Assembly (NCBI RefSeq): GCF_001586215.1
Contig: NZ_CP014634.1
Coordinates: 1,240,001 to 1,304,000 of the forward strand
Source: Corynebacterium simulans
Lineage (GTDB): Bacteria; Actinomycetota; Actinomycetes; Mycobacteriales; Mycobacteriaceae
Length of the DNA stretch: 64,000 nucleotides
Reading direction: 5' to 3'
The notes under the pieces are model-generated. The model saw nothing but the letters and a program-made list of their open reading frames with translations. It was not told the DNA's origin and did not search any database. Position numbers and translations under genes: made by a program. Shown piece after piece: positions 1 through 64,000 of this stretch (position 1 is the stretch's first letter; every line of letters begins with the position of its first letter).

Positions 1-13
1 TTGGTGATTGCTC

Positions 14-2875
14 CTAGAACGTCTCGTCCAAGTCATCGAGGGACGGCGTCTGGCTGTGGCGGCCAAAGCTAAAGCCGGTGGAACCCTCGCCGGCGCTGTG
101 GCGGCCCGGCTGCACCTGCGAAGCATTGTTGAAAGAGTCCATGTGGTCGGTTTCGTCCAGCCCACTGAGCGCATCTGCGAAGGAAGGTAAAGCAGCTTCC
201 GTCTCCGGCTGCGCTTCCTTTGGCAGCAAGTATTTGAAATCGGTGATGCGGCCGAACTGCACCACGGTCAAAGAACGCGAAAGCTGGCTGGTTAGCGCGG
301 TATTGCTATCGACCTCGATGATGCGAGTGCGGGAAGGATCGATCTCGGTGTATCCATCGGAGGCGCCCAACGTGGTCAGCGATTCATTGCTGAAGGCCTG
401 CATAGCGCCCTTTTCTTCGCTCATACCCGCCATGAACTGCTGGGTGGATTGCTCCTGCCTGCGGTTATCGTCCAAGAAGGTCACCTTGGACAGGAACTGC
501 TGCATGCTGCCCGTCATTTGTGGATTGGTAATCGCACTGTGCCAGACCTGCGGCTTCAAATCTCGATCCGCCATCGCTGGGTGATCCAGGTTGCGAGCGA
601 TCATGTCCAGCGGCGACTTCGAATACTGGCCGCGCATGCCCCACATGGCGCTCGGCTGGATAGAGCCGTTGCCCACCTGGTGGCGCTCGAAGACAGAATT
701 CATGTAATCCACGAGCCCACGCAAAGACTTATGAGCCCAGGCCTCAGAGAAGACGTGGGAACGAATTCCCTCGGCCATGCGGCTGGTTTCGTCGTCGGAG
801 ACCTTTGCCTTGCCGATGCGCGCGTTATCCGGCAAGCCGGATTCCGGGGTGCGCAGGTGGTCACTGGTGGTGGACTTCAAGCCGAATGGCGCATAGATTG
901 CGCGACCCAGAACTGAAGACCAGCTCAGGAACTGACCATATGCATTGATGTTGCGGTCGATGTCTCCCGCTGCGAGCACGATGTTGCGCGCGGCAATCTC
1001 CTGGTTCTGGCGGTTGAGCTTTTGCCTTTGCACGTAATCGTAGATTTCGCGCTGCGCCTTGGTGAAGGCAAGCCAGGAACAAACCAGGAACAAGGCGATG
1101 GAAACAATGACGCCGAGGGTGGTCCACTTCCAGTCCAGGGTGGGCATGGAATCCCAAATCCGCAAGTCGCTGTTGTAGTGCGAGATGCACAGGTAAATGA
1201 GCACGAGCAAAATCGCGCCTAGCACGCCCCACATAGCACGCAGCTTGGTGGTCAGCTTGCGGTTTTCGGCGTTGAAGTCACGCTCGGCAAAGCCCTTGGC
1301 TTCCTCGCTGAGCTGGCGGGCGACGTCTTCGAAGTGCGCCTCGCGCTGGCGTGCGGAATGCAGGCTTGCGGCCAAACCAGAGCCGACCTTCCATGCGAAG
1401 GTTTCCTGGTGCTGGTTACGCCATGCCGCGAATTGCTGCTTTTTACGGTTGATCTCAGTGTTTTGTGTGCTCTGGCTAGTCCACTCCAGGTCAGCCGCGA
1501 ACTTCTCCGCAGCGAGTGGATCGAAAGGTGCAATCGTTGCCTGCGCCTCGTTTTCATAGCCCACCGTGCGGTTCATCAGCGGGTGGAAACCACGGAAGGA
1601 TTGGCTGACATCGGGCACGGACTGCTTGCCGTGCTGGACAATGAGCACGTCCTGATTATTGCCCTTCGGCGGGGCGAAGTTGGCGTTTTCCTTCCACTGA
1701 CCATCGACTAAGCCCAGCGCAAAGTCATGATAGGCCTCCCACATGCCAGCCAGCTGCGGGGTATCACCAACGTCGAATTGGACCTTCTGGGCTTCATTCA
1801 GCGTCCGGTTATTCTTCTGCTGCATCTGTGCGATGGATACAGCATTCTCGCCCTTGCCGGAATGGCCATCCAAAACCACCTCCATGTTGGAATTGCGGCC
1901 ATAGAGAAGATTCTGCAGGAACGAGGCGGTTGCGCTGTTTACGGCACCGCGCCGGTCGTTGACCCAATCCTGCGGCTTGCCGATGACGGTTGCCCAGTAC
2001 AGGCGCAGGTTATCGCGCAGCGCAGCCCACGCGCCGATCTTCTGCGTCTTCGGGGTCTCCAGCGGGATTTCCTGGGAAATCAGGCTGCCACCAAAAGCGT
2101 GAAAGAGGGTATCCGCGTAGTGCTGCGTAAGCGCGTTCGGATCGGTAGCGTGCTCGGTGTAGCTGGTGTTATTCACGCGGGTACGCGGCAGGCGATTATT
2201 CGGATTGAATACTCGGTCCTTGACCTCATTTTCGACCTCGCTGGCATCGATAGTGCGGTGGAAAGCACGCACGAGGCGGAAGTTTTCCCAATTTCCGGTT
2301 TCCATCAGCCGGCCCGACTCGGCCTCGAATACAGCTGCCTCCGGCATTCCGCGCCACAGGCCGAAGATGGATGCCACGGCAGGAGCTGCGAACTGTGCCA
2401 AGGCAAAGCCATCTTCGCTGCGCATGATGGGGCGAATATGCGAAGCGGAAGGAGTGCCGCCCTCTTCTGGGGAAAGCACCAGGTTCTCCCACACCTGCAG
2501 CGGCTCAATGTGTGCCGGCTGCAAAGGCAAGGTGGTCAGCAACAGGCGAACGCGCTGGTTCGAGGCCTGGACGATGCGCGAATCCACGGCCGCCGCCCAC
2601 CGCGACAAAGCGTCTGGCTGCAAGGAATCACTTTCATCCAGCGTATCGATGACCACGAGGAGCATATCGCCTTCGTAGTTGCGCAGAGACTCATCGAGAG
2701 TGGCAATACGTGGGTTTCCCTCGGCGTCGAAGAAGCGTACTGCGGCTGCCGACGTCGGTTGGGTGTAGTCCACCCACATGAAGTTCTGCAGCAAGCCAAC
2801 AGCTCGCAGGTCGAAAAGGCGGGAACGAATCTCATCGGCCGTGGCGCCGTGTCCAAAGAACAGTACGTTAGTCAT
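14..2875 (-). CDS. Large membrane protein of the tubulin-like/vWA cluster
   Basis: A 953-residue protein of no family I can name. The N-terminal half looks alpha/beta (opening VLFFGHG; a hydrophobic strand LLVVIDTLDE near residue 72). Residues 500-545 are charged and probably coiled. Two membrane segments lie near 547-565 and 586-605, followed by a long hydrophilic C-terminal half. The last residues, after a Ser/Gly/His-rich linker, are DDLDETF; the upstream tubulin-like protein ends TDLDDTF. Its ATG overlaps the stop of that gene by one base (TAATG), so the two are translationally coupled. I infer a membrane partner of the tubulin-like protein. Its biochemical role is unknown. Confidence 0.85.
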   Translation of the reverse strand: MTNVLFFGHGATADEIRSRLFDLRAVGLLQNFMWVDYTQPTSAAAVRFFDAEGNPRIATLDESLRNYEGDMLLVVIDTLDESDSLQPDALSRWAAAVDSRIVQASNQRVRLLLTTLPLQPAHIEPLQVWENLVLSPEEGGTPSASHIRPIMRSEDGFALAQFAAPAVASIFGLWRGMPEAAVFEAESGRLMETGNWENFRLVRAFHRTIDASEVENEVKDRVFNPNNRLPRTRVNNTSYTEHATDPNALTQHYADTLFHAFGGSLISQEIPLETPKTQKIGAWAALRDNLRLYWATVIGKPQDWVNDRRGAVNSATASFLQNLLYGRNSNMEVVLDGHSGKGENAVSIAQMQQKNNRTLNEAQKVQFDVGDTPQLAGMWEAYHDFALGLVDGQWKENANFAPPKGNNQDVLIVQHGKQSVPDVSQSFRGFHPLMNRTVGYENEAQATIAPFDPLAAEKFAADLEWTSQSTQNTEINRKKQQFAAWRNQHQETFAWKVGSGLAASLHSARQREAHFEDVARQLSEEAKGFAERDFNAENRKLTTKLRAMWGVLGAILLVLIYLCISHYNSDLRIWDSMPTLDWKWTTLGVIVSIALFLVCSWLAFTKAQREIYDYVQRQKLNRQNQEIAARNIVLAAGDIDRNINAYGQFLSWSSVLGRAIYAPFGLKSTTSDHLRTPESGLPDNARIGKAKVSDDETSRMAEGIRSHVFSEAWAHKSLRGLVDYMNSVFERHQVGNGSIQPSAMWGMRGQYSKSPLDMIARNLDHPAMADRDLKPQVWHSAITNPQMTGSMQQFLSKVTFLDDNRRQEQSTQQFMAGMSEEKGAMQAFSNESLTTLGASDGYTEIDPSRTRIIEVDSNTALTSQLSRSLTVVQFGRITDFKYLLPKEAQPETEAALPSFADALSGLDETDHMDSFNNASQVQPGRHSAGEGSTGFSFGRHSQTPSLDDLDETF

Positions 2876-5800
2876 TAGAAGGTGTCATCCAAGTCGGTGA
2901 GGTTGAATTCAGGCTCAAAGCGCGGGGTCTGGCTGGAAGAATCCCGGCTCGCGGGAGCCTCAAAAGTATCGGGCGTTTCAGCGACGGTCTTTGCCTGGCC
3001 CAGCAGATCGCGGATGCGCTGCGCCATGACGACGACGTCCGGCGCCAAGTCACGGTAGTACGGCGTAGCGGAGGCGACGTCGCGGCGGCGAATGTTTGCA
3101 AATGGCTTGTCATCCATGCCTTGGCCCGGCAGAGAATTCATTCCACCCGGAATGAAGTGATCTGCGCCGCGGACGAACTTATCGAGCTCCGCAACGAAGG
3201 ATTCATAACGATCCTGGATGCTGGAGCCGACGACGCCGCGGCCCGGCACGGTGCCATCACGCAGGAAGGCCGCCAGACGGTGAACCAGTGGGTGCGTCGA
3301 AGCACCAGAGTGCGCAAAGTCCTGGCCGTCGTCGTAAAGCCCGCGCAGCAACTGGTACGGGTACAAGGAAGAGGCAAAGCCGTATGCGCCGTTCTTTTGT
3401 ACCCTCGCGTACGCGATGAAGATGGACTCAAGCACGGAAGACATCCAGTCGGACTTCTTAACCATGCGGCGCGGGGAAATCAGCATCGGGTTCGGGAAAG
3501 GTACCCAATCGCCTACGCCATTGGCGGTGTCGTCGTAGATATGTGCCGCGGCGTTATCGGAATCCGGGTTGGATATGTGGATCCGGCCGGTAATGCGGCC
3601 GATGATCCAACCTGCCACCATGGCCTGACGCTCGGTCTCAGTCAGCGGCAGAGCCGCCGCGAGCGGACGGGTACGACGCTCCGACCAGTAGGAACCATCG
3701 AAGTTTTCTTGCTTATCGATGTCCTCGGCGATGTAGCCGAACATGGAAGAAAATACGATCGGCGAGTAGTTCGGGTAGGAACCGAAGATCTCGATGTGCT
3801 GTACCTGCTCGGACATGTTCAGCGAGTTACGCAACGCCACCTGCGATGGCTCGTCAATAGAAGGCGTAGAAAGCAGCTCGCTCAGGCGTGGAACGATGCC
3901 GGTTTCTTCGCTGCCCAAAGCCTCGAAAGGAATATCAGAGAAGGAGTAGGTGTACTGCACGTCCTTGCCGTGGATGCGCTGGACCATGTCGCTGGACACG
4001 GCAGCCAACGGGCGGGCGTAGCTCAGCGCCATCTGGAAGGCGCTGACGAAGCGGTCAATGCGCTGGGAGTGCTCCACCTCGTTGATATCCGGGGTCAGCG
4101 TCAGGTAGCTGCGCAGATCCACGGAGTTGAACTTGTAGAACTCATAGTCGCGGCGGTTAATCCACGCACGGGAGCGCTCCAGCAGATCTGCCGGGCGGAT
4201 GCGCGAACGGTACTGTGCGCGCTGGGACTCGCGACGCTCCCCGGTCTGCGGATGCTGCGATAGGTGCTTGGATACCCAACCTGCACGGTTGCTGTATTCA
4301 TCGTTGGTGCGCTTCTGCGGCGCCAGCGTATCCCGCGGTGCCTTGTTGGCATCTAGCGAATCCCACTCGCCGCGAATGACCGCACGCACCGCGAATGGGT
4401 AAGCCTGATCGTAATGTTGTACATCGGCAGTGGACTGCTGGCCCTGAATGGTGCGCAACATCTGGGTTTGGTAGTCGGTGATAAACGCGTTGACGTCGGT
4501 CAACATGATTTCGTTTTCCGCGCCCTTGAAGCGAGACTCAACGACCTCGTCTACTTCCTCCGGCCAGGCGTTGACCTCGTTGGTGCGAACGTCTGCCAGC
4601 TTGTTGGTCTCCGGGCGTGACTGTGCCGCCTTCTCGAGCACCTCATGGGCGTCGCCAAGCTCACGCTGCAGATGGAAGAGGTTCTCGTCGACGTAATCCT
4701 GCAGAACGTCCTGCAGAATATGCGCCGCAGCCAACAGGAAGTAGTGGTAGAACTGCTGGTGATAAAGGCCCAGTAGCGCGTTGACAGTCGGCGTTGGATC
4801 CGTCATCTGGCCCTTGCCGGTCAGCGGGCTAAGGATCGGCTCCGCGCCTTGCGGAAGCGCAAGCACGGCGAAGTTCTGGAAGGAATTAGAGAACTCGTTA
4901 AGCTGCGGCTGCAGGCGGTCGCCGCTGGCCAAGACGTCCTTGACGCGATCGAGCATCTCGCGAACATAAGGCAGGCCCACTGCCGCCAACTCGCCCTCGA
5001 CCGTGCTCAAGACCTTGTCTGAGAAGAAGTTAGCGAAGCGATAGGTGGTGTCATACGCTGCCTGTTGGAGCATTCCCGCGATGTACTGCTGGTTCTGTGG
5101 ATCGCTCAGGTTCTGCATGAGCTCTGCGCGCCACTCGTTAACGTTGCGCCCTTCCCCCACCGGGATGAAACTACGCAGGCTGCGCGCTGCGTTTTCGGCA
5201 GCTGGCTGGCCCATGCCGCCGAATACGGTGTTCAGCCAGTTATACGCGGAGTTCGGATCGATAGGTCCGCCCATCGCCCAGTTCGGATCCAACATCATGT
5301 CTTGGAAGCGGCCCGGCAGGCGCTCATCAAGGCGCTTTGCAATCTGCATCTCGCCGGCCTCTGGGTTGGCCTTGTCAAGGTGGCCGTTGAGCAAGCGATC
5401 GAAAGAACTACGGGCCAGGCGCTGTGCGGAATACTCAGCGAAGCGATCGCGGCCCATGGAAATCTGCGCATAACCCAGCGAACCCCACGGCAGGCGGGCC
5501 CACGGGGTACCGCCCTGGGACTGATCACGGTCCCAACCGAAGAAACGGCGGCCGCCGTCACCGGATGGGGTGTTGGTCAACGCATAAGAGACCAGGTTGT
5601 CAGACGCACGAGTCGAGGCCATCAAGCCGGCCAGCGCGCGGCCCAGGCCGCGGTAGATCGACATCGCGGAGCCATCGCCAAAGCGGGAGCCGGTGGTGCC
5701 CATCTTGGAACCGATGGGAAAGATTCGGCCGAAAGTCGGCCCCTCTGGCGGGGTGCCCATATCAAAGGCCTCGAAGATGGCGCGGTCATGCGCGGTGGAG

Positions 5801-6546
5801 TTACCCATCTGGGATGCAACGACCTCGCCGAACATGGCCAAGGAGTTGGGCCATGCGCCGGCCATGTCCTCTGCCTTATTGTCGGAGAAGATCTCCGGGG
5901 TGTACATGAAGACCAGCGTGCTGGTCGGATCGAGATTCTTGATGGTGGTCAGAACGCGGCAGACATCCAGGAACATCGAAGCGCCTGCGCCGCCTGCCAT
6001 GGAGGAAACAACCAGCACAACCGGCGCGGAGGAACCAGTATCTGTGCGCTTCTTCGACTGCTTGTAATTGAGCTCGTTGAGCTCCTGGATAGCTTCCTGG
6101 GTAAACATCTCAGACACCGCCGCGTTCAATGCGTTGCGGATGTCCTTCAGGTGGCGCAGGGTCAGGATGCGGCCGATGGCGCGGTACTGGCCGGCGCCGT
6201 CGGCAAGCTTTGTGTCATTCGATTGCGGCGTACGCGAAGCCCACGTGGCGATCTCACCAAGCTTGCCGGAGCGGCCCAACGTTTCAGAGATACCAGCATC
6301 GAACTGGTTGTAATGCTGGCGTGAGCCGATACCCACATACTGACCGCCGCTTTGGGTAACGTTCGGCAGCTTCTGCGGGCCGGCCTCCTCTTCGAGGGGA
6401 ACATCGATGTTCACAAACTGCCACGCCTTGGGCAGCTCGGTGATGTCTGGATCGATGGTGCGCAGCTCCGCCTTGAGCTGGTCCATGATAAAAGCCAAGG
6501 TCTTGGCGCCGGAGCCACCGCAGCCAACTACGAGGAACTTCTTCAT
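2875..6546 (-). CDS. Tubulin/FtsZ-like large protein (Tubulin_2-like)
   Basis: A 1223-residue protein. The N-terminus (KKFLVVGCGGSGAKT) is a glycine-rich nucleotide-binding start as in tubulin/FtsZ proteins. Residues 181-190 (SSMAGGAGAS) sit where the tubulin signature GGGTGTG is expected, in a degenerate form. The rest is far longer than FtsZ (about 400 residues) and is mostly soluble. It ends with an acidic/Ser linker and DLDDTF, like the FtsZ tail peptide. I assign it to the bacterial tubulin-like family that Pfam calls Tubulin_2, from memory of the motif pattern. GTP binding and polymerisation are not shown by sequence. It lies 72 nt after the vWA gene and overlaps the next gene by one base. 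Confidence 0.75.
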   Translation of the reverse strand: MKKFLVVGCGGSGAKTLAFIMDQLKAELRTIDPDITELPKAWQFVNIDVPLEEEAGPQKLPNVTQSGGQYVGIGSRQHYNQFDAGISETLGRSGKLGEIATWASRTPQSNDTKLADGAGQYRAIGRILTLRHLKDIRNALNAAVSEMFTQEAIQELNELNYKQSKKRTDTGSSAPVVLVVSSMAGGAGASMFLDVCRVLTTIKNLDPTSTLVFMYTPEIFSDNKAEDMAGAWPNSLAMFGEVVASQMGNSTAHDRAIFEAFDMGTPPEGPTFGRIFPIGSKMGTTGSRFGDGSAMSIYRGLGRALAGLMASTRASDNLVSYALTNTPSGDGGRRFFGWDRDQSQGGTPWARLPWGSLGYAQISMGRDRFAEYSAQRLARSSFDRLLNGHLDKANPEAGEMQIAKRLDERLPGRFQDMMLDPNWAMGGPIDPNSAYNWLNTVFGGMGQPAAENAARSLRSFIPVGEGRNVNEWRAELMQNLSDPQNQQYIAGMLQQAAYDTTYRFANFFSDKVLSTVEGELAAVGLPYVREMLDRVKDVLASGDRLQPQLNEFSNSFQNFAVLALPQGAEPILSPLTGKGQMTDPTPTVNALLGLYHQQFYHYFLLAAAHILQDVLQDYVDENLFHLQRELGDAHEVLEKAAQSRPETNKLADVRTNEVNAWPEEVDEVVESRFKGAENEIMLTDVNAFITDYQTQMLRTIQGQQSTADVQHYDQAYPFAVRAVIRGEWDSLDANKAPRDTLAPQKRTNDEYSNRAGWVSKHLSQHPQTGERRESQRAQYRSRIRPADLLERSRAWINRRDYEFYKFNSVDLRSYLTLTPDINEVEHSQRIDRFVSAFQMALSYARPLAAVSSDMVQRIHGKDVQYTYSFSDIPFEALGSEETGIVPRLSELLSTPSIDEPSQVALRNSLNMSEQVQHIEIFGSYPNYSPIVFSSMFGYIAEDIDKQENFDGSYWSERRTRPLAAALPLTETERQAMVAGWIIGRITGRIHISNPDSDNAAAHIYDDTANGVGDWVPFPNPMLISPRRMVKKSDWMSSVLESIFIAYARVQKNGAYGFASSLYPYQLLRGLYDDGQDFAHSGASTHPLVHRLAAFLRDGTVPGRGVVGSSIQDRYESFVAELDKFVRGADHFIPGGMNSLPGQGMDDKPFANIRRRDVASATPYYRDLAPDVVVMAQRIRDLLGQAKTVAETPDTFEAPASRDSSSQTPRFEPEFNLTDLDDTF

Positions 6547-6618
6547 CTGCTCTTAAAACCTTTCGGGATGTCTCTTTAAGTGTTCAACTTGTGCGTTCTG
6601 CTTGCGTTATGGTTCGGG

Positions 6619-9486
6619 CTAGTTGTTTCCGAAGGAAGGCCCCTGCGGCCATCCACCGTTGTTGCCGCGCGGCCCGTTGCCCGGCTGGCCGAAGCCGCCC
6701 TGGCCACCTGGTTGACCAAAACCACCTGGCTGGCCGCCCTGGTTACCCGGTTGGCCAAAGCCTCCCTGTTGGCCTGGCTGACCGAAGCCACCTTGGCCAC
6801 CTGGCTGACCGAAGCCACGCTGCTGACCTGGCTGGCCCGGCTGCTGCACCTGGCCCGGCTGCCCCGGGAACTGCTGCACTGGAGCGTTAGCACCCGGCGC
6901 GTTCTGCGGCGCCTGTGCGCCTTGTGCGCCTTGCTCTCCCTTCGGGCCCTTCGGAGCCTTAGGCTCCTTCGGCGCTGGGAACTGCACCTGCTCGAAGAGC
7001 ACCGGTGCGGAGCGGTTGATCTCCTCGGAAAGCTCGTCGTACTTTTCGGCATGTGCCATCGTGTCGACCGTCAAGACGATTTCGCCGCGATCCTTGTCAT
7101 TAGCGTTGCCCACGAAGAACCAGTTGTTCTGAACTGCCAGCGGCAAGATGGCGCGGCCGCCAGACTGCTTGCCCTTTCCGGAGATGGAGCCGTCCTTTTC
7201 AACTTCCACATGGGCCGCGGTAAATGGGCTAAGGCCCATCTTTGCCTTCGCCTCGTACAGGCCCAGGTTTGCCCGGCGCGGCGCGGCGTCGACAGGCACT
7301 GCGCCCTGGAACTCCTCCTTGGAAACCGCAAACGGCTTGCCGGTATCCGTGCGGATGAGGCTCGTGCCTTCCTTCTTGACCGGAATCGTCTTCGCGAACA
7401 TACGCGGGGACTCAGGGATGCGGCCGGAGAACCACTTCATGAAGTAAAGAACTGCCAGCGGAATCAAAAGACCCAAGAGGACCGCCAGCACGAAGGCAAG
7501 GCCGAAAGCGCTCTTGCTCAAAGGCGTGGTCATCGAGCCCTTGAGTTGCAAAGGCAGCTGCGCTTCCTGGTTATCTTCCGCAGACTGCAAGCTCAGCGTT
7601 GGCTTCAAAGCCAACGCGCCGTCTTCCATGTTCTCTGCAGAAAGGGTGATCGGCAGCGTCGCCTCTTCGCCCTCACCAAGCTCAAGCGCGTTATCCACGG
7701 AATCGTGCTTGGACGTAACCTTGAGCGCATCCACGCCCTTCGGCAGCGTGGCCTCATCAGCGCCGAAGCTTTGCTCCGTCAGCCACACCTTGCCCGGACC
7801 AGTTACCGGAACATCGACCGTGACTTCCTTTTCCGTCATCGACACCACCTGTGCCGAGCCGACGGAGGGCATGTTGACCGGGGTAATCGTCAGCGGAGTT
7901 TCACTCTTGATGGGGTTGAGCTTGGAGCCCGGCTGATTATCGACGCCCTTCGTGGTGATGTCCACGCTGGTCACCAGCTTGCCCGCGGCAACGTTTTCGA
8001 CCTTGTCCAACGGGATATCCACCGCGTTGCCATCCACAATCGGGGCGTTTTCGAGCAGCGTTACTGGCTCGCCCTCTTCGGGGACGAACTCCGCGCGCAG
8101 CGTGCCTTGGCCTTCGAGCTTGCGCGGCTCACCGCCGCCGTCGACAAGCTGTGCCTTAATAAATTGGTCGGAGTTGATGCCGCCGCTTAGCTTCTCACCG
8201 TTTTCGCGCTGCAGGTTGAGGTTCAGACCCGGAATCATCACCATGGATGCTTGGTACTCACCCTCGGCGCCGCCCTCCAGCTTGTAGCCAAAGGTCCACT
8301 TGCCGGCCCAGCCATCGCCGCCCTTCTTCATCGCGACGTCGACCATGCCCGGCAGTCGGTCATTGGTGGTGATCTCCACGTCAGCGCCGGCGACCTTCTT
8401 GGTATCCGGCTTCAGCTCTACCGTTTGCCCATCAGGGCCGGTGAGGGTCGGGATGATCTTGCCTTCTTCCACGCTGGTCTTCGGAACCGCGGACAAGCGG
8501 ACCGGATCGACCGAGTTATCCAGGAAGAAATCGAATTGCTCGGTAAACGTGCCTTCTTTGTTCAAGCCACCGGAGGTAGGGATGAGGTTACGGAAAGCCG
8601 CGAACAATGCGGCGGGATCCTCACCGCCGTTGAAGAAGGCACCGTTCGGTTCGCCTTGGCCACAGCCCGCGCCTTCAGCCAGGTCGGTGAGAAGCTCCGT
8701 CTGCTCCTTCGCATCGCGCGCCGGTACGAGACCGACGTTGAAGAGGCGGATATTGGACTGGCGGAATGCGGACACCGTGGAATCCGGGGTGCACAAAATG
8801 TTGCGGGCTGCTGCGTTGTCCTTACCGGTCTCAACGCCCACGTAGGCGCCGTCGGTGAAAAAGACAATGGCGCGGCAATCGCTGCCATCATGATCGCCGA
8901 ATTCTTTGAGCGCGCCCGAGTAGGCCAAACCGTAGTCGGTCTCTAGGTCAGAGGTGCGCTCCTTGTTACGGAAAGCGTCAATCTCCTTGTCCAAGGCGCC
9001 GGCGTTTCCGGAAACATTGGTCCAGCCGCCGTACTCGCCGGCCTCGGAGTAATAGCCTGAACCGAATCCGGCAAGCTTGACATTGATATCCGCGCCGGCG
9101 TCCTTGCCTAGGTTGGCCAGCTGATTGACGATGTCCTTGGTGGCATCAACACGGAAGTGAGAGTCATCGGTGGCGGGTTCGCCTTCGTAACCGATGAGGG
9201 ACTGCGACTGGTCGAGCACGAACAACAGGTCCGCGGATTTCTTATCCGCGATACACGAGCTAAAGTCCGCGAGGTTTTTCTGCGAGGTCTCAGAGAGGCT
9301 GCTCTCGGAGGCCTGCGGTGCTTTATCCTGTGGAGCCTGTTCTTGCGGTGCTTGTTCTGCCGGCGGGGCCGCCTCAGGTGCCGGGGCAGGCGCTGGCGCC
9401 TCTTGCGCGGAAGCTCCCAGAGAACCTGCGAAACCGCACAACAGTGCAGTGCTGCTGAGAGCGAGGAGACGATTTAGTTTTCGCAT
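6619..9486 (-). CDS. Secreted, membrane-anchored vWA protein with GQPG-repeat tail
   Basis: A 955-residue protein with a signal peptide (residues 1-27, ending ASA) and a Pro/Ala/Gln-rich linker. A von Willebrand A domain spans about 82-300, with MIDAS residues DQSQS at 92-96, a Thr in TDYG near 183 and TDG at 211-213. Beta-rich domains follow to about 650, then one membrane segment at about 661-683. The cytoplasmic part has a low-complexity tail (about 865-955) of repeated FGQPG/GGQGG units. The domain should therefore bind a divalent metal and a protein ligand outside the membrane while the tail faces the cytoplasm. It starts in a TAATG overlap with the preceding small membrane gene, so it belongs to the same operon. 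Confidence 0.85.
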   Translation of the reverse strand: MRKLNRLLALSSTALLCGFAGSLGASAQEAPAPAPAPEAAPPAEQAPQEQAPQDKAPQASESSLSETSQKNLADFSSCIADKKSADLLFVLDQSQSLIGYEGEPATDDSHFRVDATKDIVNQLANLGKDAGADINVKLAGFGSGYYSEAGEYGGWTNVSGNAGALDKEIDAFRNKERTSDLETDYGLAYSGALKEFGDHDGSDCRAIVFFTDGAYVGVETGKDNAAARNILCTPDSTVSAFRQSNIRLFNVGLVPARDAKEQTELLTDLAEGAGCGQGEPNGAFFNGGEDPAALFAAFRNLIPTSGGLNKEGTFTEQFDFFLDNSVDPVRLSAVPKTSVEEGKIIPTLTGPDGQTVELKPDTKKVAGADVEITTNDRLPGMVDVAMKKGGDGWAGKWTFGYKLEGGAEGEYQASMVMIPGLNLNLQRENGEKLSGGINSDQFIKAQLVDGGGEPRKLEGQGTLRAEFVPEEGEPVTLLENAPIVDGNAVDIPLDKVENVAAGKLVTSVDITTKGVDNQPGSKLNPIKSETPLTITPVNMPSVGSAQVVSMTEKEVTVDVPVTGPGKVWLTEQSFGADEATLPKGVDALKVTSKHDSVDNALELGEGEEATLPITLSAENMEDGALALKPTLSLQSAEDNQEAQLPLQLKGSMTTPLSKSAFGLAFVLAVLLGLLIPLAVLYFMKWFSGRIPESPRMFAKTIPVKKEGTSLIRTDTGKPFAVSKEEFQGAVPVDAAPRRANLGLYEAKAKMGLSPFTAAHVEVEKDGSISGKGKQSGGRAILPLAVQNNWFFVGNANDKDRGEIVLTVDTMAHAEKYDELSEEINRSAPVLFEQVQFPAPKEPKAPKGPKGEQGAQGAQAPQNAPGANAPVQQFPGQPGQVQQPGQPGQQRGFGQPGGQGGFGQPGQQGGFGQPGNQGGQPGGFGQPGGQGGFGQPGNGPRGNNGGWPQGPSFGNN

Positions 9487-10085
9487 TAGGCGCCCATCAC
9501 CTTTCCTACGTAGAAGGCGATCTCCACCGCGGAAGCGATCACAAGCAAGAAGCCGCCGATCATGACGAGGCGGTAGACCAGCGTCTGGCGCGTGTCCTCA
9601 ATGTAGAAGCTTTCCGCTTGGCGCCGAGTATTTTGCAGGGTGTATAGGCCAAGGAGCACAAAGGCGACGATGCCGGCAAGCACCCAACCTGCGATGGCCA
9701 AGCCAAAGAAAAGGCCCTGGGTTGCAGTGGAGGCCAATGGCGCGGCGATTACCGCGATTAAGGAGAAAATAGCGGCCACACCAGCGGCGATGAGCAAAGG
9801 CCACGGCCCCTTGGTGGGCATGGCTGGAGTGGCTGGGCGCGAGCTGCGCGGCGCGCTGGGCTGCCCGCCTGGTGCGCCAAAACCCTGGCCGCCACCTTGT
9901 GCGGGGCCACCTGCGCCAAACGACGGCGCGCTTCCTCCTGGTTGATTCGGCGAACCGAAGCTAGGGGAACTTGGGAATCCGAACCTCGGGCCGGCTGCAT
10001 TGTTAGGGCCGTTGTTGGGGCCGCTACCCGCTCCGGGGCGCGGACCGCCAAACTGGGGCGATGAGCCAGGCGAACCAAATGTCAT
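9486..10085 (-). CDS. Small Pro/Gly/Asn-rich four-helix-type membrane protein
   Basis: 199 residues, first gene of the tubulin-like/vWA operon. The N-terminal ~90 residues are low complexity (repeats such as FGSPG, GGPRPG, FGAPGGQ), like the tail of the vWA protein. They are followed by three to four hydrophobic segments. I chose ATG at 10085 because AAAAGG stands 9-10 nt upstream. An in-frame extension to 10178 would add 31 residues but lacks this support. The stop overlaps the vWA start by one base. The shared repeat composition suggests that the two proteins contact each other or a common partner (inference). Confidence 0.75.
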   Translation of the reverse strand: MTFGSPGSSPQFGGPRPGAGSGPNNGPNNAAGPRFGFPSSPSFGSPNQPGGSAPSFGAGGPAQGGGQGFGAPGGQPSAPRSSRPATPAMPTKGPWPLLIAAGVAAIFSLIAVIAAPLASTATQGLFFGLAIAGWVLAGIVAFVLLGLYTLQNTRRQAESFYIEDTRQTLVYRLVMIGGFLLVIASAVEIAFYVGKVMGA

Positions 10086-10404
10086 AACTAATGACCTTTT
10101 CTCAAATAGCGCTCCCCCAGCCAAGAGAGCAGCCAGGGAAACCAAAGGGAACAAAATAGGCACAAGTGTTGCAAGCAAAAGAATGCCATACTTAAGGCCT
10201 CATTTCGCCTCTTCCTTGGGATTTACCCTCCACTACCCCAGCGCCACATCGATAATGCCGGATTCAGCTGCACATATCTCGCTGGATCTACCTTGAGGAT
10301 CATTCCCCAGTCTCCCCTAAGATGTGTGAGCATTTCTGTTTTCTCAGGCCATAAGACAACGCCATAAGACGACGCCATAAGACGGCATGGCAAGATAACT
10401 GCCC
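10086..10404. other. Divergent intergenic region with three 13-bp repeats
   Basis: This 319-nt space separates the vWA/tubulin-like operon (minus) from the queuosine transporter gene (plus) and must hold both promoters. I see no gene in it. Three direct repeats of GCCATAAGACRRC occupy 10348-10386, directly before the transporter start, and are listed separately. Confidence 0.6.
10348..10386 (+). repeat. Three tandem 13-bp repeats upstream of the queuosine transporter
   Basis: Units at 10348-10360, 10361-10373 and 10374-10386 read GCCATAAGACAAC, GCCATAAGACGAC and GCCATAAGACGGC. The array ends 18 nt before the ATG, so it overlaps the promoter/leader. It could be an operator for a regulator, or replication slippage. 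Confidence 0.8.
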
Positions 10405-11103
10405 ATGACAGAAAAATCGGCAACCGCAACCACTTCCAGTGGCGAGAGCATCCGATTCATCCCGGTACAGTCCACGCTGTACCCGTGGCTGGTTACGGTG
10501 TTCGTCGTTACGTTCCTCATTTCCAACATCAATGCCACAAAGGGCGTCCAGCTCGGTCCGCTCATCACCGACGGCGCGTTCTTCTTATTCCCGCTGGCTT
10601 ATATCGCAGGCGACGTCCTGTCCGAATGCTATGGCTTCAAGTCCACGCGGCGGGCGGTCTACATCGGATTCGTCATGGCGATTCTGGCCGCGGTGTGCTT
10701 CTATATCGCGATTTGGCTGCCAGCGGCGGATTTCTATGAAGGCCAAGAGGCCTTCGCCGCTACCTTGGGCCTTGTGCCGCAGATCCTCGCCGCTTCCTTG
10801 GCAGGCTACTTGGTGGGCCAGCTGCTCAATTCCTTCACGCTGACCCGCATGAAGGCAAAGTCCGGTGAACGCGGGCTCATCGGCCGTTTGGTGGCCTCAA
10901 CCGTCGTGGGCGAGCTCGGCGATACTGTGTTGTTCTGCATCATCGCCGCACCAGTCATCGGCATTTCCACATTCAGCGGCTTTCTCAATTACGTAGTGGT
11001 CGGCTTCGTGTGGAAAACCCTCATCGAGGTGGTCATGCTGCCGCTAACCACCGTCGTCATCAAGTGGATTAAATCCCGCGAAGACTACGTTCCCAGCAGC
11101 TAA
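10405..11103 (+). CDS. yhhQ: Queuosine precursor transporter (YhhQ/VUT family)
   Basis: A 232-residue integral membrane protein with about six hydrophobic helices. It has the family landmarks ISNINATKG near residues 38-46, DGAFFLFPLAYIAGDVLSECYGF near 57-79 and the C-terminal WKTLIEVVMLPLTT. Known YhhQ proteins import queuosine precursors. The gene faces tgt across a 150-nt gap, which supports a salvage role. No strong ribosome-binding site is seen; GATAACT lies just before the ATG, so the mRNA may be nearly leaderless. Confidence 0.85.
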   Translation: MTEKSATATTSSGESIRFIPVQSTLYPWLVTVFVVTFLISNINATKGVQLGPLITDGAFFLFPLAYIAGDVLSECYGFKSTRRAVYIGFVMAILAAVCFYIAIWLPAADFYEGQEAFAATLGLVPQILAASLAGYLVGQLLNSFTLTRMKAKSGERGLIGRLVASTVVGELGDTVLFCIIAAPVIGISTFSGFLNYVVVGFVWKTLIEVVMLPLTTVVIKWIKSREDYVPSS

Positions 11104-11105
11104 CC

Positions 11106-11228
11106 CGCAAATACCCAGACCTAGAAACCCAGGGCTGGAACTGCAGCTTCCTGGTGAAAAGGGCGGCGTCGGCAAGCGCGAGAAAAGCCGAACAGGAGGT
11201 CTGCAGTTCCAGCCCTGGGTATTTGCGG
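11106..11228. repeat. Long inverted repeat between yhhQ and tgt
   Basis: The right arm (11201-11228) is the reverse complement of the left arm (11106-11146), except that the left arm carries a 14-nt insertion (11120-11133) bounded by CCCAG repeats. The loop is about 54 nt. It sits between convergent genes and can act as a bidirectional terminator, although no clear T-run follows. Confidence 0.75.
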
Positions 11229-11257
11229 AAAAGAGGCGGCGAGCGCAGGGAGGTAGC

Positions 11258-12550
11258 TTACTTGCCGGCGTAGTAGCGGCCCATGAACTCGTCGCGGTAG
11301 GCCTCGTAGTAGCCGCCGTCGATGGAGGCGCGGATGTTGTCCACCAAGCGGATCATGAAGGTAAGGTTGTGCATGGTGCACAGCGTGCCGGCCAGGAATT
11401 CGTTGGCCTTGAGCAGGTGGTGGATGTACGCGCGGGAATAGTTCTCCGAGACGTAGCCGCCGAACTCCTCGTCGATGCCCGTGAAGTCGCGCTTGAAGCG
11501 CGCACCCTTGAGGTTCAAGCGGCCATCGAGCGTGTACACGCCGCCGCGGCGGCCCAGGCGGGTCGGCGCAACGCAGTCGAAGGTGTCGGCACCAGCCTCG
11601 ATCGCGGTAAACAAATCATCGGGCTCGGAAATGCCCAGCAGGTGACGCGGTTTATCCTCAGGAAGCTCGTCGCAGACCCAGCCCACGATGGTGCCCAGGT
11701 TCTCCTTCTCCAGCGCGCCGCCGATACCAAAGCCGCCGAAACCGCGCTTGCCGTCCGCCTCGGCAGCCTGGGAAAGCTCCACCAGACCGCGGGTGGCTTG
11801 GCGGCGCAGGTCCTCGTACTGCGCGCCCTGGACGACGCCCCATAGGGACTGGCGCGGCTTCTGCGGGCCACGCTCCTCGGTCAGGCGGTGGTGCTCGTCG
11901 AGGCAGCGCTGCGCCCAGCGGTGCGTTCGCGCGACGGATTCCTCCTGATAGGCACGGCTATCGATGAGGGTGGTCAGCTCATCAAAGGCGAACATGATGT
12001 CAGCACCCAAACCATGCTGAATCTGCATGGAGACCTCCGGGGTAAAGCGGTGCTTCGAGCCATCGATAACAGACTTAAAGTCCACGCCATCCTCGTCGAC
12101 CTGCGCCATACGCTCCTTCTTGGCCGCGCGGATGTCCTTTTCGGTCAGGTTGGCCGTGTCCATGGCCAGGACCTTCTTGAATCCCACGCCAAGCGACATC
12201 ACCTGGAATCCGCCGGAGTCCGTGTAGGTGGGGCCATGCCAGTTTTCAAAGGTCGCGACGCCGCCAGCCTCATCCACGATGTCGTGGCCCGGCTGCAGAT
12301 AAAGGTGATAAGCGTTGGACAAGATAGCCTGCGCGCCCGTCTGGCGGATCTGCTCCGGGGTCAGGGTCTTAACCGTGGCCTTGGTGGCCACGGGGATAAA
12401 GGCTGGGGTCTGAATATCCCCGTGCGGTGTATGAATGGTGCCGCTGCGACCATGCTTGCCAGGACCAGCCTGGTCGAGGCGCGTGCGCACGTCGAAGCTC
12501 AGGTCAGTCTCTAGCTTGGGTGCAGGAAAAGGCGGCTGTTGCTCGATCAT
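11258..12550 (-). CDS. tgt: tRNA-guanine transglycosylase, zinc-cysteine-less
   Basis: A 430-residue Tgt, the enzyme that swaps guanine-34 for a queuosine precursor or queuine in GUN tRNAs. Conserved blocks are TDSGGFQVMSLG, the nucleophile region FDCVAPTR, and NYSRAYIHHLLKANEFLAGTLCTMHNL. Unusually, the zinc motif CxCxxC before NYSRAY is replaced by GxVSE-type residues (about 355-365), so the three cysteines are missing although the His region remains. The specificity loop is GIGGALEKEN, not the usual GGLAVGE. It starts 5 nt after the MMPL gene stop and is probably co-transcribed with it. Confidence 0.9.
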   Translation of the reverse strand: MIEQQPPFPAPKLETDLSFDVRTRLDQAGPGKHGRSGTIHTPHGDIQTPAFIPVATKATVKTLTPEQIRQTGAQAILSNAYHLYLQPGHDIVDEAGGVATFENWHGPTYTDSGGFQVMSLGVGFKKVLAMDTANLTEKDIRAAKKERMAQVDEDGVDFKSVIDGSKHRFTPEVSMQIQHGLGADIMFAFDELTTLIDSRAYQEESVARTHRWAQRCLDEHHRLTEERGPQKPRQSLWGVVQGAQYEDLRRQATRGLVELSQAAEADGKRGFGGFGIGGALEKENLGTIVGWVCDELPEDKPRHLLGISEPDDLFTAIEAGADTFDCVAPTRLGRRGGVYTLDGRLNLKGARFKRDFTGIDEEFGGYVSENYSRAYIHHLLKANEFLAGTLCTMHNLTFMIRLVDNIRASIDGGYYEAYRDEFMGRYYAGK

Positions 12551-12555
12551 AGAGG

Positions 12556-14958
12556 CTAGTTTACGTGTTGCGTCGTATCCGCAGATGCGCCGCCATGCTC
12601 ACGCTCCCACTCTTCTTCCAGAGCTGTGCCTTCGATGTCGAGGGAAGGCATGACCTTATCCATCCACTTTGGCAGCCACCAGGTCGCGCGGCCCAATAGG
12701 AACATCGTGGCGGGGACGAGGGACATGCGCACAAGGAAGGCGTCGAAAAGCACGCCTGCGGCAAGGGCGAAACCGAAGATCTGGATAAACGGCAGCGGCT
12801 GGTTAATAAACGCCACGAAGACCGAAATCATAATGATGGCTGCGGCCGTGACCACACGCGCGCCTTCGGTAAAGCCCGCGATGGTGGCCTCATCCACGGC
12901 GTTGTACTTGGTGCCATTGCCGCGTGGATAACGCGCGATGTGCTCGCGCATGCGGGTAACCAGGAAGACCTGATAATCCATGGCCAAGCCGAAAGTCACG
13001 CCGATCAGGAAGATAGGCATGAAGGAAATCAGCGGACCAGGCGCCGGAACCAGGCCGAAGAGGCCGTCCTGCCACACCAGAACCGTAAGGCCGAAGGCCG
13101 CGCCCACTGAGAGCAGGAAGCCCAAGCCAGCCACCACGGGGACCAAGACCGAGCGGAAGACTAGGAAGAGCAACAGGATGGCCAAGCCCACCACGATGGC
13201 GAGGTAAGGCAGCATGGCAGCCTCCAAGCGCTCAGTAATATCCAGCTGCACGGCGGTCAGGCCAGTCATGCCGATTTCCGCGCCGGTGACCTCGCCCAAG
13301 CGCTCGTTCTCTGCACGCAGAGCCGACGCCGTGCCGACGGTCGTGGGATCCGTCGGGCCTGTGGTCGGTGCGACCATGATCTGTGCCGCGGTCTGATCAG
13401 AGTTGAGGCCAACGATCTGTGCGTGCTTCACGCCGCCGACCTGGTTAAGTTGCTGGGTCGCGTACATGAAGGAGGCGAAAGTTGCCTTCTTTTGTTGGTC
13501 TTCGCCTTCTTGACCCTGGATCAGCGGCTGGAGGGCTGGCGCATCCGGGTTGGCTTCCTCACCGTTGACGATGACCAGGAATGGACCATTGACGCCTGCG
13601 CCGAAGCCTTCGGCCAGCAGGTCCGCGGACTTGCGCTGGGTGGTATCCGGATTCGAGCTGGTATCCGCCGGCAGCGCGAGCTCCATGTCCAACACCGGGG
13701 CGCTCAACGCGCCAAGACCCAACACGACCACGGCCATGACCAGGCCCGGGGCCTTCTGCACCGCACGCACCCAGCGGTTGCCCATGGTGGCGCCCTTACG
13801 GCGATTGCCCTTCCTATTCGGGTTGCCGGCGATGCCGGGGATTCGACCGGCAAAGGCTTTATCGCCGGCCAGGCCAAGCAGCGCCGGCACCAGGGTCAGC
13901 GCGACGAGCACCGCCATGAACACGGTGCCCGCGGCAGCCAAGCCCATGGCGGTGAGGAAGCCAATCTTGGCCACGATGAGGGCGAAGAGCGCCACGAAGA
14001 CCGTGGCGCCGGCGAAGACCACGGAGGAACCTGCCGTGCCCACCGCCATGCCGGCGGCTTCGGGCCCATCCATCCGCGAGCGCTCCTGGCGGTAGCGCGA
14101 CATGATAAACAGCGCATAGTCGATGCCCACGGCCAGGCCAATCATGATGGCCAGGACCGGGGTCAAGTTATTGAGCTCAATCCAGTGCGTGGCAATCATG
14201 ACGCCGAGCGCGCCCAGGCCCACGCCCACGACGGCCGAGATCAGCGGCATGCCCGCCGAAACCAAGGAGCCGAAGGTAAAGATAAGGACGAGGAAGGCCA
14301 CGCCCAGGCCGATGATCTCCGAGGTGGAGTTGACCTTAATCTCATCGCCAAAGCCCGCGCCGCCAGCCTCGACCGTTAGCCCCTTCTCGCGGCCCAGCTC
14401 CATCGCCGCGGTGACGACGTCCTTGTCTTCTTGCTCAACGGTGTAGGAGCTTTCCGCATCGAAGTTGAAGGTGGTATAGGCGATGGTCTCGTCCTCATTA
14501 ACCATCGCGAGGTTATCCGCATCCTTGCGAGCGGTCTCTTCCGGCAGGCCCATCGAGGTGAATTGTTCGATAACTTGCTGCTGCAAAGTCGGCGATACGT
14601 CGAGCGGGTTGCCCCAGCGTTGCTGGTCCTTGATGCCGAGCTCGTTGGTGATCTGATCGACCACCTGCTGCATCGCTTCCTTATTTTGCGGGTCAGAAAG
14701 CTTCTGCCCCTCGGGTGCTTGGAAAACCAGGTTCACCGAAGGCGCGCTGGCCAAATTGCCGCTTTCCGGGAAAAGCTCGGCGGCGCGGTGGGTAGCGTCA
14801 ATCGCCGGCGTGCCCTTGATGGAGTACTCCGAAGTCATGGGCTTCATCAAGGCAATCGTGGCGCCCACAGCGGCCACAAAGATCACAAGCCACGCGATGA
14901 TCACTTTCCACCTGTTGAGGAAGGACCAGCGCCCAAGACGGTACAAGAGTTTTGCCAC
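12556..14958 (-). CDS. MMPL-family RND transporter
   Basis: 800 residues with the two-repeat RND/MMPL plan: a first helix (residues 14-36), a large outer loop (about 40-200), five helices including GIDYALFIMSRYRQE (Asp-Tyr pair typical of MmpL proton relay), a second loop (about 400-560), then helices with AMDYQVFLVTRMREH. Such proteins export lipids, siderophores or drugs using proton motive force. The substrate is unknown; it is not next to mycolate-synthesis genes. The start is GTG with AAGG 8 nt upstream. The only close neighbour on its strand is tgt. Confidence 0.85.
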   Translation of the reverse strand: MAKLLYRLGRWSFLNRWKVIIAWLVIFVAAVGATIALMKPMTSEYSIKGTPAIDATHRAAELFPESGNLASAPSVNLVFQAPEGQKLSDPQNKEAMQQVVDQITNELGIKDQQRWGNPLDVSPTLQQQVIEQFTSMGLPEETARKDADNLAMVNEDETIAYTTFNFDAESSYTVEQEDKDVVTAAMELGREKGLTVEAGGAGFGDEIKVNSTSEIIGLGVAFLVLIFTFGSLVSAGMPLISAVVGVGLGALGVMIATHWIELNNLTPVLAIMIGLAVGIDYALFIMSRYRQERSRMDGPEAAGMAVGTAGSSVVFAGATVFVALFALIVAKIGFLTAMGLAAAGTVFMAVLVALTLVPALLGLAGDKAFAGRIPGIAGNPNRKGNRRKGATMGNRWVRAVQKAPGLVMAVVVLGLGALSAPVLDMELALPADTSSNPDTTQRKSADLLAEGFGAGVNGPFLVIVNGEEANPDAPALQPLIQGQEGEDQQKKATFASFMYATQQLNQVGGVKHAQIVGLNSDQTAAQIMVAPTTGPTDPTTVGTASALRAENERLGEVTGAEIGMTGLTAVQLDITERLEAAMLPYLAIVVGLAILLLFLVFRSVLVPVVAGLGFLLSVGAAFGLTVLVWQDGLFGLVPAPGPLISFMPIFLIGVTFGLAMDYQVFLVTRMREHIARYPRGNGTKYNAVDEATIAGFTEGARVVTAAAIIMISVFVAFINQPLPFIQIFGFALAAGVLFDAFLVRMSLVPATMFLLGRATWWLPKWMDKVMPSLDIEGTALEEEWEREHGGASADTTQHVN

Positions 14959-15029
14959 AGGAGTTACCTTCTGTCTCGTTGATTAACTTCGCCCAGTCTA
15001 GCGGCCAGCCGCTGGCAGCTAAAACAAGA

Positions 15030-15063
15030 AAAGCCGTGGAGCAATTACTTGCCCCACGGCTTT
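15030..15063 (-). terminator. Terminator of tRNA-Ser(CGA)
   Basis: Arms 15030-15039 (AAAGCCGTGG) and 15054-15063 pair perfectly. Read on the minus strand, a T-rich run follows (GGCTTTTCTTGTTTT). Confidence 0.85.
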
Positions 15064-15071
15064 CGCTATGG

Positions 15072-15159
15072 CGGTGGCGGCGGGATTTGAACCCGCGGTT
15101 GGGGGTTACCCAACATTCGCTTTCGAGGCGAACACCTTCGGCCGCTCGGACACGCCACC
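15072..15159 (-). tRNA. tRNA-Ser (anticodon CGA)
   Basis: 88 nt with acceptor stem GGTGGCG/CGCCACC, anticodon stem TTCGC/GCGAA around loop CTCGAAA (anticodon CGA), a long variable arm TTGGGTAACCCCCAA and T-arm GCGGGTTCAAATCCCGC. The 3' CCA is not encoded. Confidence 0.97.
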
Positions 15160-15207
15160 GTGGTCTAGGTTACGTGTTGAAGCGCGCGGCACAAAATCCC
15201 GCCGGAT

Positions 15208-15408
15208 TTACTTGTCCTTCAGGCCGCCAATAACCTCGTTGGCCTTGTCCTTTACGCCCTCGACAGCGTCAGAGACTTTGTCCTTAGCCTGGGAAGTAAC
15301 CTGGTCTGCCTTGCCCTCGTTAGCAAGATCCTCGTTGTCGGTTGCGTTTCCCGCAGCTTCCTTTGCCTTACCTACTAGGTCGTCCTTCTTGTTTTCGAAA
15401 TCGCCCAT
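15208..15408 (-). CDS. CsbD-family stress protein
   Basis: 66 residues, Lys/Asp/Ala-rich and without hydrophobic stretches. It shows the CsbD pattern (GDFENKKDDLVGKAKEAAGN, then KDKVSDAVEGVKDKANE). CsbD-like proteins are small abundant proteins of unclear function, often induced by stress. I set the start at 15408, where AAGGAG stands 7-8 nt upstream; longer reading upstream is unsupported. Confidence 0.9.
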   Translation of the reverse strand: MGDFENKKDDLVGKAKEAAGNATDNEDLANEGKADQVTSQAKDKVSDAVEGVKDKANEVIGGLKDK

Positions 15409-15452
15409 GTTATTTCTCCTTTTTGTTTGCGGTGACCCCATCCTACGCAATG

Positions 15453-15944
15453 TCAGCGCAGCTCGCCGAAGAAGCCGGTGAGCAGTCCGGCGCATTCTTC
15501 CTCGCAAACTCCGGCGCGCACTTCGGGCACGTGCAGGGCACCGGGGGCACGCAGGACATCGACAAGCGAGCCACACGCGCCCGTCTTCGGTTCGAAAGCA
15601 CCAAAGACCACGGAAGCCACGCGGGCCCCCTGGATAGCCCCGGCACACATCGCGCACGGCTCAAGGGTGACCACAAGTTCGCAGCCTTCTAAGCGCCAGC
15701 CATCGCCATGCTTGGCGACGGCCGCGCGAATCGCCTCCACTTCCGCATGTGCGGTGGGATCGCCGCGCTGCTCCCGGCGGTTGACGCCGGTGGAAAGCTC
15801 GTTGCCGGCGGCGTCGTAAAGCACCGCTCCTACCGGGATGTCTCCCGCGGGTGTCTGGCGTGCCACCTCGAGCGCGCGGCGCATGCGCGCCTCGGCGCTG
15901 GCCAAGCCTTGGGATTTAAGCAATGATCTCTTCGAGCTCGTCAC
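15453..15944 (-). CDS. tadA: tRNA-specific adenosine deaminase
   Basis: About 163 residues of the zinc-dependent cytidine/deoxycytidylate deaminase fold. Zinc and catalytic residues are visible: HAE at 66-68 and PCAMC at 96-100. TadA converts A34 to inosine in tRNA-Arg(ACG), a gene for which lies at 18139 in this window. The start is uncertain: the longest reading uses GTG at 15944 and overlaps the upstream gene by 29 nt, while TTG codons about 13 residues further in are alternatives. Confidence 0.93.
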   Translation of the reverse strand: MTSSKRSLLKSQGLASAEARMRRALEVARQTPAGDIPVGAVLYDAAGNELSTGVNRREQRGDPTAHAEVEAIRAAVAKHGDGWRLEGCELVVTLEPCAMCAGAIQGARVASVVFGAFEPKTGACGSLVDVLRAPGALHVPEVRAGVCEEECAGLLTGFFGELR

Positions 15945-16395
15945 CGAAGCCTAAATCGCCCGCGATGCGCAGGAGCATATCGGAGGGCCAATCTTCGTCA
16001 TTGTCGATGATGTAGCCCAACTGATCTTCACTGAGCCCAAGATCAGCAAAGATATCGAAGTCGCCGTCGCCATAAGGATCTGGATCCTCGTCGTCGTCAA
16101 CGATTTCGGGAAAGTCAAGGTCGCGCAGCTCCAGGAAGTCTGCGGCAAAATCATCCTCGTCGGCATATGTGGCGTCAGAGATCAGCATGCGCACATCTCC
16201 CGGCACTGGGCGTACGACAACGAAGTATTCATCCTCTACGCACAGCAGCGCGAAGGCCGCGCCCTCGGAGCGCAGCGCGCGCACCGCGCTGATGGAGGTG
16301 TTGATGTCCTCGAAGTCGTCATTAAACTCCCGAACCACCCATTGCCCCTCATTGCGGGCAACGGTAACTGCGAAGGAGATGTTGTCATCACTCAT
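15916..16395 (-). CDS. tRNA adenosine deaminase-associated protein
   Basis: A 159-residue, strongly acidic protein (DDDEDPDPYGDGDFD near 107-121) that regularly precedes tadA in actinobacteria and is named for that context. Its function is not established. I use ATG at 16395 (MSDDNIS), preceded by GAGGT and by TAATCT 8 nt upstream; longer in-frame reading would run into the divergent tyrA start. It overlaps tadA by about 29 nt. Confidence 0.85.
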   Translation of the reverse strand: MSDDNISFAVTVARNEGQWVVREFNDDFEDINTSISAVRALRSEGAAFALLCVEDEYFVVVRPVPGDVRMLISDATYADEDDFAADFLELRDLDFPEIVDDDEDPDPYGDGDFDIFADLGLSEDQLGYIIDNDEDWPSDMLLRIAGDLGFGDELEEIIA

Positions 16396-16434
16396 ACCTC
16401 GTGAGATTAGTCGTGTTGTGCCAGAATTGTCACC

Positions 16435-17463
16435 GTGAGTTCTCAAGACGTTCAACGACCCGTATGCATCATCGGCCTAGGCCTTATTGGCGGTTCCCTG
16501 CTGCGCGATCTCGTGGCAAGCAAACACGCAGTATATGGCTATAATCACTCGACTTCCGGTGCCCGCAGCGCCATCAAAGCGGGCTATGACGTCACCGATG
16601 ACCTGCAGGCAATTTTGACCCGCGCGGAGGCAGACAATGCACTAATCGTCATCGCTACCCCGATGAAAGCGGTCGCTTCGGTCTTGGACGAGATTCAACA
16701 GCACGCGCCGAGCTGTGGCATCACGGACGTAGTTTCCGTGAAGACTGAGGTGCGTGATCTCTTCTTGGAGCGCGGCATGGAATCGCGCTACGTGGGCGGC
16801 CACCCGATGGCCGGCACTCAAAACTCAGGCTGGGACCACTCGCAGACCAAGCTCTTTAAGCGTGCAGCATGGGCAATTACCTATGACTACGCCGCCGAGT
16901 GCGAGGCCCGCGGGGAGCGCATCCCGAAGAAGTGGATTGAGACCTTCTCCGATGTGGTGCGTATGACGCAGATGGTGCACGCCGAGGCCGTCCCCGTGCG
17001 CGTGGCAAATCACGATGCCGCGGTGGCGCGCATTTCTCACCTGCCGCACGTCTTCGCTGAAACCCTCGCTGTGGTGGGCGACAACGGCGGCATCCTCGCG
17101 CAATCACTGGCCTCGAGCTCTTTCAAGGACGGCACCCGCGTGGCCGGTACCACCCCGGAGCTGGTGCGGCAGATGTGCGAGACCAACGCACCCGCGCTTG
17201 TCGACGCCCTCGATGAAGCACTGCAGCTCCTGCAGGCCGCGCGCGACTCTCTCGCCGCTGAGCAGCCCTCTGTTGCTGAACTCGCGGAGAATGGCTTCCG
17301 CGCCCGCACCCGCATTGAGGCACGCTCCGGCGCCCGCAAGGAATCGGTCTCCCCGGTCAAGATTTCCTCGCGGCCGGTACTGCGCCTGCACCCGGGTGGC
17401 CCGAACTGGGTGGCGCAGCTGCGTCAGTCGGAGTCTTTGGGCGGGCGAATCGAGATTTTCTAG
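16435..17463 (+). CDS. tyrA: Prephenate (arogenate) dehydrogenase
   Basis: 342 residues. The N-terminal Rossmann motif GLGLIGGS (14-21) binds NAD(P). The core has GGHPMAGTQNSGWDH, the prephenate dehydrogenase substrate-binding His region, then an all-helical dimer domain. It makes the tyrosine precursor; corynebacterial enzymes can act on arogenate. The start is GTG with no ribosome-binding site, but AGAATT lies 6 nt upstream, so a leaderless transcript is plausible. It is divergent from the tadA-associated gene with only 39 nt between them. Confidence 0.93.
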   Translation: MSSQDVQRPVCIIGLGLIGGSLLRDLVASKHAVYGYNHSTSGARSAIKAGYDVTDDLQAILTRAEADNALIVIATPMKAVASVLDEIQQHAPSCGITDVVSVKTEVRDLFLERGMESRYVGGHPMAGTQNSGWDHSQTKLFKRAAWAITYDYAAECEARGERIPKKWIETFSDVVRMTQMVHAEAVPVRVANHDAAVARISHLPHVFAETLAVVGDNGGILAQSLASSSFKDGTRVAGTTPELVRQMCETNAPALVDALDEALQLLQAARDSLAAEQPSVAELAENGFRARTRIEARSGARKESVSPVKISSRPVLRLHPGGPNWVAQLRQSESLGGRIEIF

Positions 17464-17535
17464 CCCCGTCTAGTCTTCTAGGCCTGTCTAGGCTTCCCGC
17501 CCTGTCTAGCCTTCCCGCCCCGTCTAGTCACGGAA
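17464..17535. repeat. Four tandem 18-bp repeats after tyrA
   Basis: Units of 18 bp begin at 17464, 17482, 17500 and 17518, each built around CCYGTCTAGNCTTCCCG. The last unit supplies the TAG stop of the small convergent membrane gene. No stable hairpin is obvious. Confidence 0.75.
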
Positions 17536-17715
17536 CGTATCGTCGCGCCGCTTGCGGGACTTCGATTCATCCCTGCTCACCGCAAGGATGGGAAGTCCCA
17601 GAAAGCCCAGTGCGAGCCCAATCGGGAAAAGCACCAGCATTCCCGAGGCAACCCACAGCACCACGCCGAGGATTGCGCCCGCTACCAAGCAGGGCACGAG
17701 TTTGTTGTTGTTCAC
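17524..17715 (-). CDS. Small two-helix membrane protein
   Basis: 63 residues with two adjacent hydrophobic helices (VPCLVAGAILGVVLWVASGMLVLFPIG and LGFLGLPILAV) and a basic, charged C-terminus (SRDESKSRKRRDD). I place the start at GTG 17715 because AGAAAGG lies 5 nt upstream. An ATG further upstream (17763) would add about 16 residues. No family is recognised. Confidence 0.6.
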   Translation of the reverse strand: MNNNKLVPCLVAGAILGVVLWVASGMLVLFPIGLALGFLGLPILAVSRDESKSRKRRDDTFRD

Positions 17716-17861
17716 GCTCACCTTTCTAGTTCCCGTAGCGAAGGCAAACTTTTTACTGGCCATGAAGCTAAGCACCTAAAAATGAGGTCTCGTAAAGCGG
17801 TTCCGGTCTCATCGTACGCCGCGGCCTCTCTCGCAGCAGCTTCCGCGCCCCGCAGGTCTTT

Positions 17862-17899
17862 CGCACGGCACCAGGTTCTCTGCACGGCACCAGGTTCTC
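17862..17899. repeat. 19-bp tandem repeat
   Basis: Two nearly identical units (YGCACGGCACCAGGTTCTC) at 17862-17880 and 17881-17899, followed by a half unit (TGCACGGC) at 17900. Confidence 0.8.
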
Positions 17900-17926
17900 T
17901 GCACGGCCCCTGCGGCTGCAAATCGC

Positions 17927-18037
17927 AAATGGTGAGGTCGACCCGCAACGGAAGTGGCTGGTGTTAACGCCCGTGGCTGGTGAGCGGTCACCTCACCATC
18001 TACACCTCACCATTTGACTGGCTGGCCTCACCATTTG
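17927..18037. repeat. TGGTGAGGT motif cluster (inverted and direct copies)
   Basis: AAATGGTGAGGT at 17927-17938 is inverted relative to CCTCACCAT at 17991-17999 and CCTCACCATTT at 18005-18015 and 18026-18036. A further copy lies near 28398. The copies can pair into alternative hairpins. Confidence 0.65.
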
Positions 18038-18099
18038 ACTCCGCGCCGCCGCCAAGAGCCACCAAGCGCCTCCTTCGCGCCACCCATACAAAACGAAAA

Positions 18100-18130
18100 T
18101 CTCGCGGCCTCCAAGAAGGAAACCGCGAGA
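18100..18130 (-). terminator. Terminator of tRNA-Arg(ACG)
   Basis: Arms TCTCGCGG (18100-18107) and CCGCGAGA (18123-18130). On the minus strand a T-run (ATTTTCGTTTTG) follows. Confidence 0.85.
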
Positions 18131-18138
18131 AAATTTTG

Positions 18139-18211
18139 TGCGCCCGGAGGGATTCGAACCCCCAACCTTCTGATCCGTAGTCAGATGCTCTATCCGTTGA
18201 GCTACGGGCGC
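18139..18211 (-). tRNA. tRNA-Arg (anticodon ACG)
   Basis: 73 nt with acceptor stem GCGCCCG/CGGGCGC, anticodon stem TCTGA/TCAGA around loop CTACGGA (anticodon ACG) and T-loop TTCGAAT. A34 of this tRNA is the expected TadA target. Confidence 0.97.
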
Positions 18212-18359
18212 TAACCGCTACTGCGTTTGATTGCTGTGCAATCTCTCGCTGCAACGTGGATTAACTATAGTGCCGTTCTTTAAAGGCGGCAAATCGCCAG
18301 GCCAACACACGTTTTTACGCGTTGTTAACCTGTCGATAACTGCACTTAAACACCAGCCT

Positions 18360-19933
18360 TTAAAGCACCAGCCCAAAGACCGGCACGGCCAGCAGGTAGA
18401 CCGTGAGAGTAATCAGCACGCAGCCAATGAGGTTGAGACCGACGCCGCCCTTGATCATGTCGCCAATCTTCACGTAACCCGATCCGTATGCGATGGCATT
18501 CGGCGGGGTTGCCACCGGCAGCATGAACGCGCAGGTTGCCGCGAGCGCCACCGGAATGGTCAGCAGCAGGATGTTGATCTCGCCGCCCTCGGTCAGGCCA
18601 ATGCCAACCGCAACGCCGCCCATGATGGGCAGGAAGGTCGCCGCCGTTGCCGTGTTGGAGGTGATCTCGGTCAGGAAAAGAACCAGCAGCGCAACTGCTG
18701 CGATGAGCAGCACCGTGGGCAGGCCGCCGAGACCCTTAGCCATCTCGCCGATCCACAGAGATAGGCCCGAGTTGTTAAACATCGCGGACAGAGACAGGCC
18801 ACCACCAAAGAGAAGCAGGACGTCCCACGGCATCTCATTCGCGGTCTTCCAGTCCAGCAGGCGCACGCCGGTCTTGGCGTCGGCTGGGATGATAAACAGC
18901 AGCAGGCCGGCAGCAATACCGACGATGGCATCGTCGTAGTTTGAGTCCTCGCCAACCAAGAAAGGAACGACCACCCAGGCGATAGCTGCGCCTAGGAAGA
19001 TGATGCCGGTGAGAATCTGCGGAGCAGTCCACGGACCAAGAGCTGCGATTTCGCGGTCAATTAGCTCCTTGCCGCCAGGAATACGGTCCATCTCCGGCTT
19101 GAAGATGGTCACCAACAACAGCCATGCGATAAACAGGAAGATAACTGCCAGCGGCATTCCCACGATCATCCACTTGCCAAAGCCGAGGACGATGTCGTGA
19201 GATTCCTTCATATATCCGGCCAACAGAGCGTTCGGCGGAGTACCGATCAGCGTGCCCAGGGAGCCAATGGACGCGGAATACGCAATGCCCAGCATCAGCG
19301 CCGTTGCAAACTTCTTCTGCTTGGCCATGCCACCCACGGTGTCTGCGGTCAGCGCCAGCACGGAGGTACCGATAGGCAGCATGACTACCGCGGTCGCCGT
19401 ATTTGAGACCCACATGGACAAAAAGCCGGTTGCCAGCATAAAGCCAGCACAATGCGCTTTGGCGAGGTGCCAACCACCTTCACCACCGCCAGGGCCATGC
19501 GGCGGTGCAAGTTCCAACGCTGCAACGCGAGCGCAATGAGGAAGCCACCCATAAACAAGAAGATCGTCGCCGAAGCATAAGGCGAGCCAACTTCCTTAAT
19601 GGTGCCCACGCCGGCCAGCGGGAAGATAACCAAAGGCAAAAGTGCCGTAGCTGCCAGCGGAATTGCTTCGGTCATCCACCACACGCCCATCAGGATGGTC
19701 ACCGCCGCAACCGCGCGAATCGCGCCATAAGTATAGGTTTCCTCTGGGTCCGCGCCCGAGGATTGCAGCACGGTATCCACCGCATTCGACGGAAAAATAA
19801 ACCACACCAGGGCGGCCAGCGCTAAGCCTAGAAACAGGCCTATAAGCATGCGGCGCCATTCACGCTTGGCGACGCCGTGATCTTCTTCGCCTTCTACGTG
19901 AGCTGTTGATTCATGTGTTTGCGGGGTCGTCAT
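18360..19933 (-). pseudogene. DASS-family (SLC13-type) Na+/anion symporter, frameshifted
   Basis: Two reading frames together give one complete divalent anion:Na+ symporter of about 520 residues. The N-terminal part (19933 to about 19446) ends in KRIVLA. The second frame resumes with GFMLATGFLSMWVSNTATAVVMLPIG, the family's first Ser-Asn-Thr substrate/Na+ motif, and later has TEITSNTATAATFLPI, the second. Restoring one G at 19443-19446 (CTGGC to CTGGGC) joins them as RIVLGFMLATGF, the expected family sequence. It is either a recent inactivating deletion or a sequencing error. Substrates of the family are dicarboxylates or citrate. The start has AAGGAG 6 nt upstream. Confidence 0.85.
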
Positions 19934-20044
19934 TCAGTTCTCCTTGCCAAACCTTCTAGCACGCGGGGATAAGCAAAATGCGAACCATGCAATACCCACG
20001 TTTGCGAACACCATACAACTTTGAACCAAAGAAAAAATCGGTTT

Positions 20045-20362
20045 TTAAACGCGGTTACCCCCACCAAGGCCCACCAGAGCCAGCACTGCCAGCAGCATCA
20101 CGGCCACGGCTAGGCCCGCCAGCGCCGCGGCGCCGGGGAGGGCGCCGCCGGTGTGAAGAGCGGCGTCGTAAAGCGCGTTACGGCGGCGCACCCGCCAACC
20201 CAGCCAGGCGCAGGCACCCGCGCCGCCCACGAAGGCGCTGAGCTCCGCAATGGTCCACGGCAGCTCACTGCGCAAAACCACCAGAACCACCAGCACGAAC
20301 GCCAAAAGGCTGCGCTGCCACGACAGCCGGGTGCGCTCCGGCTGCAGCCCTGGGTCATACAT
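20045..20362 (-). CDS. DUF202 membrane protein (second of pair)
   Basis: 105 residues with three hydrophobic segments and the DUF202 opening QPERTRLSWQR. The function is unknown. Its ATG directly follows the stop of the upstream DUF202 gene (TAAATG), so the two are an operon of related proteins. Confidence 0.85.
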   Translation of the reverse strand: MYDPGLQPERTRLSWQRSLLAFVLVVLVVLRSELPWTIAELSAFVGGAGACAWLGWRVRRRNALYDAALHTGGALPGAAALAGLAVAVMLLAVLALVGLGGGNRV

Positions 20363-20740
20363 TTATGCCCCCGCGCCCACGAGCTGACCTACCAGGATCA
20401 GCACGCCGATAAGCAGCACCACCAACACGAGCAGAGGCATCGCGGCATTCGGCGGCAGGGGCTTTTGTTCACGCATCGCGCTTTCCGACGCCGCCCAATG
20501 CGCCCACGCCACCGCCGGCAAGACGATGGCGACCACCAGCATGATCACGGAGATGATAAGAGTCAGCGTGCCGTGAATCGGGAGGTCGAAAGCCTGCAGT
20601 GCAACGCCGCCTGCGATGAAAGCGAGCGAGGTACGAATCCATGCCAAGAACGTGCGCTCGTTGGCCATGCTGAAACGCGGATCGGGCTCTGTGCCTTTTT
20701 CATAGACAAAGCGTGGGAACCGGCCATTAGACTTTTCCAT
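20363..20740 (-). CDS. YidH/DUF202 membrane protein (first of pair)
   Basis: 125 residues. It carries the YidH signature ANERTFLAWIRTSLAFIAGGVAL near 26-48, then two further hydrophobic helices. It probably forms a hetero-oligomer with the DUF202 protein encoded directly after it (inference from pairing). The function of the family is unknown. Confidence 0.88.
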   Translation of the reverse strand: MEKSNGRFPRFVYEKGTEPDPRFSMANERTFLAWIRTSLAFIAGGVALQAFDLPIHGTLTLIISVIMLVVAIVLPAVAWAHWAASESAMREQKPLPPNAAMPLLVLVVLLIGVLILVGQLVGAGA

Positions 20741-20756
20741 TGCTTTTTATATTTCC

Positions 20757-21149
20757 TTAACGCACTGCCTCTTGCCACCCGGCAGGGCGCTGCGCCTTAG
20801 GCAGCTTTTGCACCACCGCGGCATAAGATTCCTGGACGAGCTCCCGAACTAACTTGGGGTTTATCGAATCCCCGGGATACACGGTGTACCAATGCCGCTT
20901 ATTCATGTGATACGCAGGGCCGATGTCGGCATAACCAGCCTGCAAAGCGGTGACATCCTCCGGCGGAGCTTTGAGAATGATGGCTTTCTTTCCACCGAAG
21001 GGCTTATTCGCAGGCATTGTGGTGGCCAGCATGAACCACTTTTTGCGCACCCGCCAGGCTCGCCAGCCTTCGACGAAGGGATAGGACTCGGCGTCAATGA
21101 GTTCTTCCGCCGCATCGCTCGCAGTAGAAATAAGCTCTTTTTCGTTCAT
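20757..21149 (-). CDS. MmcQ/YjbR family protein
   Basis: 130 residues of the small MmcQ/YjbR fold (CyaY-like DNA-binding superfamily). The pattern is WFMLATTM, then KAPPEDVTALQAGYADIGPAYHMNKRHWYTVYPGD. Its role is unknown. It ends 16 nt before the DUF202 pair and may be its first gene. Confidence 0.85.
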   Translation of the reverse strand: MNEKELISTASDAAEELIDAESYPFVEGWRAWRVRKKWFMLATTMPANKPFGGKKAIILKAPPEDVTALQAGYADIGPAYHMNKRHWYTVYPGDSINPKLVRELVQESYAAVVQKLPKAQRPAGWQEAVR

Positions 21150-21280
21150 ACGCCGACCTAAAATCCATCGAATTGAAAACGATATTTCCCCAGCTTAATG
21201 CGTAGGACTATCGGACGTCCAAGGCGTGGGCTAAGGTGACTGCTACAGACCTAAGCTAAGCAAAAAATAAAGGGCCAGTC

Positions 21281-21892
21281 ATGAACAAGATTTTCTTTCT
21301 GCTCGCCGTGGTTTTGTTAATCGCGGCCATCTACATGTTCTTTAAATCGCGCCAAGCCAAGGCGGCTAGCGCGCAGGAGACGGGCGATACCTTCTCCAAG
21401 GATTACTTCGCTGAGGCCAAAGGCCAAAACGAGTTCAATCCAGAAAATCTTGGTCCGGGTGCAATCATCCGTTACGGCGCCACCGACTACGTCGTCCGCG
21501 GCACCCTGACCCTAAATGAGGGCCCTTATTACTGGTACGAATACCTGCTCGACGGTGGAGATAACTCCTCCTGGCTGGGAGTCGAGGTCGATGAAGGCCA
21601 GCTCAATCTCACCTGGTGGACCTCCCGCAAGGGCGCCGGCGTCACGCCAGATCGCGGCACCGTGGAATTCGAGGGAGTTACATATAGTGAGGACGAGCGC
21701 GGCCATGCGCGCTACACCTCCACCGGCACCACCGGCCTGCCAGAGTCCGGCGAGATGCGCTACGTAGATTATTCCGCGGGTGAAAAGCTGCTGGGCTTTG
21801 AGGGCTGGGCCAACAATGACAGCTGGGAGGTATCCACCGGCCGCACCATGCTGCCGGGTGAGTTCACCGTGTACCCAGCTCCGAAGGCATAG
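21281..21892 (+). CDS. DUF4178 protein, membrane-anchored
   Basis: 203 residues. An N-terminal helix (4-20) is followed by a soluble DUF4178-like domain (LGPGAIIRYGATDYVVRGTLTLNEGPYYWYEYLL, then WLGVEVDEGQL). AAAGGGCC lies 10-14 nt before the ATG. It is the first of five same-strand genes with gaps of at most 14 nt or overlaps, ending with an aminopropyltransferase. This set recurs in other actinobacteria. The role of DUF4178 is unknown. Confidence 0.85.
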   Translation: MNKIFFLLAVVLLIAAIYMFFKSRQAKAASAQETGDTFSKDYFAEAKGQNEFNPENLGPGAIIRYGATDYVVRGTLTLNEGPYYWYEYLLDGGDNSSWLGVEVDEGQLNLTWWTSRKGAGVTPDRGTVEFEGVTYSEDERGHARYTSTGTTGLPESGEMRYVDYSAGEKLLGFEGWANNDSWEVSTGRTMLPGEFTVYPAPKA

Positions 21893-21898
21893 GCCGCA

Positions 21899-22381
21899 GT
21901 GGAGGTTCTAGATTGCCCCAGCGCGGACGTCAGTGCCGCTGACTTGGGGCTGCGCTTAAACGGCCCGCGCCCGCAGGCGTTAAGCACGACCATGCTTCAC
22001 GGTTCCGACAGCCTGCGGCTTGAGCTGGATATCATCGGCGCTTCGCATACTGCCAGCGTTTATCGCGGCAAGACGCTACTCTTCCGCGAGGAGATCTCCT
22101 GCCACTGTGAGGGTCCGCTGCCGCAGGCCTACGGTGAGATGATGGGTTACGAGCTGAAGACGGACGTCGCCAAGCATGGGGCGGATGGCTTCGCCGCAGA
22201 ATTTCAACGGGTATCGGGCACGGATTGGCACTCTGCGCAATTTCCCGGGCAGGGTGATTACCACGTCACCGCCCTCAAGGGCACCGCACCCGAAGGCTGC
22301 GCAGGCTTCGAGTGGGAAACGGTACATATGTACCCTGCAGAAGAAATAATCGTGAAGACTACAAGTAGGTGGGTTCCATGA
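21899..22381 (+). CDS. DUF2617 family protein
   Basis: 160 residues, GTG start, soluble. It contains HTASVYRG and CHCEGPLPQ and ends HMYPAEEIIVKTTSRW, as in DUF2617 proteins. The function is unknown. Its stop TGA lies inside the ATGA overlap with the next gene. Confidence 0.8.
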   Translation: MEVLDCPSADVSAADLGLRLNGPRPQALSTTMLHGSDSLRLELDIIGASHTASVYRGKTLLFREEISCHCEGPLPQAYGEMMGYELKTDVAKHGADGFAAEFQRVSGTDWHSAQFPGQGDYHVTALKGTAPEGCAGFEWETVHMYPAEEIIVKTTSRWVP

Positions 22382-22767
22382 ACTATGACAAAGGCTGGAA
22401 ATGGTCACTGGTCTTCGCCGTACTTTTCGCAGTAATTGGCGGTCTGACTTCACCCGGCGTTACTGGCGCTCCCATCAGGTCAGGCACCTGTCAGGCAAAC
22501 AATGTTCAGGCAGAGGCCAACCGCCTTGCAGCAGAGCATAAGCCGAAGGCGCGCCAATTCGATCCCGCAACGGGCACAGAGTACCTGCGCTACCGCAAGC
22601 AGATTGTCAAGGTCGAGCCCACTGGCCCGCAGAACTGTTCAGTGCGCGTGGAAAACCTCGATCACTTCCACGACGGCACCTATATCTTCTTAGGTCCCGG
22701 TTTTAGTCCCTCCTCCCCTTCCCGTTCTTCCGGCGGCTCCTCCGGCTCTTCCGGCGGCGTGAAATAG
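22378..22767 (+). CDS. DUF4247-type lipoprotein-like/anchored protein
   Basis: 129 residues. One N-terminal hydrophobic helix (about 8-27) precedes a small extracytoplasmic domain with two cysteines (SGTCQANN, QNCSVRV) and an unstructured SSPSRSSGGSSGSSGG tail. I use ATG at 22378 (ribosome-binding site GTAGGTGG), which gives a 4-nt ATGA overlap with the DUF2617 gene. The match to DUF4247 is from overall pattern and operon context. Confidence 0.75.
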   Translation: MNYDKGWKWSLVFAVLFAVIGGLTSPGVTGAPIRSGTCQANNVQAEANRLAAEHKPKARQFDPATGTEYLRYRKQIVKVEPTGPQNCSVRVENLDHFHDGTYIFLGPGFSPSSPSRSSGGSSGSSGGVK

Positions 22768-22781
22768 AAAGGCTTTAGTTC

Positions 22782-23180
22782 ATGCTCGATTCAATCCTGG
22801 CCACCTTTGCTTATTTCGGTATTGCAGCGGTGCTGCTACTTGCCGGCTTCGTAGTTCTGGATCTGCTCACCCCGGGCAAGCTTTACCGCGCTGTCTTCGT
22901 TGATCATCACGTCAACGCTGCGGTCATCGCTTCCGCCCAGCAGATTGCCCTGGGAGCGGTGCTGGTTACCGCCATCGTGCACTCTTTTGACCTGCTAGAA
23001 ACCGCTGTCTACGGCCTAGTCGGCATCGTGCTGCAGGCACTAGCGTTGGTCATTTTGGAGGCGCTTATCCCCGGCCGTTTCCGGGATCTGGTGGAAGATA
23101 CCAAGCCCCGCGCGGGCGCCTTCTGCGCGAGCGTCATCCTCATCGTCATCGGCGCAATTAATGCCGCATGTCTGACCTAA
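22782..23180 (+). CDS. DUF350 membrane protein
   Basis: 132 residues with four hydrophobic helices, typical DUF350. The family accompanies membrane-linked aminopropyltransferases. AGAAAGG lies about 9 nt before the ATG, and it overlaps the next gene by 13 nt. The function is unknown. Confidence 0.85.
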   Translation: MLDSILATFAYFGIAAVLLLAGFVVLDLLTPGKLYRAVFVDHHVNAAVIASAQQIALGAVLVTAIVHSFDLLETAVYGLVGIVLQALALVILEALIPGRFRDLVEDTKPRAGAFCASVILIVIGAINAACLT

Positions 23181-24727
23181 ACGCTTCCCCCACCGCAGAT
23201 TCCCTGGTCCGCTCGCGCGCCTGGCGGGTAGCTCTGCTTATCTCCGTCTGTATCTGCGCAGCTTCGGGCTTGGTCTACGAGCTGGCCTTGCTGACGCTGT
23301 CCACGAGCCTCAACGGCGGCGGCATCGTAGAGACCTCACTGATCGTGGCAGGTTACGTCGCCTCCTTGGGTTTGGGCGCGTTAATGGCCAAGCCATTCTT
23401 GTCGTGGCCGGCGAGTTCTTTCCTCATCGTCGAAACTCTGCTCGGCCTGTGCGGCGGCGTGAGCGCCGTGGTGCTCTACATGGTCTTCGCGCTTGTGGGC
23501 CAATCCACCCTCATTTTGGTCGTAGCGACGCTGCTCATTGGCATTTTGGTGGGTATGGAAGTGCCACTGCTTATGACGCTGATTCAGCGCGGGCGTACCT
23601 CGAATGCTGAGGATTCCGGCTCGGTGGTAGCCAACCTCAACTTCGCGGATTACGTCGGCGGCCTGCTGGGCGGTTTGGCATGGCCATTTGTCTTGCTGCC
23701 GTGGCTGGGCATGATTCGTGGCACCGCTGCGGCCGGCTTGGTCAACCTTGTGGCCGCACTCGTGGTCGCACTACTTCTGCTGCGCACGGTGCTCTCCGGC
23801 AAGCAGCTTCTAATGCATGTCCTCGCGCTGCTGGGCGCTATCGCCTTGCTGCTCACTCTCATCATCCGCAGCGAATCCATAGTGGTAACCGCCCGGCAAT
23901 CGCTCTACGATGATCCTGTCATTTACGCCCATACCTCGGATTACCAGGACATCGTGGTGACCAAACGCGGCAAGGATTCGCGCCTCTATCTCAACGGCGG
24001 CCTGCAATATTCCTCCCGCGATGAGTATCGCTACACCGAGTCCCTGGTCTATCCCGTGCTGCCTGCCGAGCCAGGCGGGCGAGTGCTCGTCATTGGCGGC
24101 GGCGATGGCTTAGCCGCGCGCGAGCTGCTCAAGATGGACTTTAAGCTCACCCAGGTCGAGCTCGATCCCGAGGTGGTGAACGTGGCCAACACGGTCCTGC
24201 GCGAGGACAACGGCGGTGCCATGGAAGATCCACGCGTGCGGATCCTCAACGAGGACGCGTTTACCTGGCTGCGATCGGGCGGGGATCACACGCTTTACGA
24301 CGCCGTCCTCATCGATCTACCCGACCCCGACTCCGCCGCCATGGCCCGCCTTTACTCGGAAGAGTTCTACTCCATGGCGCACAAGATGCTCGCTCCCGGC
24401 GGCAAGATGGTCGTGCAGGCAACCAGCGCCTTTAGTACTCCCGATGTGTTCTGGCGTATCGATTCCACACTGCGTTCCGCCGGCTGCCCCACCGTGCCTT
24501 ATCACGTGCACGTGCCCACCTTTGGTGACTGGGGCTTTGTAGCCTGCGCAGAGGAAATCTCCGTGCCCAGCTACGCTCCCCCGCTGCGCTACCTCGATGA
24601 TGCGACTCTTGAGGCCGCGCAATCTTTCGGTTTAGATAACCAGCCGCGCAACCTGCCGGCCTCCACGCTCGATCATCCTTATGTGGTCGATGACCTGCGC
24701 CGCGGATACCGCCAGGCAGGGGACTAA
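23168..24727 (+). CDS. Membrane-embedded polyamine aminopropyltransferase (SpeE-like)
   Basis: 519 residues. The N-terminal ~235 form about seven transmembrane helices. The C-terminal half is a spermidine-synthase-like methyltransferase fold with GGGDGLAARELL (decarboxylated-SAM/SAM loop), VELDPEVV and DAVLIDLPDPDS (catalytic Asp region). No speD (SAM decarboxylase) gene is nearby, so the donor and acceptor are unknown. It closes the DUF4178-DUF2617-DUF4247-DUF350 operon and ends 5 nt from the convergent ktrA. Confidence 0.85.
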   Translation: MSDLNASPTADSLVRSRAWRVALLISVCICAASGLVYELALLTLSTSLNGGGIVETSLIVAGYVASLGLGALMAKPFLSWPASSFLIVETLLGLCGGVSAVVLYMVFALVGQSTLILVVATLLIGILVGMEVPLLMTLIQRGRTSNAEDSGSVVANLNFADYVGGLLGGLAWPFVLLPWLGMIRGTAAAGLVNLVAALVVALLLLRTVLSGKQLLMHVLALLGAIALLLTLIIRSESIVVTARQSLYDDPVIYAHTSDYQDIVVTKRGKDSRLYLNGGLQYSSRDEYRYTESLVYPVLPAEPGGRVLVIGGGDGLAARELLKMDFKLTQVELDPEVVNVANTVLREDNGGAMEDPRVRILNEDAFTWLRSGGDHTLYDAVLIDLPDPDSAAMARLYSEEFYSMAHKMLAPGGKMVVQATSAFSTPDVFWRIDSTLRSAGCPTVPYHVHVPTFGDWGFVACAEEISVPSYAPPLRYLDDATLEAAQSFGLDNQPRNLPASTLDHPYVVDDLRRGYRQAGD

Positions 24728-24732
24728 GAAGC

Positions 24733-25431
24733 CTAAGACCCAGCCTCGGAGAACTTCTCCAAGGCGATGGGGCTGCCAGCAATCACGATGAGATCCGTCG
24801 GGTTCAATTGCTGGCCTTTCTCAACAGGCATCCAGTAGCCATAGTCCTTGCGCACTGAGACCAGCTGCACGCGATGTTTTTCCCACGTTTTCTGCGGATC
24901 TAGTGGGGTTTGCACCAAGTGCGCGGGCGGGGTGAGCTTGGTAACGCCATAGTCCTCGGCGATTTCGGCGAAATCTTCGAACTTGCCGCCGAGCAAGTGT
25001 GCAATGCGGCGGCCAGTGTCGCGTTCTGGGCGGATTACGTGGTGTACGCCCAGCTGCAGCAGGATGCGTGCATGCGCGTCGGAGTCCGCCTTCGCCCAAA
25101 TGTCCTTTACGCCGAGTTCCACCAGATTTGAGGCGGTCAAAATGGAGTCCTCTAGGTGCGAGCCGATGGCCAGCACCACGCGGTCCACCTCGTCGATGCC
25201 CAGCTGATGCAAGACCTCGGCGTCGGTTGTATCAGCTTGTACTACCTCGGTGAGAACCGGCGAATAATCGCGCACGAACTTCTCGCAATTGTCGATGCCA
25301 AGCACCTCGACGCCATGATCCATAAGCTCACGTGCCAGGGAAAAACCGAAGCGCCCCAAGCCGATGACCACCACTGCGGGGATGTCGATGGATTGATTTT
25401 CGCGGCGCAGCGCGCCGAAGATATTAGCCAA
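24733..25431 (-). CDS. ktrA: K+ uptake regulatory subunit (TrkA-N/RCK)
   Basis: 232 residues. The N-terminal RCK/Rossmann domain (VVVIGLGRFGFSLARELMDHG) binds nucleotides, and a C-terminal TrkA-C-like domain starts near 150. It gates the membrane subunit encoded immediately upstream on the same strand (8-nt overlap). Confidence 0.92.
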   Translation of the reverse strand: MANIFGALRRENQSIDIPAVVVIGLGRFGFSLARELMDHGVEVLGIDNCEKFVRDYSPVLTEVVQADTTDAEVLHQLGIDEVDRVVLAIGSHLEDSILTASNLVELGVKDIWAKADSDAHARILLQLGVHHVIRPERDTGRRIAHLLGGKFEDFAEIAEDYGVTKLTPPAHLVQTPLDPQKTWEKHRVQLVSVRKDYGYWMPVEKGQQLNPTDLIVIAGSPIALEKFSEAGS

Positions 25432-26806
25432 TGAACGGCCTTTCTACTGGGTAGCGATAGTGACGAGTTACCGTGCGCGCGGCCAAAGCGGCCACCAACG
25501 TGGTCGGCCCAACGCGACCAAGGTACATGATGAAGCACAAAATAATCTGGGAAGGCGCGGTCAGGCTGGCCGTAATACCTGTGGACAGGCCAACGGTGGC
25601 GAAAGCCGAGAGCACCTCGAAGGTGATCTGATCGGTGGAGAATTGCGGGTTCAAAACCACCAGGCTTCCAACTCCGAACATCACCACTGCCGCACCGGCC
25701 ACAGTCAGGGCGAGCGCCTGGCGCGTAATCGAATACGGCAAACGGCGCTTACCGATGGTGGTGTCCTCACGGCCCAGGAACTCCGCCGCCATCGCCGCAA
25801 CGAGCACGCAGGTGGTGGTCACCTTCACGCCGCCGGCCGTACCGGCGGATCCGCCGCCGATGAACATCAAGATGTCCGAGGCCATCAAGGTAATGGAATG
25901 CACATGCCCGTAGTCGATAGCATTAAAGCCCGCGGTACGCGGCGAAGCACTCATGAAGAAGCTATTGAGCAGCTTGGTGCCAAACGGCATATCTGCCAGC
26001 ACGCCGGACCACTCGGCCACCAAGAAAAACGTCATGCCGCCGAAGAGCAAAATGGCAGTTCCCACCAGCGTCATCCGCGCGGTAATGGACATGTGGTGCA
26101 CGCGCGGCGCACGCCCTCGCAGGGCGAGCTTGATCCGGCCGCGGATACGGCGCACTATCTCCGCCAACATGGGATAGCCCAAGCCACCCACGATGAGCGC
26201 AAAGGCCACCGGCAGCAGAATCCACGCATCGGTATTAAAACCAATCATATTGTCCGAGTACGTACTAAAACCCGCGTTGTTAAATGCCGAAATCGCGTGG
26301 AAGACACCCTCCCACATCGCGCGCAGCACCGGGACGCCATGTGCGAAATGCAGGCGTAGGGCCAAGAGGACAGCAACTGCAGCCTCACAAACGAGGGTGA
26401 CGAGAAAGGTAAGCAAGAGGGTACGGCGAATGCCGCCGGCTACGGGGCGGCCCTCGGCGGCCGTCGAGCGCCGCGCCTTCAAGCTGATGCGTCCGGTTAA
26501 AAGCATGCCGGACAAGGAAGCAAGCGACATGATTCCCAAGCCGCCGAGCTGGATGAGGGTGATAATTACCACTTGGCCGAAGGGAGTCCAGTACGTGCCG
26601 GTATCTTCAACGATAAGACCGGTCAGAGAGACAGCGGAAGTCGCTGTGAAGAAAGCGTGCAAGGGAGGCGTCCACTGCGATCCTTCGGTAGAAAAAGGCA
26701 GCATCAGCAGGAATGCCCCCAGCATGATGAGCAGAAAAAAGCCCAAAGCTGTCACGCGTGCAGGACCAAAGATGCGGCTTCGGTTCTGCAAAGATCTTCG
26801 TTTCAC
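25424..26806 (-). CDS. ktrB: K+ transporter membrane subunit (KtrB/TrkH)
   Basis: 460 residues of the Trk/Ktr/HKT superfamily. Four pore-loop repeats are visible (for example ATSAVSLTGL, AFNNAGFSTY, SPRTAGFNAIDY, FATVGLSTG), each with the filter glycine. The start is GTG with no ribosome-binding site but TATTAT at 26815-26820, 8 nt upstream: a leaderless promoter. Confidence 0.93.
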   Translation of the reverse strand: MKRRSLQNRSRIFGPARVTALGFFLLIMLGAFLLMLPFSTEGSQWTPPLHAFFTATSAVSLTGLIVEDTGTYWTPFGQVVIITLIQLGGLGIMSLASLSGMLLTGRISLKARRSTAAEGRPVAGGIRRTLLLTFLVTLVCEAAVAVLLALRLHFAHGVPVLRAMWEGVFHAISAFNNAGFSTYSDNMIGFNTDAWILLPVAFALIVGGLGYPMLAEIVRRIRGRIKLALRGRAPRVHHMSITARMTLVGTAILLFGGMTFFLVAEWSGVLADMPFGTKLLNSFFMSASPRTAGFNAIDYGHVHSITLMASDILMFIGGGSAGTAGGVKVTTTCVLVAAMAAEFLGREDTTIGKRRLPYSITRQALALTVAGAAVVMFGVGSLVVLNPQFSTDQITFEVLSAFATVGLSTGITASLTAPSQIILCFIMYLGRVGPTTLVAALAARTVTRHYRYPVERPFIG

Positions 26807-26899
26807 AAATAGGGATAATAGACCTGTTAGGGCGATTTACCATTTTATAAGTGAGTCATTTTTCTTGAAGGCTCGGCACATCGCGGGTACACAGGGGAC

Positions 26900-28306
26900 A
26901 TGAGTACTTTTGCACTTGAGAACCCAAACACTGGCGTCTCCGAGGAGACCTTCGACCGCATCAATGACTCTGACCGTGACGCGATCCTGGACCGCTCCAC
27001 GGAAGCCTTCAAGAGCTGGTCCCGCACCTCAATCGAGGAGCGTGCAGCCATCCTCTTCCGCACTGCAGAACTCTATGAAGAAAATGCAGACAAGCTAGCC
27101 GAGCACATCGGCCGTGAGATGGGTAAGCTCACGCGCTGGGCAAAGGGCGAGATTCAAATCGTCGCTGACATCTACCGCTGGTACGCCGAGCACGCTCACG
27201 AGCTGCTCGCGCCCGAGTACTTGGCGGCCCAGGGCGCGCAAAAGACTGTTGTTCAAAAGGAGCCGCTCGGCCCGCTGCTGGGCGTTATGCCATGGAACTT
27301 CCCGTACTACCAGGTTGCCCGCTTCGCGGCGCCGAACCTTTTGCTGGGTAACACCATCGTGCTCAAGCACGCTTCCATCTGCCCGCTGTCTTCCCAGGCC
27401 TGCCAGGATCTCCTGGAAGAGGCAGGTCTGCCGAAGGACGCTTTCATCAACATCTACGCTTCCGGCTCCCAGATGGATGCCTTCGTGGCGGACAAGCGCA
27501 TCAAGGGCGTTTCCCTCACCGGCTCTGAAGCAGCCGGCGCTGCGGTGGCAAAGACCGCGGGTGAGAATTACAAGAAGTCCGTGCTGGAGCTCGGCGGCAA
27601 CGACCCGTTCATCATCATCGATGACAAGAAGCTCGAGTGGACCCTCGATCAGTTCGTACCAATCCGCATGTACAACACCGGCCAGGCCTGCAACGCCCCA
27701 AAGCGCCTGATTGTGTTGGAGGATTTCTACGATCGCACCCTCGACTACCTGGTAGAAAAGATCGGCAACCTCAAGGTCGGCCCATACGACGACAAGAATG
27801 CCGACATCGGCCCACTGTCCTCCATCGGTGCCCGCGACGAAATCATCGAGCGCCTCGACAAGGCTGTTGCCGATGGCACCGCCACCGTCCGTGTGGGTGG
27901 CAAGAAGGTAGACCGCGACGGCGCCTACATGGAGCCAACGCTGCTTAGCGACGTCGATCCTTCCGCCGAGATCGCCTGCAACGAGATCTTCGGCCCAGTC
28001 GCAGTCATCTACAAGGCAAAGGACATCGACGAGGCCATCGCGATTGCCAACAACTCTGACTATGGCCTCTCCAGCTCCGTGTGGGGTTCCGACCTCGACA
28101 AGGCCTTCGAGGTGGCGCAGCAGCTTAACGACGGCATGACCTTCGTCAACGAGGCTTCCGTCACCGCTGCCGGCCTCCCGTTCGGCGGCATTAACCGCTC
28201 CGGCTATGGCCGCGAGCTCGAGCGCTGGGGCGTGGGTGAGTTCGTCAACGAGCACCTCTACCGCGTCAGCGGCCAGGACGACGCGGGCCTCTCCCCGGCG
28301 ATGTAA
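26900..28306 (+). CDS. gabD: NAD(P)-dependent succinate-semialdehyde dehydrogenase
   Basis: A 468-residue aldehyde dehydrogenase. Visible are the cofactor motif MPWNFPYYQV, SLTGSEAAGAAV, the catalytic Glu in VLELGGNDP and the catalytic Cys264 in NTGQACN. The family resembles short GabD/Sad-type enzymes that oxidise succinate semialdehyde to succinate. The substrate assignment is from general family pattern and not firm. No transaminase neighbour (GabT) is present. Confidence 0.8.
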   Translation: MSTFALENPNTGVSEETFDRINDSDRDAILDRSTEAFKSWSRTSIEERAAILFRTAELYEENADKLAEHIGREMGKLTRWAKGEIQIVADIYRWYAEHAHELLAPEYLAAQGAQKTVVQKEPLGPLLGVMPWNFPYYQVARFAAPNLLLGNTIVLKHASICPLSSQACQDLLEEAGLPKDAFINIYASGSQMDAFVADKRIKGVSLTGSEAAGAAVAKTAGENYKKSVLELGGNDPFIIIDDKKLEWTLDQFVPIRMYNTGQACNAPKRLIVLEDFYDRTLDYLVEKIGNLKVGPYDDKNADIGPLSSIGARDEIIERLDKAVADGTATVRVGGKKVDRDGAYMEPTLLSDVDPSAEIACNEIFGPVAVIYKAKDIDEAIAIANNSDYGLSSSVWGSDLDKAFEVAQQLNDGMTFVNEASVTAAGLPFGGINRSGYGRELERWGVGEFVNEHLYRVSGQDDAGLSPAM

Positions 28307-28338
28307 GTACACGAGCCCGCTCTTCCGGAGCCGCACCC

Positions 28339-28373
28339 CCCCGTCCTGCCAGCTCATCACTGGTGGGGCGGGG
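28339..28373 (+). terminator. Terminator after gabD
   Basis: CCCCG (28339-28343) pairs with CGGGG (28369-28373), with CCAG/CTGG inside. It is followed by GCTTCGTCTTTTA. Confidence 0.65.
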
Positions 28374-28493
28374 CTTCGTCTTTTACTGTGTCCACACATG
28401 GTGAGGTCACCATCTAGCAGCAACCACGGTGCAGCACAAGGACGCCCCTAAGACCGATAAAGAGTCCAAGCGCAGCATCCCACGCAAAACATG
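28374..28493. other. Non-coding gap between gabD and the peptide gene terminator
   Basis: No gene is seen. One copy of TGGTGAGGTCACCAT (28398 region), related to the repeats at 17.9-18.0 kb, lies here. Confidence 0.5.
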
Positions 28494-28542
28494 CAAACGC
28501 TCCCGGAGGCAGTGCGATTGAACTAGCCTGCGGGAGCGTTTG
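28494..28542 (-). terminator. Strong hairpin terminator of the 24-codon peptide gene
   Basis: The arms CAAACGCTCCCG (28494-28505) and CGGGAGCGTTTG (28531-28542) pair fully, with GGC/GCC continuing inside. On the minus strand the sequence after it is CATGTTTTGCG. It ends a transcript read from the minus strand, 17 nt after the peptide stop. Confidence 0.8.
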
Positions 28543-28558
28543 AAGGTTTTAGAAGCTC

Positions 28559-28633
28559 TTACTTCTGCAGACCTTCAGCGATTGCCTCGAAGATGCCGCC
28601 GAGGATTTCGAGAACGGTGGATGCGATTTCCAT
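28559..28633 (-). CDS. 24-residue amphipathic peptide (modulin/toxin-like)
   Basis: The peptide MEIASTVLEILGGIFEAIAEGLQK is read from ATG 28633 to TAA 28559, with AGGA 7 nt upstream. Hydrophobic residues (I3, V7, L8, I10, L11, I14, F15, I18, L22) fall on one helical face and Glu/Lys/Gln on the other. There is no signal peptide; net charge is about -3. Size and pattern recall staphylococcal delta-toxin and phenol-soluble modulins, or the very short corynebacterial porins (PorA/PorH, 40-57 residues). A structured leader, promoter-like TATGGT and a strong terminator surround it, so it is a transcript of about 200 nt of its own. It is divergent from an orphan response regulator. The role is unproved. 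Confidence 0.65.
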   Translation of the reverse strand: MEIASTVLEILGGIFEAIAEGLQK

Positions 28634-28640
28634 GATGGAG

Positions 28641-28700
28641 TCCTAACTGTAAAAGGGTCATTAACAAGTGGATTTGGGCTGTGCCTGAATCCAGTTAGGA
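28641..28700 (-). promoter_or_regulatory. Leader inverted repeat that covers the peptide gene's RBS
   Basis: TCCTAACTG (28692-28700 on the minus strand) is perfectly complementary to CAGTTAGGA (28641-28649), whose AGGA is the peptide gene's ribosome-binding site. A possible -10 box, TATGGT, lies at 28700-28705, which places the left arm at the very 5' end of the RNA. Pairing would hide the ribosome-binding site. Confidence 0.55.
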
Positions 28701-28897
28701 CCATACTTCCGTTAGCGTAGGTTAGCTAGCCCTAACCACGCTTGGACCACCGGAAATGGCCCAAATTTAGCTTTATATTCAGGCGAAATATACTTTAGTA
28801 TCCTCCTTCGCGCGTGCCCAATGCACGAGGTTTTAATTGAGCTCAATGATGGTACAAATAAAGTGTGCATAAATAAGAGTTTTAACTATGAAAGTAG
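28701..28897. other. Divergent promoter region, peptide gene and response regulator
   Basis: AT-rich intergenic DNA without a gene. It holds candidate -10 boxes for the response regulator (TATACT near 28789; CATAAAT near 28868). Confidence 0.5.
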
Positions 28898-29635
28898 ATG
28901 CCTATGGCTATTTTCCAGGTCGGCGATCCAGCATCGATGAGCACCGCTGACACCGATAGCCGCATTGCGACGTTGATCGTTGATGACGATCCCCTCGTAC
29001 GCTCGTCGCTGAAGACCTACTTCTCATACACTGCCGACATTCACGTCGTCGCCGAGGCCAGCACCGGCGTCGAAGCCCTTTCGCTTCTCGACCAAATCGA
29101 CATCGATGTCATCATCGCCGATATTCACATGCCCGAGATGGACGGAATAACGCTCTTGCGCGAGGCCAAGAAGCGGCCCACCCCACCAGCATTCGTAGCA
29201 ATAACCGCTTTAGACACTGACAAAACAATGATCGAGGTCTTAACCAACGGAGGGGCCGGCTACGTTGTAAAAAGCAGCAAGCCAGCCACAATGTATGCCG
29301 CTGTGCGCGAGGCGGTAAACGGTGGCACAGCCGTATCGCCGCACGCACTAACCCGCCTGGTTGACTACCTTCCCCAATCCGATTCCCATACAGAGGGCGA
29401 TAACGACAAAGAATCCAGCGTTATCGAGTTCAATGAGAAGTACGCCTTACTCACCGATACTGAGAAGCAAATCTTGAGCCACATCTGCGAAGGGCGCTCA
29501 AACGCAGAGATCGCCAAGTCGATGCACTACGCACAATCGACCGTTAAGAAGCAGATTTCCCACCTAATGTCCGTCTTCGCGGTGAGCTCCAGGCTCAGCT
29601 TGGCAATAACCGCACTGCCCCACATCGGGGTCTAA
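28898..29635 (+). CDS. Orphan NarL/FixJ-type response regulator
   Basis: 245 residues. The receiver domain spans about 24-140 with acidic pocket DDDP (30-33), phospho-acceptor Asp in DIDVIIADIHMPEMDG, Thr/Ala in VAITALD and Lys in VVKSSKP. A LuxR-type HTH at the C-terminus reads LTDTEKQILSHICEGRSNAEIAKSMHYAQSTVKKQISHL. No histidine kinase gene is adjacent. The start may be 28898 or 28904 (AAAG upstream). It is divergent from the 24-residue peptide gene, which it might control. Confidence 0.9.
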   Translation: MPMAIFQVGDPASMSTADTDSRIATLIVDDDPLVRSSLKTYFSYTADIHVVAEASTGVEALSLLDQIDIDVIIADIHMPEMDGITLLREAKKRPTPPAFVAITALDTDKTMIEVLTNGGAGYVVKSSKPATMYAAVREAVNGGTAVSPHALTRLVDYLPQSDSHTEGDNDKESSVIEFNEKYALLTDTEKQILSHICEGRSNAEIAKSMHYAQSTVKKQISHLMSVFAVSSRLSLAITALPHIGV

Positions 29636-29640
29636 GTAAA

Positions 29641-29678
29641 AAGTCTCGAGACAGCGAGTAAACGATGTCTCGAGACTT
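29641..29678. terminator. Terminator shared by response regulator and tRNA-Ser(GCT)
   Basis: Perfect 13-bp arms AAGTCTCGAGACA (29641-29653) and its complement (29666-29678). On the minus strand a TTTTTA run follows, so it ends the tRNA transcript; it can also stop the response regulator mRNA. Nearly the same hairpin follows tRNA-Ser(UGA). Confidence 0.85.
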
Positions 29679-29687
29679 CTCAAGTGG

Positions 29688-29776
29688 CGGAGACGAGAGG
29701 ATTTGAACCTCCGGACCTGCGCAAGCAAGTCAACTCCTTAGCAGGGAGCCCCATTCGGCCGCTCTGGCACGTCTCC
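29688..29776 (-). tRNA. tRNA-Ser (anticodon GCT)
   Basis: 89 nt with acceptor stem GGAGACG/CGTCTCC, anticodon loop TGCTAAG (GCT), a long variable arm and T-loop TTCAAAT. Confidence 0.97.
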
Positions 29777-29865
29777 AGCGATTCGCAATGAATCTTCGCT
29801 TACTTTACCCGAGCCCCTCCACGCGTGCCAAACAGCCCCCTCACTACCGTCTAACTGCTTAGGTT

Positions 29866-30996
29866 TTAGCGGCGATTAAGCGCCGCATGCAGCTTCAATG
29901 CCACATACAAAGCGGCACAGCGCCAGCCATCTTCGAGGGCAGCCGAGCCCAGAATCTCACGGACGCGGTCTAGGCGATAATGCAAAGTAGCACGGTGAAT
30001 ATAGAGTGCGGCGGCTGTGTCATTGACGTTGCGGGAATACTCGAAATAACAAAGCAGACTTTCCCAGTAGCTTTTGCGCTCGGCGTCTAAAAGCAGTGCG
30101 GCATCGGGGCTCAGCGCGCGCACGGTAGCCGGACTCAGATCCCATCCCAACAGCGCGCGCCAGGCGCCAGCCGCAGCCCAGTCCATCGCAGGTTGCCCGG
30201 TTAGCCGCGCCACGTCGGCCATGAAACGAGCCCGACGCGCAGTGGGAGCACTGCCCCGCGCACCAATCTGCGTTCCCGCCGTAAGGGCCGCGGAAGCAAC
30301 CTCCTCAATCAGCGTTTTCGTGTCTTGCTCGTCGCGCGGGGATTCCACAATGATGAGCGAATCATGCAAGTCCAGGGCCAGAAACGGACGCCGCCGCAGC
30401 GGACGGGCGAGTTCCATCGTCAGCTGGACTAAATCACCGTCTACGTCGATACGGTGAATGAGCACTTCCCCATCACGCGGCAAAAGGTCGCGCTCGCGGG
30501 CTATAGCCAGCGCACTTTCATCACCCGCAACGATGTCACGGGTTAAGTCACCAAGCTGCTGCGCACGAGTGGCCAGGTAAGCATCGCGCTCGTCTACCAA
30601 CTTGGTCAGCGTGCTCAGTTGCGGGGAAACGGAGGCAAGAGCGGCGTCGGAAAGCGCGTGCTCATCAATGATCCACACGTGCCCTACCAGGTCAGGACCG
30701 TGGCGCAACGGAATAACCACGCGCGGGAGCATGTCATATTCCGCATTCGCCGGCAGGCGCACCGGGGCAGAAGATTCCTGAATGCCATAACTGAGCATCC
30801 ACGGGATCGGCTCCGGCGGCGGGGTGCGCTCCAGAATCGAGGCCACGCGGTGACTATCCACGGCGCCCAACTGCGCGCTTGCCGCAATCACGTTGATAGA
30901 GGGAGTGGTTACCTCCACCGAGCATTGCAACTGCCGCGCGATGTCATCGGCTAACTCTTGAATCCGTGCCAGGTTCGGCGCCGTCAGTTTCGACAT
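29866..30996 (-). CDS. PucR/CdaR-type transcriptional regulator
   Basis: 376 residues. The C-terminal PucR-type helix-turn-helix (SRNVNDTAAALYIHRATLHYRLDRVREILG, about 330-360) is clear; the middle is a GGDEF-like sensor region. It is divergent from the 2-keto-acid decarboxylase at 31097 with 100 nt between, so it probably regulates that gene. TATCTT lies 6 nt before its ATG, which suggests a leaderless mRNA. Confidence 0.88.
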   Translation of the reverse strand: MSKLTAPNLARIQELADDIARQLQCSVEVTTPSINVIAASAQLGAVDSHRVASILERTPPPEPIPWMLSYGIQESSAPVRLPANAEYDMLPRVVIPLRHGPDLVGHVWIIDEHALSDAALASVSPQLSTLTKLVDERDAYLATRAQQLGDLTRDIVAGDESALAIARERDLLPRDGEVLIHRIDVDGDLVQLTMELARPLRRRPFLALDLHDSLIIVESPRDEQDTKTLIEEVASAALTAGTQIGARGSAPTARRARFMADVARLTGQPAMDWAAAGAWRALLGWDLSPATVRALSPDAALLLDAERKSYWESLLCYFEYSRNVNDTAAALYIHRATLHYRLDRVREILGSAALEDGWRCAALYVALKLHAALNRR

Positions 30997-31096
30997 ATGT
31001 CAAAGATAGTTCTCTATTTTGACTAATGACAACAAAAATGTGACCTACGATAATCGAAAAAGCACGTTTTATCGCTATCAAAAGAAAGGACTCGCA

Positions 31097-32788
31097 ATGC
31101 AGACTACTGTCGGCGAATTTATCCTTGATCGCTTGAAGGCCATCGGCATCACCGAAATCATCGGTGTCCCGGGCGATTTCAACTTGAGCTTCCTCGAGCA
31201 GATCGACGAAGACAAGGACATCCGTTTCGTCGGCGCCTGCAATGAGCTGAACGCGGCCTATGCCGCTGATGGCTACGCCCGCCAGCGCGGCGTCGGCTGT
31301 CTGCTCACCACCTACGGCGTGGGCGAGCTTTCTGCGCTCAACGGCATCGCGGGTGCTCGCGCGGAGCACGTTCCGATGGTCTCCATCGCTGGCGCACCGC
31401 CGCAGTACGCCACCGAGTTCGGTTGGAACCTGCACCACTCGCTTGCCGACGGCGACTTTGCCAACATGCTCGACGCCATCGCACCGTTTACCGAGGTAGC
31501 CACCCGCGTTTCCCCGATGAACGTGGTCGAGGAATTCGACCGCGCCCTGCACACCTGCCTGCGCGAGAAGCGCCCGGTGCACATCCAGATCCCTTCCGAT
31601 ATCACGCACCTGACCATCGAGGTCCCGGATACCCCGTTCAGCACCGAGCTGGCTACCTCCGACCAGGAGCGCCTCAACGCCGCCGCCGATCGGGTGATCG
31701 AGGCGCTGGCTGCGGCCAAGGATCCCATCTTCCTGATCGACCAAGACACCGATCGCCACGGTTTTACCGAGAAGTTCCGCGCCATCATCGACAAAGCCCA
31801 GCTGCCGTACTCCCAGCTTTCTTCCGGCAAGGCCATCCTGTCCGAGCGCGACCCGCTGTTCATCGGCACCTACAACGGCGCCGCTTCCGCCCCGGGCGTA
31901 CAGGAGCGCATCGAAAACTCCGACTTCCTGGTCACCACCAACCCACGCTTCATCGAGGTCAACTCCGGTTCCTTCACCCACGATCTGGATAAGGCGCACG
32001 TGTTTAACTTCGGCGATCAGCACCTCAACGCTGACGGCGAGTACTTCGTGGGCATCAATACACTGGAGCTTCTCGACGTCCTCGTCGAGCGCATCCCAGC
32101 CAAGGAAGCCGCCGCGGGCGAGAAGTTTGAGCTGCTGGCCTTCGAGCCAGACGAGTCAGCACCGCTGACCCAGGAGCGCATCTGGAACCAGATGGTTCAC
32201 TTCCTCAAGGAAGACGACGTGGTCATCACCGAGGCTGGTACTTCCAACATCGGCCTGGGCCCGCTGCGTATGCCGGAGGGCGTGCAGTACATCAACTCCA
32301 CCATCTGGGGCTCCATCGGTTTTACCCTGCCTGCCGTGCTCGGATCCCAACTGGCTAACCCGGAGCGCCGCCACGTGCTCTTCATTGGCGATGGTTCCTT
32401 CCAGCTAACAGCCCAGGAGCTTTCTACCATCCTGCGCCAGGAGCTCAAGCCCATCATCGTGCTGGTCAACAACGATGGCTACACCATTGAGCGCTACATC
32501 CTGGGCATGGAGCAGGAGTACAACGCCATCCAGAACTGGAACTACAACGAGCTGCCGAAGGTCTTCAAGGCAGATACCACCATGGAGTCTTATGCAGCGA
32601 AGACCGAGGGCGAGCTGGCTAAGGCGCTCGCGGACATTTCTGAGCACCCGGAGCGCGGCGCCTTCCTTGAGGTTCAGCTCGACGCATTTGATGCACCGAA
32701 GGGCCTGCAGGCGTTCGGCCCGCTCACGGCCGAGTTTGACTACGGCCCTCGCGGTCCGCGCAACCCGGAAACCTCTTCCCAGGGCTAA
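31097..32788 (+). CDS. Thiamine-diphosphate 2-keto-acid decarboxylase (indolepyruvate/phenylpyruvate type)
   Basis: 563 residues of the pyruvate/indolepyruvate decarboxylase family. The N-terminal motif GVPGDFNLSFLEQI precedes the catalytic Glu region GACNELNAAYAADGYAR and the His pair NLHHSL. The C-terminal cofactor motif is GDGSFQLTAQELSTILRQELKPIIVLVNNDGYTIE. It turns an aryl (or branched) 2-keto acid into an aldehyde. I start at 31097 because AAAGAAAGGA lies 7 nt upstream. Together with the aminotransferase 10 nt downstream it forms an Ehrlich-type route from aromatic amino acids to aldehydes or alcohols. The substrate is inferred. Confidence 0.88.
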   Translation: MQTTVGEFILDRLKAIGITEIIGVPGDFNLSFLEQIDEDKDIRFVGACNELNAAYAADGYARQRGVGCLLTTYGVGELSALNGIAGARAEHVPMVSIAGAPPQYATEFGWNLHHSLADGDFANMLDAIAPFTEVATRVSPMNVVEEFDRALHTCLREKRPVHIQIPSDITHLTIEVPDTPFSTELATSDQERLNAAADRVIEALAAAKDPIFLIDQDTDRHGFTEKFRAIIDKAQLPYSQLSSGKAILSERDPLFIGTYNGAASAPGVQERIENSDFLVTTNPRFIEVNSGSFTHDLDKAHVFNFGDQHLNADGEYFVGINTLELLDVLVERIPAKEAAAGEKFELLAFEPDESAPLTQERIWNQMVHFLKEDDVVITEAGTSNIGLGPLRMPEGVQYINSTIWGSIGFTLPAVLGSQLANPERRHVLFIGDGSFQLTAQELSTILRQELKPIIVLVNNDGYTIERYILGMEQEYNAIQNWNYNELPKVFKADTTMESYAAKTEGELAKALADISEHPERGAFLEVQLDAFDAPKGLQAFGPLTAEFDYGPRGPRNPETSSQG

Positions 32789-32798
32789 GGTGGTTGCC

Positions 32799-33851
32799 AT
32801 GATTCGATGCGATCTTTCCTCCCTGCCCGTCTATGTTCCTGGTGCCCGCAACGAGACTGCTTTGAAGCTGTCTTCCAATGAGGCCACCCAGCCTCCGCTT
32901 CCGGAGGCGCTCAAGGCCATGGAGGCCGCGGCTGGCGACGCCAATCGTTACCCAGACATGGGCGTCGTCGAGCTGCGCACTGCACTCGCAGAGCACCTTG
33001 GTATGACCCTCGATGAGGTGGCCGTGGGAACGGGTTCTTCTGCCATCTGCCAGCAGCTGGTACAAATCACCTGCCAGCCTGGCGATGAAGTGGTTTTCCC
33101 GTGGCGTTCCTTCGAGGCCTATCCAATCTTCGCCCACGTGGTTGGCGCGACGCCGGTTCCGGTCCCACTGAATGAGGAGCACCGCCTGGACTTGCCGGCG
33201 ATGGCCAAGGCCGTGACGGAAAAGACCAAGGTTATCTTCGTATGCAATCCGAATAACCCCACCGGTTCGATCATCACTCGCGCGGAATTCGACGAGTTCC
33301 TGGCGGCCGTGCCGGATGACATCATCGTGGCATTGGACGAGGCTTACATCGAGTACAACCGCAACGACTCCCTGCCGCTGGCCACCGACTACGTCAAGAC
33401 GCACCGCAACGTCGTGGGCCTGCGCACTTTCTCCAAGGCCTACGGCCTAGCCGGCGTGCGCGTGGGCTATGCCTTCGGCGACAAAGAGATCATTGAGGCG
33501 CTGAACAAGGTAGCCATCCCGTTCTCCGTGAACACGGTGGCTCAGGTCGGCGCCCTGCACTCTCTGGCGGCACAGGATTCCTTGCGTGAGCGCACCGACG
33601 AGACGGTTCGCCAACGCGAGCGCGTCACTGAGCACTTTGCTAAGTTCGGCGTTCCTTCTTCCGAGACCAACCACATCTGGTTCCCGGCAGCAAACATCAC
33701 CGAACTGGGCACCCCACAAGAAGTCGCTGCCAAGCTCGCCGAAAACGGCGTGCTGGTTCGCGCCTTCGACGAAGGCGTACGCATCTCCATCACCACCGTC
33801 GAGGAGACCGATGTACTCCTCAAGGCGTGGGAGGCTGCTTTCGGCGCCTAA
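32799..33851 (+). CDS. pat: Aromatic amino acid aminotransferase (HisC-like)
   Basis: 350 residues, PLP fold type I, of the histidinol-phosphate/aromatic aminotransferase group. Visible are NEATQPPLP, VCNPNNPTGS, VALDEAYIEY and the PLP lysine in TFSKAYGLAGVRVGY. Known corynebacterial Pat/AroT enzymes transaminate phenylpyruvate and 4-hydroxyphenylpyruvate. Its place directly after the decarboxylase (AAGGTGG before the start) suggests it supplies the keto acid. Confidence 0.85.
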   Translation: MIRCDLSSLPVYVPGARNETALKLSSNEATQPPLPEALKAMEAAAGDANRYPDMGVVELRTALAEHLGMTLDEVAVGTGSSAICQQLVQITCQPGDEVVFPWRSFEAYPIFAHVVGATPVPVPLNEEHRLDLPAMAKAVTEKTKVIFVCNPNNPTGSIITRAEFDEFLAAVPDDIIVALDEAYIEYNRNDSLPLATDYVKTHRNVVGLRTFSKAYGLAGVRVGYAFGDKEIIEALNKVAIPFSVNTVAQVGALHSLAAQDSLRERTDETVRQRERVTEHFAKFGVPSSETNHIWFPAANITELGTPQEVAAKLAENGVLVRAFDEGVRISITTVEETDVLLKAWEAAFGA

Positions 33852-33876
33852 AACGACAACGCGGGTAAAAGATCAC

Positions 33877-33910
33877 AAAAGGGGTTGCCACCAAAGCAGC
33901 ACCCCCTTTT
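33877..33910 (+). terminator. Terminator after the aminotransferase
   Basis: AAAAGGGG (33877-33884) pairs with CCCCTTTT (33903-33910), with GC/GC inside; the T-run is part of the arm. Confidence 0.85.
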
Positions 33911-33944
33911 AGCGAAGCGATATATCGCAAGCCGCGATATACTC

Positions 33945-34334
33945 CTATTCCTCGTCGTATTCGTAAGGCATCTTGTGCTTATCCGGATGCGGGACAACCA
34001 TAAGCGCCATCAGCAGGCCAGCTCGGTCCTTTTCAATGATGAATCGGCTCAATGCCGCTGCGTCCGCGTCCCTAGGCAGTGGGTTGCCACCAAAGTTTGT
34101 TCCAATCTCACTTGATGAAGGGCTTGCAGCGTCATATATAGCAAGGTCATCAAAGCTCATGACTTTTTCAATGACATCCTGAAGCTGCTCACTAGTCAGT
34201 GCGTCGTCATCGTAGCCGGTATCTTGGACGATGTAGACAAGATTGACCCAATCATCATCGGCTCTGAACCAATCAATGACAGCGTCGTAGACTTCATCGG
34301 CAGTGAGAATCTTGCGCGGTTTATCGGGCAACAT
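33945..34334 (-). CDS. Acidic hypothetical protein (129 aa)
   Basis: A soluble, acidic protein with no family I recognise (opens LPDKPRKILTADEVYDAVIDWF; ends HKMPYEYDEE). I use ATG at 34334, preceded closely by AAGG; upstream in-frame codons to 34370 are less likely. Its acidity and small size would suit an immunity or inhibitor protein, but no toxin gene is adjacent, so this is only a thought. It lies in a pocket that looks lower in GC than its surroundings. Confidence 0.6.
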   Translation of the reverse strand: MLPDKPRKILTADEVYDAVIDWFRADDDWVNLVYIVQDTGYDDDALTSEQLQDVIEKVMSFDDLAIYDAASPSSSEIGTNFGGNPLPRDADAAALSRFIIEKDRAGLLMALMVVPHPDKHKMPYEYDEE

Positions 34335-34429
34335 GGACCTTATAGCTTTCGGCTCCCGAAGACACTTCAAACGGGACTCATTGATGAATGAAACACGTAA
34401 ACTTAGCGTTCTTCATTTCACTACCTGTG

Positions 34430-34609
34430 CTAAGCGTGTTTTTCCCCTTCGCTTCTCTTTTTCACAGGTATAGCAACCGAAAGAGCGATGCCTAGCAAGG
34501 CTATGGGAATCCCAAGATTGGTAAGCTTATTTTCCCAATATAGGCCCGCTACGCACAACAAAACCCCTGCAATGAGAACGACAAGGGTAAAAGCTTTAAG
34601 CAATTTCAT
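34430..34609 (-). CDS. Small two-helix membrane protein (59 aa)
   Basis: Reading from ATG 34609 gives a 59-residue protein with two hydrophobic helices (KAFTLVVLIAGVLLCVAGLYW and LGIPIALLGIALSVAIPV) and a basic tail KKRSEGEKHA. AAGGA stands 10 nt upstream. No family is known. It lies upstream of the acidic 129-residue gene on the same strand and may be co-transcribed with it. Confidence 0.6.
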   Translation of the reverse strand: MKLLKAFTLVVLIAGVLLCVAGLYWENKLTNLGIPIALLGIALSVAIPVKKRSEGEKHA

Positions 34610-34855
34610 TTCCGCATCGTCCTTACAATTTTCGTCGTCAACTGAGCTTAAGAATCGCCCTTTAGACTAACAATTCTTTTCCCACCAATGAGTCCTGTTT
34701 CTAAATCGGGTACTTTCGTATACTCTTCTCGGATTTTGTGGTTTGACCAGAACATGAAGGTGAAAATGGACGTGTTCCATGAAAGCATCCACATCACAGT
34801 CTATTGTCGGACGTAAATGCCCTGAGGACCGATACAAGACACTAGACCAGCAGCC
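34610..34855. other. Gap upstream of the small membrane gene
   Basis: A possible 48-codon reading frame on the minus strand (34794 to 34648; starts MWMLSWNTSIFTFMFW, ends LKGDS) is the only candidate. It has no ribosome-binding site and I do not call it. Confidence 0.4.
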
Positions 34856-35113
34856 CTACCCGCCTGCAAAAGGCGGCAACACGTCAACACGCGTCGCACC
34901 CGTGAGGGAGGCGGCGCGTTCGGCGTTTTTGCCATCCACCAGGAAGGTGCAGCGGTCTAGCACCTCGCCCAAGTTCATGCCGGCCTCGGTGGTGCCACTG
35001 TGCTCTGCGGCCACGGTGTCCAGCAGCTCGCCTAGCGTTGCAGGAGCTGCAATCTGTTCGTGGCTTACACCTGCCGCTGCGCGGGCGGCGGCGAAATAGT
35101 GAATTTCAACCAT
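34856..35113 (-). CDS. moaD: MoaD-like molybdopterin synthase sulfur carrier
   Basis: 85 residues, ubiquitin-like MoaD/ThiS fold, ending in the required Gly-Gly (PPFAGG). It carries sulfur as a C-terminal thiocarboxylate to molybdopterin synthase. I start at ATG 35113, which has CATAGT 7 nt upstream (leaderless type). It is divergent from moeA and the rest of the cofactor genes. Confidence 0.88.
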   Translation of the reverse strand: MVEIHYFAAARAAAGVSHEQIAAPATLGELLDTVAAEHSGTTEAGMNLGEVLDRCTFLVDGKNAERAASLTGATRVDVLPPFAGG

Positions 35114-35197
35114 GTCTGCCACTATGCCAGTTTTTGCATTGAAAGTGCCGTTAAAATTGAAGAGGTTAACCAGGAACATAAGGAGAGGCACGCCAGC

Positions 35198-36349
35198 ATG
35201 CGCAGTTACGAAGAACACCTAGCAGCTATCCGTGGGGCACTACCTGCGCCGACGGTGGTGACGCGCTCACTGCTGGAGGTCGATGGCTTGATCCTCGCGC
35301 GCACCATCGCCGCGGCTTATGACATGCCGCGCTTTAATAACTCGCAGATGGACGGCTACGCCATCACCACGACGGAAGGCGGCACCTTCACCGTCGGCCA
35401 GACGGTGGCTGCCGGTGCTGTGCCCAGCGCTGCACAGGATGGCATCGCGGCCCCAATCATGACCGGCGCCAAGGTGCCAGAGAACACCGTGACCATCGTC
35501 CCAGTGGAGCAATGCGAGCCACCGCAGTTCCCGCGCGAAGGGGAAAAAGTCACCATTCCGGCGGCTCCGGCGGGCCAGTTCATCCGCGAGGCCGGATCCG
35601 ACATCGCGGCTGGCAAGGTGCTGGTGGAGGAAGGCACGCGGCTGACCCCAGCCATCATCGGCACGCTGGCCTCCCAAGGCATCACTGAAGTCGAGGTCTA
35701 TGCCCCGGCACGCATCGTGGTCGCCACGGGTGGCGCAGAGATCGGCGGCCAAGGTGCGGCCAGCATCCCCGATGCGAATGCGCCGATGATTGCTGCTCTC
35801 TGCCGCGAGTACGGCATTGAGGTCGTTGCTTTCGTACGCACCAACGATGACCCAGGAATCCTGCGCTCCGATCTGGACGGCGTGGTCCGCGTTTACCAGC
35901 CCGACGCCATCGTCACCTCCGGCGGCGTATCCCACGGCAAGTTCGAGGTCGTGCGCCAGGTCTTCGAAGAAGACGGCTGGTTCGGCCACGTAGCACAGCA
36001 GCCCGGCGGCCCGCAGGGACTGTCCAAGCTGGGCAGCGTCCCGGTTATCTGCCTGCCCGGCAACCCCGTTTCAACGCTGGTCAGCTTCCGTATCTACGTA
36101 GGACCCGCGCTGGGTCGCGCCAAAACAGCCCACACCGCGCAGGTCACCGTTCCGGTCACCGGCTTGGAAAGTCGTGACCAGTTCCGTCGCGGCATCATCG
36201 ACTATGAAAACGGTATCGCCACGGCCGAGCTCTTTGCTGGCACTGGTTCGCACCTGATTTCGCAGGCCATGAGTGCCAACGCCCTCATCCGCATCCCGGC
36301 CGGCGCACAGCTGCAGCCGGGCGATGTCGTTGAGGTTATCCCGTTCTAA
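35198..36349 (+). CDS. moeA: Molybdopterin molybdotransferase
   Basis: 383 residues. The typical MoeA opening MPRFNNSQMDGYAI, the central MoCF domain with TSGGVSHGKFE, and LPGNPVSTLVSF are all present. MoeA inserts molybdate into adenylylated molybdopterin. The start at 35198 has GAGAGG 9 nt upstream. It overlaps mogA by one base (TAATG). Confidence 0.93.
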   Translation: MRSYEEHLAAIRGALPAPTVVTRSLLEVDGLILARTIAAAYDMPRFNNSQMDGYAITTTEGGTFTVGQTVAAGAVPSAAQDGIAAPIMTGAKVPENTVTIVPVEQCEPPQFPREGEKVTIPAAPAGQFIREAGSDIAAGKVLVEEGTRLTPAIIGTLASQGITEVEVYAPARIVVATGGAEIGGQGAASIPDANAPMIAALCREYGIEVVAFVRTNDDPGILRSDLDGVVRVYQPDAIVTSGGVSHGKFEVVRQVFEEDGWFGHVAQQPGGPQGLSKLGSVPVICLPGNPVSTLVSFRIYVGPALGRAKTAHTAQVTVPVTGLESRDQFRRGIIDYENGIATAELFAGTGSHLISQAMSANALIRIPAGAQLQPGDVVEVIPF

Positions 36350-36819
36350 TGGCGCGACGTGCAGTAGTAGTGGTTGCCTCCACCCGCGCGGCAGCGGGCA
36401 TCTACGAAGATCGTTCCGGGCCCATCGCGGTGGATTTTCTGCGGCGGATGGGCTTTGATACTCCGGATGCGCTCGTGGTACCCGATGCCGAAATCGCCGA
36501 GGCCCTCGATAAGGTCTTCGCCGCCCAGCCCAGCGTCATTTTAACTTCCGGAGGCACGGGCATTTCGCCTGACGACGCCACGGTGGAGGCCGTCTCCGCG
36601 CATCTGGCACGGGAGCTGCCGGGGATAGCGCATGCTTTTTACGCGGCGTCGGCAAGCGTGCCCACTGCCGCGCTCTCGCGTACCGTCGCCGGCGTCAACG
36701 CACACACCTTCGCCATGGCGCTGCCCGGTTCCACGGGCGGGGTGAAGGATGGTTGTAAGGTTTTGGAGCCTTTGCTACCGCACATCGTCGATCAATTGGA
36801 AGGAAGGCATGAGCACTGA
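36349..36819 (+). CDS. mogA: Molybdopterin adenylyltransferase (MogA/MoaB)
   Basis: 156 residues of the MoCF-binding fold, with LTSGGTGISPDDATVEAV and ALPGSTGGVKDGCKVL. It adenylylates molybdopterin before MoeA acts. It is coupled to moeA by a one-base overlap and overlaps moaE by 11 nt. Confidence 0.9.
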   Translation: MARRAVVVVASTRAAAGIYEDRSGPIAVDFLRRMGFDTPDALVVPDAEIAEALDKVFAAQPSVILTSGGTGISPDDATVEAVSAHLARELPGIAHAFYAASASVPTAALSRTVAGVNAHTFAMALPGSTGGVKDGCKVLEPLLPHIVDQLEGRHEH

Positions 36820-37255
36820 TCCCGCCTTTGTTAGCGCCGATACCGGAAAGGTAATCGGGGCGATGATGACGAGCTCGCCCATTGAAAAGCCTGATATTTC
36901 CACCCCGGCGATGGGTGCCGTGGTCACCTTCGACGGCATCGTGCGCAACCATGATGGCGGGCGCGGCGGCGTGGAGCTTTTGCGCTATACCGCGCACCCC
37001 ACTGCCGAATCCGAGATCTCCCGCGTGGCGCAAGAAGTCATCGCCGCGCATCCGAATACCCGCCTGTGGTGCGCACACCGCACCGGTGATCTGCGCGTGG
37101 GCGAGGCAGCATTCGTGGTGATCGCTGCCGCGGCCCACCGCGGGGATGCTTTCGCGGCTGCGGAAGAGTGCGCCGACCGCGTGAAGGCGGAGGTGCCGAT
37201 TTGGAAAGAGCAGCGTTACGCGGATGGTTTTAGCAACTGGGTGGGCTTGGAATGA
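36809..37255 (+). CDS. moaE: Molybdopterin synthase large subunit
   Basis: 148 residues with the MoaE motifs GAVVTFDGIVRNHDGG, LRYTAHPTAE, CAHRTGDLRVGEAAFVV and the active-site lysine region VPIWKEQRYADG. It uses MoaD thiocarboxylate to make molybdopterin. GGAAGG lies immediately upstream of the start. It overlaps both neighbours. Confidence 0.93.
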   Translation: MSTDPAFVSADTGKVIGAMMTSSPIEKPDISTPAMGAVVTFDGIVRNHDGGRGGVELLRYTAHPTAESEISRVAQEVIAAHPNTRLWCAHRTGDLRVGEAAFVVIAAAAHRGDAFAAAEECADRVKAEVPIWKEQRYADGFSNWVGLE

Positions 37256-38256
37256 GTAATCGCTACGCACGCCAGGAGGCCCTGTGGGGTACAGAGGGCC
37301 AGGCCAAGCTAACTAATGCAACGGTGGCGGTCATCGGTGCCGGCGGGCTTGGCTCGCCTGCCCTGCTTTACCTCGCGGGCGCAGGTGTGGGGCGCATCCT
37401 GCTTTTCGACGACGACGTGGTCTCCCTATCCAATCTGCAACGCCAAGTCATCCACGGCATGGACGATATTGGTGGGCCGAAGACTGCGTCGGCCGCGGAG
37501 ACGATCCATCAACTCAATCCGGAGGTACAGGTACTGCAGTACCCGCGCCTCAGCTCCGCCACGGCGCTTGCGCACTTGGCTGAAGCCGACGTCCTCTTAG
37601 ACGGCACCGATAATTTTGAAGCCCGCTACCTGTGCTCTTGGGCGTGCCACGAGCTGGGTATTCCGCACGTGTGGGCGTCGATTTTAGGATTCGATGCGCA
37701 GCTTTCCGTCTTCTGGTCTGGGCACGGTCCGGTCTACGAGGACGTCTTTCCCACGGCACCTGCCCCTGGCTCGGTGCCTTCGTGCTCCCAAGCCGGCGTG
37801 CTGGGCCCCGTGGTGGGCACGGTGGGCTCCGCCATGGCGTTGGAGGCCCTTAAGTACCTCACGGGTATGGGCACGCTGCTTACTGGGAAGATTGGTTACT
37901 TCGATGCGCTGACCTGCACCTGGGAGTACATTCCGGTGGTTGCCAGCGGCGCAACGCCCACGCAGCCTGCCGACGCCCCCGAAATACGCACCATCCCCTC
38001 CGGCTACCGCATCATCGATGTGCGCACCGAGGAAGAACGCGCGGAGCATTCCATCCCCGGCTCCGAGCACTTCCTCCTGGACCGCATCCTGGCGGGTGAG
38101 AATCCCCGGCTCGGCCACGACGAACCCGCCGTCATCCACTGCGCCGGCGGCATCCGCTCCGCCCAAGCCGTAGCCGCACTACGCGAGCGCGGCTACACGC
38201 AGGTCTACTCCCTGCGCGGCGGCATCAATGCCTGGCTGGAGCAGAATACCGCGTAG
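37252..38256 (+). CDS. moeB: MoeB/ThiF-type adenylyltransferase with rhodanese domain
   Basis: 334 residues. The E1-like domain (1-230) has GAGGLGSPALLYLAGAGVG and DGTDNFEARYL; a C-terminal rhodanese domain (about 245-334) has the active cysteine in IHCAGGIRSAQA. It adenylylates the MoaD C-terminus and can pass on sulfur. The zinc CxxC pairs of MoeB are not evident. ATGA overlap with moaE. Confidence 0.88.
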   Translation: MSNRYARQEALWGTEGQAKLTNATVAVIGAGGLGSPALLYLAGAGVGRILLFDDDVVSLSNLQRQVIHGMDDIGGPKTASAAETIHQLNPEVQVLQYPRLSSATALAHLAEADVLLDGTDNFEARYLCSWACHELGIPHVWASILGFDAQLSVFWSGHGPVYEDVFPTAPAPGSVPSCSQAGVLGPVVGTVGSAMALEALKYLTGMGTLLTGKIGYFDALTCTWEYIPVVASGATPTQPADAPEIRTIPSGYRIIDVRTEEERAEHSIPGSEHFLLDRILAGENPRLGHDEPAVIHCAGGIRSAQAVAALRERGYTQVYSLRGGINAWLEQNTA

Positions 38257-38290
38257 GCGCCCCATATTAAGGAAACTGAAAGCAGCCCAC

Positions 38291-38373
38291 GGTTCATGTA
38301 CCTCTGTGTGTATTTAGCGTGCCTGAATCACCAGGTTTCTGGCCGCTATTTACATATATCGGTACATGAAACC
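38291..38373. repeat. Inverted repeat GGTTCATGTACC
   Basis: GGTTCATGTACC (38291-38302) and GGTACATGAAACC (38361-38373) are near-perfect inverted copies about 58 nt apart, in the 200-nt gene-free gap after moeB. Confidence 0.65.
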
Positions 38374-38410
38374 ACGCATGGCGGTGCGAAGGGATCTTGA
38401 AGGAAACAAA

Positions 38411-38451
38411 AATCTCGAGACACCATCCAAAGGAACGATGTCTCGAGACTT
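38411..38451 (-). terminator. Terminator of tRNA-Ser(UGA)
   Basis: Arms TCTCGAGACA (38413-38422) and TGTCTCGAGACTT (38439-38451). On the minus strand ATTTTTG follows. It is nearly identical to the hairpin at 29641-29678. Confidence 0.85.
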
Positions 38452-38458
38452 CACACGG

Positions 38459-38543
38459 CGGAGACGGCGGGATTTGAACCCGCGGTGGTTTGACCCACGC
38501 TGGTTTTCAAGACCAGTGCATTCGGCCGCTCTGCCACGTCTCC
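38459..38543 (-). tRNA. tRNA-Ser (anticodon TGA)
   Basis: 85 nt with acceptor stem GGAGACG/CGTCTCC, anticodon stem CTGGT/ACCAG around CTTGAAA (TGA), a long variable arm and T-loop TTCAAAT. Confidence 0.97.
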
Positions 38544-38625
38544 TTGTCTTGCGACCCACTAAGCCTACTAAACCTAGCGATGCAGATCATATTCGGCCTC
38601 GGAGTTTTCGTTAAGCTGGGTGGGC

Positions 38626-39585
38626 ATGAAAGCTATCGTGCAGACCGACCCTAAAGATCCCGGCGCGCTGGAGCTAGGCGTCGTCGAAAAGCCGCTGCTC
38701 CACCCCGGAGAAGTTCTAGTAAAGGTCCATGCTGCGGGTGTGAACCGCGCTGACCTCTTGCAAGCGCGCGGACACTATCCGCCACCAGCAGGCGCTTCCG
38801 AGACCATCGGCCTGGAGGTGGCCGGTGAAATCGTGGATGCAAATGGCACCGAGTGGAAAGAAGGCACCCAGGTTGGCGCGCTGCTTGCCGGCGGTGGTTA
38901 CGCCGAATATGTCGCGGTACCAGCGGGCCAGCTGCTGTCCATTCCGAAGGGCTTTTCGCTTACCGATACCGCCTCAGTCATCGAGGTGGCCTGCACCGTA
39001 TGGTCCAACCTCGCCATGGAAGCGAACCTGCACGCTGGGCAAACCATTCTCATTCATGGTGGTGCGGGCGGCATCGGCTTGTTCGCCATCCAGGTGGCCA
39101 AGGCGCTGGGCGCTACTGTTGCGGTGACGGCCGGCTCCGCGGAGAAGCTGGAGACCTGCAAGCACTATGGCGCAGACATCCTTATTAATTACAAGGAACA
39201 AGACTTCGCAGAAGAGTTGAAGAACCAATGCGACGTCATCTTGGACATCATCGGCGCGAAGTACCTCAAACAGAACCTGAAGGCGCTGGCTACCGACGGC
39301 CACATGGTCACCATCGGCTTGCAAGGCGGCACGAAGGAAGAGCTCAACATGGGCATCGTCCTAGCAAAGCGCCTCACCTTGCAGGGCACGACGCTGCGCT
39401 CCCGCAGCATTGAGGACAAAGCCGCAATCGTGGCAGACACCGTCGCCAACGTGTGGCCATGGCTGGAAGATGGCACGGTAAAGCACCATCTCCACGGCAC
39501 TTACCCGCTGGCCGAGGCCGCCGCTGCGCACGAAGCACTAAACTCCGGCGCCGTCACCGGCAAGTTGGTGCTGACGGTGTCTTAA
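38626..39585 (+). CDS. NAD(P)H:quinone oxidoreductase (MDR superfamily)
   Basis: About 319 residues, zinc-free medium-chain dehydrogenase of the quinone-oxidoreductase type: AGVNRADLLQARGHYPPP, GLEVAGEI, cofactor loop IHGGAGGIGLFAIQVAKALGA. It probably reduces quinones or enones with NADPH. The start ATG 38626 has TAAGCT 8 nt upstream and no ribosome-binding site. A homologue occupies the same place beside the mycobacterial cell-wall cluster (Rv3777). Confidence 0.88.
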   Translation: MKAIVQTDPKDPGALELGVVEKPLLHPGEVLVKVHAAGVNRADLLQARGHYPPPAGASETIGLEVAGEIVDANGTEWKEGTQVGALLAGGGYAEYVAVPAGQLLSIPKGFSLTDTASVIEVACTVWSNLAMEANLHAGQTILIHGGAGGIGLFAIQVAKALGATVAVTAGSAEKLETCKHYGADILINYKEQDFAEELKNQCDVILDIIGAKYLKQNLKALATDGHMVTIGLQGGTKEELNMGIVLAKRLTLQGTTLRSRSIEDKAAIVADTVANVWPWLEDGTVKHHLHGTYPLAEAAAAHEALNSGAVTGKLVLTVS

Positions 39586-39609
39586 ACGTCTTGGGTCTAA
39601 GCTACTGGC

Positions 39610-40866
39610 TTAGGCCAAAGACGCCACCACGCGCGTGAGGTGTTCAATATCGTGGCGGGTGTTGAACGGGCCCAAGGCCACGGTAACGGCGCCGCCGATT
39701 TCGTCGGCGCCCATCTCCGTAAGAAGCGGAGTGCGCAGCGCCAACGTCGTGACCAGGCCGTTATCGATGAGGCGGCGGTGCACCGTCTCTGCCGGTACGT
39801 TCTGCACCGCGAAGGTAAGCCGCGGCAGGCGATCCTTTGAAGCGCCGGCGGCAGCCTCACCCGTCACGCCCAAGATGTGGACGGCCGGCAAGGTCTCCAA
39901 GTAGGCGTACATGTCATTGGTCAGATCGCCCAAGTACTCATTCAGCGCCTCCATCGACTTATGCACGCGCACGCGGCGCGAACCAGCCTCACCGCCAGCC
40001 AACGCTGCTAAGTGATCAACTAGAGGGCCAACGCCACCGGCCAGGCCGGTAGATACTGGGGTCTCTAGTTTTTCCGCAGAATTAGAAGCCTTCACCGGGC
40101 TATGCGCATCGACGCGGCGGAACATCGCTTCATCACGGAATACCAGGGCCGCTAACTGCGGGCCGCCGAGCATTCCGATATCAATGCCGATGATGTCCGC
40201 GCCGAGTTCATCAAAGTCCAGGGGGCGATAAGGCGCGAGCGCGGAGACGTCGACAAGCGTCCACGCGCGCGAGCGCGAACGAATTTTCTCAATGATCTCA
40301 GCCGTGGGTGTTACTGTGCCCAAAAGCTCATGCGCTGCGGAGAAGGAGACCAGGCGCGTCGAGCCGTCGACAAGCTCAGCGTACTGGAAAGCCGGCAGCT
40401 CACCCGTGCCCAGATCCGGCTGTGCCCAACGCACTTCCGCATCAAGCTCCGACAACGCGGAGTACAGCGCCGGCGGATCCAACTTGGACAGAACCACCGA
40501 AGAATTATGACGCAACATCGGGCGCAGGCTGCGCGCCAAGGTCTGGTACAAAGCTGGCAGCGAAGGGCCTAAGACCACGCGGCTGGCCTTCGAGCCCACG
40601 AGATCCGCAATCGCCATGCGCGCGGCGTCGTAATGCGCAGAGCCCTCCAACCGGCCCGGCGCGCTATTCGCGGAATGCGCTCCCGTGGCATCTTCCTGCG
40701 GGGCTACTGCTGGGGACATACGGAACGAGCGAGCTACGCCGGCCGCTACTCGTTCAGAGATCTGCGGCGCAGCATTCGCGTTGAGGTAGGTCCACCCGTC
40801 CGATAGGCCAGTGTAAAGACCTCGCACACTGGCGACGTCATACCGTGCTGGCAAGCCTAATGGCAT
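39610..40866 (-). CDS. Cysteine-desulfurase-like protein lacking the PLP lysine
   Basis: 418 residues of the class V aminotransferase fold. The cofactor Asp region is recognisable (LVDVSALAPY). Where active relatives have SxxKxxGPxxG the sequence is DIGMLGGPQLAAL, so Met replaces the PLP-binding lysine. It is unlikely to be a classical cysteine desulfurase or aminotransferase. A class V aminotransferase-like gene stands in the same place beside the mycobacterial cluster (Rv3778c). It is divergent from wzm. Confidence 0.8.
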   Translation of the reverse strand: MPLGLPARYDVASVRGLYTGLSDGWTYLNANAAPQISERVAAGVARSFRMSPAVAPQEDATGAHSANSAPGRLEGSAHYDAARMAIADLVGSKASRVVLGPSLPALYQTLARSLRPMLRHNSSVVLSKLDPPALYSALSELDAEVRWAQPDLGTGELPAFQYAELVDGSTRLVSFSAAHELLGTVTPTAEIIEKIRSRSRAWTLVDVSALAPYRPLDFDELGADIIGIDIGMLGGPQLAALVFRDEAMFRRVDAHSPVKASNSAEKLETPVSTGLAGGVGPLVDHLAALAGGEAGSRRVRVHKSMEALNEYLGDLTNDMYAYLETLPAVHILGVTGEAAAGASKDRLPRLTFAVQNVPAETVHRRLIDNGLVTTLALRTPLLTEMGADEIGGAVTVALGPFNTRHDIEHLTRVVASLA

Positions 40867-41067
40867 GTATAAAACCTTCCTCTACGCCTTTCATTGGTAC
40901 CCAAACGCAACGTTTGTAGGGGCCGCTGTGGGGCAGTCGACTCCCTACTCTATACGGCTTTGGGTTTGGTTTCCTAAAAAGGAATTTTTGCAGGTTACAG
41001 CCATTCCCCCAGTACAGACGGCGTGTAGATACCCGTTTGTCCAGCACGCGCGCTAGGGTGTTTTGAC

Positions 41068-41958
41068 GTGCAAGATAACAACCAACTGCGCGCCGACATC
41101 GCCCGCATGACCTCCACCCCGGAGGAAAGCGCGGTACCGGCCTCCCAGTCCATGACCATGAAGTCGGCTTTTGCCGATCTTATCCAAGGCGCCAAACAGC
41201 GCGAATTGTGGTTCATGCTGGGCATTCAGGACATCAAGCAACGCTACCGCCGCTCGGTTCTAGGACCTTTCTGGATCACCATCGCCACCGGTGTGATGGC
41301 AGCAGCACTGGGCCTTTTGTACTCCATGCTCTTCCAGATCCCAGTCGCGGAGTTCCTGCCTCACGTCACCGTGGGCCTTATCATGTGGAACTTCATCTCG
41401 GGCGCAATCAAGGAAGGCTCCACCGTCTTCATTGACAACGAGGGCCTCATCAAACAGCTCCCGGCTCCCCTATCGGTGCACGTCTACCGCCTGGTGTGGC
41501 GCCAAACGCTATTCTTGGGCCACAACCTCATCATCTGGCTGCTGCTCATCCTTATCTTCCCGCGTCACCTGGGTTGGGAGTTCTTCCTCTTCATCCCGGC
41601 ACTTGGCCTCCTACTGGTCAACGGCGTGTGGGTAGCAATGTTCTTCGGCATCGTGGCAACCCGCTATCGCGACATTGCGCCACTGCTCGAGGCACTCACG
41701 CAGCTGCTGTTCTACGTCACGCCGATTGTCTGGATGACCAACACTTTGAAGGAGCAAGGCGGTGCCGTGGGCAACCGCGCTCGCATCGCAGAGATCAACC
41801 CGCTGTATCACTACATGGAGATCGTGCGTGCCCCCATGATCGGTGAGCCCGTCGCGGGCTACCACTGGCTTATCGTCATCGCGTGTACCGTCGTGGGCCT
41901 CCTCGTCGCCGGCCTAGCCATGCGCCAATGGCGTTTCCGCGTGAGCTACTGGGTATAG
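41068..41958 (+). CDS. wzm: Galactan ABC exporter permease
   Basis: 296 residues with six membrane helices of the ABC-2/Wzm type (QRYRRSVLGPFWITIATGVMAAALG; ATRYRDIAPLLEALTQLLFYVTPIVW). With Wzt it exports the lipid-linked galactan used for arabinogalactan. GTG start; TAGGGT at 41054-41059, 8 nt upstream, indicates a leaderless transcript. Confidence 0.92.
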   Translation: MQDNNQLRADIARMTSTPEESAVPASQSMTMKSAFADLIQGAKQRELWFMLGIQDIKQRYRRSVLGPFWITIATGVMAAALGLLYSMLFQIPVAEFLPHVTVGLIMWNFISGAIKEGSTVFIDNEGLIKQLPAPLSVHVYRLVWRQTLFLGHNLIIWLLLILIFPRHLGWEFFLFIPALGLLLVNGVWVAMFFGIVATRYRDIAPLLEALTQLLFYVTPIVWMTNTLKEQGGAVGNRARIAEINPLYHYMEIVRAPMIGEPVAGYHWLIVIACTVVGLLVAGLAMRQWRFRVSYWV

Positions 41959-41986
41959 CGCAAGCTGCACGAAAGGATCTTCAACA

Positions 41987-42781
41987 ATGGTTTCTATCGA
42001 TACTTATAACGCTTGCGTGGACTTTCCCATCTTTGATGCCAAGTCCCGCTCCTTAAAGAAGGCCGTACTTTCCTCAGCCGGCGGTGCGATTGGCCAAAAC
42101 TCCGACAAAACCGTCGTGGTTGAGGCCCTCAAAGACATCAACCTTCACCTCCGTGAAGGTGACCGCGTAGGTCTCGTGGGCCACAACGGCGCCGGCAAGT
42201 CCACGCTGCTGCGTCTGCTTTCTGGCATCTACGAGCCCACGCGCGGCACTGCCGACGTTCGCGGCCGCGTCGCCCCCGTCTTCGACTTGGGCGTGGGCAT
42301 GGACCCAGAGGTCTCCGGCTACGACAACATCATCATCCGCGGCCTATTCTTGGGCCAGACCATCAAGCAGATGAAAAACAAAATGGATGAGATCGCCGAG
42401 TTCTCTGAACTGGGTGACTACCTCGCCATGCCGCTGCGCACCTACTCCACCGGTATGCGCGTACGCTTGGCGCTCGGCGTGGTTACCTCCATCGAACCGG
42501 AAATCCTGCTGCTCGATGAGGGCATCGGCGCAGTCGACGCCGCCTTCATGGCCAAGGCCCGCGTGCGCCTGCAGGAGCTGGTTAAGCGCTCCGGCATCCT
42601 CGTTTTTGCTTCCCACTCCAATGACTTCCTGGCCCAGCTGTGCAACACCGCGCTGTGGATTGACCACGGCACCGTCCGCTCTGCCGGCGAGGTCTCTGAG
42701 GTCGTGGGTCAATACGAAGGCCCCGAGGTAGGCGAATACGTCAAGGACTTGCGCCGCCGCTTCGACAACGAAGACGACTAA
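41987..42781 (+). CDS. wzt: Galactan ABC exporter ATPase
   Basis: 264 residues: Walker A GHNGAGKST, signature YSTGMRVRL, Walker B ILLLDEG and H-loop ASHS. It powers Wzm. There is no C-terminal carbohydrate-binding extension. AAAGGA precedes the ATG, 28 nt after wzm. Confidence 0.93.
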   Translation: MVSIDTYNACVDFPIFDAKSRSLKKAVLSSAGGAIGQNSDKTVVVEALKDINLHLREGDRVGLVGHNGAGKSTLLRLLSGIYEPTRGTADVRGRVAPVFDLGVGMDPEVSGYDNIIIRGLFLGQTIKQMKNKMDEIAEFSELGDYLAMPLRTYSTGMRVRLALGVVTSIEPEILLLDEGIGAVDAAFMAKARVRLQELVKRSGILVFASHSNDFLAQLCNTALWIDHGTVRSAGEVSEVVGQYEGPEVGEYVKDLRRRFDNEDD

Positions 42782-42905
42782 GCCCCAAGCATCTTCTTTA
42801 ACTCACCGGTTACGCCTTCTACTTCGATGGTGTAGCCGGTGTCGTCGTATAGCCACTGGCATCAATCCGCACAGCAAACGGCGGCCACATCTGTTCTAAC
42901 TCCAT
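42778..42905 (-). pseudogene. Possible remnant of a small gene between wzt and glfT1
   Basis: On the minus strand, ATG 42905 opens MELEQMWPPFAVRIDASG. After a frameshift the other frame continues WLYDDTGYTIEVEGVTGELKKMLGA and stops at TAG 42778. The two pieces together read like one small protein of about 43 residues, broken by a shift. No family is known and coding is not certain. Confidence 0.35.
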
Positions 42906-42949
42906 GTCCAAAGCCTATACGCGGCGCCACGGGTGGCAGAATAGAGCCC

Positions 42950-43855
42950 ATGACTGCCACCTTGAACGCCGCCGGTTCGACGGCCGCCGTAATCGTCACC
43001 CACCAGCGCGTGGAACTGCTTCGCGCCTCATTGGAGCAGGTAGCGCACCAGACCCACCCTGTGCAGTGGATCATCGTGGTGGACAATGGGGCCGAGACCG
43101 CAGTCGAGGAATTGGTCAATGAGATTGCCGGCGACCGCGCCGTCTACGTTCCTTCCCAGACAAACCTGGGCGGCGCGGGTGGCTTCGCCCTTGGCTTCCT
43201 CACGGCTCTTTCGTTGGGCGCCGACGCCGTGTGGTGCGCCGATGACGATGGCCGCCCCGCCGATAAAAACGTGCTCGCAGAGCTCTACCGCGTGGCAGAA
43301 GCCAACGGCTTGCACGAGGTCTCCCCTGCCGTGTGCAACATCAACGAGCCAGCCCGCCTGGCCTTCCCGCTGCGCCAGGGCCTCGTGTGGCGCCGCTACA
43401 TGAGCGAGCTCGAGGGAGACTTCCTGCCAGGTATTGCGTCGCTTTTCAACGGCGCACTGATTTCGGCGGAAGCCATGCAGATAATCGGTGTACCGGATTA
43501 TCGCCTCTTTATCCGTGGCGACGAGGTGGAATACCACCGCCGCCTAGCAGGCTCGGGCCTCAAGTTCGGCACCGCGCTGACCACCAGCTACCTACACCCG
43601 GATGGTTCCGACGAGTTCAAGCCGATTCTTGGCGGCAAGATGCACACCCAGTACCCAGACGGCGAGTTCAAGAGGTTCTTTACTTACCGCAACCGCGGCT
43701 ATCTACTCTGGCAGCGCGGCATGCGCAAGCTCCTGCCCCAAGAATTCGCGCGCTTTGGCTGGTTCTTCCTCGTCCAAAAACGCGATCCACAAGGCTTTGT
43801 AGAGTGGCTTCGCCTGCATAACCAGGGCCGCAAGGAAGACTTCCGCCGGCCCTAA
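42950..43855 (+). CDS. glfT1: Galactofuranosyltransferase GlfT1
   Basis: 301 residues, GT-A glycosyltransferase of family GT2: AVIVTHQRVELLRASLEQV, QTNLGGAGGFALG and the metal-binding DDDGRP near 98-103. It adds the first galactofuranoses to the decaprenyl-linked rhamnosyl-GlcNAc primer. I start at ATG 42950; CAGAAT lies 7 nt upstream and no ribosome-binding site is seen. Confidence 0.93.
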   Translation: MTATLNAAGSTAAVIVTHQRVELLRASLEQVAHQTHPVQWIIVVDNGAETAVEELVNEIAGDRAVYVPSQTNLGGAGGFALGFLTALSLGADAVWCADDDGRPADKNVLAELYRVAEANGLHEVSPAVCNINEPARLAFPLRQGLVWRRYMSELEGDFLPGIASLFNGALISAEAMQIIGVPDYRLFIRGDEVEYHRRLAGSGLKFGTALTTSYLHPDGSDEFKPILGGKMHTQYPDGEFKRFFTYRNRGYLLWQRGMRKLLPQEFARFGWFFLVQKRDPQGFVEWLRLHNQGRKEDFRRP

Positions 43856-44317
43856 CTAATCCTCCACCACGAAGGATTTCCGGGTGCGGCGGAAGATTAC
43901 CCAGCGCTGCACGAAGAAGTTGATGGTGGTGGCCGTGCCCTGCGCAAGAACATACGCCGCGACCAGCGCCAACGTGGATGACCAAGCCAGGTCCTCGTCA
44001 AAGAAGTTAAAAGCCCGGCGGTAGATCACCATGTTGACCAAATAAGTCAGGGCGTACGTCGCCGCCACTGCCACAAGGCGGCGTTTGGAGGCTTTGGCGT
44101 TGAACGTCCAACGGCGATTGAGCAAGTACGCCACGAGCGTGCCAAAGATAAAGCCAACGGTGCGGGCGCCATCTTTATCAAGCAGCCCCAAGCCCAGCTG
44201 CAGAAGCCACGTTAGGCCAGCATCAACGATCGCAGAGATTACGCCCGTAACAACAAACTTGGTTCCCTGCGCCTGCAGGGAATTCGAGCGTGAGAGTTTC
44301 TCTGCGCTAGTCACCAT
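43856..44317 (-). CDS. GtrA-family membrane protein (second copy)
   Basis: 153 residues with four membrane helices and the GtrA pattern FVVTGVISAIVDAGLTWLL, NRRWTFNA, FFVQRWVIF. GtrA proteins help move polyprenyl-linked sugars; the mycobacterial relative Rv3789 stands next to dprE1. Its start overlaps the stop of the other GtrA gene by one base. Confidence 0.88.
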   Translation of the reverse strand: MVTSAEKLSRSNSLQAQGTKFVVTGVISAIVDAGLTWLLQLGLGLLDKDGARTVGFIFGTLVAYLLNRRWTFNAKASKRRLVAVAATYALTYLVNMVIYRRAFNFFDEDLAWSSTLALVAAYVLAQGTATTINFFVQRWVIFRRTRKSFVVED

Positions 44318-44766
44318 TAATCTCCCTTAAAGATGAAGATGCGCTGAATGGCAAAGTTGGTTACCGTAGCCACACCCTGCGCGATGACAAACGCGATGGT
44401 GTCTTTGACTGCTCCCTCAAAGCCCATAGAAATCAGCGGCTCGTTGAGCACCCAGTACAGGAAGTTCTGTACCGCAAAGGTCGAGGCATACAACGCCGCC
44501 ACGGCACCCGCAGTGCGGCCGGAGACCTGCGCGCCGAAAGTCCAACGCGCATTGGCAACGTACGCTGCGATGGTGCCAAAGACCCAACCGATTGCCTTTG
44601 CCGCAGAACGGTGCAGGCCAAAATGGGTCAGCAACAAAGTAAGTCCGTAGTCAATTGCCGCTGTGAACACACCCACGAATACGAAACGGAAAAGCTGCGT
44701 CGCCAGCGAGGTGCGGCGCACCTCGACGTCGCGGGGCGCCGCGTCAGAAGGATTTTTATCAGTCAC
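44317..44766 (-). CDS. GtrA-family membrane protein (first copy)
   Basis: 149 residues: FVFVGVFTAAIDYGLTLLL, NARWTFGA, FAIQRIFIFKGD. It shares the four-helix GtrA plan with its neighbour but is clearly diverged, so the tandem pair may form a hetero-oligomer (inference). Confidence 0.88.
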   Translation of the reverse strand: MTDKNPSDAAPRDVEVRRTSLATQLFRFVFVGVFTAAIDYGLTLLLTHFGLHRSAAKAIGWVFGTIAAYVANARWTFGAQVSGRTAGAVAALYASTFAVQNFLYWVLNEPLISMGFEGAVKDTIAFVIAQGVATVTNFAIQRIFIFKGD

Positions 44767-44777
44767 GGCTAAAAAGC

Positions 44778-45668
44778 CTACCTGCGCAGTAGGGCACGGT
44801 AAATGTCAAGACGATCCACCGGCGCTAGTGCCTCATCCCCATAGGCGCCCACGCTTGCAAGCACAGAAAGCGAAGCGCTACACAACTCGCGTATTTCCTC
44901 ACCCGTTAAGAGCTTGCCTTCATCAGAGACCCAACCCAAGGCATCCATCGTGGACTCTGCCACGGAATTGCTAAGCTCCCGCCCGCCCATGCAGGTCAGC
45001 GCTAAGACCATGGACCAAAACGAATCCTGGCCTTCTGCGGTAACTTCCCGCGGCAAAGAATCTAAGACCGAAGAAGGCGCGTTTGAATCGCTGCGCTCTA
45101 GATCGAGTGCCTGCAGCAGCGGCACGAAATCGAAAAGCTTGCTGCGCTGGATGAGCGCGCGCACCGGCGGGGCCACGATGTTGAGTACTTCATCGATGGT
45201 CTCCTGACCAGTTAATTGCGCATTGATGGCGGTAAGATCGAAAGGTTGCGTGAAGGCGCCCGATCCGCCTACACACAATGATTCAGGGGTACCAGAATCG
45301 CGCGGGTAAATGTCAACCGCAACCAGGCTAAAGTCCCACAACCCCCAGGCATAGTCCAGCTGCACGCCCTCACGCCACAAAAACTCGGAGACTTGATGCT
45401 TGGGATCGATGCGGGCCCCGCGGGCTTCATGGTGTTCAAAGAAGTGCCACGGCGAATCTTCATCGGGGAGCCCGAAGCAGACTTCGAGCACGTGGTGGAG
45501 TTGCTCAAAGGTAAGGGCGTCAGAAAACCCGATTTGGCGGTGGACTTCGACGTCCGCGCTCACGTTGGAAACCTGGCAGATGACGGTGAGAGGCTCGCGG
45601 CGCAGGGTCACGACAGAGTTGTCACGCTTGGCGCGTGCCGTACTCAAATCTGTGACCCCGAGGCTCAT
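44778..45668 (-). CDS. Hypothetical protein with a pRiA4b ORF-3-like N-terminal region
   Basis: 296 residues, soluble. Residues about 30-150 (VEVHRQIGFSDALTFEQLHHVLEVCFGL, LDYAWGLWDFSLVAVDI, CVGGSGAF) faintly resemble the pRiA4b ORF-3-like domain; the rest is helical and unassigned. I start at ATG 45668, 7 nt after TATGGT (leaderless type). It is followed 11 nt later by the two GtrA genes, so the three form an operon beside the cell-wall genes. The function is unknown. Confidence 0.7.
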   Translation of the reverse strand: MSLGVTDLSTARAKRDNSVVTLRREPLTVICQVSNVSADVEVHRQIGFSDALTFEQLHHVLEVCFGLPDEDSPWHFFEHHEARGARIDPKHQVSEFLWREGVQLDYAWGLWDFSLVAVDIYPRDSGTPESLCVGGSGAFTQPFDLTAINAQLTGQETIDEVLNIVAPPVRALIQRSKLFDFVPLLQALDLERSDSNAPSSVLDSLPREVTAEGQDSFWSMVLALTCMGGRELSNSVAESTMDALGWVSDEGKLLTGEEIRELCSASLSVLASVGAYGDEALAPVDRLDIYRALLRR

Positions 45669-45723
45669 GAGCCCCACCATACGCAAAGTTGCGGGTCAAA
45701 GTTGTCGAGGCAAGCGCGTGAAG

Positions 45724-46188
45724 CTATGCCGCGCGCTTGGCGATGTCGCGTGCTTCCAGCTCGCTCACCACAAAAAGCAGGCCCGCGCCGATGGCCCCCA
45801 GAGTGGTCCATGGCTTCTGCACACCGCGCTTGCGCAGGGGCTTGACCATGGCCTGCGCAACCTTGACGTTGATGAAACCACCGGCGATGAGCACCAGTAC
45901 TACGGCAACAAATGCTGCCCAGGCCTTCACGTCCATCTCTTGTTCTTGTGCCTGCACCGGCTGCTGTTCTTCCTGCTCGCGCTGTGCATTGGTCACCGCA
46001 ACCAGCGCGCCGAAGCCCAGAAACGAGCCGATATAAGCGGCGACGAGTGCCTTCTTGTTCTTGATCCAATCTGGATAGGAGGTCATAAGGCCCAAAGCCA
46101 GCGATTGCGTTATGCGGCCAGCCAGGGTGTCATCGAGTGCGTAGCGGTCGACGCGCTCGGTTTCTTGTGCGGAGTCTTGCTCAGTCAT
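45724..46188 (-). CDS. Hypothetical two-helix membrane protein
   Basis: 154 residues. An acidic N-terminus (TEQDSAQETERVDRY) precedes helices at about 47-67 and 88-108 and a third weaker hydrophobic segment near 126-142. No family is recognised. The start ATG 46188 has TAAAGT at 46196-46201, 7 nt upstream. It is divergent from the 92-residue gene. Confidence 0.7.
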   Translation of the reverse strand: MTEQDSAQETERVDRYALDDTLAGRITQSLALGLMTSYPDWIKNKKALVAAYIGSFLGFGALVAVTNAQREQEEQQPVQAQEQEMDVKAWAAFVAVVLVLIAGGFINVKVAQAMVKPLRKRGVQKPWTTLGAIGAGLLFVVSELEARDIAKRAA

Positions 46189-46222
46189 GGGGATTACTTT
46201 ATGCGGCACTAAGCTAAAGCGC

Positions 46223-46501
46223 ATGTACTCCTCCAAGAAAGAGCACCTCACCCCTGCCCAGCGCGCAGCCCAAGACGAACGCGCTGAAGACGACAAGTAC
46301 AACGGCCACTTCCTGGCCACCGAGCACACCAATCTCCCGCTCGATGGATTTATGACGCGCCTTATGGCTGAGGAGCTGCCCATCCTCGATTCCACTTCGC
46401 GCCGTCGGGTCTATGAGATTCTGCGTTCCTACAAGGGCCCGGAGATTACCTCCCAGGAGCAGCTCCCAGCAGAGATCCGCGAGCTCATGGATCTGTATTA
46501 G
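46223..46501 (+). CDS. Hypothetical soluble protein (92 aa)
   Basis: A charged protein (SSKKEHLTPAQRAAQDERAEDDKYNGHFL; LPAEIRELMDLY). I recognise no family. The start ATG 46223 is set by TAAGCT at 46210-46215, 7 nt upstream, without a ribosome-binding site. It precedes dprE1 by 144 nt. Confidence 0.7.
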   Translation: MYSSKKEHLTPAQRAAQDERAEDDKYNGHFLATEHTNLPLDGFMTRLMAEELPILDSTSRRRVYEILRSYKGPEITSQEQLPAEIRELMDLY

Positions 46502-46645
46502 ATCTGGATTAGGACGCCAAATCAACACATTCGGGCCCTGCCGATGCCCGAACATGTTCCAAATATCACTAACGTCACGCACGTCACGTGTCCGTGTTGG
46601 TGAGTAGGCTAGGAACGACATATCACGTCGAGTAAAGAGTAAAAG

Positions 46646-48061
46646 ATGGAACTACATACCACCGAAAAGTCCCTGCACGGCTGGGGCCGCACCGCGCCGA
46701 CGACTGCCCACGTACTGTCCACCGAAGACGTCGAGGTCATCAAGAAGGCCGTCGCCCAGGTTGCAGAAGATAACTCCGACAAACCAGCACACCTGCGCCG
46801 CGGCGTCATCGCCCGCGGCATGGGCCGTTCCTACGGTGACCCTGCCCAAAACGGCGGCGGCCTGGTCATCGACATGCAGCCGCTGAACAAGATCCACTCC
46901 ATCGATCCGGAAACCGCAATCGTCGACGTAGACGGTGGCGTAACCCTGGATCAGCTGATGAAGGCCGCCCTACCATATGGCCTATGGGTCCCGGTTCTGC
47001 CAGGCACCCGCCAGGTCACCATCGGCGGCGCAATCGGCCCGGATATCCACGGCAAGAACCACCACTCTGCTGGTTCCTTTGGCAACCACGTCACCTCCAT
47101 GGAGCTGCTCGTGGCAGACGGCCGCGTACTCCACTTGGAACCTAACGGTTCCAAGGATGATCCAGACGGAGAGCTCTTCTGGGCCACCGTCGGCGGCATG
47201 GGCCTGACCGGCATCATCCTGCGCGCGCAGATCCGCATGACCAAGACCGAGACCGCCTACTTCATCGCGGACACTGACCGCACCGAGAACCTGGATGAGA
47301 CCGTAGCCTTCCACTCGGATGGCTCCGAGCACAACTACACCTACTCCTCTGCTTGGTTCGACGTCATCTCCCCAGAGCCAAAGCTCGGCCGCTCCACCAT
47401 CTCCCGCGGCAGCCTGGCCACCCTGGCGCAGCTCGAAGAGCTCGCACCAAAGCTGGCGAAGGATCCGCTGAAGTTCAACGCTCCACAGCTGATGACGGTG
47501 CCGGATATCTTCCCGAACTTCACCATGAACAAGCTCTCCCTGATGGCCATCGGCGAGGCTTACTACCTCATGGGCGCACCGGCTCGTAACAAGATCAAGA
47601 ACCTGACGCAGTTCTACCAACCGCTGGATCTCATCGGCGAGTGGAACCGCGGCTACGGTTCCAACGGCTTCCTGCAGTACCAGTTCGTGGTACCGACCGA
47701 GGCAGTTGAGCCTTTCAAGGAGATCATCCGTGACATGCAAAAGTCCGGCCACTACTCCGCACTGAACGTGTTCAAGCTCTTCGGCCCAGGCAACAAGGCT
47801 CCGCTGTCCTACCCAATGCCGGGTTGGAACGTTTGCGTGGACTTCCCAATCAAGCCGGGTCTCGGTGCTTTCCTCGATGATCTGGACAAGCGCGTCATGG
47901 AATTCGGCGGCCGCCTCTACCTGGCCAAGGAGTCCCGCACCTCTGCGGAGAACTTCCACAAGATGTACCCGGGCATGGAGGGCTGGCTTGCCACCCGCAA
48001 CGCCATCGACCCAACCGGCGTCTTCGCATCCGACATGTCCCGCCGCCTCGAGCTGCGCTAA
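46646..48061 (+). CDS. dprE1: Decaprenylphospho-beta-D-ribofuranose 2-oxidase
   Basis: 471 residues, FAD-dependent. The FAD domain has [46 protein letters not shown] and GGMGLTGI; the substrate domain ends [12 protein letters not shown], with Cys397 at the place of the benzothiazinone-target cysteine of M. tuberculosis (Cys387). It oxidises decaprenyl-phosphoribose, the first step of DPA synthesis. dprE2 follows after 48 nt. Confidence 0.96.
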
Positions 48062-48109
48062 ACGTCCGCACCGAACACAACGCAGAAGATCTTTTAAGGA
48101 ATAACCCAC

Positions 48110-48868
48110 ATGCTCAATGCAGTAGGCCAAGCACAACACATCCTTCTCCTTGGCGGCACCTCCGAAATCGGCCTCGGCATCGTCGAGGAATTCTTGAAGC
48201 GTGGCCCGGCCAAGGTCACCCTCGCTGCCCGCGCACAGTCCCCGCGCATCGCCGATGCCACCGCCGCTTTGACCTCCCGCGGTGCTGACGTCGAGGTCAT
48301 CGACTTTGACGCAACTGACTTCGAGGCCCACCCGGACGTCGTCAAGCAGGCATGGAACCGCGGCGACGTCGACGTTGCCATCGTCGCCTTCGGTACCCTG
48401 GGTGACCAGGAAGAACTCTGGCAGGACCAGGCCAAGGCCGTCGCTTCCGCACAGACCAACTTCACCGCCCCGGTCTCCCTGGGCGTGCTGTTGGGCCAGA
48501 AGTTCAAGGAGCAGGGCCACGGCACCATCGTCGCCATGTCCTCCGTAGCGGGTATGCGCGTGCGCCGCTCCAACTTTGTCTACGGCGCTTCCAAGGCCGG
48601 CGTGGATGGCTTCTTCATCAACCTGGGTGAGGCACTGCGCGGCTCCGGCGCCAACGTCCTCGTGGTTCGTCCTGGCCAGGTGCGCACCAAGATGTCCGCG
48701 AACGCTGGCGAGGCACCGCTGACCGTCAACGTTGACGATGTTGCCAAGGCCACCGTCAAGGCAATCTTGAACGGCACGCAGTCCATCTACGTACACCCAC
48801 TGTTCGAGTACGTCTCCTTGGCCTTCAAGTTCATCCCACAATCCATCTTCCGAAAGCTGCCTTTCTAA
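48110..48868 (+). CDS. dprE2: Decaprenylphospho-2-keto-erythropentose reductase
   Basis: A 252-residue short-chain dehydrogenase: cofactor loop GGTSEIGLGI (15-24), catalytic Ser in MSSVAGM and YGASK near residue 158. It reduces the DprE1 product to decaprenyl-phosphoarabinose. TTTTAAGGAATAACCCAC provides an AAGGA site before the ATG. Confidence 0.95.
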   Translation: MLNAVGQAQHILLLGGTSEIGLGIVEEFLKRGPAKVTLAARAQSPRIADATAALTSRGADVEVIDFDATDFEAHPDVVKQAWNRGDVDVAIVAFGTLGDQEELWQDQAKAVASAQTNFTAPVSLGVLLGQKFKEQGHGTIVAMSSVAGMRVRRSNFVYGASKAGVDGFFINLGEALRGSGANVLVVRPGQVRTKMSANAGEAPLTVNVDDVAKATVKAILNGTQSIYVHPLFEYVSLAFKFIPQSIFRKLPF

Positions 48869-48905
48869 TTCCAGCAATCATCCCGAATGTGGGAAACTAG
48901 TGTGC

Positions 48906-50876
48906 ATGACTAGCCCAGCAACCATGCACTCCATGCACACTGAACACACCCGTGCCACGGATTACAACGCCGACGAGCTTTCAACTAAGTCGGCTCTGCT
49001 GGGCATAGCGGCGGCTGCCCTTGGCGGGGCGGTCGTCGCTCTCCTCGGTTTTTATGTCTTCAAGACGGTCTCCCTGCCGGCTTTTAGTACCTCCATGGTC
49101 ACCCGTGCGCTGTGCACGGTCGGCATTGTTTTGACCCTCTTGCTGGTCGGCGTGCTCTGCGTGAAGTGGATTTATGACACCCACCGTCCTGCTTTCACGC
49201 GGCCTAAGTGGCGCACGTGGCTGACCTACGCGGCGTGCTATCTCTCGCCTGCCTTGCTAGTGCTTTCTGCCATCGGTCTGCCGCTTTCCGCCTCCAAGCT
49301 GTGGCTGGACGGTGTGCAGGTGGACCAGGTCTTCCGCACCCAGTTCCTGACCCGCACCACGGATCAGATGGGCTACGCCGACATGAACTACGAGGGCCTT
49401 CCCACCTTCTACCCCATGGGCTGGTTCTGGCTCGGCGGCCGCGTGGCCAACCTTTTGCACATGCCTGGTTGGGAGGTCTTCCAGCCGTGGGCGCTGATTT
49501 CCATCTCGATGTGTGGCTGCCTGCTCGTTCCGCTCTGGCAGCGCTTGGTGGGCTCGCTTCCAGTTGCCACCGCAATCGCGCTCGTGACCACCGCCGTCAC
49601 GCTCACAGTCAACGCTGAGGAGCCTTATTCCGCGGTCATCGCCATGGGCGTTCCGGCAGTAGCCGTGCTGGCTGCCCGTGCCTTCAACGGCTCCTGGCTT
49701 TCTACCTTGGGCATGGCCCTGTACCTGGGTTTCTCCGCCTGTTTCTACACCTTGTTCACCGGCGCCATCGCACTGACCGTGGTCTCGTTGGTTGCTATCG
49801 TCACCGCAATCTACGAGCGCTCCCTGCGCCCCCTCGTACACCTGGTGGTCATCGGCGTCGGCTCGCTGGCCATCGCCGCCATTGCCTGGACGCCTTATCT
49901 GCTCGCCACCCTCCGCGCAGAGGCGCCACTGGAGTCCGCCGCTCAGCATTACCTGCCGGAGGAAGGAACCCAAATTCCGGTGCCTTTCCTCTCCTTCAGC
50001 ATCATCGGCGCGCTCTGCCTCATCGGCCTTATCTACATGGCCATGCGCCTGGAAGACGCCGCAGTACGCGCCCTTGTCATCGCCACCTTGGGTACCTACC
50101 TCTGGGTCGTGATGTCCATGGTGGTCACCCTGGCCGGCTCCACCCTGCTGGGCTTCCGCTTGGAGAGCATCATCGTGCTGCTTTTCGCCACCGCCGGCGT
50201 TCTTTGTCTGGCAGAAATCCGCCTGCTGGGCATTCCCACGTTGTACCCGGCGCGCTTTAGTGAGACCACCAACAAGCGCATCACCGCGGTGTTCGCCGTC
50301 TTCTTGGTATTCGGCGGAATCTACTACGCGCAGCACATCCCGGAAGCCAACGAGGATGCCCTCGACCACGCTTATACCGATACCGACGGCAACGGCGAGC
50401 GCGCCGACCGCTTTGCCAGCGATTCCTCTCAGGACTACCTGAAGATCCGTGAGTTCATCGACTCCCACGGCTACGCGCCGAATGCGACCACGGTCATGAC
50501 GGACGAGAAGCTGTTTATGGCTTATCACCCATACTGGGGTTTCAACGCCTTTACCAGCCACTACGCCAACCCGCTGGGTGAGTTCAGCGCCCGCAACGCG
50601 CAGATCGAAGCCTGGGGCAAGGACTCCTGGGAGCAAACGCCAGCCGAGTTCCAGAAGGCGCTCGATTCCGCGAAGTGGAATGGTCCCGATGTTGTCATCT
50701 TCCGCGGCAGCCTCGAAGAGCCGGGCGATGGCTTCAAGATCCACCTGGCTGAGGATATCTACCCCAACCAGCCCAACGTGCGTTACCGTGCGGTCTTCTT
50801 CAACCCAGATGTCTTCGAGGAAGGCTGGGATACCAAGCAGGTTGGCCCATTCGTGGTGGCGGTGCGTTCTCACTAA
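48906..50876 (+). CDS. aftA: Galactan arabinofuranosyltransferase AftA
   Basis: About 656 residues: at least 11 membrane helices, then a periplasmic C-terminal domain from about residue 465. It is of the GT-C type, using DPA to put the first arabinose on galactan. The outer-loop acidic pair (QVDQVFRTQFL) and position between dprE2 and emb support AftA. The start is ATG 48906 (or GTG 48900). Confidence 0.9.
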   Translation: MTSPATMHSMHTEHTRATDYNADELSTKSALLGIAAAALGGAVVALLGFYVFKTVSLPAFSTSMVTRALCTVGIVLTLLLVGVLCVKWIYDTHRPAFTRPKWRTWLTYAACYLSPALLVLSAIGLPLSASKLWLDGVQVDQVFRTQFLTRTTDQMGYADMNYEGLPTFYPMGWFWLGGRVANLLHMPGWEVFQPWALISISMCGCLLVPLWQRLVGSLPVATAIALVTTAVTLTVNAEEPYSAVIAMGVPAVAVLAARAFNGSWLSTLGMALYLGFSACFYTLFTGAIALTVVSLVAIVTAIYERSLRPLVHLVVIGVGSLAIAAIAWTPYLLATLRAEAPLESAAQHYLPEEGTQIPVPFLSFSIIGALCLIGLIYMAMRLEDAAVRALVIATLGTYLWVVMSMVVTLAGSTLLGFRLESIIVLLFATAGVLCLAEIRLLGIPTLYPARFSETTNKRITAVFAVFLVFGGIYYAQHIPEANEDALDHAYTDTDGNGERADRFASDSSQDYLKIREFIDSHGYAPNATTVMTDEKLFMAYHPYWGFNAFTSHYANPLGEFSARNAQIEAWGKDSWEQTPAEFQKALDSAKWNGPDVVIFRGSLEEPGDGFKIHLAEDIYPNQPNVRYRAVFFNPDVFEEGWDTKQVGPFVVAVRSH

Positions 50877-50906
50877 CTCTAGGGGCCGTGCCGTAAACTG
50901 ATCGCC

Positions 50907-53900
50907 GTGTCAGTTAGCCTTCCTAGTACCGAAAATACCCGCTTAGCCATAGCGGACGCCCCGCGTTCGCTGCGGCTAACCGCCATTATTGCCGGCCTGA
51001 TTGGCTTCATTTGTTTTGTAGCGACCCCGCTACTTCCGGTGAACCAAACTCAGTCCTCTTTTGATTGGCCGCAGAATAACTCGCTGCAGTCCATAAACGC
51101 CCCGCTGATTTCGGTGGCGCCGGAGGACATCAAGGCCGAGATCCCACTGAGCGCCGCAGACCAGCTCCATAATGATCAGGACCTGCTCTACGGCACCATC
51201 CCGCCGGAATCCACCAAGGCCTCCAACCGCGGCATGTTCGTCCGCGTGAGCGACCAAGGCCTGTCCGTCGTCTCCTTGGACGAGGTGCTGCTTGCCCTTA
51301 CCCCCAAGGAAGTAGCCGCACTGCCTGACGACGCCGTGCTCAAGATCGACTCCTCCGGCTCCGGCACCACGGTCAGCGTGGATAAGCATTCCGAAACCAC
51401 GAAGGACGACGTTCGTCCGCAGGTCACCGGCGTCTACACCGAGCTAGAAGATAAGGATGCCGCACAGCTTGTCGACGAAGGGCTAAACGTCCACGTCGAT
51501 ATCAACTCGCGCTTTACCTCCTCGCCTTCTTTGCTAAAGAAGATTGCGATGTGGCTGGGCGTGGCCATGACCATCCTGAGCCTTTTCTGCCTGTGGCGCA
51601 TTGACCGTCTAGACGGGCACAAGCTGGGCTTTATGCCTGCCACCTGGAAGCAGATCCGCCCGCTCGACGGCGTGGTTGCTGCCGTCCTCGTCTTCTGGCA
51701 TATCTTCGGCGCAAATACCTCGGATGACGGCTTCATCCTGACGATGAGCCGCGTTTCCGGTCACGCCTCCTATATGGCGAACTACTACCGCTGGTACGGC
51801 GTTCCCGAGGCCCCGTTCGGCTCCCCGTATTACGACCTCGTGGCATTCCTGTCCGAGATTTCCAGCACTTCCGTGTTCGTGCGCCTGCCCGCCCTGCTTT
51901 CCGCATTCATCGTCTGGTTCATCCTCTCGCGCGAAATCTTGCCGCGCTTTGGTGACTTGGTGAATAAGCGCCGCGTGGCGCACTGGACCGCCGCCTTCAT
52001 GTTCTTGGCATTCTGGCTGCCATATAACAACGGCACCCGCCCAGAGCCGATCGTGGCTCTCGGTGTCATGGTGACCTGGGCTTCCTTCGAGCGCTCTATT
52101 GCCACCCGCCGCCTACTGCCAGCAGCCGTGGGCACCATCGCCGCAACCTTGACGCTGGGCGCTGGCCCTACCGGACTCTTCGCCGTCGGCGTGTTCTTGG
52201 TATCACTGCCGAAGCTATTTGCCTTCATGGCCGAGCGCGCCCCGCACGTGGGCTGGCTCGCCATGATTGCGCCTTTCCTCGCTTCCGGCACCGCCATCAT
52301 GGTCGCAGCCTTTGGTGATCAGACGCTGGCTTCGGTCATGGAGTCCACCCGCGTGCGCTCTGAGGTCGGCCCTTCGCTGCCGTGGTACTCGGAGTACGTG
52401 CGCTACACCACGCTCTTCCAGCAGTCCGTGGACGGCTCGATGACCCGCCGCTTCGCCATGTTCACCATGATCTTCTGCTTGGCGCTAATCATCTATGCCT
52501 TCATCAAGGATCGCCGCGTCGTCGGCGCAGCAGTCGGCCCAACCCAGCGCCTGCTGCTCATCGTTGGGCTTAGCACCTTCTTCTTGATGTTCACCCCAAC
52601 CAAGTGGACCCACCACTTCGGTATCTACGCCGGCGTCGCGGGCGTGATTGCGGCATTGGGCGCGGTTGTCCTCTCCCAGATCGCAATGCGCTCGCCACGC
52701 GCGCGCACCTTCGCCCTCGCATCGGTCATCTTCCTGCTGGCTATCTCCATGGCTGGCTGGAATGCCTGGTGGTACGTCTCCTCCTTCGGCATCCCGTGGT
52801 GGGATCGCACGGTTCAGCTCAAGGCCATTGAGGCCAACACCGTGCTGCTGTTTATTGGCTTGGTGGTCCTTGCCGTCGGCGTCGTCCAGGCGATGTTCCA
52901 CAGTTACCGCAAGGCCCAAGCAGAAGAGGAAGGCCGCCTCGAGGAGTTCAAGGTACAGGCCGCCGCCAAAGTCTCGCGCTGGGCAGGCATTATGTCCGCG
53001 CCGCTTGCTTTGGCCTGCGCGCTGATTGTGGCCTTCTCGTGTGCATCCTTCGCTAAGGCTTATGCTTCGCAGCAGGATTCCTACTCCGTGGGCAAGGGCA
53101 ACTTGGCCTCGCTGAAGGGCAACCAGTGCTCGCTTGCCGACGCCACGATGGTAGAGACCAACACCAACGACTCCTTCCTCAGCCCGGTTGAAGGCGAGCT
53201 CAAGGATTCGCTGGAGGACCCAAGCGAAGATTCCTTCGGCTTTGGCCCCGATAACATTCCGGAATCCATCGAGCCGGAGAACCTGAACTCGGCGTCGGTT
53301 GGCGCAATTGCGAATACCTCAACCGAAAAGGCAGAAAATGCTGACTCTGCCGATGCCGCGCAGTCGGAGGAAAACAGCGAAAAGTCCGCCAATGAGCAAA
53401 GCGGCGGCGTGCGTGGGACCAAGGGCGTAAACGGCTCGACCCGTCACTTGCCTTTCAACCTGGATTACAACAAGGTACCGGTGTTGGGCTCCTACGATGA
53501 AAAGCAGCGTTCTACCTCTACCGTGACGACCCAGTGGTACAACTTGCCTGAGGCCAAGGAAAACGCCCCGATTTTGGCTGTTTCTGCGGCGGGCAACATC
53601 TACCACCACGATGTCAATGGCATCGAGCAGGACGGCATGGAGCTCAAGCTGGAGTACGCCACCTACAAGGACGGCAAGGCCACCAACAAGGGCGAAGCAG
53701 AGCTTTCCGACGTCGGCGCTACCCCGAAGTGGCGTAACCTGCGCATCCCGCTGGACAAGCTGCCGTCTGAGGCCAACGTGGTCCGCCTGGTGGCCGTGGA
53801 TGATTCCACTGACGAGGACGAATGGCTCGCCTTCACTCCGCCGCGCGTGCCGGAGCTGGCGACCATCAACTCACAGTTCGATTCGCAGACCCCGGCGTTG

Positions 53901-54272
53901 CTGGACTGGTCTGTGGCTCTGCAGTTCCCATGCCAGCGCACTTTCGACCACTATGCGGGCGTGACGGAGATTCCGGAATACCGCATCCTGCCGGATGCTG
54001 CGGCGCAGACGTCCTTGACTGACTTCCAGTCCTTCTCGGGCGGTGGCGCGATGGCCACGGCTGAGGCAGTCAACTACTCCTACGAGATTCCGAGCTACCT
54101 CAACAATGATTGGGCTCGCGACTGGGGCGCAATCGAAAAGTACGAGCTGCGCACCAACTCCAAGGGCGAGGCACCTGCCGAGGCGAACATCGATCATGAG
54201 ATCGTTTCGCGCTCCGGACTCTGGAAGGAATCCGAGATGAAGATTCGCCCGGAGGGCTCTGAGGAGAAATAA
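50907..54272 (+). CDS. emb: Arabinosyltransferase Emb (single copy)
   Basis: 1121 residues: a first helix (22-43), periplasmic domain (44-210), about 12 further helices, and a large C-terminal periplasmic carbohydrate-binding region from about 735. The DD motif of GT-C enzymes is at 273-274 (ANTSDDGFIL). A Ser/Glu/Ala-rich acidic stretch (about 755-835) interrupts the C-terminal region. It builds arabinan and is the ethambutol target family. GTG start with TAAACT at 50894-50899, 7 nt upstream, so a leaderless promoter of its own is likely. Confidence 0.95.
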   Translation: MSVSLPSTENTRLAIADAPRSLRLTAIIAGLIGFICFVATPLLPVNQTQSSFDWPQNNSLQSINAPLISVAPEDIKAEIPLSAADQLHNDQDLLYGTIPPESTKASNRGMFVRVSDQGLSVVSLDEVLLALTPKEVAALPDDAVLKIDSSGSGTTVSVDKHSETTKDDVRPQVTGVYTELEDKDAAQLVDEGLNVHVDINSRFTSSPSLLKKIAMWLGVAMTILSLFCLWRIDRLDGHKLGFMPATWKQIRPLDGVVAAVLVFWHIFGANTSDDGFILTMSRVSGHASYMANYYRWYGVPEAPFGSPYYDLVAFLSEISSTSVFVRLPALLSAFIVWFILSREILPRFGDLVNKRRVAHWTAAFMFLAFWLPYNNGTRPEPIVALGVMVTWASFERSIATRRLLPAAVGTIAATLTLGAGPTGLFAVGVFLVSLPKLFAFMAERAPHVGWLAMIAPFLASGTAIMVAAFGDQTLASVMESTRVRSEVGPSLPWYSEYVRYTTLFQQSVDGSMTRRFAMFTMIFCLALIIYAFIKDRRVVGAAVGPTQRLLLIVGLSTFFLMFTPTKWTHHFGIYAGVAGVIAALGAVVLSQIAMRSPRARTFALASVIFLLAISMAGWNAWWYVSSFGIPWWDRTVQLKAIEANTVLLFIGLVVLAVGVVQAMFHSYRKAQAEEEGRLEEFKVQAAAKVSRWAGIMSAPLALACALIVAFSCASFAKAYASQQDSYSVGKGNLASLKGNQCSLADATMVETNTNDSFLSPVEGELKDSLEDPSEDSFGFGPDNIPESIEPENLNSASVGAIANTSTEKAENADSADAAQSEENSEKSANEQSGGVRGTKGVNGSTRHLPFNLDYNKVPVLGSYDEKQRSTSTVTTQWYNLPEAKENAPILAVSAAGNIYHHDVNGIEQDGMELKLEYATYKDGKATNKGEAELSDVGATPKWRNLRIPLDKLPSEANVVRLVAVDDSTDEDEWLAFTPPRVPELATINSQFDSQTPALLDWSVALQFPCQRTFDHYAGVTEIPEYRILPDAAAQTSLTDFQSFSGGGAMATAEAVNYSYEIPSYLNNDWARDWGAIEKYELRTNSKGEAPAEANIDHEIVSRSGLWKESEMKIRPEGSEEK

Positions 54273-54283
54273 CGCTGGGTGGC

Positions 54284-54351
54284 ATAGCACCCAGCGTGTA
54301 ATAGCACCCAGCGAGAAATAGGACCCAGCGAGAAATAGGACCCAGCGAGTA
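54284..54351. repeat. Four tandem 17-bp repeats after emb
   Basis: Units start at 54284, 54301, 54318 and 54335 and read ATAGSACCCAGCGAGAA with few changes. The first overlaps the right half of a perfect hairpin (CGCTGGGT/ACCCAGCG, 54273-54296) that begins right after the emb stop. Confidence 0.85.
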
Positions 54352-54354
54352 CGA

Positions 54355-54384
54355 GAGAGGGAGGACCAGGTGGTCCTCCCTCTC
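54355..54384. terminator. Terminator between emb and the PepSY gene
   Basis: Perfect 13-bp arms GAGAGGGAGGACC (54355-54367) and GGTCCTCCCTCTC (54372-54384), followed by CTTACTTTA. It serves emb and possibly the convergent PepSY gene. Confidence 0.85.
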
Positions 54385-54404
54385 CTTACTTTATGGCAAT
54401 CGTT

Positions 54405-55697
54405 CTAGACAGGTTGCTTAATGCTTTCCCCTTCTTGGGTTTCGCGTGGCTCGGTCTGTTTCGCCTTCTTAACGCGCTGCACTACCCAATCCACGAGGAA
54501 GAACAGCACCAGGGATGCGCCGAAGAGCGGAGCGATGATGGAATACAACACCGCGCCCACGACCAGCGCTGACGAGAGCTTCAGGTGCTGGAGCGCGCGC
54601 TTCGGGCGACTAAACCACATCCACAGGCCCATGACGCTGACCGCCAACAGGCCTAGCGCGAGAAGCGCGAGCGCAACCTGGTTGTAGATTCCGAACAAGG
54701 TGCCCATGTGCAGCTGGATGAGCCATGGGACCACCTTGGCCATGAGCGGCCAGTCCTTAAAGTCCACGCGGTCCACCACTTCGCCAGTGTGCGGGTCGAC
54801 AGCGATAGCATCGTAGCTCAGCTTGTAGTCTTGGCGTGCCTCCGTGACGGTCCACGCTGGCGTCTCCGCGGAAGGCGGCGTCATGTCGAGGATGCCGGTC
54901 AACCCGGCCGAACGCGCGGCCGCCAACGCGTCTGCGCCGCCCATCACGTCCATGTCTCCCGTCATGTCCATATGGTGATGATGCTCGGCATGCGGGTCCG
55001 CGGCAGCAGTTGCTGCGGGCTTGGGCTGCATCCAGTCCATCTTCTCGCGCAGGGTAGAGATGTTTTCACCAGCAACCAAGGACCAGGTCAGGCCAGTGAT
55101 AGTGAGGAACACGAAGCCAGGCAGCAGCCACGCGCCGATCTTGGAGTGCAAGGTGAGCATCTTGCCCGCCTTCCGACGCCGCTTGAACCACAGGTAGATG
55201 CCCATGATCGCCAGTGCGCCCAGCCATGAAGCGGCGAGCTCGGAGTAGATGCGGCCGGCGTCGCCAAGCCAGAGGCGGCGGTGCCCCTCGGAGAGCCAGC
55301 TGCGCAACGGCAACGCGCGGGAGGAACCATACTGCACGAGGTCACCCTTGATTTCGAGCGTGACGGGATCCACGAACACTGCGTGGGCGTAGCTGGAGGA
55401 TTTCAGTGCGTCATCCGCGAAGAGCACGCGGGTGTTCTTCTCGCTGTCATCGAATGCCTGCACCTTGCTTACTGCGAGATCCGGATAGACCTTCTGGGCT
55501 GCTGCGATCTGCTCGTCGAGGCTGTGTGCTTCACCGCTTCCTGACGCCGCGATCTCATTCTTGTACACCACCGACTCGATGCTGGGGGCCAAGGCGTAGA
55601 AGAACCCGCTCAGCGCTGCAACGATGAGGAACGGTGCTATGAGGACACCGGCTGTCTTGTGTAAGCGCGACATTGCACCATGATTGGAAATACTCAT
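54405..55697 (-). CDS. PepSY-domain membrane protein, His/Met-rich loop
   Basis: 430 residues of the PepSY_TM type: helix 14-36, PepSY-like stretch (EQIAAAQKVYPDLAVSKVQAF), helices near 155-170, 190-210, 338-362 and 380-405. The loop near 240-255 has AEHHHHMDMTGDMDVMGG, a likely metal-binding patch. Such proteins are often linked to iron or copper handling. The function is not established; there is no metal-transport neighbour. Confidence 0.83.
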   Translation of the reverse strand: MSISNHGAMSRLHKTAGVLIAPFLIVAALSGFFYALAPSIESVVYKNEIAASGSGEAHSLDEQIAAAQKVYPDLAVSKVQAFDDSEKNTRVLFADDALKSSSYAHAVFVDPVTLEIKGDLVQYGSSRALPLRSWLSEGHRRLWLGDAGRIYSELAASWLGALAIMGIYLWFKRRRKAGKMLTLHSKIGAWLLPGFVFLTITGLTWSLVAGENISTLREKMDWMQPKPAATAAADPHAEHHHHMDMTGDMDVMGGADALAAARSAGLTGILDMTPPSAETPAWTVTEARQDYKLSYDAIAVDPHTGEVVDRVDFKDWPLMAKVVPWLIQLHMGTLFGIYNQVALALLALGLLAVSVMGLWMWFSRPKRALQHLKLSSALVVGAVLYSIIAPLFGASLVLFFLVDWVVQRVKKAKQTEPRETQEGESIKQPV

Positions 55698-55800
55698 GGG
55701 TGAATAGTCGCGCCGTTACTAGCAATAGTTCCCGATAAAGTTTTCTTGTGATCCTTTCGAATCGCGGGAACTTTTGTCGGCAGTGGTCAGGTTGCCCTCA

Positions 55801-55926
55801 ATTCGGTTTGGTTTCCCTGGTTGGGTCCCCCTCTAATGGTCCCTTTACGAGTAGCGAAGCCGTACGGGATGCCCCATTGGGTAGCTTTACCCCCCAAGGG
55901 GAACCAACCAATGGGACCAAACCGAT
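55801..55926. repeat. Inverted-repeat element upstream of the PepSY gene
   Basis: The arms at 55801-55830 and 55898-55926 are imperfect inverted copies of about 29 bp (ATYCGGTTTGGTYYCC core), with further CCCATTGG/CCAATGGG pairs inside. It lies in the 249-nt gene-free space 55698-55946. It looks like a REP/MITE-type element. Confidence 0.65.
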
Positions 55927-55946
55927 AAACGCTAAAACCAGGCGGC

Positions 55947-56780
55947 TTAGACGGAGCGCAGGAAGTCCGCGGTGTCCATGATGCGCTGGCGGGCCACTGC
56001 CGGAGTTGAGATGCGGTGGGTCGAGACGTAGTCGGCGGTTTCGGCGCCAGGGATGGTGACTCGCTCGGCGATTTCGTCTTGCACCGCAGTCTGGACGAGT
56101 GTGCGCGGGTACTCGTTTGGCAGCTCGTAGCCGGCGCGGATCTCCTCGGGGAGATTGGAAAGCGCGGCGAAGTCGGGGAAAGTAAGGATGAGTGCATCGG
56201 CGGGCGCGAGTGCAGCCAAGGCGCCGCCCGAGGAGTAGCCCCACACGGTCACGGAAGCCGCACCTTGTTCGCGGGCATAAGCGATGGCCTTGTTGACGGA
56301 TTCCACCATGTCAGCCACGCTGTGTTCAGGTGCTAGCGGGTAGTCCACGTCGATGATGGTGGTGCCGGACAACTGTGCTGCGGCGGCAACTTCGGGGCGC
56401 CACTGCATCTCTAACGCGGTTCCATCACCGCGCCACCAGCCGCCGGAGTGGAGGGAGACTGCCCACTTGCCATTCGGCGCAGTGGGCTCGAAGATGGCGC
56501 CGACCTCAGTGTCACGCTGCGTGATTCCATCAGTGAACTTGGTACCCGGCAGCGCGTGGTCAACCGCAGTGCCCAAGACCATCATGGAAGCCTGCGTGAT
56601 GCGATCCGGTAAAAGCGCGCAGTAGCGGTCAGCATCCGGCGAGCCGCCGCCAGCCCACGGCGGACGGAAATCCGGCAGTGGGTAGTGGACCTGCATGTAG
56701 GTGTAGAGCTGTTCCAGCTGCTCCTCCTCGCTCAACTGGCGGTCTTGGCCGCCAATCTGCCACTGCTCAATCGAAGTCAT
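55947..56780 (-). CDS. Alpha/beta hydrolase (acetyl-esterase type)
   Basis: 277 residues. Oxyanion motif HSGGWWRGDG, nucleophile in VWGYSSGGALA (Ser), TFPDFAAL as acid region and a His in STHRI. It is of the HSL/Abhydrolase_3 kind, with unknown ester substrate. The start ATG 56780 is set by TAACCT at 56788-56793, 7 nt upstream. Confidence 0.85.
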   Translation of the reverse strand: MTSIEQWQIGGQDRQLSEEEQLEQLYTYMQVHYPLPDFRPPWAGGGSPDADRYCALLPDRITQASMMVLGTAVDHALPGTKFTDGITQRDTEVGAIFEPTAPNGKWAVSLHSGGWWRGDGTALEMQWRPEVAAAAQLSGTTIIDVDYPLAPEHSVADMVESVNKAIAYAREQGAASVTVWGYSSGGALAALAPADALILTFPDFAALSNLPEEIRAGYELPNEYPRTLVQTAVQDEIAERVTIPGAETADYVSTHRISTPAVARQRIMDTADFLRSV

Positions 56781-56787
56781 GCATTCG

Positions 56788-56803
56788 AGGTTACCGCTAC
56801 TAT
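56788..56803. promoter_or_regulatory. Face-to-face leaderless promoters
   Basis: TAACCT (minus, 56788-56793) lies 7 nt from the hydrolase ATG and TACTAT (plus, 56798-56803) lies 7 nt from the ATG at 56811. Only 30 nt separate the two start codons. Confidence 0.6.
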
Positions 56804-56810
56804 GGCGGCC

Positions 56811-57317
56811 ATGACGAAGGTAGCCAAACTCCACCCCACCGCCGAACTATCCCCCACTAAAGCCGAAATCGCAGCTAAGCACGCCCACATCGACGAGATC
56901 ATTGGAAGCTACCGCGCAGTAGATCCTGATGACGAAGTTGGCATTGAAGTCCTCCTCGGCCACGATTACGCCGGCAACATCGTCCAATTCCCCGTCACCT
57001 ACCGCGCCGCCGACAATGCCACCAACAAACCACTGTGCGCCATGGACCACTCCGTGCTCGGAAAGCGCTCGGTAGCCCGCGCCGAAGACGACCCAGTCGC
57101 CATCACACAATGGGTCCATCTTGTACAAAACGAGGAAACCTCCGCCGCATACTCCACCGGCCCACAGCGCTTCCACGCCTATGGCACCGGCGGACTACCT
57201 GGCGAAATCGAGTTCTTGCCCACCCTTACCGTTACCCCACCGGAGGCTGGGCAATTACGAGTAGTCGACTCCGAGACCGGAACCGACTACCTCGCGGCGC
57301 GTCTTACCAGATTGTGA
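56811..57317 (+). CDS. Hypothetical soluble protein (168 aa)
   Basis: No family is recognised. Helical N-terminus (SPTKAEIAAKHAHIDEIIGSYRAVDPDDEVGIEVLLGHD), then a beta-rich part with an ITQWVHLVQNEETSA segment. TACTAT 7 nt upstream decides the ATG at 56811. Its end overlaps the convergent M13 peptidase gene by 14 nt. Confidence 0.7.
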   Translation: MTKVAKLHPTAELSPTKAEIAAKHAHIDEIIGSYRAVDPDDEVGIEVLLGHDYAGNIVQFPVTYRAADNATNKPLCAMDHSVLGKRSVARAEDDPVAITQWVHLVQNEETSAAYSTGPQRFHAYGTGGLPGEIEFLPTLTVTPPEAGQLRVVDSETGTDYLAARLTRL

Positions 57318-59241
57318 CGCGGTCTTCCTCGGCCAGGTAGAACGGAGAATCCTTCTCTACCTCGAAGGCCTCGTAGAACTCCGCCACATTCGCCGCGATA
57401 AGGTTGCAGCGGAACTCCGCCGGGGAGTGCGGATCGATGGCCAAGTACTGGGTGGCCATCTCCGGACGGATTGCGGTGCGCCAAACGCGCGCCCAGGACA
57501 GGAAGAGGCGCTGCAGGCCGTTGTACTCGGCGTCGTAAAGCGCAGGAGATGCGTCCTCCACCTCGAAAGGGGCCACTTGGCCAGCGATGTCGAGGCCGTT
57601 GTCCGCGCAGTAGTTCTTGTAAGCCACCACTGCGATGCCCAGTCCACCCAGGTCACCGATGTTCTCACCCAGGGTGAAGCTGCCATTGACGCCCGCGGAA
57701 TCAGTACCTTCCAGAACGGAAGGCACGCGGCCGTTGAACTGCTCCACCAACTTCGCGGTGAGCTTTTCAAATGCCGCGCGGTCCTCTTCAGTCCACCAGG
57801 AGTTCAGGTTGCCCTGGCCATCGTACTGCGAGCCCTGGTCATCGAAACCGTGGCCGATCTCGTGGCCGATGACCGCGCCGATTGCGCCGAAGTTCTCGGA
57901 TACGTCGCCGCCCTCAGCGGAAGGGACAAAGAATGGCGGGCGCAGGATGGCGGCCGGGAAGGTGATGTCATTGACCACCGGGTTGTAGAAAGCGTTGACC
58001 GTCTGCGGGGTGGAGAACCACTCGTCGCGGTCCGCGGGCTTGCCAATCTTGCGCAGCTCGAAGTCGTGTGCCCACGCGTTGCCCGCGCGGACGTTGGCCA
58101 CGAGGTCCTTGCCCTCAGAGCTGAAGCTCAGATCGGAGTAGTCGCGCCACTTATCCGGGTATCCAATCTTGGCCTTGAACTGGGCAAGCTTCTCCAGCGC
58201 GCGCTCACGCGTTGCCGGAGTCATCCACTCGAGCTGGGAGATGCGCTCGCGGTAAGCAGCGGTTAAGTAATCAACCAGGGTGTCCATCTCCGCCTTAGAT
58301 GCCGGCGGGAAGTGCTGGTCCACAAAGACCATGCCAATCTCCTGGCCCACCAGGGACTCCGCTAGGCCCACGGCGCGCTTCCAGCGGTCACGCTGAGTGG
58401 TAGCACCGGAAAGGCGGGTGCCGTAAAACTCGAAGTTCTTCTTGCCCACCTCTTCCGGCAGGTACGGCGCGCGGGACAGCAGGATGTGCCAGGTGGCCCA
58501 CAGCTGCCAATCTGCCATGCGGTCCGCGGTGAAAAGCATCTCGAAGTGCTCGAGGTAGGAAGGCATCATGTTCACAACGCGCTGTGCTTCCAGGCCACCA
58601 CCTGAAAGGATGGCGCGTGCCAACTCCGGCAGCTCCTCGAAAGGCATCGGGTTATAAGTCTTCACGGCATCGCGCGTGGAAACGACATCCCAATGACCGG
58701 CAGCCAGCTCCTTTTCCAAACCCACGATGCGCGTGGCGGCAACGTCGGCGCCCAAGCCGAACAGGCGGGCAGGATCGAGGAAGCCCAGCATCTGCGCCAC
58801 GTGCTTTTCATATGCAGCCAGCGTCTCCGCATGCGCTTCCTCGCGGTAATAAGCCTCGTCCGGCAGGCCCAGGCCAGACTGGATGACGTAGGCCACGGCT
58901 TCCTCGGAACCGGAATCCTTTTCCACCCAGAAGGTCACCGGGGCGCCGACTCCCTCGCGCTCGAGTTCGCCGAGGCGCTGCGCCAGCTCTTGAGGGTCGG
59001 CTGCGGTGAGGTGGTCGAGGTCGGCGTCAATTGGCGCCATGCCTGCACCATTTACGCCCTCGGTATCAAGGTGCGATGCGTAGAGCGCGCCCGGGCGCCC
59101 AGTGTCATTTTTAACAATCTCGTGCACGAGCTCTTCCGCCTCGTCACGCAGGTTGTGGAAGGTGCCATCAACGCCCCGATCATCGGGGATGACGTGGGAT
59201 TGTAGCCATGGTCCGTTGACAAATTGGTAGAGATCTTTCAT
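57304..59241 (-). CDS. M13-family zinc endopeptidase (PepO-like)
   Basis: 645 residues of the neprilysin/PepO family. Zinc motif HEIGH in VIGHEIGHGFDDQGSQYD, third ligand and partner in ENIGDLGGLGIAV, substrate motif NAFYNP, and the typical W at the C-terminus (DRVTIW). No signal peptide, so it is probably cytoplasmic. I start at ATG 59241, 7 nt after TAGAGT. Confidence 0.92.
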   Translation of the reverse strand: MKDLYQFVNGPWLQSHVIPDDRGVDGTFHNLRDEAEELVHEIVKNDTGRPGALYASHLDTEGVNGAGMAPIDADLDHLTAADPQELAQRLGELEREGVGAPVTFWVEKDSGSEEAVAYVIQSGLGLPDEAYYREEAHAETLAAYEKHVAQMLGFLDPARLFGLGADVAATRIVGLEKELAAGHWDVVSTRDAVKTYNPMPFEELPELARAILSGGGLEAQRVVNMMPSYLEHFEMLFTADRMADWQLWATWHILLSRAPYLPEEVGKKNFEFYGTRLSGATTQRDRWKRAVGLAESLVGQEIGMVFVDQHFPPASKAEMDTLVDYLTAAYRERISQLEWMTPATRERALEKLAQFKAKIGYPDKWRDYSDLSFSSEGKDLVANVRAGNAWAHDFELRKIGKPADRDEWFSTPQTVNAFYNPVVNDITFPAAILRPPFFVPSAEGGDVSENFGAIGAVIGHEIGHGFDDQGSQYDGQGNLNSWWTEEDRAAFEKLTAKLVEQFNGRVPSVLEGTDSAGVNGSFTLGENIGDLGGLGIAVVAYKNYCADNGLDIAGQVAPFEVEDASPALYDAEYNGLQRLFLSWARVWRTAIRPEMATQYLAIDPHSPAEFRCNLIAANVAEFYEAFEVEKDSPFYLAEEDRVTIW

Positions 59242-59248
59242 GCCAGCC

Positions 59249-59276
59249 ACTCTAGGCGAATCAATCCGGTTAAGGT
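59249..59276. promoter_or_regulatory. Divergent leaderless promoters
   Basis: TAGAGT (minus, 59249-59254) is 7 nt before the M13 peptidase ATG; TAAGGT (plus, 59271-59276) is 7 nt before the ATG at 59284. Confidence 0.6.
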
Positions 59277-59283
59277 GTGGACT

Positions 59284-59859
59284 ATGCCAACTTATCGGTT
59301 CCCACCATCACAACTCCGCAGATATTTTCTCGCGGTCGTTAGCTTCGTGCTGGTAGTGCTCGTCATCCCCACGCTTATCGCAGCAACGGTGACCCCGCCC
59401 GAGCCGAAGACCGAGGAAGTGGTGCTTGATTCTGCGACAACAGGTTTCAGTGAGGATGAAACCTGGACCATTGAGGTCCCGGGTCTGCGTTGCACGCCTA
59501 ATTCGGAGACCATGGCGAACCAGGCCTGGGACTGCGGTGCGACGCTCGTGCAGGTGGTCAGCACTGAAGGCCTCGACGGTGCCGACGAGGAGGTGGCGAT
59601 GCATCGCGCCGTCCGCGGCTATGCTTACGGCGAAGTTTCCACGGCAAAGATCCACAGGGAGGGCGATGCACTCGCGCTTTACGACGCCCCCGCCGACGCA
59701 ATCGTCCTCTCCCGCGACGGAGAGGGCGACTTTACCGACTTTGACTACATCGTGGTGCTCACCGGCGGCGATTTCACCCACGCCGCGGAACTCATCTGGC
59801 AGGCCTTTGGACACCGCGAGCTGCCGGTGAAAGCGGAGACGGGAGTAGTGGCATCATGA
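59284..59859 (+). CDS. Membrane-anchored hypothetical protein
   Basis: 191 residues: a single N-terminal helix (about 14-34) and an exported domain with two cysteines (GLRCTPN, WDCGATL). No family is recognised. It is coupled by an ATGA overlap to the PrsW-like protease gene, so it may be that protease's partner or substrate (inference). Confidence 0.75.
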   Translation: MPTYRFPPSQLRRYFLAVVSFVLVVLVIPTLIAATVTPPEPKTEEVVLDSATTGFSEDETWTIEVPGLRCTPNSETMANQAWDCGATLVQVVSTEGLDGADEEVAMHRAVRGYAYGEVSTAKIHREGDALALYDAPADAIVLSRDGEGDFTDFDYIVVLTGGDFTHAAELIWQAFGHRELPVKAETGVVAS

Positions 59860-60704
59860 GCAAACTCTTCCGCAACTCGCTGTGGGTACTACTGGCTCTG
59901 GGCATGGTGAGCATCATGGCTAACCTAATCAGCTACCTGCTGATTGCTCCTGCTTTGGTGGTACCCAGCGTGCTCATCGGCGGCGCCTACGTGGCCCTCG
60001 TCCTCTTTTTGCTTCGCCTAAGCCCCATGTTCCCGGCGCGCGGATGGGTCTGGGCGGCGCTCCTGTGGGGTGGCGGTACCGCGGTGAGCATGGCTTTGCT
60101 CTCCTCTACTCCGCTGATGACGCTGGCGTCATCCTTCGGGTGGCAGGCCGCCACGATGTCGTGGGCGGGTGCCTACCCAGAGGAGATTTCCAAGGCCACC
60201 GGAGTCTTCTTCATTCTTTTGTCATTCCGGCAGCTCAACCGGCCGTGGCACGGCTGGGTCGTGGGCGCCACCGTGGGCTTAGGCTTTGAGACCCTCGAGA
60301 ACGTGTTGTACAGCGTCGTCGGCGGCACGATGCACCCGCTTTCTGACTGGACCGGAATGTTTCAGATGTGGGGTCTGCGCCTCATCGCGGGTCCGGCGCT
60401 GCACGTCTTGCTCACCGCGCTGGCGGGTTGGGGAATAGGCTGGGCGCTATTCAGCGCGAACAAGACAGTCTGGTGGCGCCTGGGCTCCATCTTTGGCTTC
60501 CTTTTGCTAGCCTTTGGCCTGCACTTTTGCTGGAACTACCTGCCGGAGAACACCACGCTGATGCCAGTGCAATACGTGCTGGTGGGGCTGGTGCTCTACC
60601 CACTGAACATCTACCTGGTCTATCGCGGCAACAAGTTCGCGCGGGAAGACACCACATACAGCGTGATGCATGCTGGCACCGCGGTCAGCAAGAGAAAGAA
60701 CTAA
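59856..60704 (+). CDS. PrsW-family intramembrane metalloprotease
   Basis: 282 residues, seven to eight helices. Active-site landmarks of PrsW/CAAX-like proteases are visible: EE in AYPEEISKATG, E..EN in GFETLENVLYS, H in GPALHVLLTAL and H in GLHFCWN. It probably cleaves a membrane protein. The partner gene upstream overlaps it by 4 nt. Confidence 0.88.
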   Translation: MSKLFRNSLWVLLALGMVSIMANLISYLLIAPALVVPSVLIGGAYVALVLFLLRLSPMFPARGWVWAALLWGGGTAVSMALLSSTPLMTLASSFGWQAATMSWAGAYPEEISKATGVFFILLSFRQLNRPWHGWVVGATVGLGFETLENVLYSVVGGTMHPLSDWTGMFQMWGLRLIAGPALHVLLTALAGWGIGWALFSANKTVWWRLGSIFGFLLLAFGLHFCWNYLPENTTLMPVQYVLVGLVLYPLNIYLVYRGNKFAREDTTYSVMHAGTAVSKRKN

Positions 60705-60708
60705 GCTC

Positions 60709-61005
60709 TCAACCGATCAACCCTTCCAAGTCGCGGGCATCTAATCCATGGCGACGCATGCTTACGCGGCCGTCTTTATGAGTAATTCCTTCGGCTTCCC
60801 AGCGTAGGATTGAGCGCTCAGGCGCGTGCGAGGTGCCGTCGGCGCGCACCACGCGCCACCAGGGCAGGCCGGGGACCTTCTTCATCACCCAGCCCACGTA
60901 GCGGGCATGGCAGCCCGCCGCTTTAGCCACTTCCCCGTAGGTAGAGACGTTGCCGGCCGGAATGCGCCGAACGACCTCCGCTACTTCCTCTACCTTGTCT
61001 TTCAT
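60709..61005 (-). CDS. Alkyltransferase-like protein (MGMT family, no active cysteine)
   Basis: 98 residues. The O6-alkylguanine DNA-transferase C-terminal fold is clear (VVRRIPAGNVSTYGEVAKAAG, ARYVGWVMKKVPG), but PCHRV is replaced by PWWRV (residues 48-52). It should bind alkylated guanine without repairing it and recruit other repair. The start directly follows the VOC gene stop. Confidence 0.9.
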   Translation of the reverse strand: MKDKVEEVAEVVRRIPAGNVSTYGEVAKAAGCHARYVGWVMKKVPGLPWWRVVRADGTSHAPERSILRWEAEGITHKDGRVSMRRHGLDARDLEGLIG

Positions 61006-61800
61006 CTAAAAGTCGAGGTTGAGAACGTCGTCCGACTCGCGCGGCTCTTCCTCCGGCGCGTCCTCGACCTCGGCCAGAGTGACCGTAGCGCCGGTGGAAT
61101 CAGCCAGCAGGCATAGGCGCCCGAAAGGCGAATCCCACGGCTCGCGGATAACCTCACCGCCAAGCTCTACTGCCTTGGCAGCAGCCGCCTCGAGATCACG
61201 CACGCCGAGGTAGGTCTGCCAGAAGCTCGGCACCTGCGGCGGGAACTGGCCCTCCGCGTTCCAAAAGCCGGCGAAAGGCGCGCCTTCTTCCTCCGCGGTG
61301 GCATAAGCATCGCCGCCACGGACCTCCCAGTTAAACAGCTCGCCGTAGAAGTCCAAGGCCTGCTGGTAGCTGGTAGTGGCAGTCAGTTCGTGCCAGACCG
61401 GCGTGCCCGGTTCGCCGCCGGCCACGAACTGGTCCGTGCCCGCCGGTTGGATGAGGCCAAACATGCCACCCGCGACGTCGACAAGCAGCGCCATATGGCC
61501 CAGCTGCACCTGCATTGCCGGCGCCAGCACGCGGCCGCCAAGCTGCTCCGCACGCGCACAATCGCCGTCGATGTCCTTGCTCAAAAAGTAGGTCACCCAC
61601 GTATCCGGCATGGAAGCCTGCTCGGGCTGCGGAATGAAGCCGGCAATCGGCAGGCCCTGCACGCGGCCCACGCGGTACTCGTTAGCGGAATCAACTTCCC
61701 AGCCCAGCACCTGCTCGTAGAAGTTCACGGATTTCCGCGGCTCAGAGGTGGTCAGGTCGATCCAGTAGGGCATGCCTACTTCAGCTTCGAAAGCGGGCAT
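61006..61800 (-). CDS. Two-domain VOC (glyoxalase-like) protein
   Basis: 264 residues with two beta-alpha-beta-beta-beta repeats (GMPYWIDLTTSEPRKSVNFYEQVLGWEV; VWHELTATTSYQQALDFYGELFNWEV) and an acidic tail. The substrate is unknown. GGAGGA 7 nt upstream sets the ATG at 61800. It overlaps the S4 gene stop by one base and abuts the alkyltransferase-like gene. Confidence 0.88.
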   Translation of the reverse strand: MPAFEAEVGMPYWIDLTTSEPRKSVNFYEQVLGWEVDSANEYRVGRVQGLPIAGFIPQPEQASMPDTWVTYFLSKDIDGDCARAEQLGGRVLAPAMQVQLGHMALLVDVAGGMFGLIQPAGTDQFVAGGEPGTPVWHELTATTSYQQALDFYGELFNWEVRGGDAYATAEEEGAPFAGFWNAEGQFPPQVPSFWQTYLGVRDLEAAAAKAVELGGEVIREPWDSPFGRLCLLADSTGATVTLAEVEDAPEEEPRESDDVLNLDF

Positions 61801-62087
61801 TACATGTTCCTCCACTTCTCCGGATCAAAGTCATCGTCTGCTGTGGCCTCATCGAAGTAATCGTCCTCGTCCTCATCTGCTGCGGCCACACGGGCACTGG
61901 TGCCAGCGATGCTCACCTCGTCGCCGGGGTGCAGGGTGGCGCCGCGCTGGGTCACCACTTCCCCATTGACCTGGACCTCGCCTTGCGTGATGAACTCCTT
62001 TGCTTCACCGCCGGTACCCACGAGGGAGGCCAGCTTGATGAACTGGCCGAGCTTAATGGAATCGCCCTTGATTGAGACTTCTAACAT
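61800..62087 (-). CDS. S4-domain RNA-binding protein
   Basis: 95 residues. The S4 fold of the YaaA/RlbA type (IKLGQFIKLASLVGTGGEAKEFITQGEVQVNGEVVTQRGATLHPGDEV) is followed by a very acidic tail. It probably binds structured RNA. First gene of the S4-VOC-alkyltransferase operon. Confidence 0.87.
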   Translation of the reverse strand: MLEVSIKGDSIKLGQFIKLASLVGTGGEAKEFITQGEVQVNGEVVTQRGATLHPGDEVSIAGTSARVAAADEDEDDYFDEATADDDFDPEKWRNM

Positions 62088-62097
62088 GCGGCATAGC

Positions 62098-63021
62098 TTA
62101 CCGAGAAGGCACCTTGCCGGGATACTCAACCTTGAAGAAGTCCAAAATGGAGTTGGTTGCCCAATCGTGCGGGACAAGCCCGCTGCGATCCGTTACGCCA
62201 CCGTTCCAGGTGTGCGTGCCGCCCTTAATTTTGTAATTCACTGTGGGCACCGCGCAGGAACCCCACGTAAAGCGGGTGACTGCGTCTTCCCGGTGCTCGG
62301 CGGGGAAAGGATCGCAGGCATTGTCCTCGGCGACTTCCGCCATGGTCTCCTCCACACCGCGGTAGTGGCCACCGTGGGCGGTGCCGCCACCGTAATTAAT
62401 AACGACGTCGGCAGTGCCGTGCACCGCAAAATAAGGGGTGGGCTTTCCTCCACAGTTTTCATCCACGGCATCGTAGTTCGCCGCGGAAACCGTGGCGGCG
62501 CCGTCCAACTGCCGGTTGCAGGCTAGGGCGCGCACGAAACCGCCGCCATTGGAAAAGCCTGCGGCAAAGACGCGGCCATCGGTGTTGTAATTCTGTTTAA
62601 CCCAGGCCAAGGTGTCATCCACCAAAGCGAAGTCTTCCCCCAAGGAAGTCTGCGCATAAGGCGCAGGCGCCCAAGCCTCCCCAATACCCGCAGGAAAGAG
62701 CGTGATGGCGTTGGCCTCATAGAGCTCAGTGTCCTGGAAGATGGTCGCGGGATCGCTGTTATATCCATGAAAGACCATGACCACCGGCGCGGGCTGCGCT
62801 GCGTCATAGTTATCAGGTACGTGCGCTATGAAGCTTCTGCCGCTGGGCAGCTCGATCGTGCGGTAGTGGCCGGTCTGCGTTGCGCCCTGGGAAGGAAGCT
62901 CGGCCTTTTCCGAGGCCGTTTCCATGTCCGCGGGATAATCATAGCGGCCGCGCCCCGGCTCATCGACGTGCGAGCACGCGCTCAAGCCTAGGCACAGCGC
63001 TATTAAAAGATACTTGCGCAC
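62098..63021 (-). CDS. PHB-depolymerase-type esterase lipoprotein
   Basis: 307 residues. Signal peptide with lipobox LSAC (lipidated Cys16). Hydrolase core: oxyanion VVMVFHGYNSDP, nucleophile in AAGFSNGGGFV and His in KGGTHTWNGG. The family includes polyhydroxybutyrate depolymerases and feruloyl esterases; the mycobacterial LpqC is similar in plan. A surface-bound esterase is inferred. Confidence 0.87.
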   Translation of the reverse strand: MRKYLLIALCLGLSACSHVDEPGRGRYDYPADMETASEKAELPSQGATQTGHYRTIELPSGRSFIAHVPDNYDAAQPAPVVMVFHGYNSDPATIFQDTELYEANAITLFPAGIGEAWAPAPYAQTSLGEDFALVDDTLAWVKQNYNTDGRVFAAGFSNGGGFVRALACNRQLDGAATVSAANYDAVDENCGGKPTPYFAVHGTADVVINYGGGTAHGGHYRGVEETMAEVAEDNACDPFPAEHREDAVTRFTWGSCAVPTVNYKIKGGTHTWNGGVTDRSGLVPHDWATNSILDFFKVEYPGKVPSR

Positions 63022-63025
63022 CTAT

Positions 63026-63352
63026 CTAGAGAGCGCGCAGCTTTACTGCTGTGCCGGTGGCGGTGACCATCAGCATGTCGTTGGCCTGGCCCATAGGCGA
63101 GTAATCAAAGCTGATGCCCACGACGGCGTCGGCGCCCAGCTCCTGGCCGCGGTTCCACAGCTCGTTAAGCGCTGCCTCGCGGGCCTTGACTGCCTCTTCC
63201 TCATAGCCAGCGGAGCGGCCGCCAGTGAAGCTGCGGAAGGAGGCGCCTAAGTCCTTGAGGAAGTTAATGCCGGTCACCGTCTCACCCGCAATGACGCGAA
63301 TGTACTCGGTGATTTCGTGACCATCGACGTTGTTGGTGGTGGTGAAAATCAT
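63026..63352 (-). CDS. YbjQ/UPF0145 family protein
   Basis: 108 residues: FTTTNNVDGHEITEYIRVIAGETVTG and QELGADAVVGISFDYSP are the YbjQ hallmarks. It is a pentameric fold sometimes called heavy-metal-binding domain. The function is unknown. Confidence 0.9.
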   Translation of the reverse strand: MIFTTTNNVDGHEITEYIRVIAGETVTGINFLKDLGASFRSFTGGRSAGYEEEAVKAREAALNELWNRGQELGADAVVGISFDYSPMGQANDMLMVTATGTAVKLRAL

Positions 63353-63362
63353 GAGCCCTAGA

Positions 63363-63716
63363 CTACCTGCGTTCTGGGGGAAGATCAGCGACGCTGAAGT
63401 ACACGCCCGGTGTGCCGTCGGCGCGGGTGAACTCGACCTTCAAGTCGTCCTTCTTGCCAAAGCCCACGAGGTGGCGGGCCACAACGTGCTCGACGGACTT
63501 GATGCTTTCTGAGTCTGCCTCGACGTTGAGGAGGAGGATGTTGGGCTCAACAGCAAGGTCGAGGGTACCGCGGGTGTTTTCGCGCTCGAAGACGCAGCGG
63601 CCAGTTTCGGTTTCTGGGTCCCAGTGGGCGTCAATCTTGGCAGAGAAATGCGATGCCAGCTGCTTGCCGTAGCGTGCCGGGCGATCGGTTGAAACGCGTG
63701 CGGTGGAATTGCTCAT
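63363..63716 (-). CDS. DUF2218 family protein
   Basis: 117 residues: STARVSTDRPARYGKQLASHFSAKI, then VEHVVARHLVGFGKKDDLKVEF, as in DUF2218 proteins. The function is unknown. The start is ATG 63716. Confidence 0.87.
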   Translation of the reverse strand: MSNSTARVSTDRPARYGKQLASHFSAKIDAHWDPETETGRCVFERENTRGTLDLAVEPNILLLNVEADSESIKSVEHVVARHLVGFGKKDDLKVEFTRADGTPGVYFSVADLPPERR

Positions 63717-63741
63717 GCCGGACACTGTACGCGTTTTAGGT

Positions 63742-64000
63742 TTACCTAACCAGCGCGAGTATTCCCTCATAAATCATCACGCAGCCCAAGGCGCCGAAGA
63801 TGAGGCCCGAGCCGATATCGAGATGGGCCGAATACTTCGTGAGGAAACGCGCCGCCGCGCGGACGATGAGCGCGAAGGTAGAAAACCACGCCACGGAGAC
63901 CACAGTCAGGATGATGGCGATGAACACGGTCCATTCAAGCCCCATGTCAGGGCGAATGAACTGGGCAAAGACGGCACCAAAGAAGACAAGCGCCTTCGGG
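63742..64000 (-). CDS. LysE/RhtB-family exporter, C-terminal part
   Basis: 86 codons are seen before the right edge; the start lies outside. PKALVFFGAVFAQF is the family's mid-protein motif, followed by three hydrophobic helices. It exports amino acids; the substrate cannot be told. Confidence 0.83.
   Translation of the reverse strand, partial: PKALVFFGAVFAQFIRPDMGLEWTVFIAIILTVVSVAWFSTFALIVRAAARFLTKYSAHLDIGSGLIFGALGCVMIYEGILALVR

Follow-up and report, generated by a model that had tools for sequence, protein, structure and literature searches.

A nine-gene tubulin-type GAP1-N2/DO-GTPase operon in Corynebacterium simulans with matched C-terminal tails on two of its proteins

Gene organisation of the locus

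The window (the whole stretch of DNA analysed, 64,000 nucleotides; G000:C1:1240001-1304000) was taken from the Corynebacterium simulans genome, which is 2.74 Mb long and assembled as a single contig. All four minus-strand genes listed in the initial annotation were recovered as open reading frames where it had placed them; they are designated I, H, G and F here (Table 1). Three of them had been described as joined by one-base TAATG overlaps. Such overlaps are present at 9486 (I/H) and 2875 (G/F); H and G are separated by 72 bases, so that no three consecutive genes are overlap-joined inside the window. The suggestion that the system might extend past the left edge was borne out by the adjoining stretch (L002), which carries five further operon genes, closely spaced on the minus strand: E (749 aa), D (519 aa), C (319 aa), B (337 aa) and A (173 aa). 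The set of four genes was thus too small: the operon comprises nine, and those added encode a GAP1-N2 protein, a DO-GTPase, a second vWA-like protein, the 749-aa protein and a small transmembrane (TM) protein. The operon order is I-H-G-F-E-D-C-B-A, and the window's four genes are one part of it. At the right edge the block is bounded by a 232-aa gene, which we take to belong to the VUT family. A convergent gene encoding 487 aa sits between the operon and gluQ; its product appeared helical and TPR-like when inspected by eye.

Table 1. Positions of genes, motifs and segments in the window (position 1 is its first nucleotide).
Feature	Position	Strand	Remarks
Gene I, 199 aa	9486..10085	-	first gene of the operon; alternative start TTG at 10178
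Gene H, 955 aa, vWA protein	6619..9486	-	ORF
H MIDAS DxSxS, residues 92-96	9199..9213	-	D-x-[ST]-x-S kept in 26/26 aligned homologues
H TM segment, residues 662-680	7447..7503	-	hydropathy scan
Gene G, 1223 aa, Tubulin_2 / FtsZl1 protein	2875..6546	-	ORF and Pfam
G T1-type nucleotide loop GCGGSG, residues 8-13	6508..6525	-	invariant in 62 aligned sequences
G T4-type loop SSMAGGAGAS, residues 181-190	5977..6006	-	pattern in 57/60 loci ORFs
G C-terminal tail, last 8 residues LTDLDDTF	2878..2901	-	resembles F tail within genomes, co-varying
Gene F, 953 aa, membrane protein	14..2875	-	ORF
F TM hairpin, residues about 547-604	1064..1237	-	hydropathy scan
F C-terminal tail, last 8 residues LDDLDETF	17..40	-	resembles G tail
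Boundary gene, 232 aa, right block edge, outside the system	10405..11103	+	adjoins gluQ in 7/11 operon-less genomes

Distribution and genomic context

Tubulin_2, GAP1-N2 and the F family were each found in 64 of 201 Corynebacterium genomes, and comparison by eye showed these to be the same 64. In a draw of 201 genomes from the wider family, Tubulin_2 and GAP1-N2 were each present in 24 and both in 21; three Tubulin_2 genomes had weak partial matches only, and three had GAP1-N2 without Tubulin_2. A class-wide draw contained Tubulin_2 in 10 of 197 genomes. The F profile, searched in eight loci beyond the family, gave nothing but one weak match (E=1.5e-4, L127).

Gene order was compared in loci from 43 of the 63 other positive Corynebacterium genomes, selected manually, chiefly to leave out near-copies and loci at contig ends, from 14 genomes of the family draw (one Corynebacterium, 13 from other genera) and from two named contigs. 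L078 and L110 apparently represent one and the same locus of C. striatum, which leaves the set not fully independent. The order of the operon, where genes were present, was kept in 57/57 loci (the first 57 of the set, window included), which is more than chance would give. D, E, F, G, H and I were present in all 57 and C in 55; B was found in 47 and A in 9. Many loci were cut off at 20 kb, short of the operon's far end, and the count for A leaves out one match that fits I better. A gene-neighbourhood survey, in which failure of the genes to travel together had been named as grounds for rejecting the system, thus shows that they do travel together, by co-occurrence (64/64 in Corynebacterium) as well as by order.

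The genes flanking the operon vary between clades. Among 11 operon-less Corynebacterium genomes fetched, seven (L131-L137) have the arrangement mmpL-tgt-VUT with gluQ next, at a distance of about 20 to 110 bases; L138, L139 and L141 have tgt without an adjacent gluQ, and L140 has gluQ beside tgt without VUT. Here the interval between VUT and gluQ measures about 18 kb and is filled by the operon and the 487-aa gene. No GC step was found in the window's portion of the block; an insertion, if the pattern is not due to loss elsewhere, would therefore either not be recent or have come from near kin, as judged from that portion.

The tubulin-like protein G

The call of G as tubulin/FtsZ-like was confirmed by a match to Tubulin_2 (PF13809, E = 8e-45; 154 bits against a curated cut-off of 27) and by structure prediction, the check on which the call had been staked beforehand: the predicted G has a tubulin fold. 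In the model a long insert, for the most part helical, splits this fold, and a linker and a C-terminal tail peptide follow it. Similarity of the model to tubulins begins at residue 1 and runs to about 930-1080, which makes the fold look complete though interrupted. The T1 loop lies within the first 60 residues in 56/60 loci ORFs, the remaining four ORFs beginning differently; the T7 catalytic loop of FtsZ/tubulin was not recognised in G on inspection by eye. Relatives of G in C. striatum were 90-92% identical among the matches listed in a protein search, and the named C. striatum contig gave 95% identity to G in its best segment. FtsZ is encoded by a separate gene in this genome.

The membrane protein F

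F was correctly described as a membrane protein: two TM-like segments (547-565 and 586-604) were found in a hydropathy scan, and the 60 homologues examined carry two such segments in 39 cases, one in 14 and three in 7. Its layout comprises an N-terminal alpha/beta domain, long helices with the TM hairpin, a C-terminal domain, a low-confidence linker and a tail peptide. No Pfam family matched F above cut-off, and no sequence similarity between F and G was detectable. Some N-terminal stretches of F proteins read as GxG-type loops (FFGHGAT), their count being blurred by uncertain start sites. F may possibly conceal a cryptic tubulin fold; the evidence is conflicting. Two F genes contain an in-frame TAA and were retained unchanged in the comparisons.

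The vWA protein H and the FG-rich proteins

H had been described as an exported vWA protein with a complete MIDAS, and both parts agree with the present data: the hydropathy scan gave an N-terminal hydrophobic stretch and one later TM segment, and the MIDAS residues are all in place (D92-x-S94-x-S96, T183, D212). D-x-[ST]-x-S, the T and D-G are conserved in 26/26 aligned homologues. VWA_2 matched H with E=0.0013 and 19.8 bits, under the Pfam cut-off of 27. The vWA domain, together with a region judged to be beta-rich, is predicted to lie outside the cell, and an inner domain with an FG-rich tail inside.

In I, described as a repeat-rich membrane protein, the N-terminus proved to be rich in FG, and the hydropathy scan gave three TM-like segments. 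FG density per 100 residues was 2.65 in I (57 loci), 2.60 in H (57 loci) and 3.46 in A (nine loci), against 1.11, 0.85 and 0.85 expected from composition; a separate earlier count gave slightly different values. The FG-rich parts of all three proteins are predicted to be cytosolic and could serve to gather membrane proteins.

The proteins encoded by genes A to E

D is assigned as GAP1-N2 plus GAP1-M from its matches to PF20013 (E=2.8e-19, 70 bits against a cut-off of 24) and PF20014 (27.6 bits against 24). B is assigned as a DO-GTPase2 (PF19993, E=3.3e-8, 33.9 bits against a cut-off of 27), and its translation contains the P-loop GARNSGKS. C carries a vWA-type D-x-[ST]-x-S site; a vWA-TerF-like match at E<=0.01 was obtained for 4/22 aligned C members, and the window genome's own C matched nothing. 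A profile comparison of the vWA domains of C and H aligned just 20 columns around the MIDAS and was not significant. A is predicted to be a small TM protein. Pfam searches with 23 members of E gave neither fn3 (0/23) nor HRDC (0/23); FNIII-type repeats evolve fast. Sequence searches for solved relatives of G, F, E and C returned none that was convincing.

Matched C-terminal tails of F and G

The last six to eight residues of F and G agree in many genomes and change together between genomes, as in the pairs ELPGTGEF/SLPGEGEF, DMPGEDLF/SMPGEDLF, LDDLDETF/LTDLDDTF and PDFGEGLV/PSFGDGLV (F/G). The mean score over the last eight residues was 13.1 within and -0.8 between genomes, with 0/5000 permutations above 4.5. 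After thinning at 70% identity of the tubulin N-terminus to 21 clusters, the values were 11.4 and -2.8, and the observed value was reached in 0/10,000 permutations; with seven clusters it was reached in 24/10,000. Shuffling residues within the tails gave -6.6 against 12.3 for the real tails (60 loci). No such signal was found 10-30 residues further inward or at the C-termini of six other operon proteins. At tail positions with the same residue, codons were identical in 92/189 cases (93.8 expected); since this agreement is at chance, what is maintained is the peptide match itself, and recent gene conversion is not its source.

Across the 57 loci, the tail score was >=16 in 25, positive in 39, zero in three and negative in 15. 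Outside Corynebacterium it was zero or negative in 9/13 loci, where mainly the last Phe is common. Some low scores may come from wrong ORF ends or truncated genes.

The covariation suggests that both tails may bind at a single site that evolves with them. A partner was sought by comparing tail similarity with operon-protein identity in 39 thinned loci, and every protein correlated (r 0.57-0.79). When the G body was controlled for, the largest remaining correlation was 0.03; when the F body was controlled for, 0.47 remained for the G body and 0.29 for E. No docking partner is named, because these correlations may be due to phylogeny alone. A search of the operon proteins for further, internal copies of the tail motif gave no signal either, a genome's own motif beating those of other genomes in between 2/4 (A) and 12/21 (F, I) cases. 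The matched tails provide a direct handle for finding the partner of F and G.

Relation to known systems

The initial annotation knew of no assigned function for such a gene set; proposals do exist. According to the accessible parts of PMC2875224 (2010), the FtsZl1 family has vWA neighbours and was proposed to act in membrane remodelling, and in the accessible text of PMC7159879 (2020), tubulin-type GAP1-N2/DO-GTPase operons of actinobacteria and firmicutes are placed among biological conflict systems. The locus is a Corynebacterium member of both of these predicted kinds. Like the system of PMC7159879, as far as its accessible text describes it, the operon unites GAP1-N2 plus GAP1-M, a DO-GTPase2, a tubulin with a helical region and a membrane-bound vWA protein; the actinobacterial systems described there have one tubulin and two FNIII proteins, one of them with HRDC, whereas Pfam detected neither FNIII nor HRDC in E. 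As in the FtsZl1/vWA operons of PMC2875224, a Tubulin_2 protein adjoins a vWA protein with an intact MIDAS; a reviewer's comment printed there mentions a signal peptide on the C. glutamicum vWA protein cgR_2627. In the same source nothing could be aligned past helix H5, and no similarity of the FtsZl1 C-terminal domain to other tubulins was found; the match of the present G model extends further. PMC9871819, in the excerpt available, describes Tubulin_2 proteins as divergent FtsZ-like. No mention was found, in the accessible parts of PMC2875224 and PMC7159879, of the family of F, of the agreement between the tails, of a tubulin fold that is complete though interrupted or of the uninterrupted site, and those of PMC6705760 and PMC4361050 held nothing relevant to these genes. 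No experimental study of them was among the literature matches listed, which were mostly judged by title and start of abstract.

Two further comparisons concern the tails. The available excerpt of PMC3678025 describes for phage TubZ/PhuZ a tubulin fold and a C-terminal acidic tail that lies on the adjacent subunit, which resembles G and F in manner of working only; there the tail is borne by a single protein, whereas here it is found on two different proteins, one of them a membrane protein. In C. glutamicum FtsZ/SepF (PMC7118173, accessible text) a linker likewise leads to a short terminal peptide that a partner at the membrane recognises; the F/G tails vary between species, and many are not FtsZ-like.

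Proposed function and alternatives

A plan had been put forward in which a cytoplasmic filament or GTPase is linked through two membrane proteins to an outside vWA domain, and the predicted topology, with a cytoplasmic GTP-binding tubulin tied in this way, agrees with it. We favour, with modest confidence, the reading of the locus as part of a nine-gene tubulin-type GAP1-N2/DO-GTPase operon that acts as a membrane-associated, NTP-driven switch. H would sense a ligand or an envelope change and relay the signal to the DO-GTPase/GAP1 switch, which would license GTP-dependent assembly of G at the membrane with F as anchor. The tails of F and G would share or compete for one docking site, most simply on an island-encoded partner. 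G itself could carry this site, in the manner of phage TubZ/PhuZ, where the tail lies on the neighbouring subunit; in that case F, through its copy of the tail, would tether or cap assemblies of G at the membrane. As output, the state of the membrane or of division would change locally, more likely in defence or stress than in routine growth.

A bolder version, which we put forward only tentatively and think rather doubtful, has the operon encode two tubulins: F, cryptic and with a membrane hairpin in mid-fold, and G, its soluble GTP-binding partner. The tails would form a private, species-specific code, and F would seat a two-subunit assembly at the membrane, or cap it there, under the control of the GAP1-N2/DO-GTPase switch and the outside vWA sensor. 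If true, a membrane-embedded tubulin would explain how accessory tubulins reach the membrane; we know of no precedent for one.

Among the alternatives to the switch reading, the literal 2020 proposal of phage defence or self-limitation, with the switch setting off membrane damage or growth arrest, is a substantial possibility, though we would not bet on it. The GAP1-N2/DO-GTPase core is present, the block is patchy and relocated, and PMC7159879, in its accessible part, argues for conflict systems; against this, Pfam detected no effector domain (nuclease, pore or NADase) in the nine proteins, and a search of PADLOC-DB 2.0.0 with four of the nine gave no convincing match (just PDC-S02 on F, E=0.022). 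An accessory machine for membrane remodelling or the cell envelope, with no role in conflict, seems somewhat unlikely. Its tubulin filaments would shape the membrane or position wall synthesis while the vWA domain outside keeps hold of a component of the envelope, as could be expected from the tubulin fold of G, from membrane proteins whose FG-rich parts are predicted to be cytosolic and from the prediction made for FtsZl1-vWA operons in the available text of PMC2875224. The presence in only 64/201 genomes, the varied flanks and the uninterrupted site in 7/11 operon-less genomes favour an optional module over such a core machine.

It is improbable that the shared tails imitate the C-terminal peptide of FtsZ and, by binding SepF, link the operon to the Z-ring. 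FtsZ of this genome does end in DDDLDVPSFMR, the tails of F and G here end in LDDLDETF and LTDLDDTF, and the FtsZ counterpart in C. glutamicum is bound by SepF (PMC7118173, accessible text); many other Corynebacterium tails (PGEGEF, MPGEDLF, DFGGGLI, MPGLD) are unlike the FtsZ tail of this genome, and F and G still match each other in several loci of this kind. Equally hard to credit is an adhesion device, with surfaces bound by the outer MIDAS vWA domain and the tubulin serving as its internal anchor: H has features that would suit it (a hydrophobic signal at the N-terminus, the MIDAS and a TM segment), and adhesion is one possible use among others of such a domain, but the GAP1-N2 gene, present in the same 64 genomes, would be left without a role, Pfam found no adhesin domain in H, and an NCBIfam collagen-like adhesin match fell far under the cut-off and lay on the low-complexity tail. 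Systems of this kind have been predicted since 2010 and 2020, and the laboratory species C. glutamicum, which carries Tubulin_2 and GAP1-N2 (control genomes), offers a safe and tractable host in which to test one.

Gene neighbourhood of the block

The block, which comprises the nine-gene operon and a convergent gene for a helical, TPR-like protein, lies in surroundings that look like a queuosine-linked gene group. The genes on one side are taken to be a VUT-family transporter gene and tgt; on the far side, a glutamyl-synthetase-type gene was identified by a Pfam tRNA-synt_1c match, and is presumably GluQ. Relatives of the TPR-like protein were found only in operon loci L078, L110 (apparently the same C. 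striatum locus) and L111, most other loci stopping short of this position. In the wider family, three loci (L101, L103 and L108) have a gene for a TerD-like protein upstream of the operon, an assignment made by eye from one sequence.

Features of the block and its surroundings (L002, stretch adjoining the window's left edge)
Feature	Location	Strand	Remark
487-aa helical, TPR-like protein	L002:7235-8698	+	convergent to operon, within block
FG-rich low-complexity parts, three operon membrane proteins	window 6619-7090; window 9800-10085; L002:9080-9216
VUT-family transporter gene and tgt (presumed)	window 10405-12550
Glutamyl-synthetase-type gene	L002:6292-7290		far side of block

Operon membrane proteins

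FG density in the low-complexity parts of three operon membrane proteins was two to four times the composition-based expectation. The tail of F, the 953-aa membrane protein, has the string DDLD in common with the FtsZ C-terminus (DDDLDVPSFMR, L142) of the same genome. An in-frame TAA is located close to the end of the F gene in two other genomes, G231 (L077) and G294.
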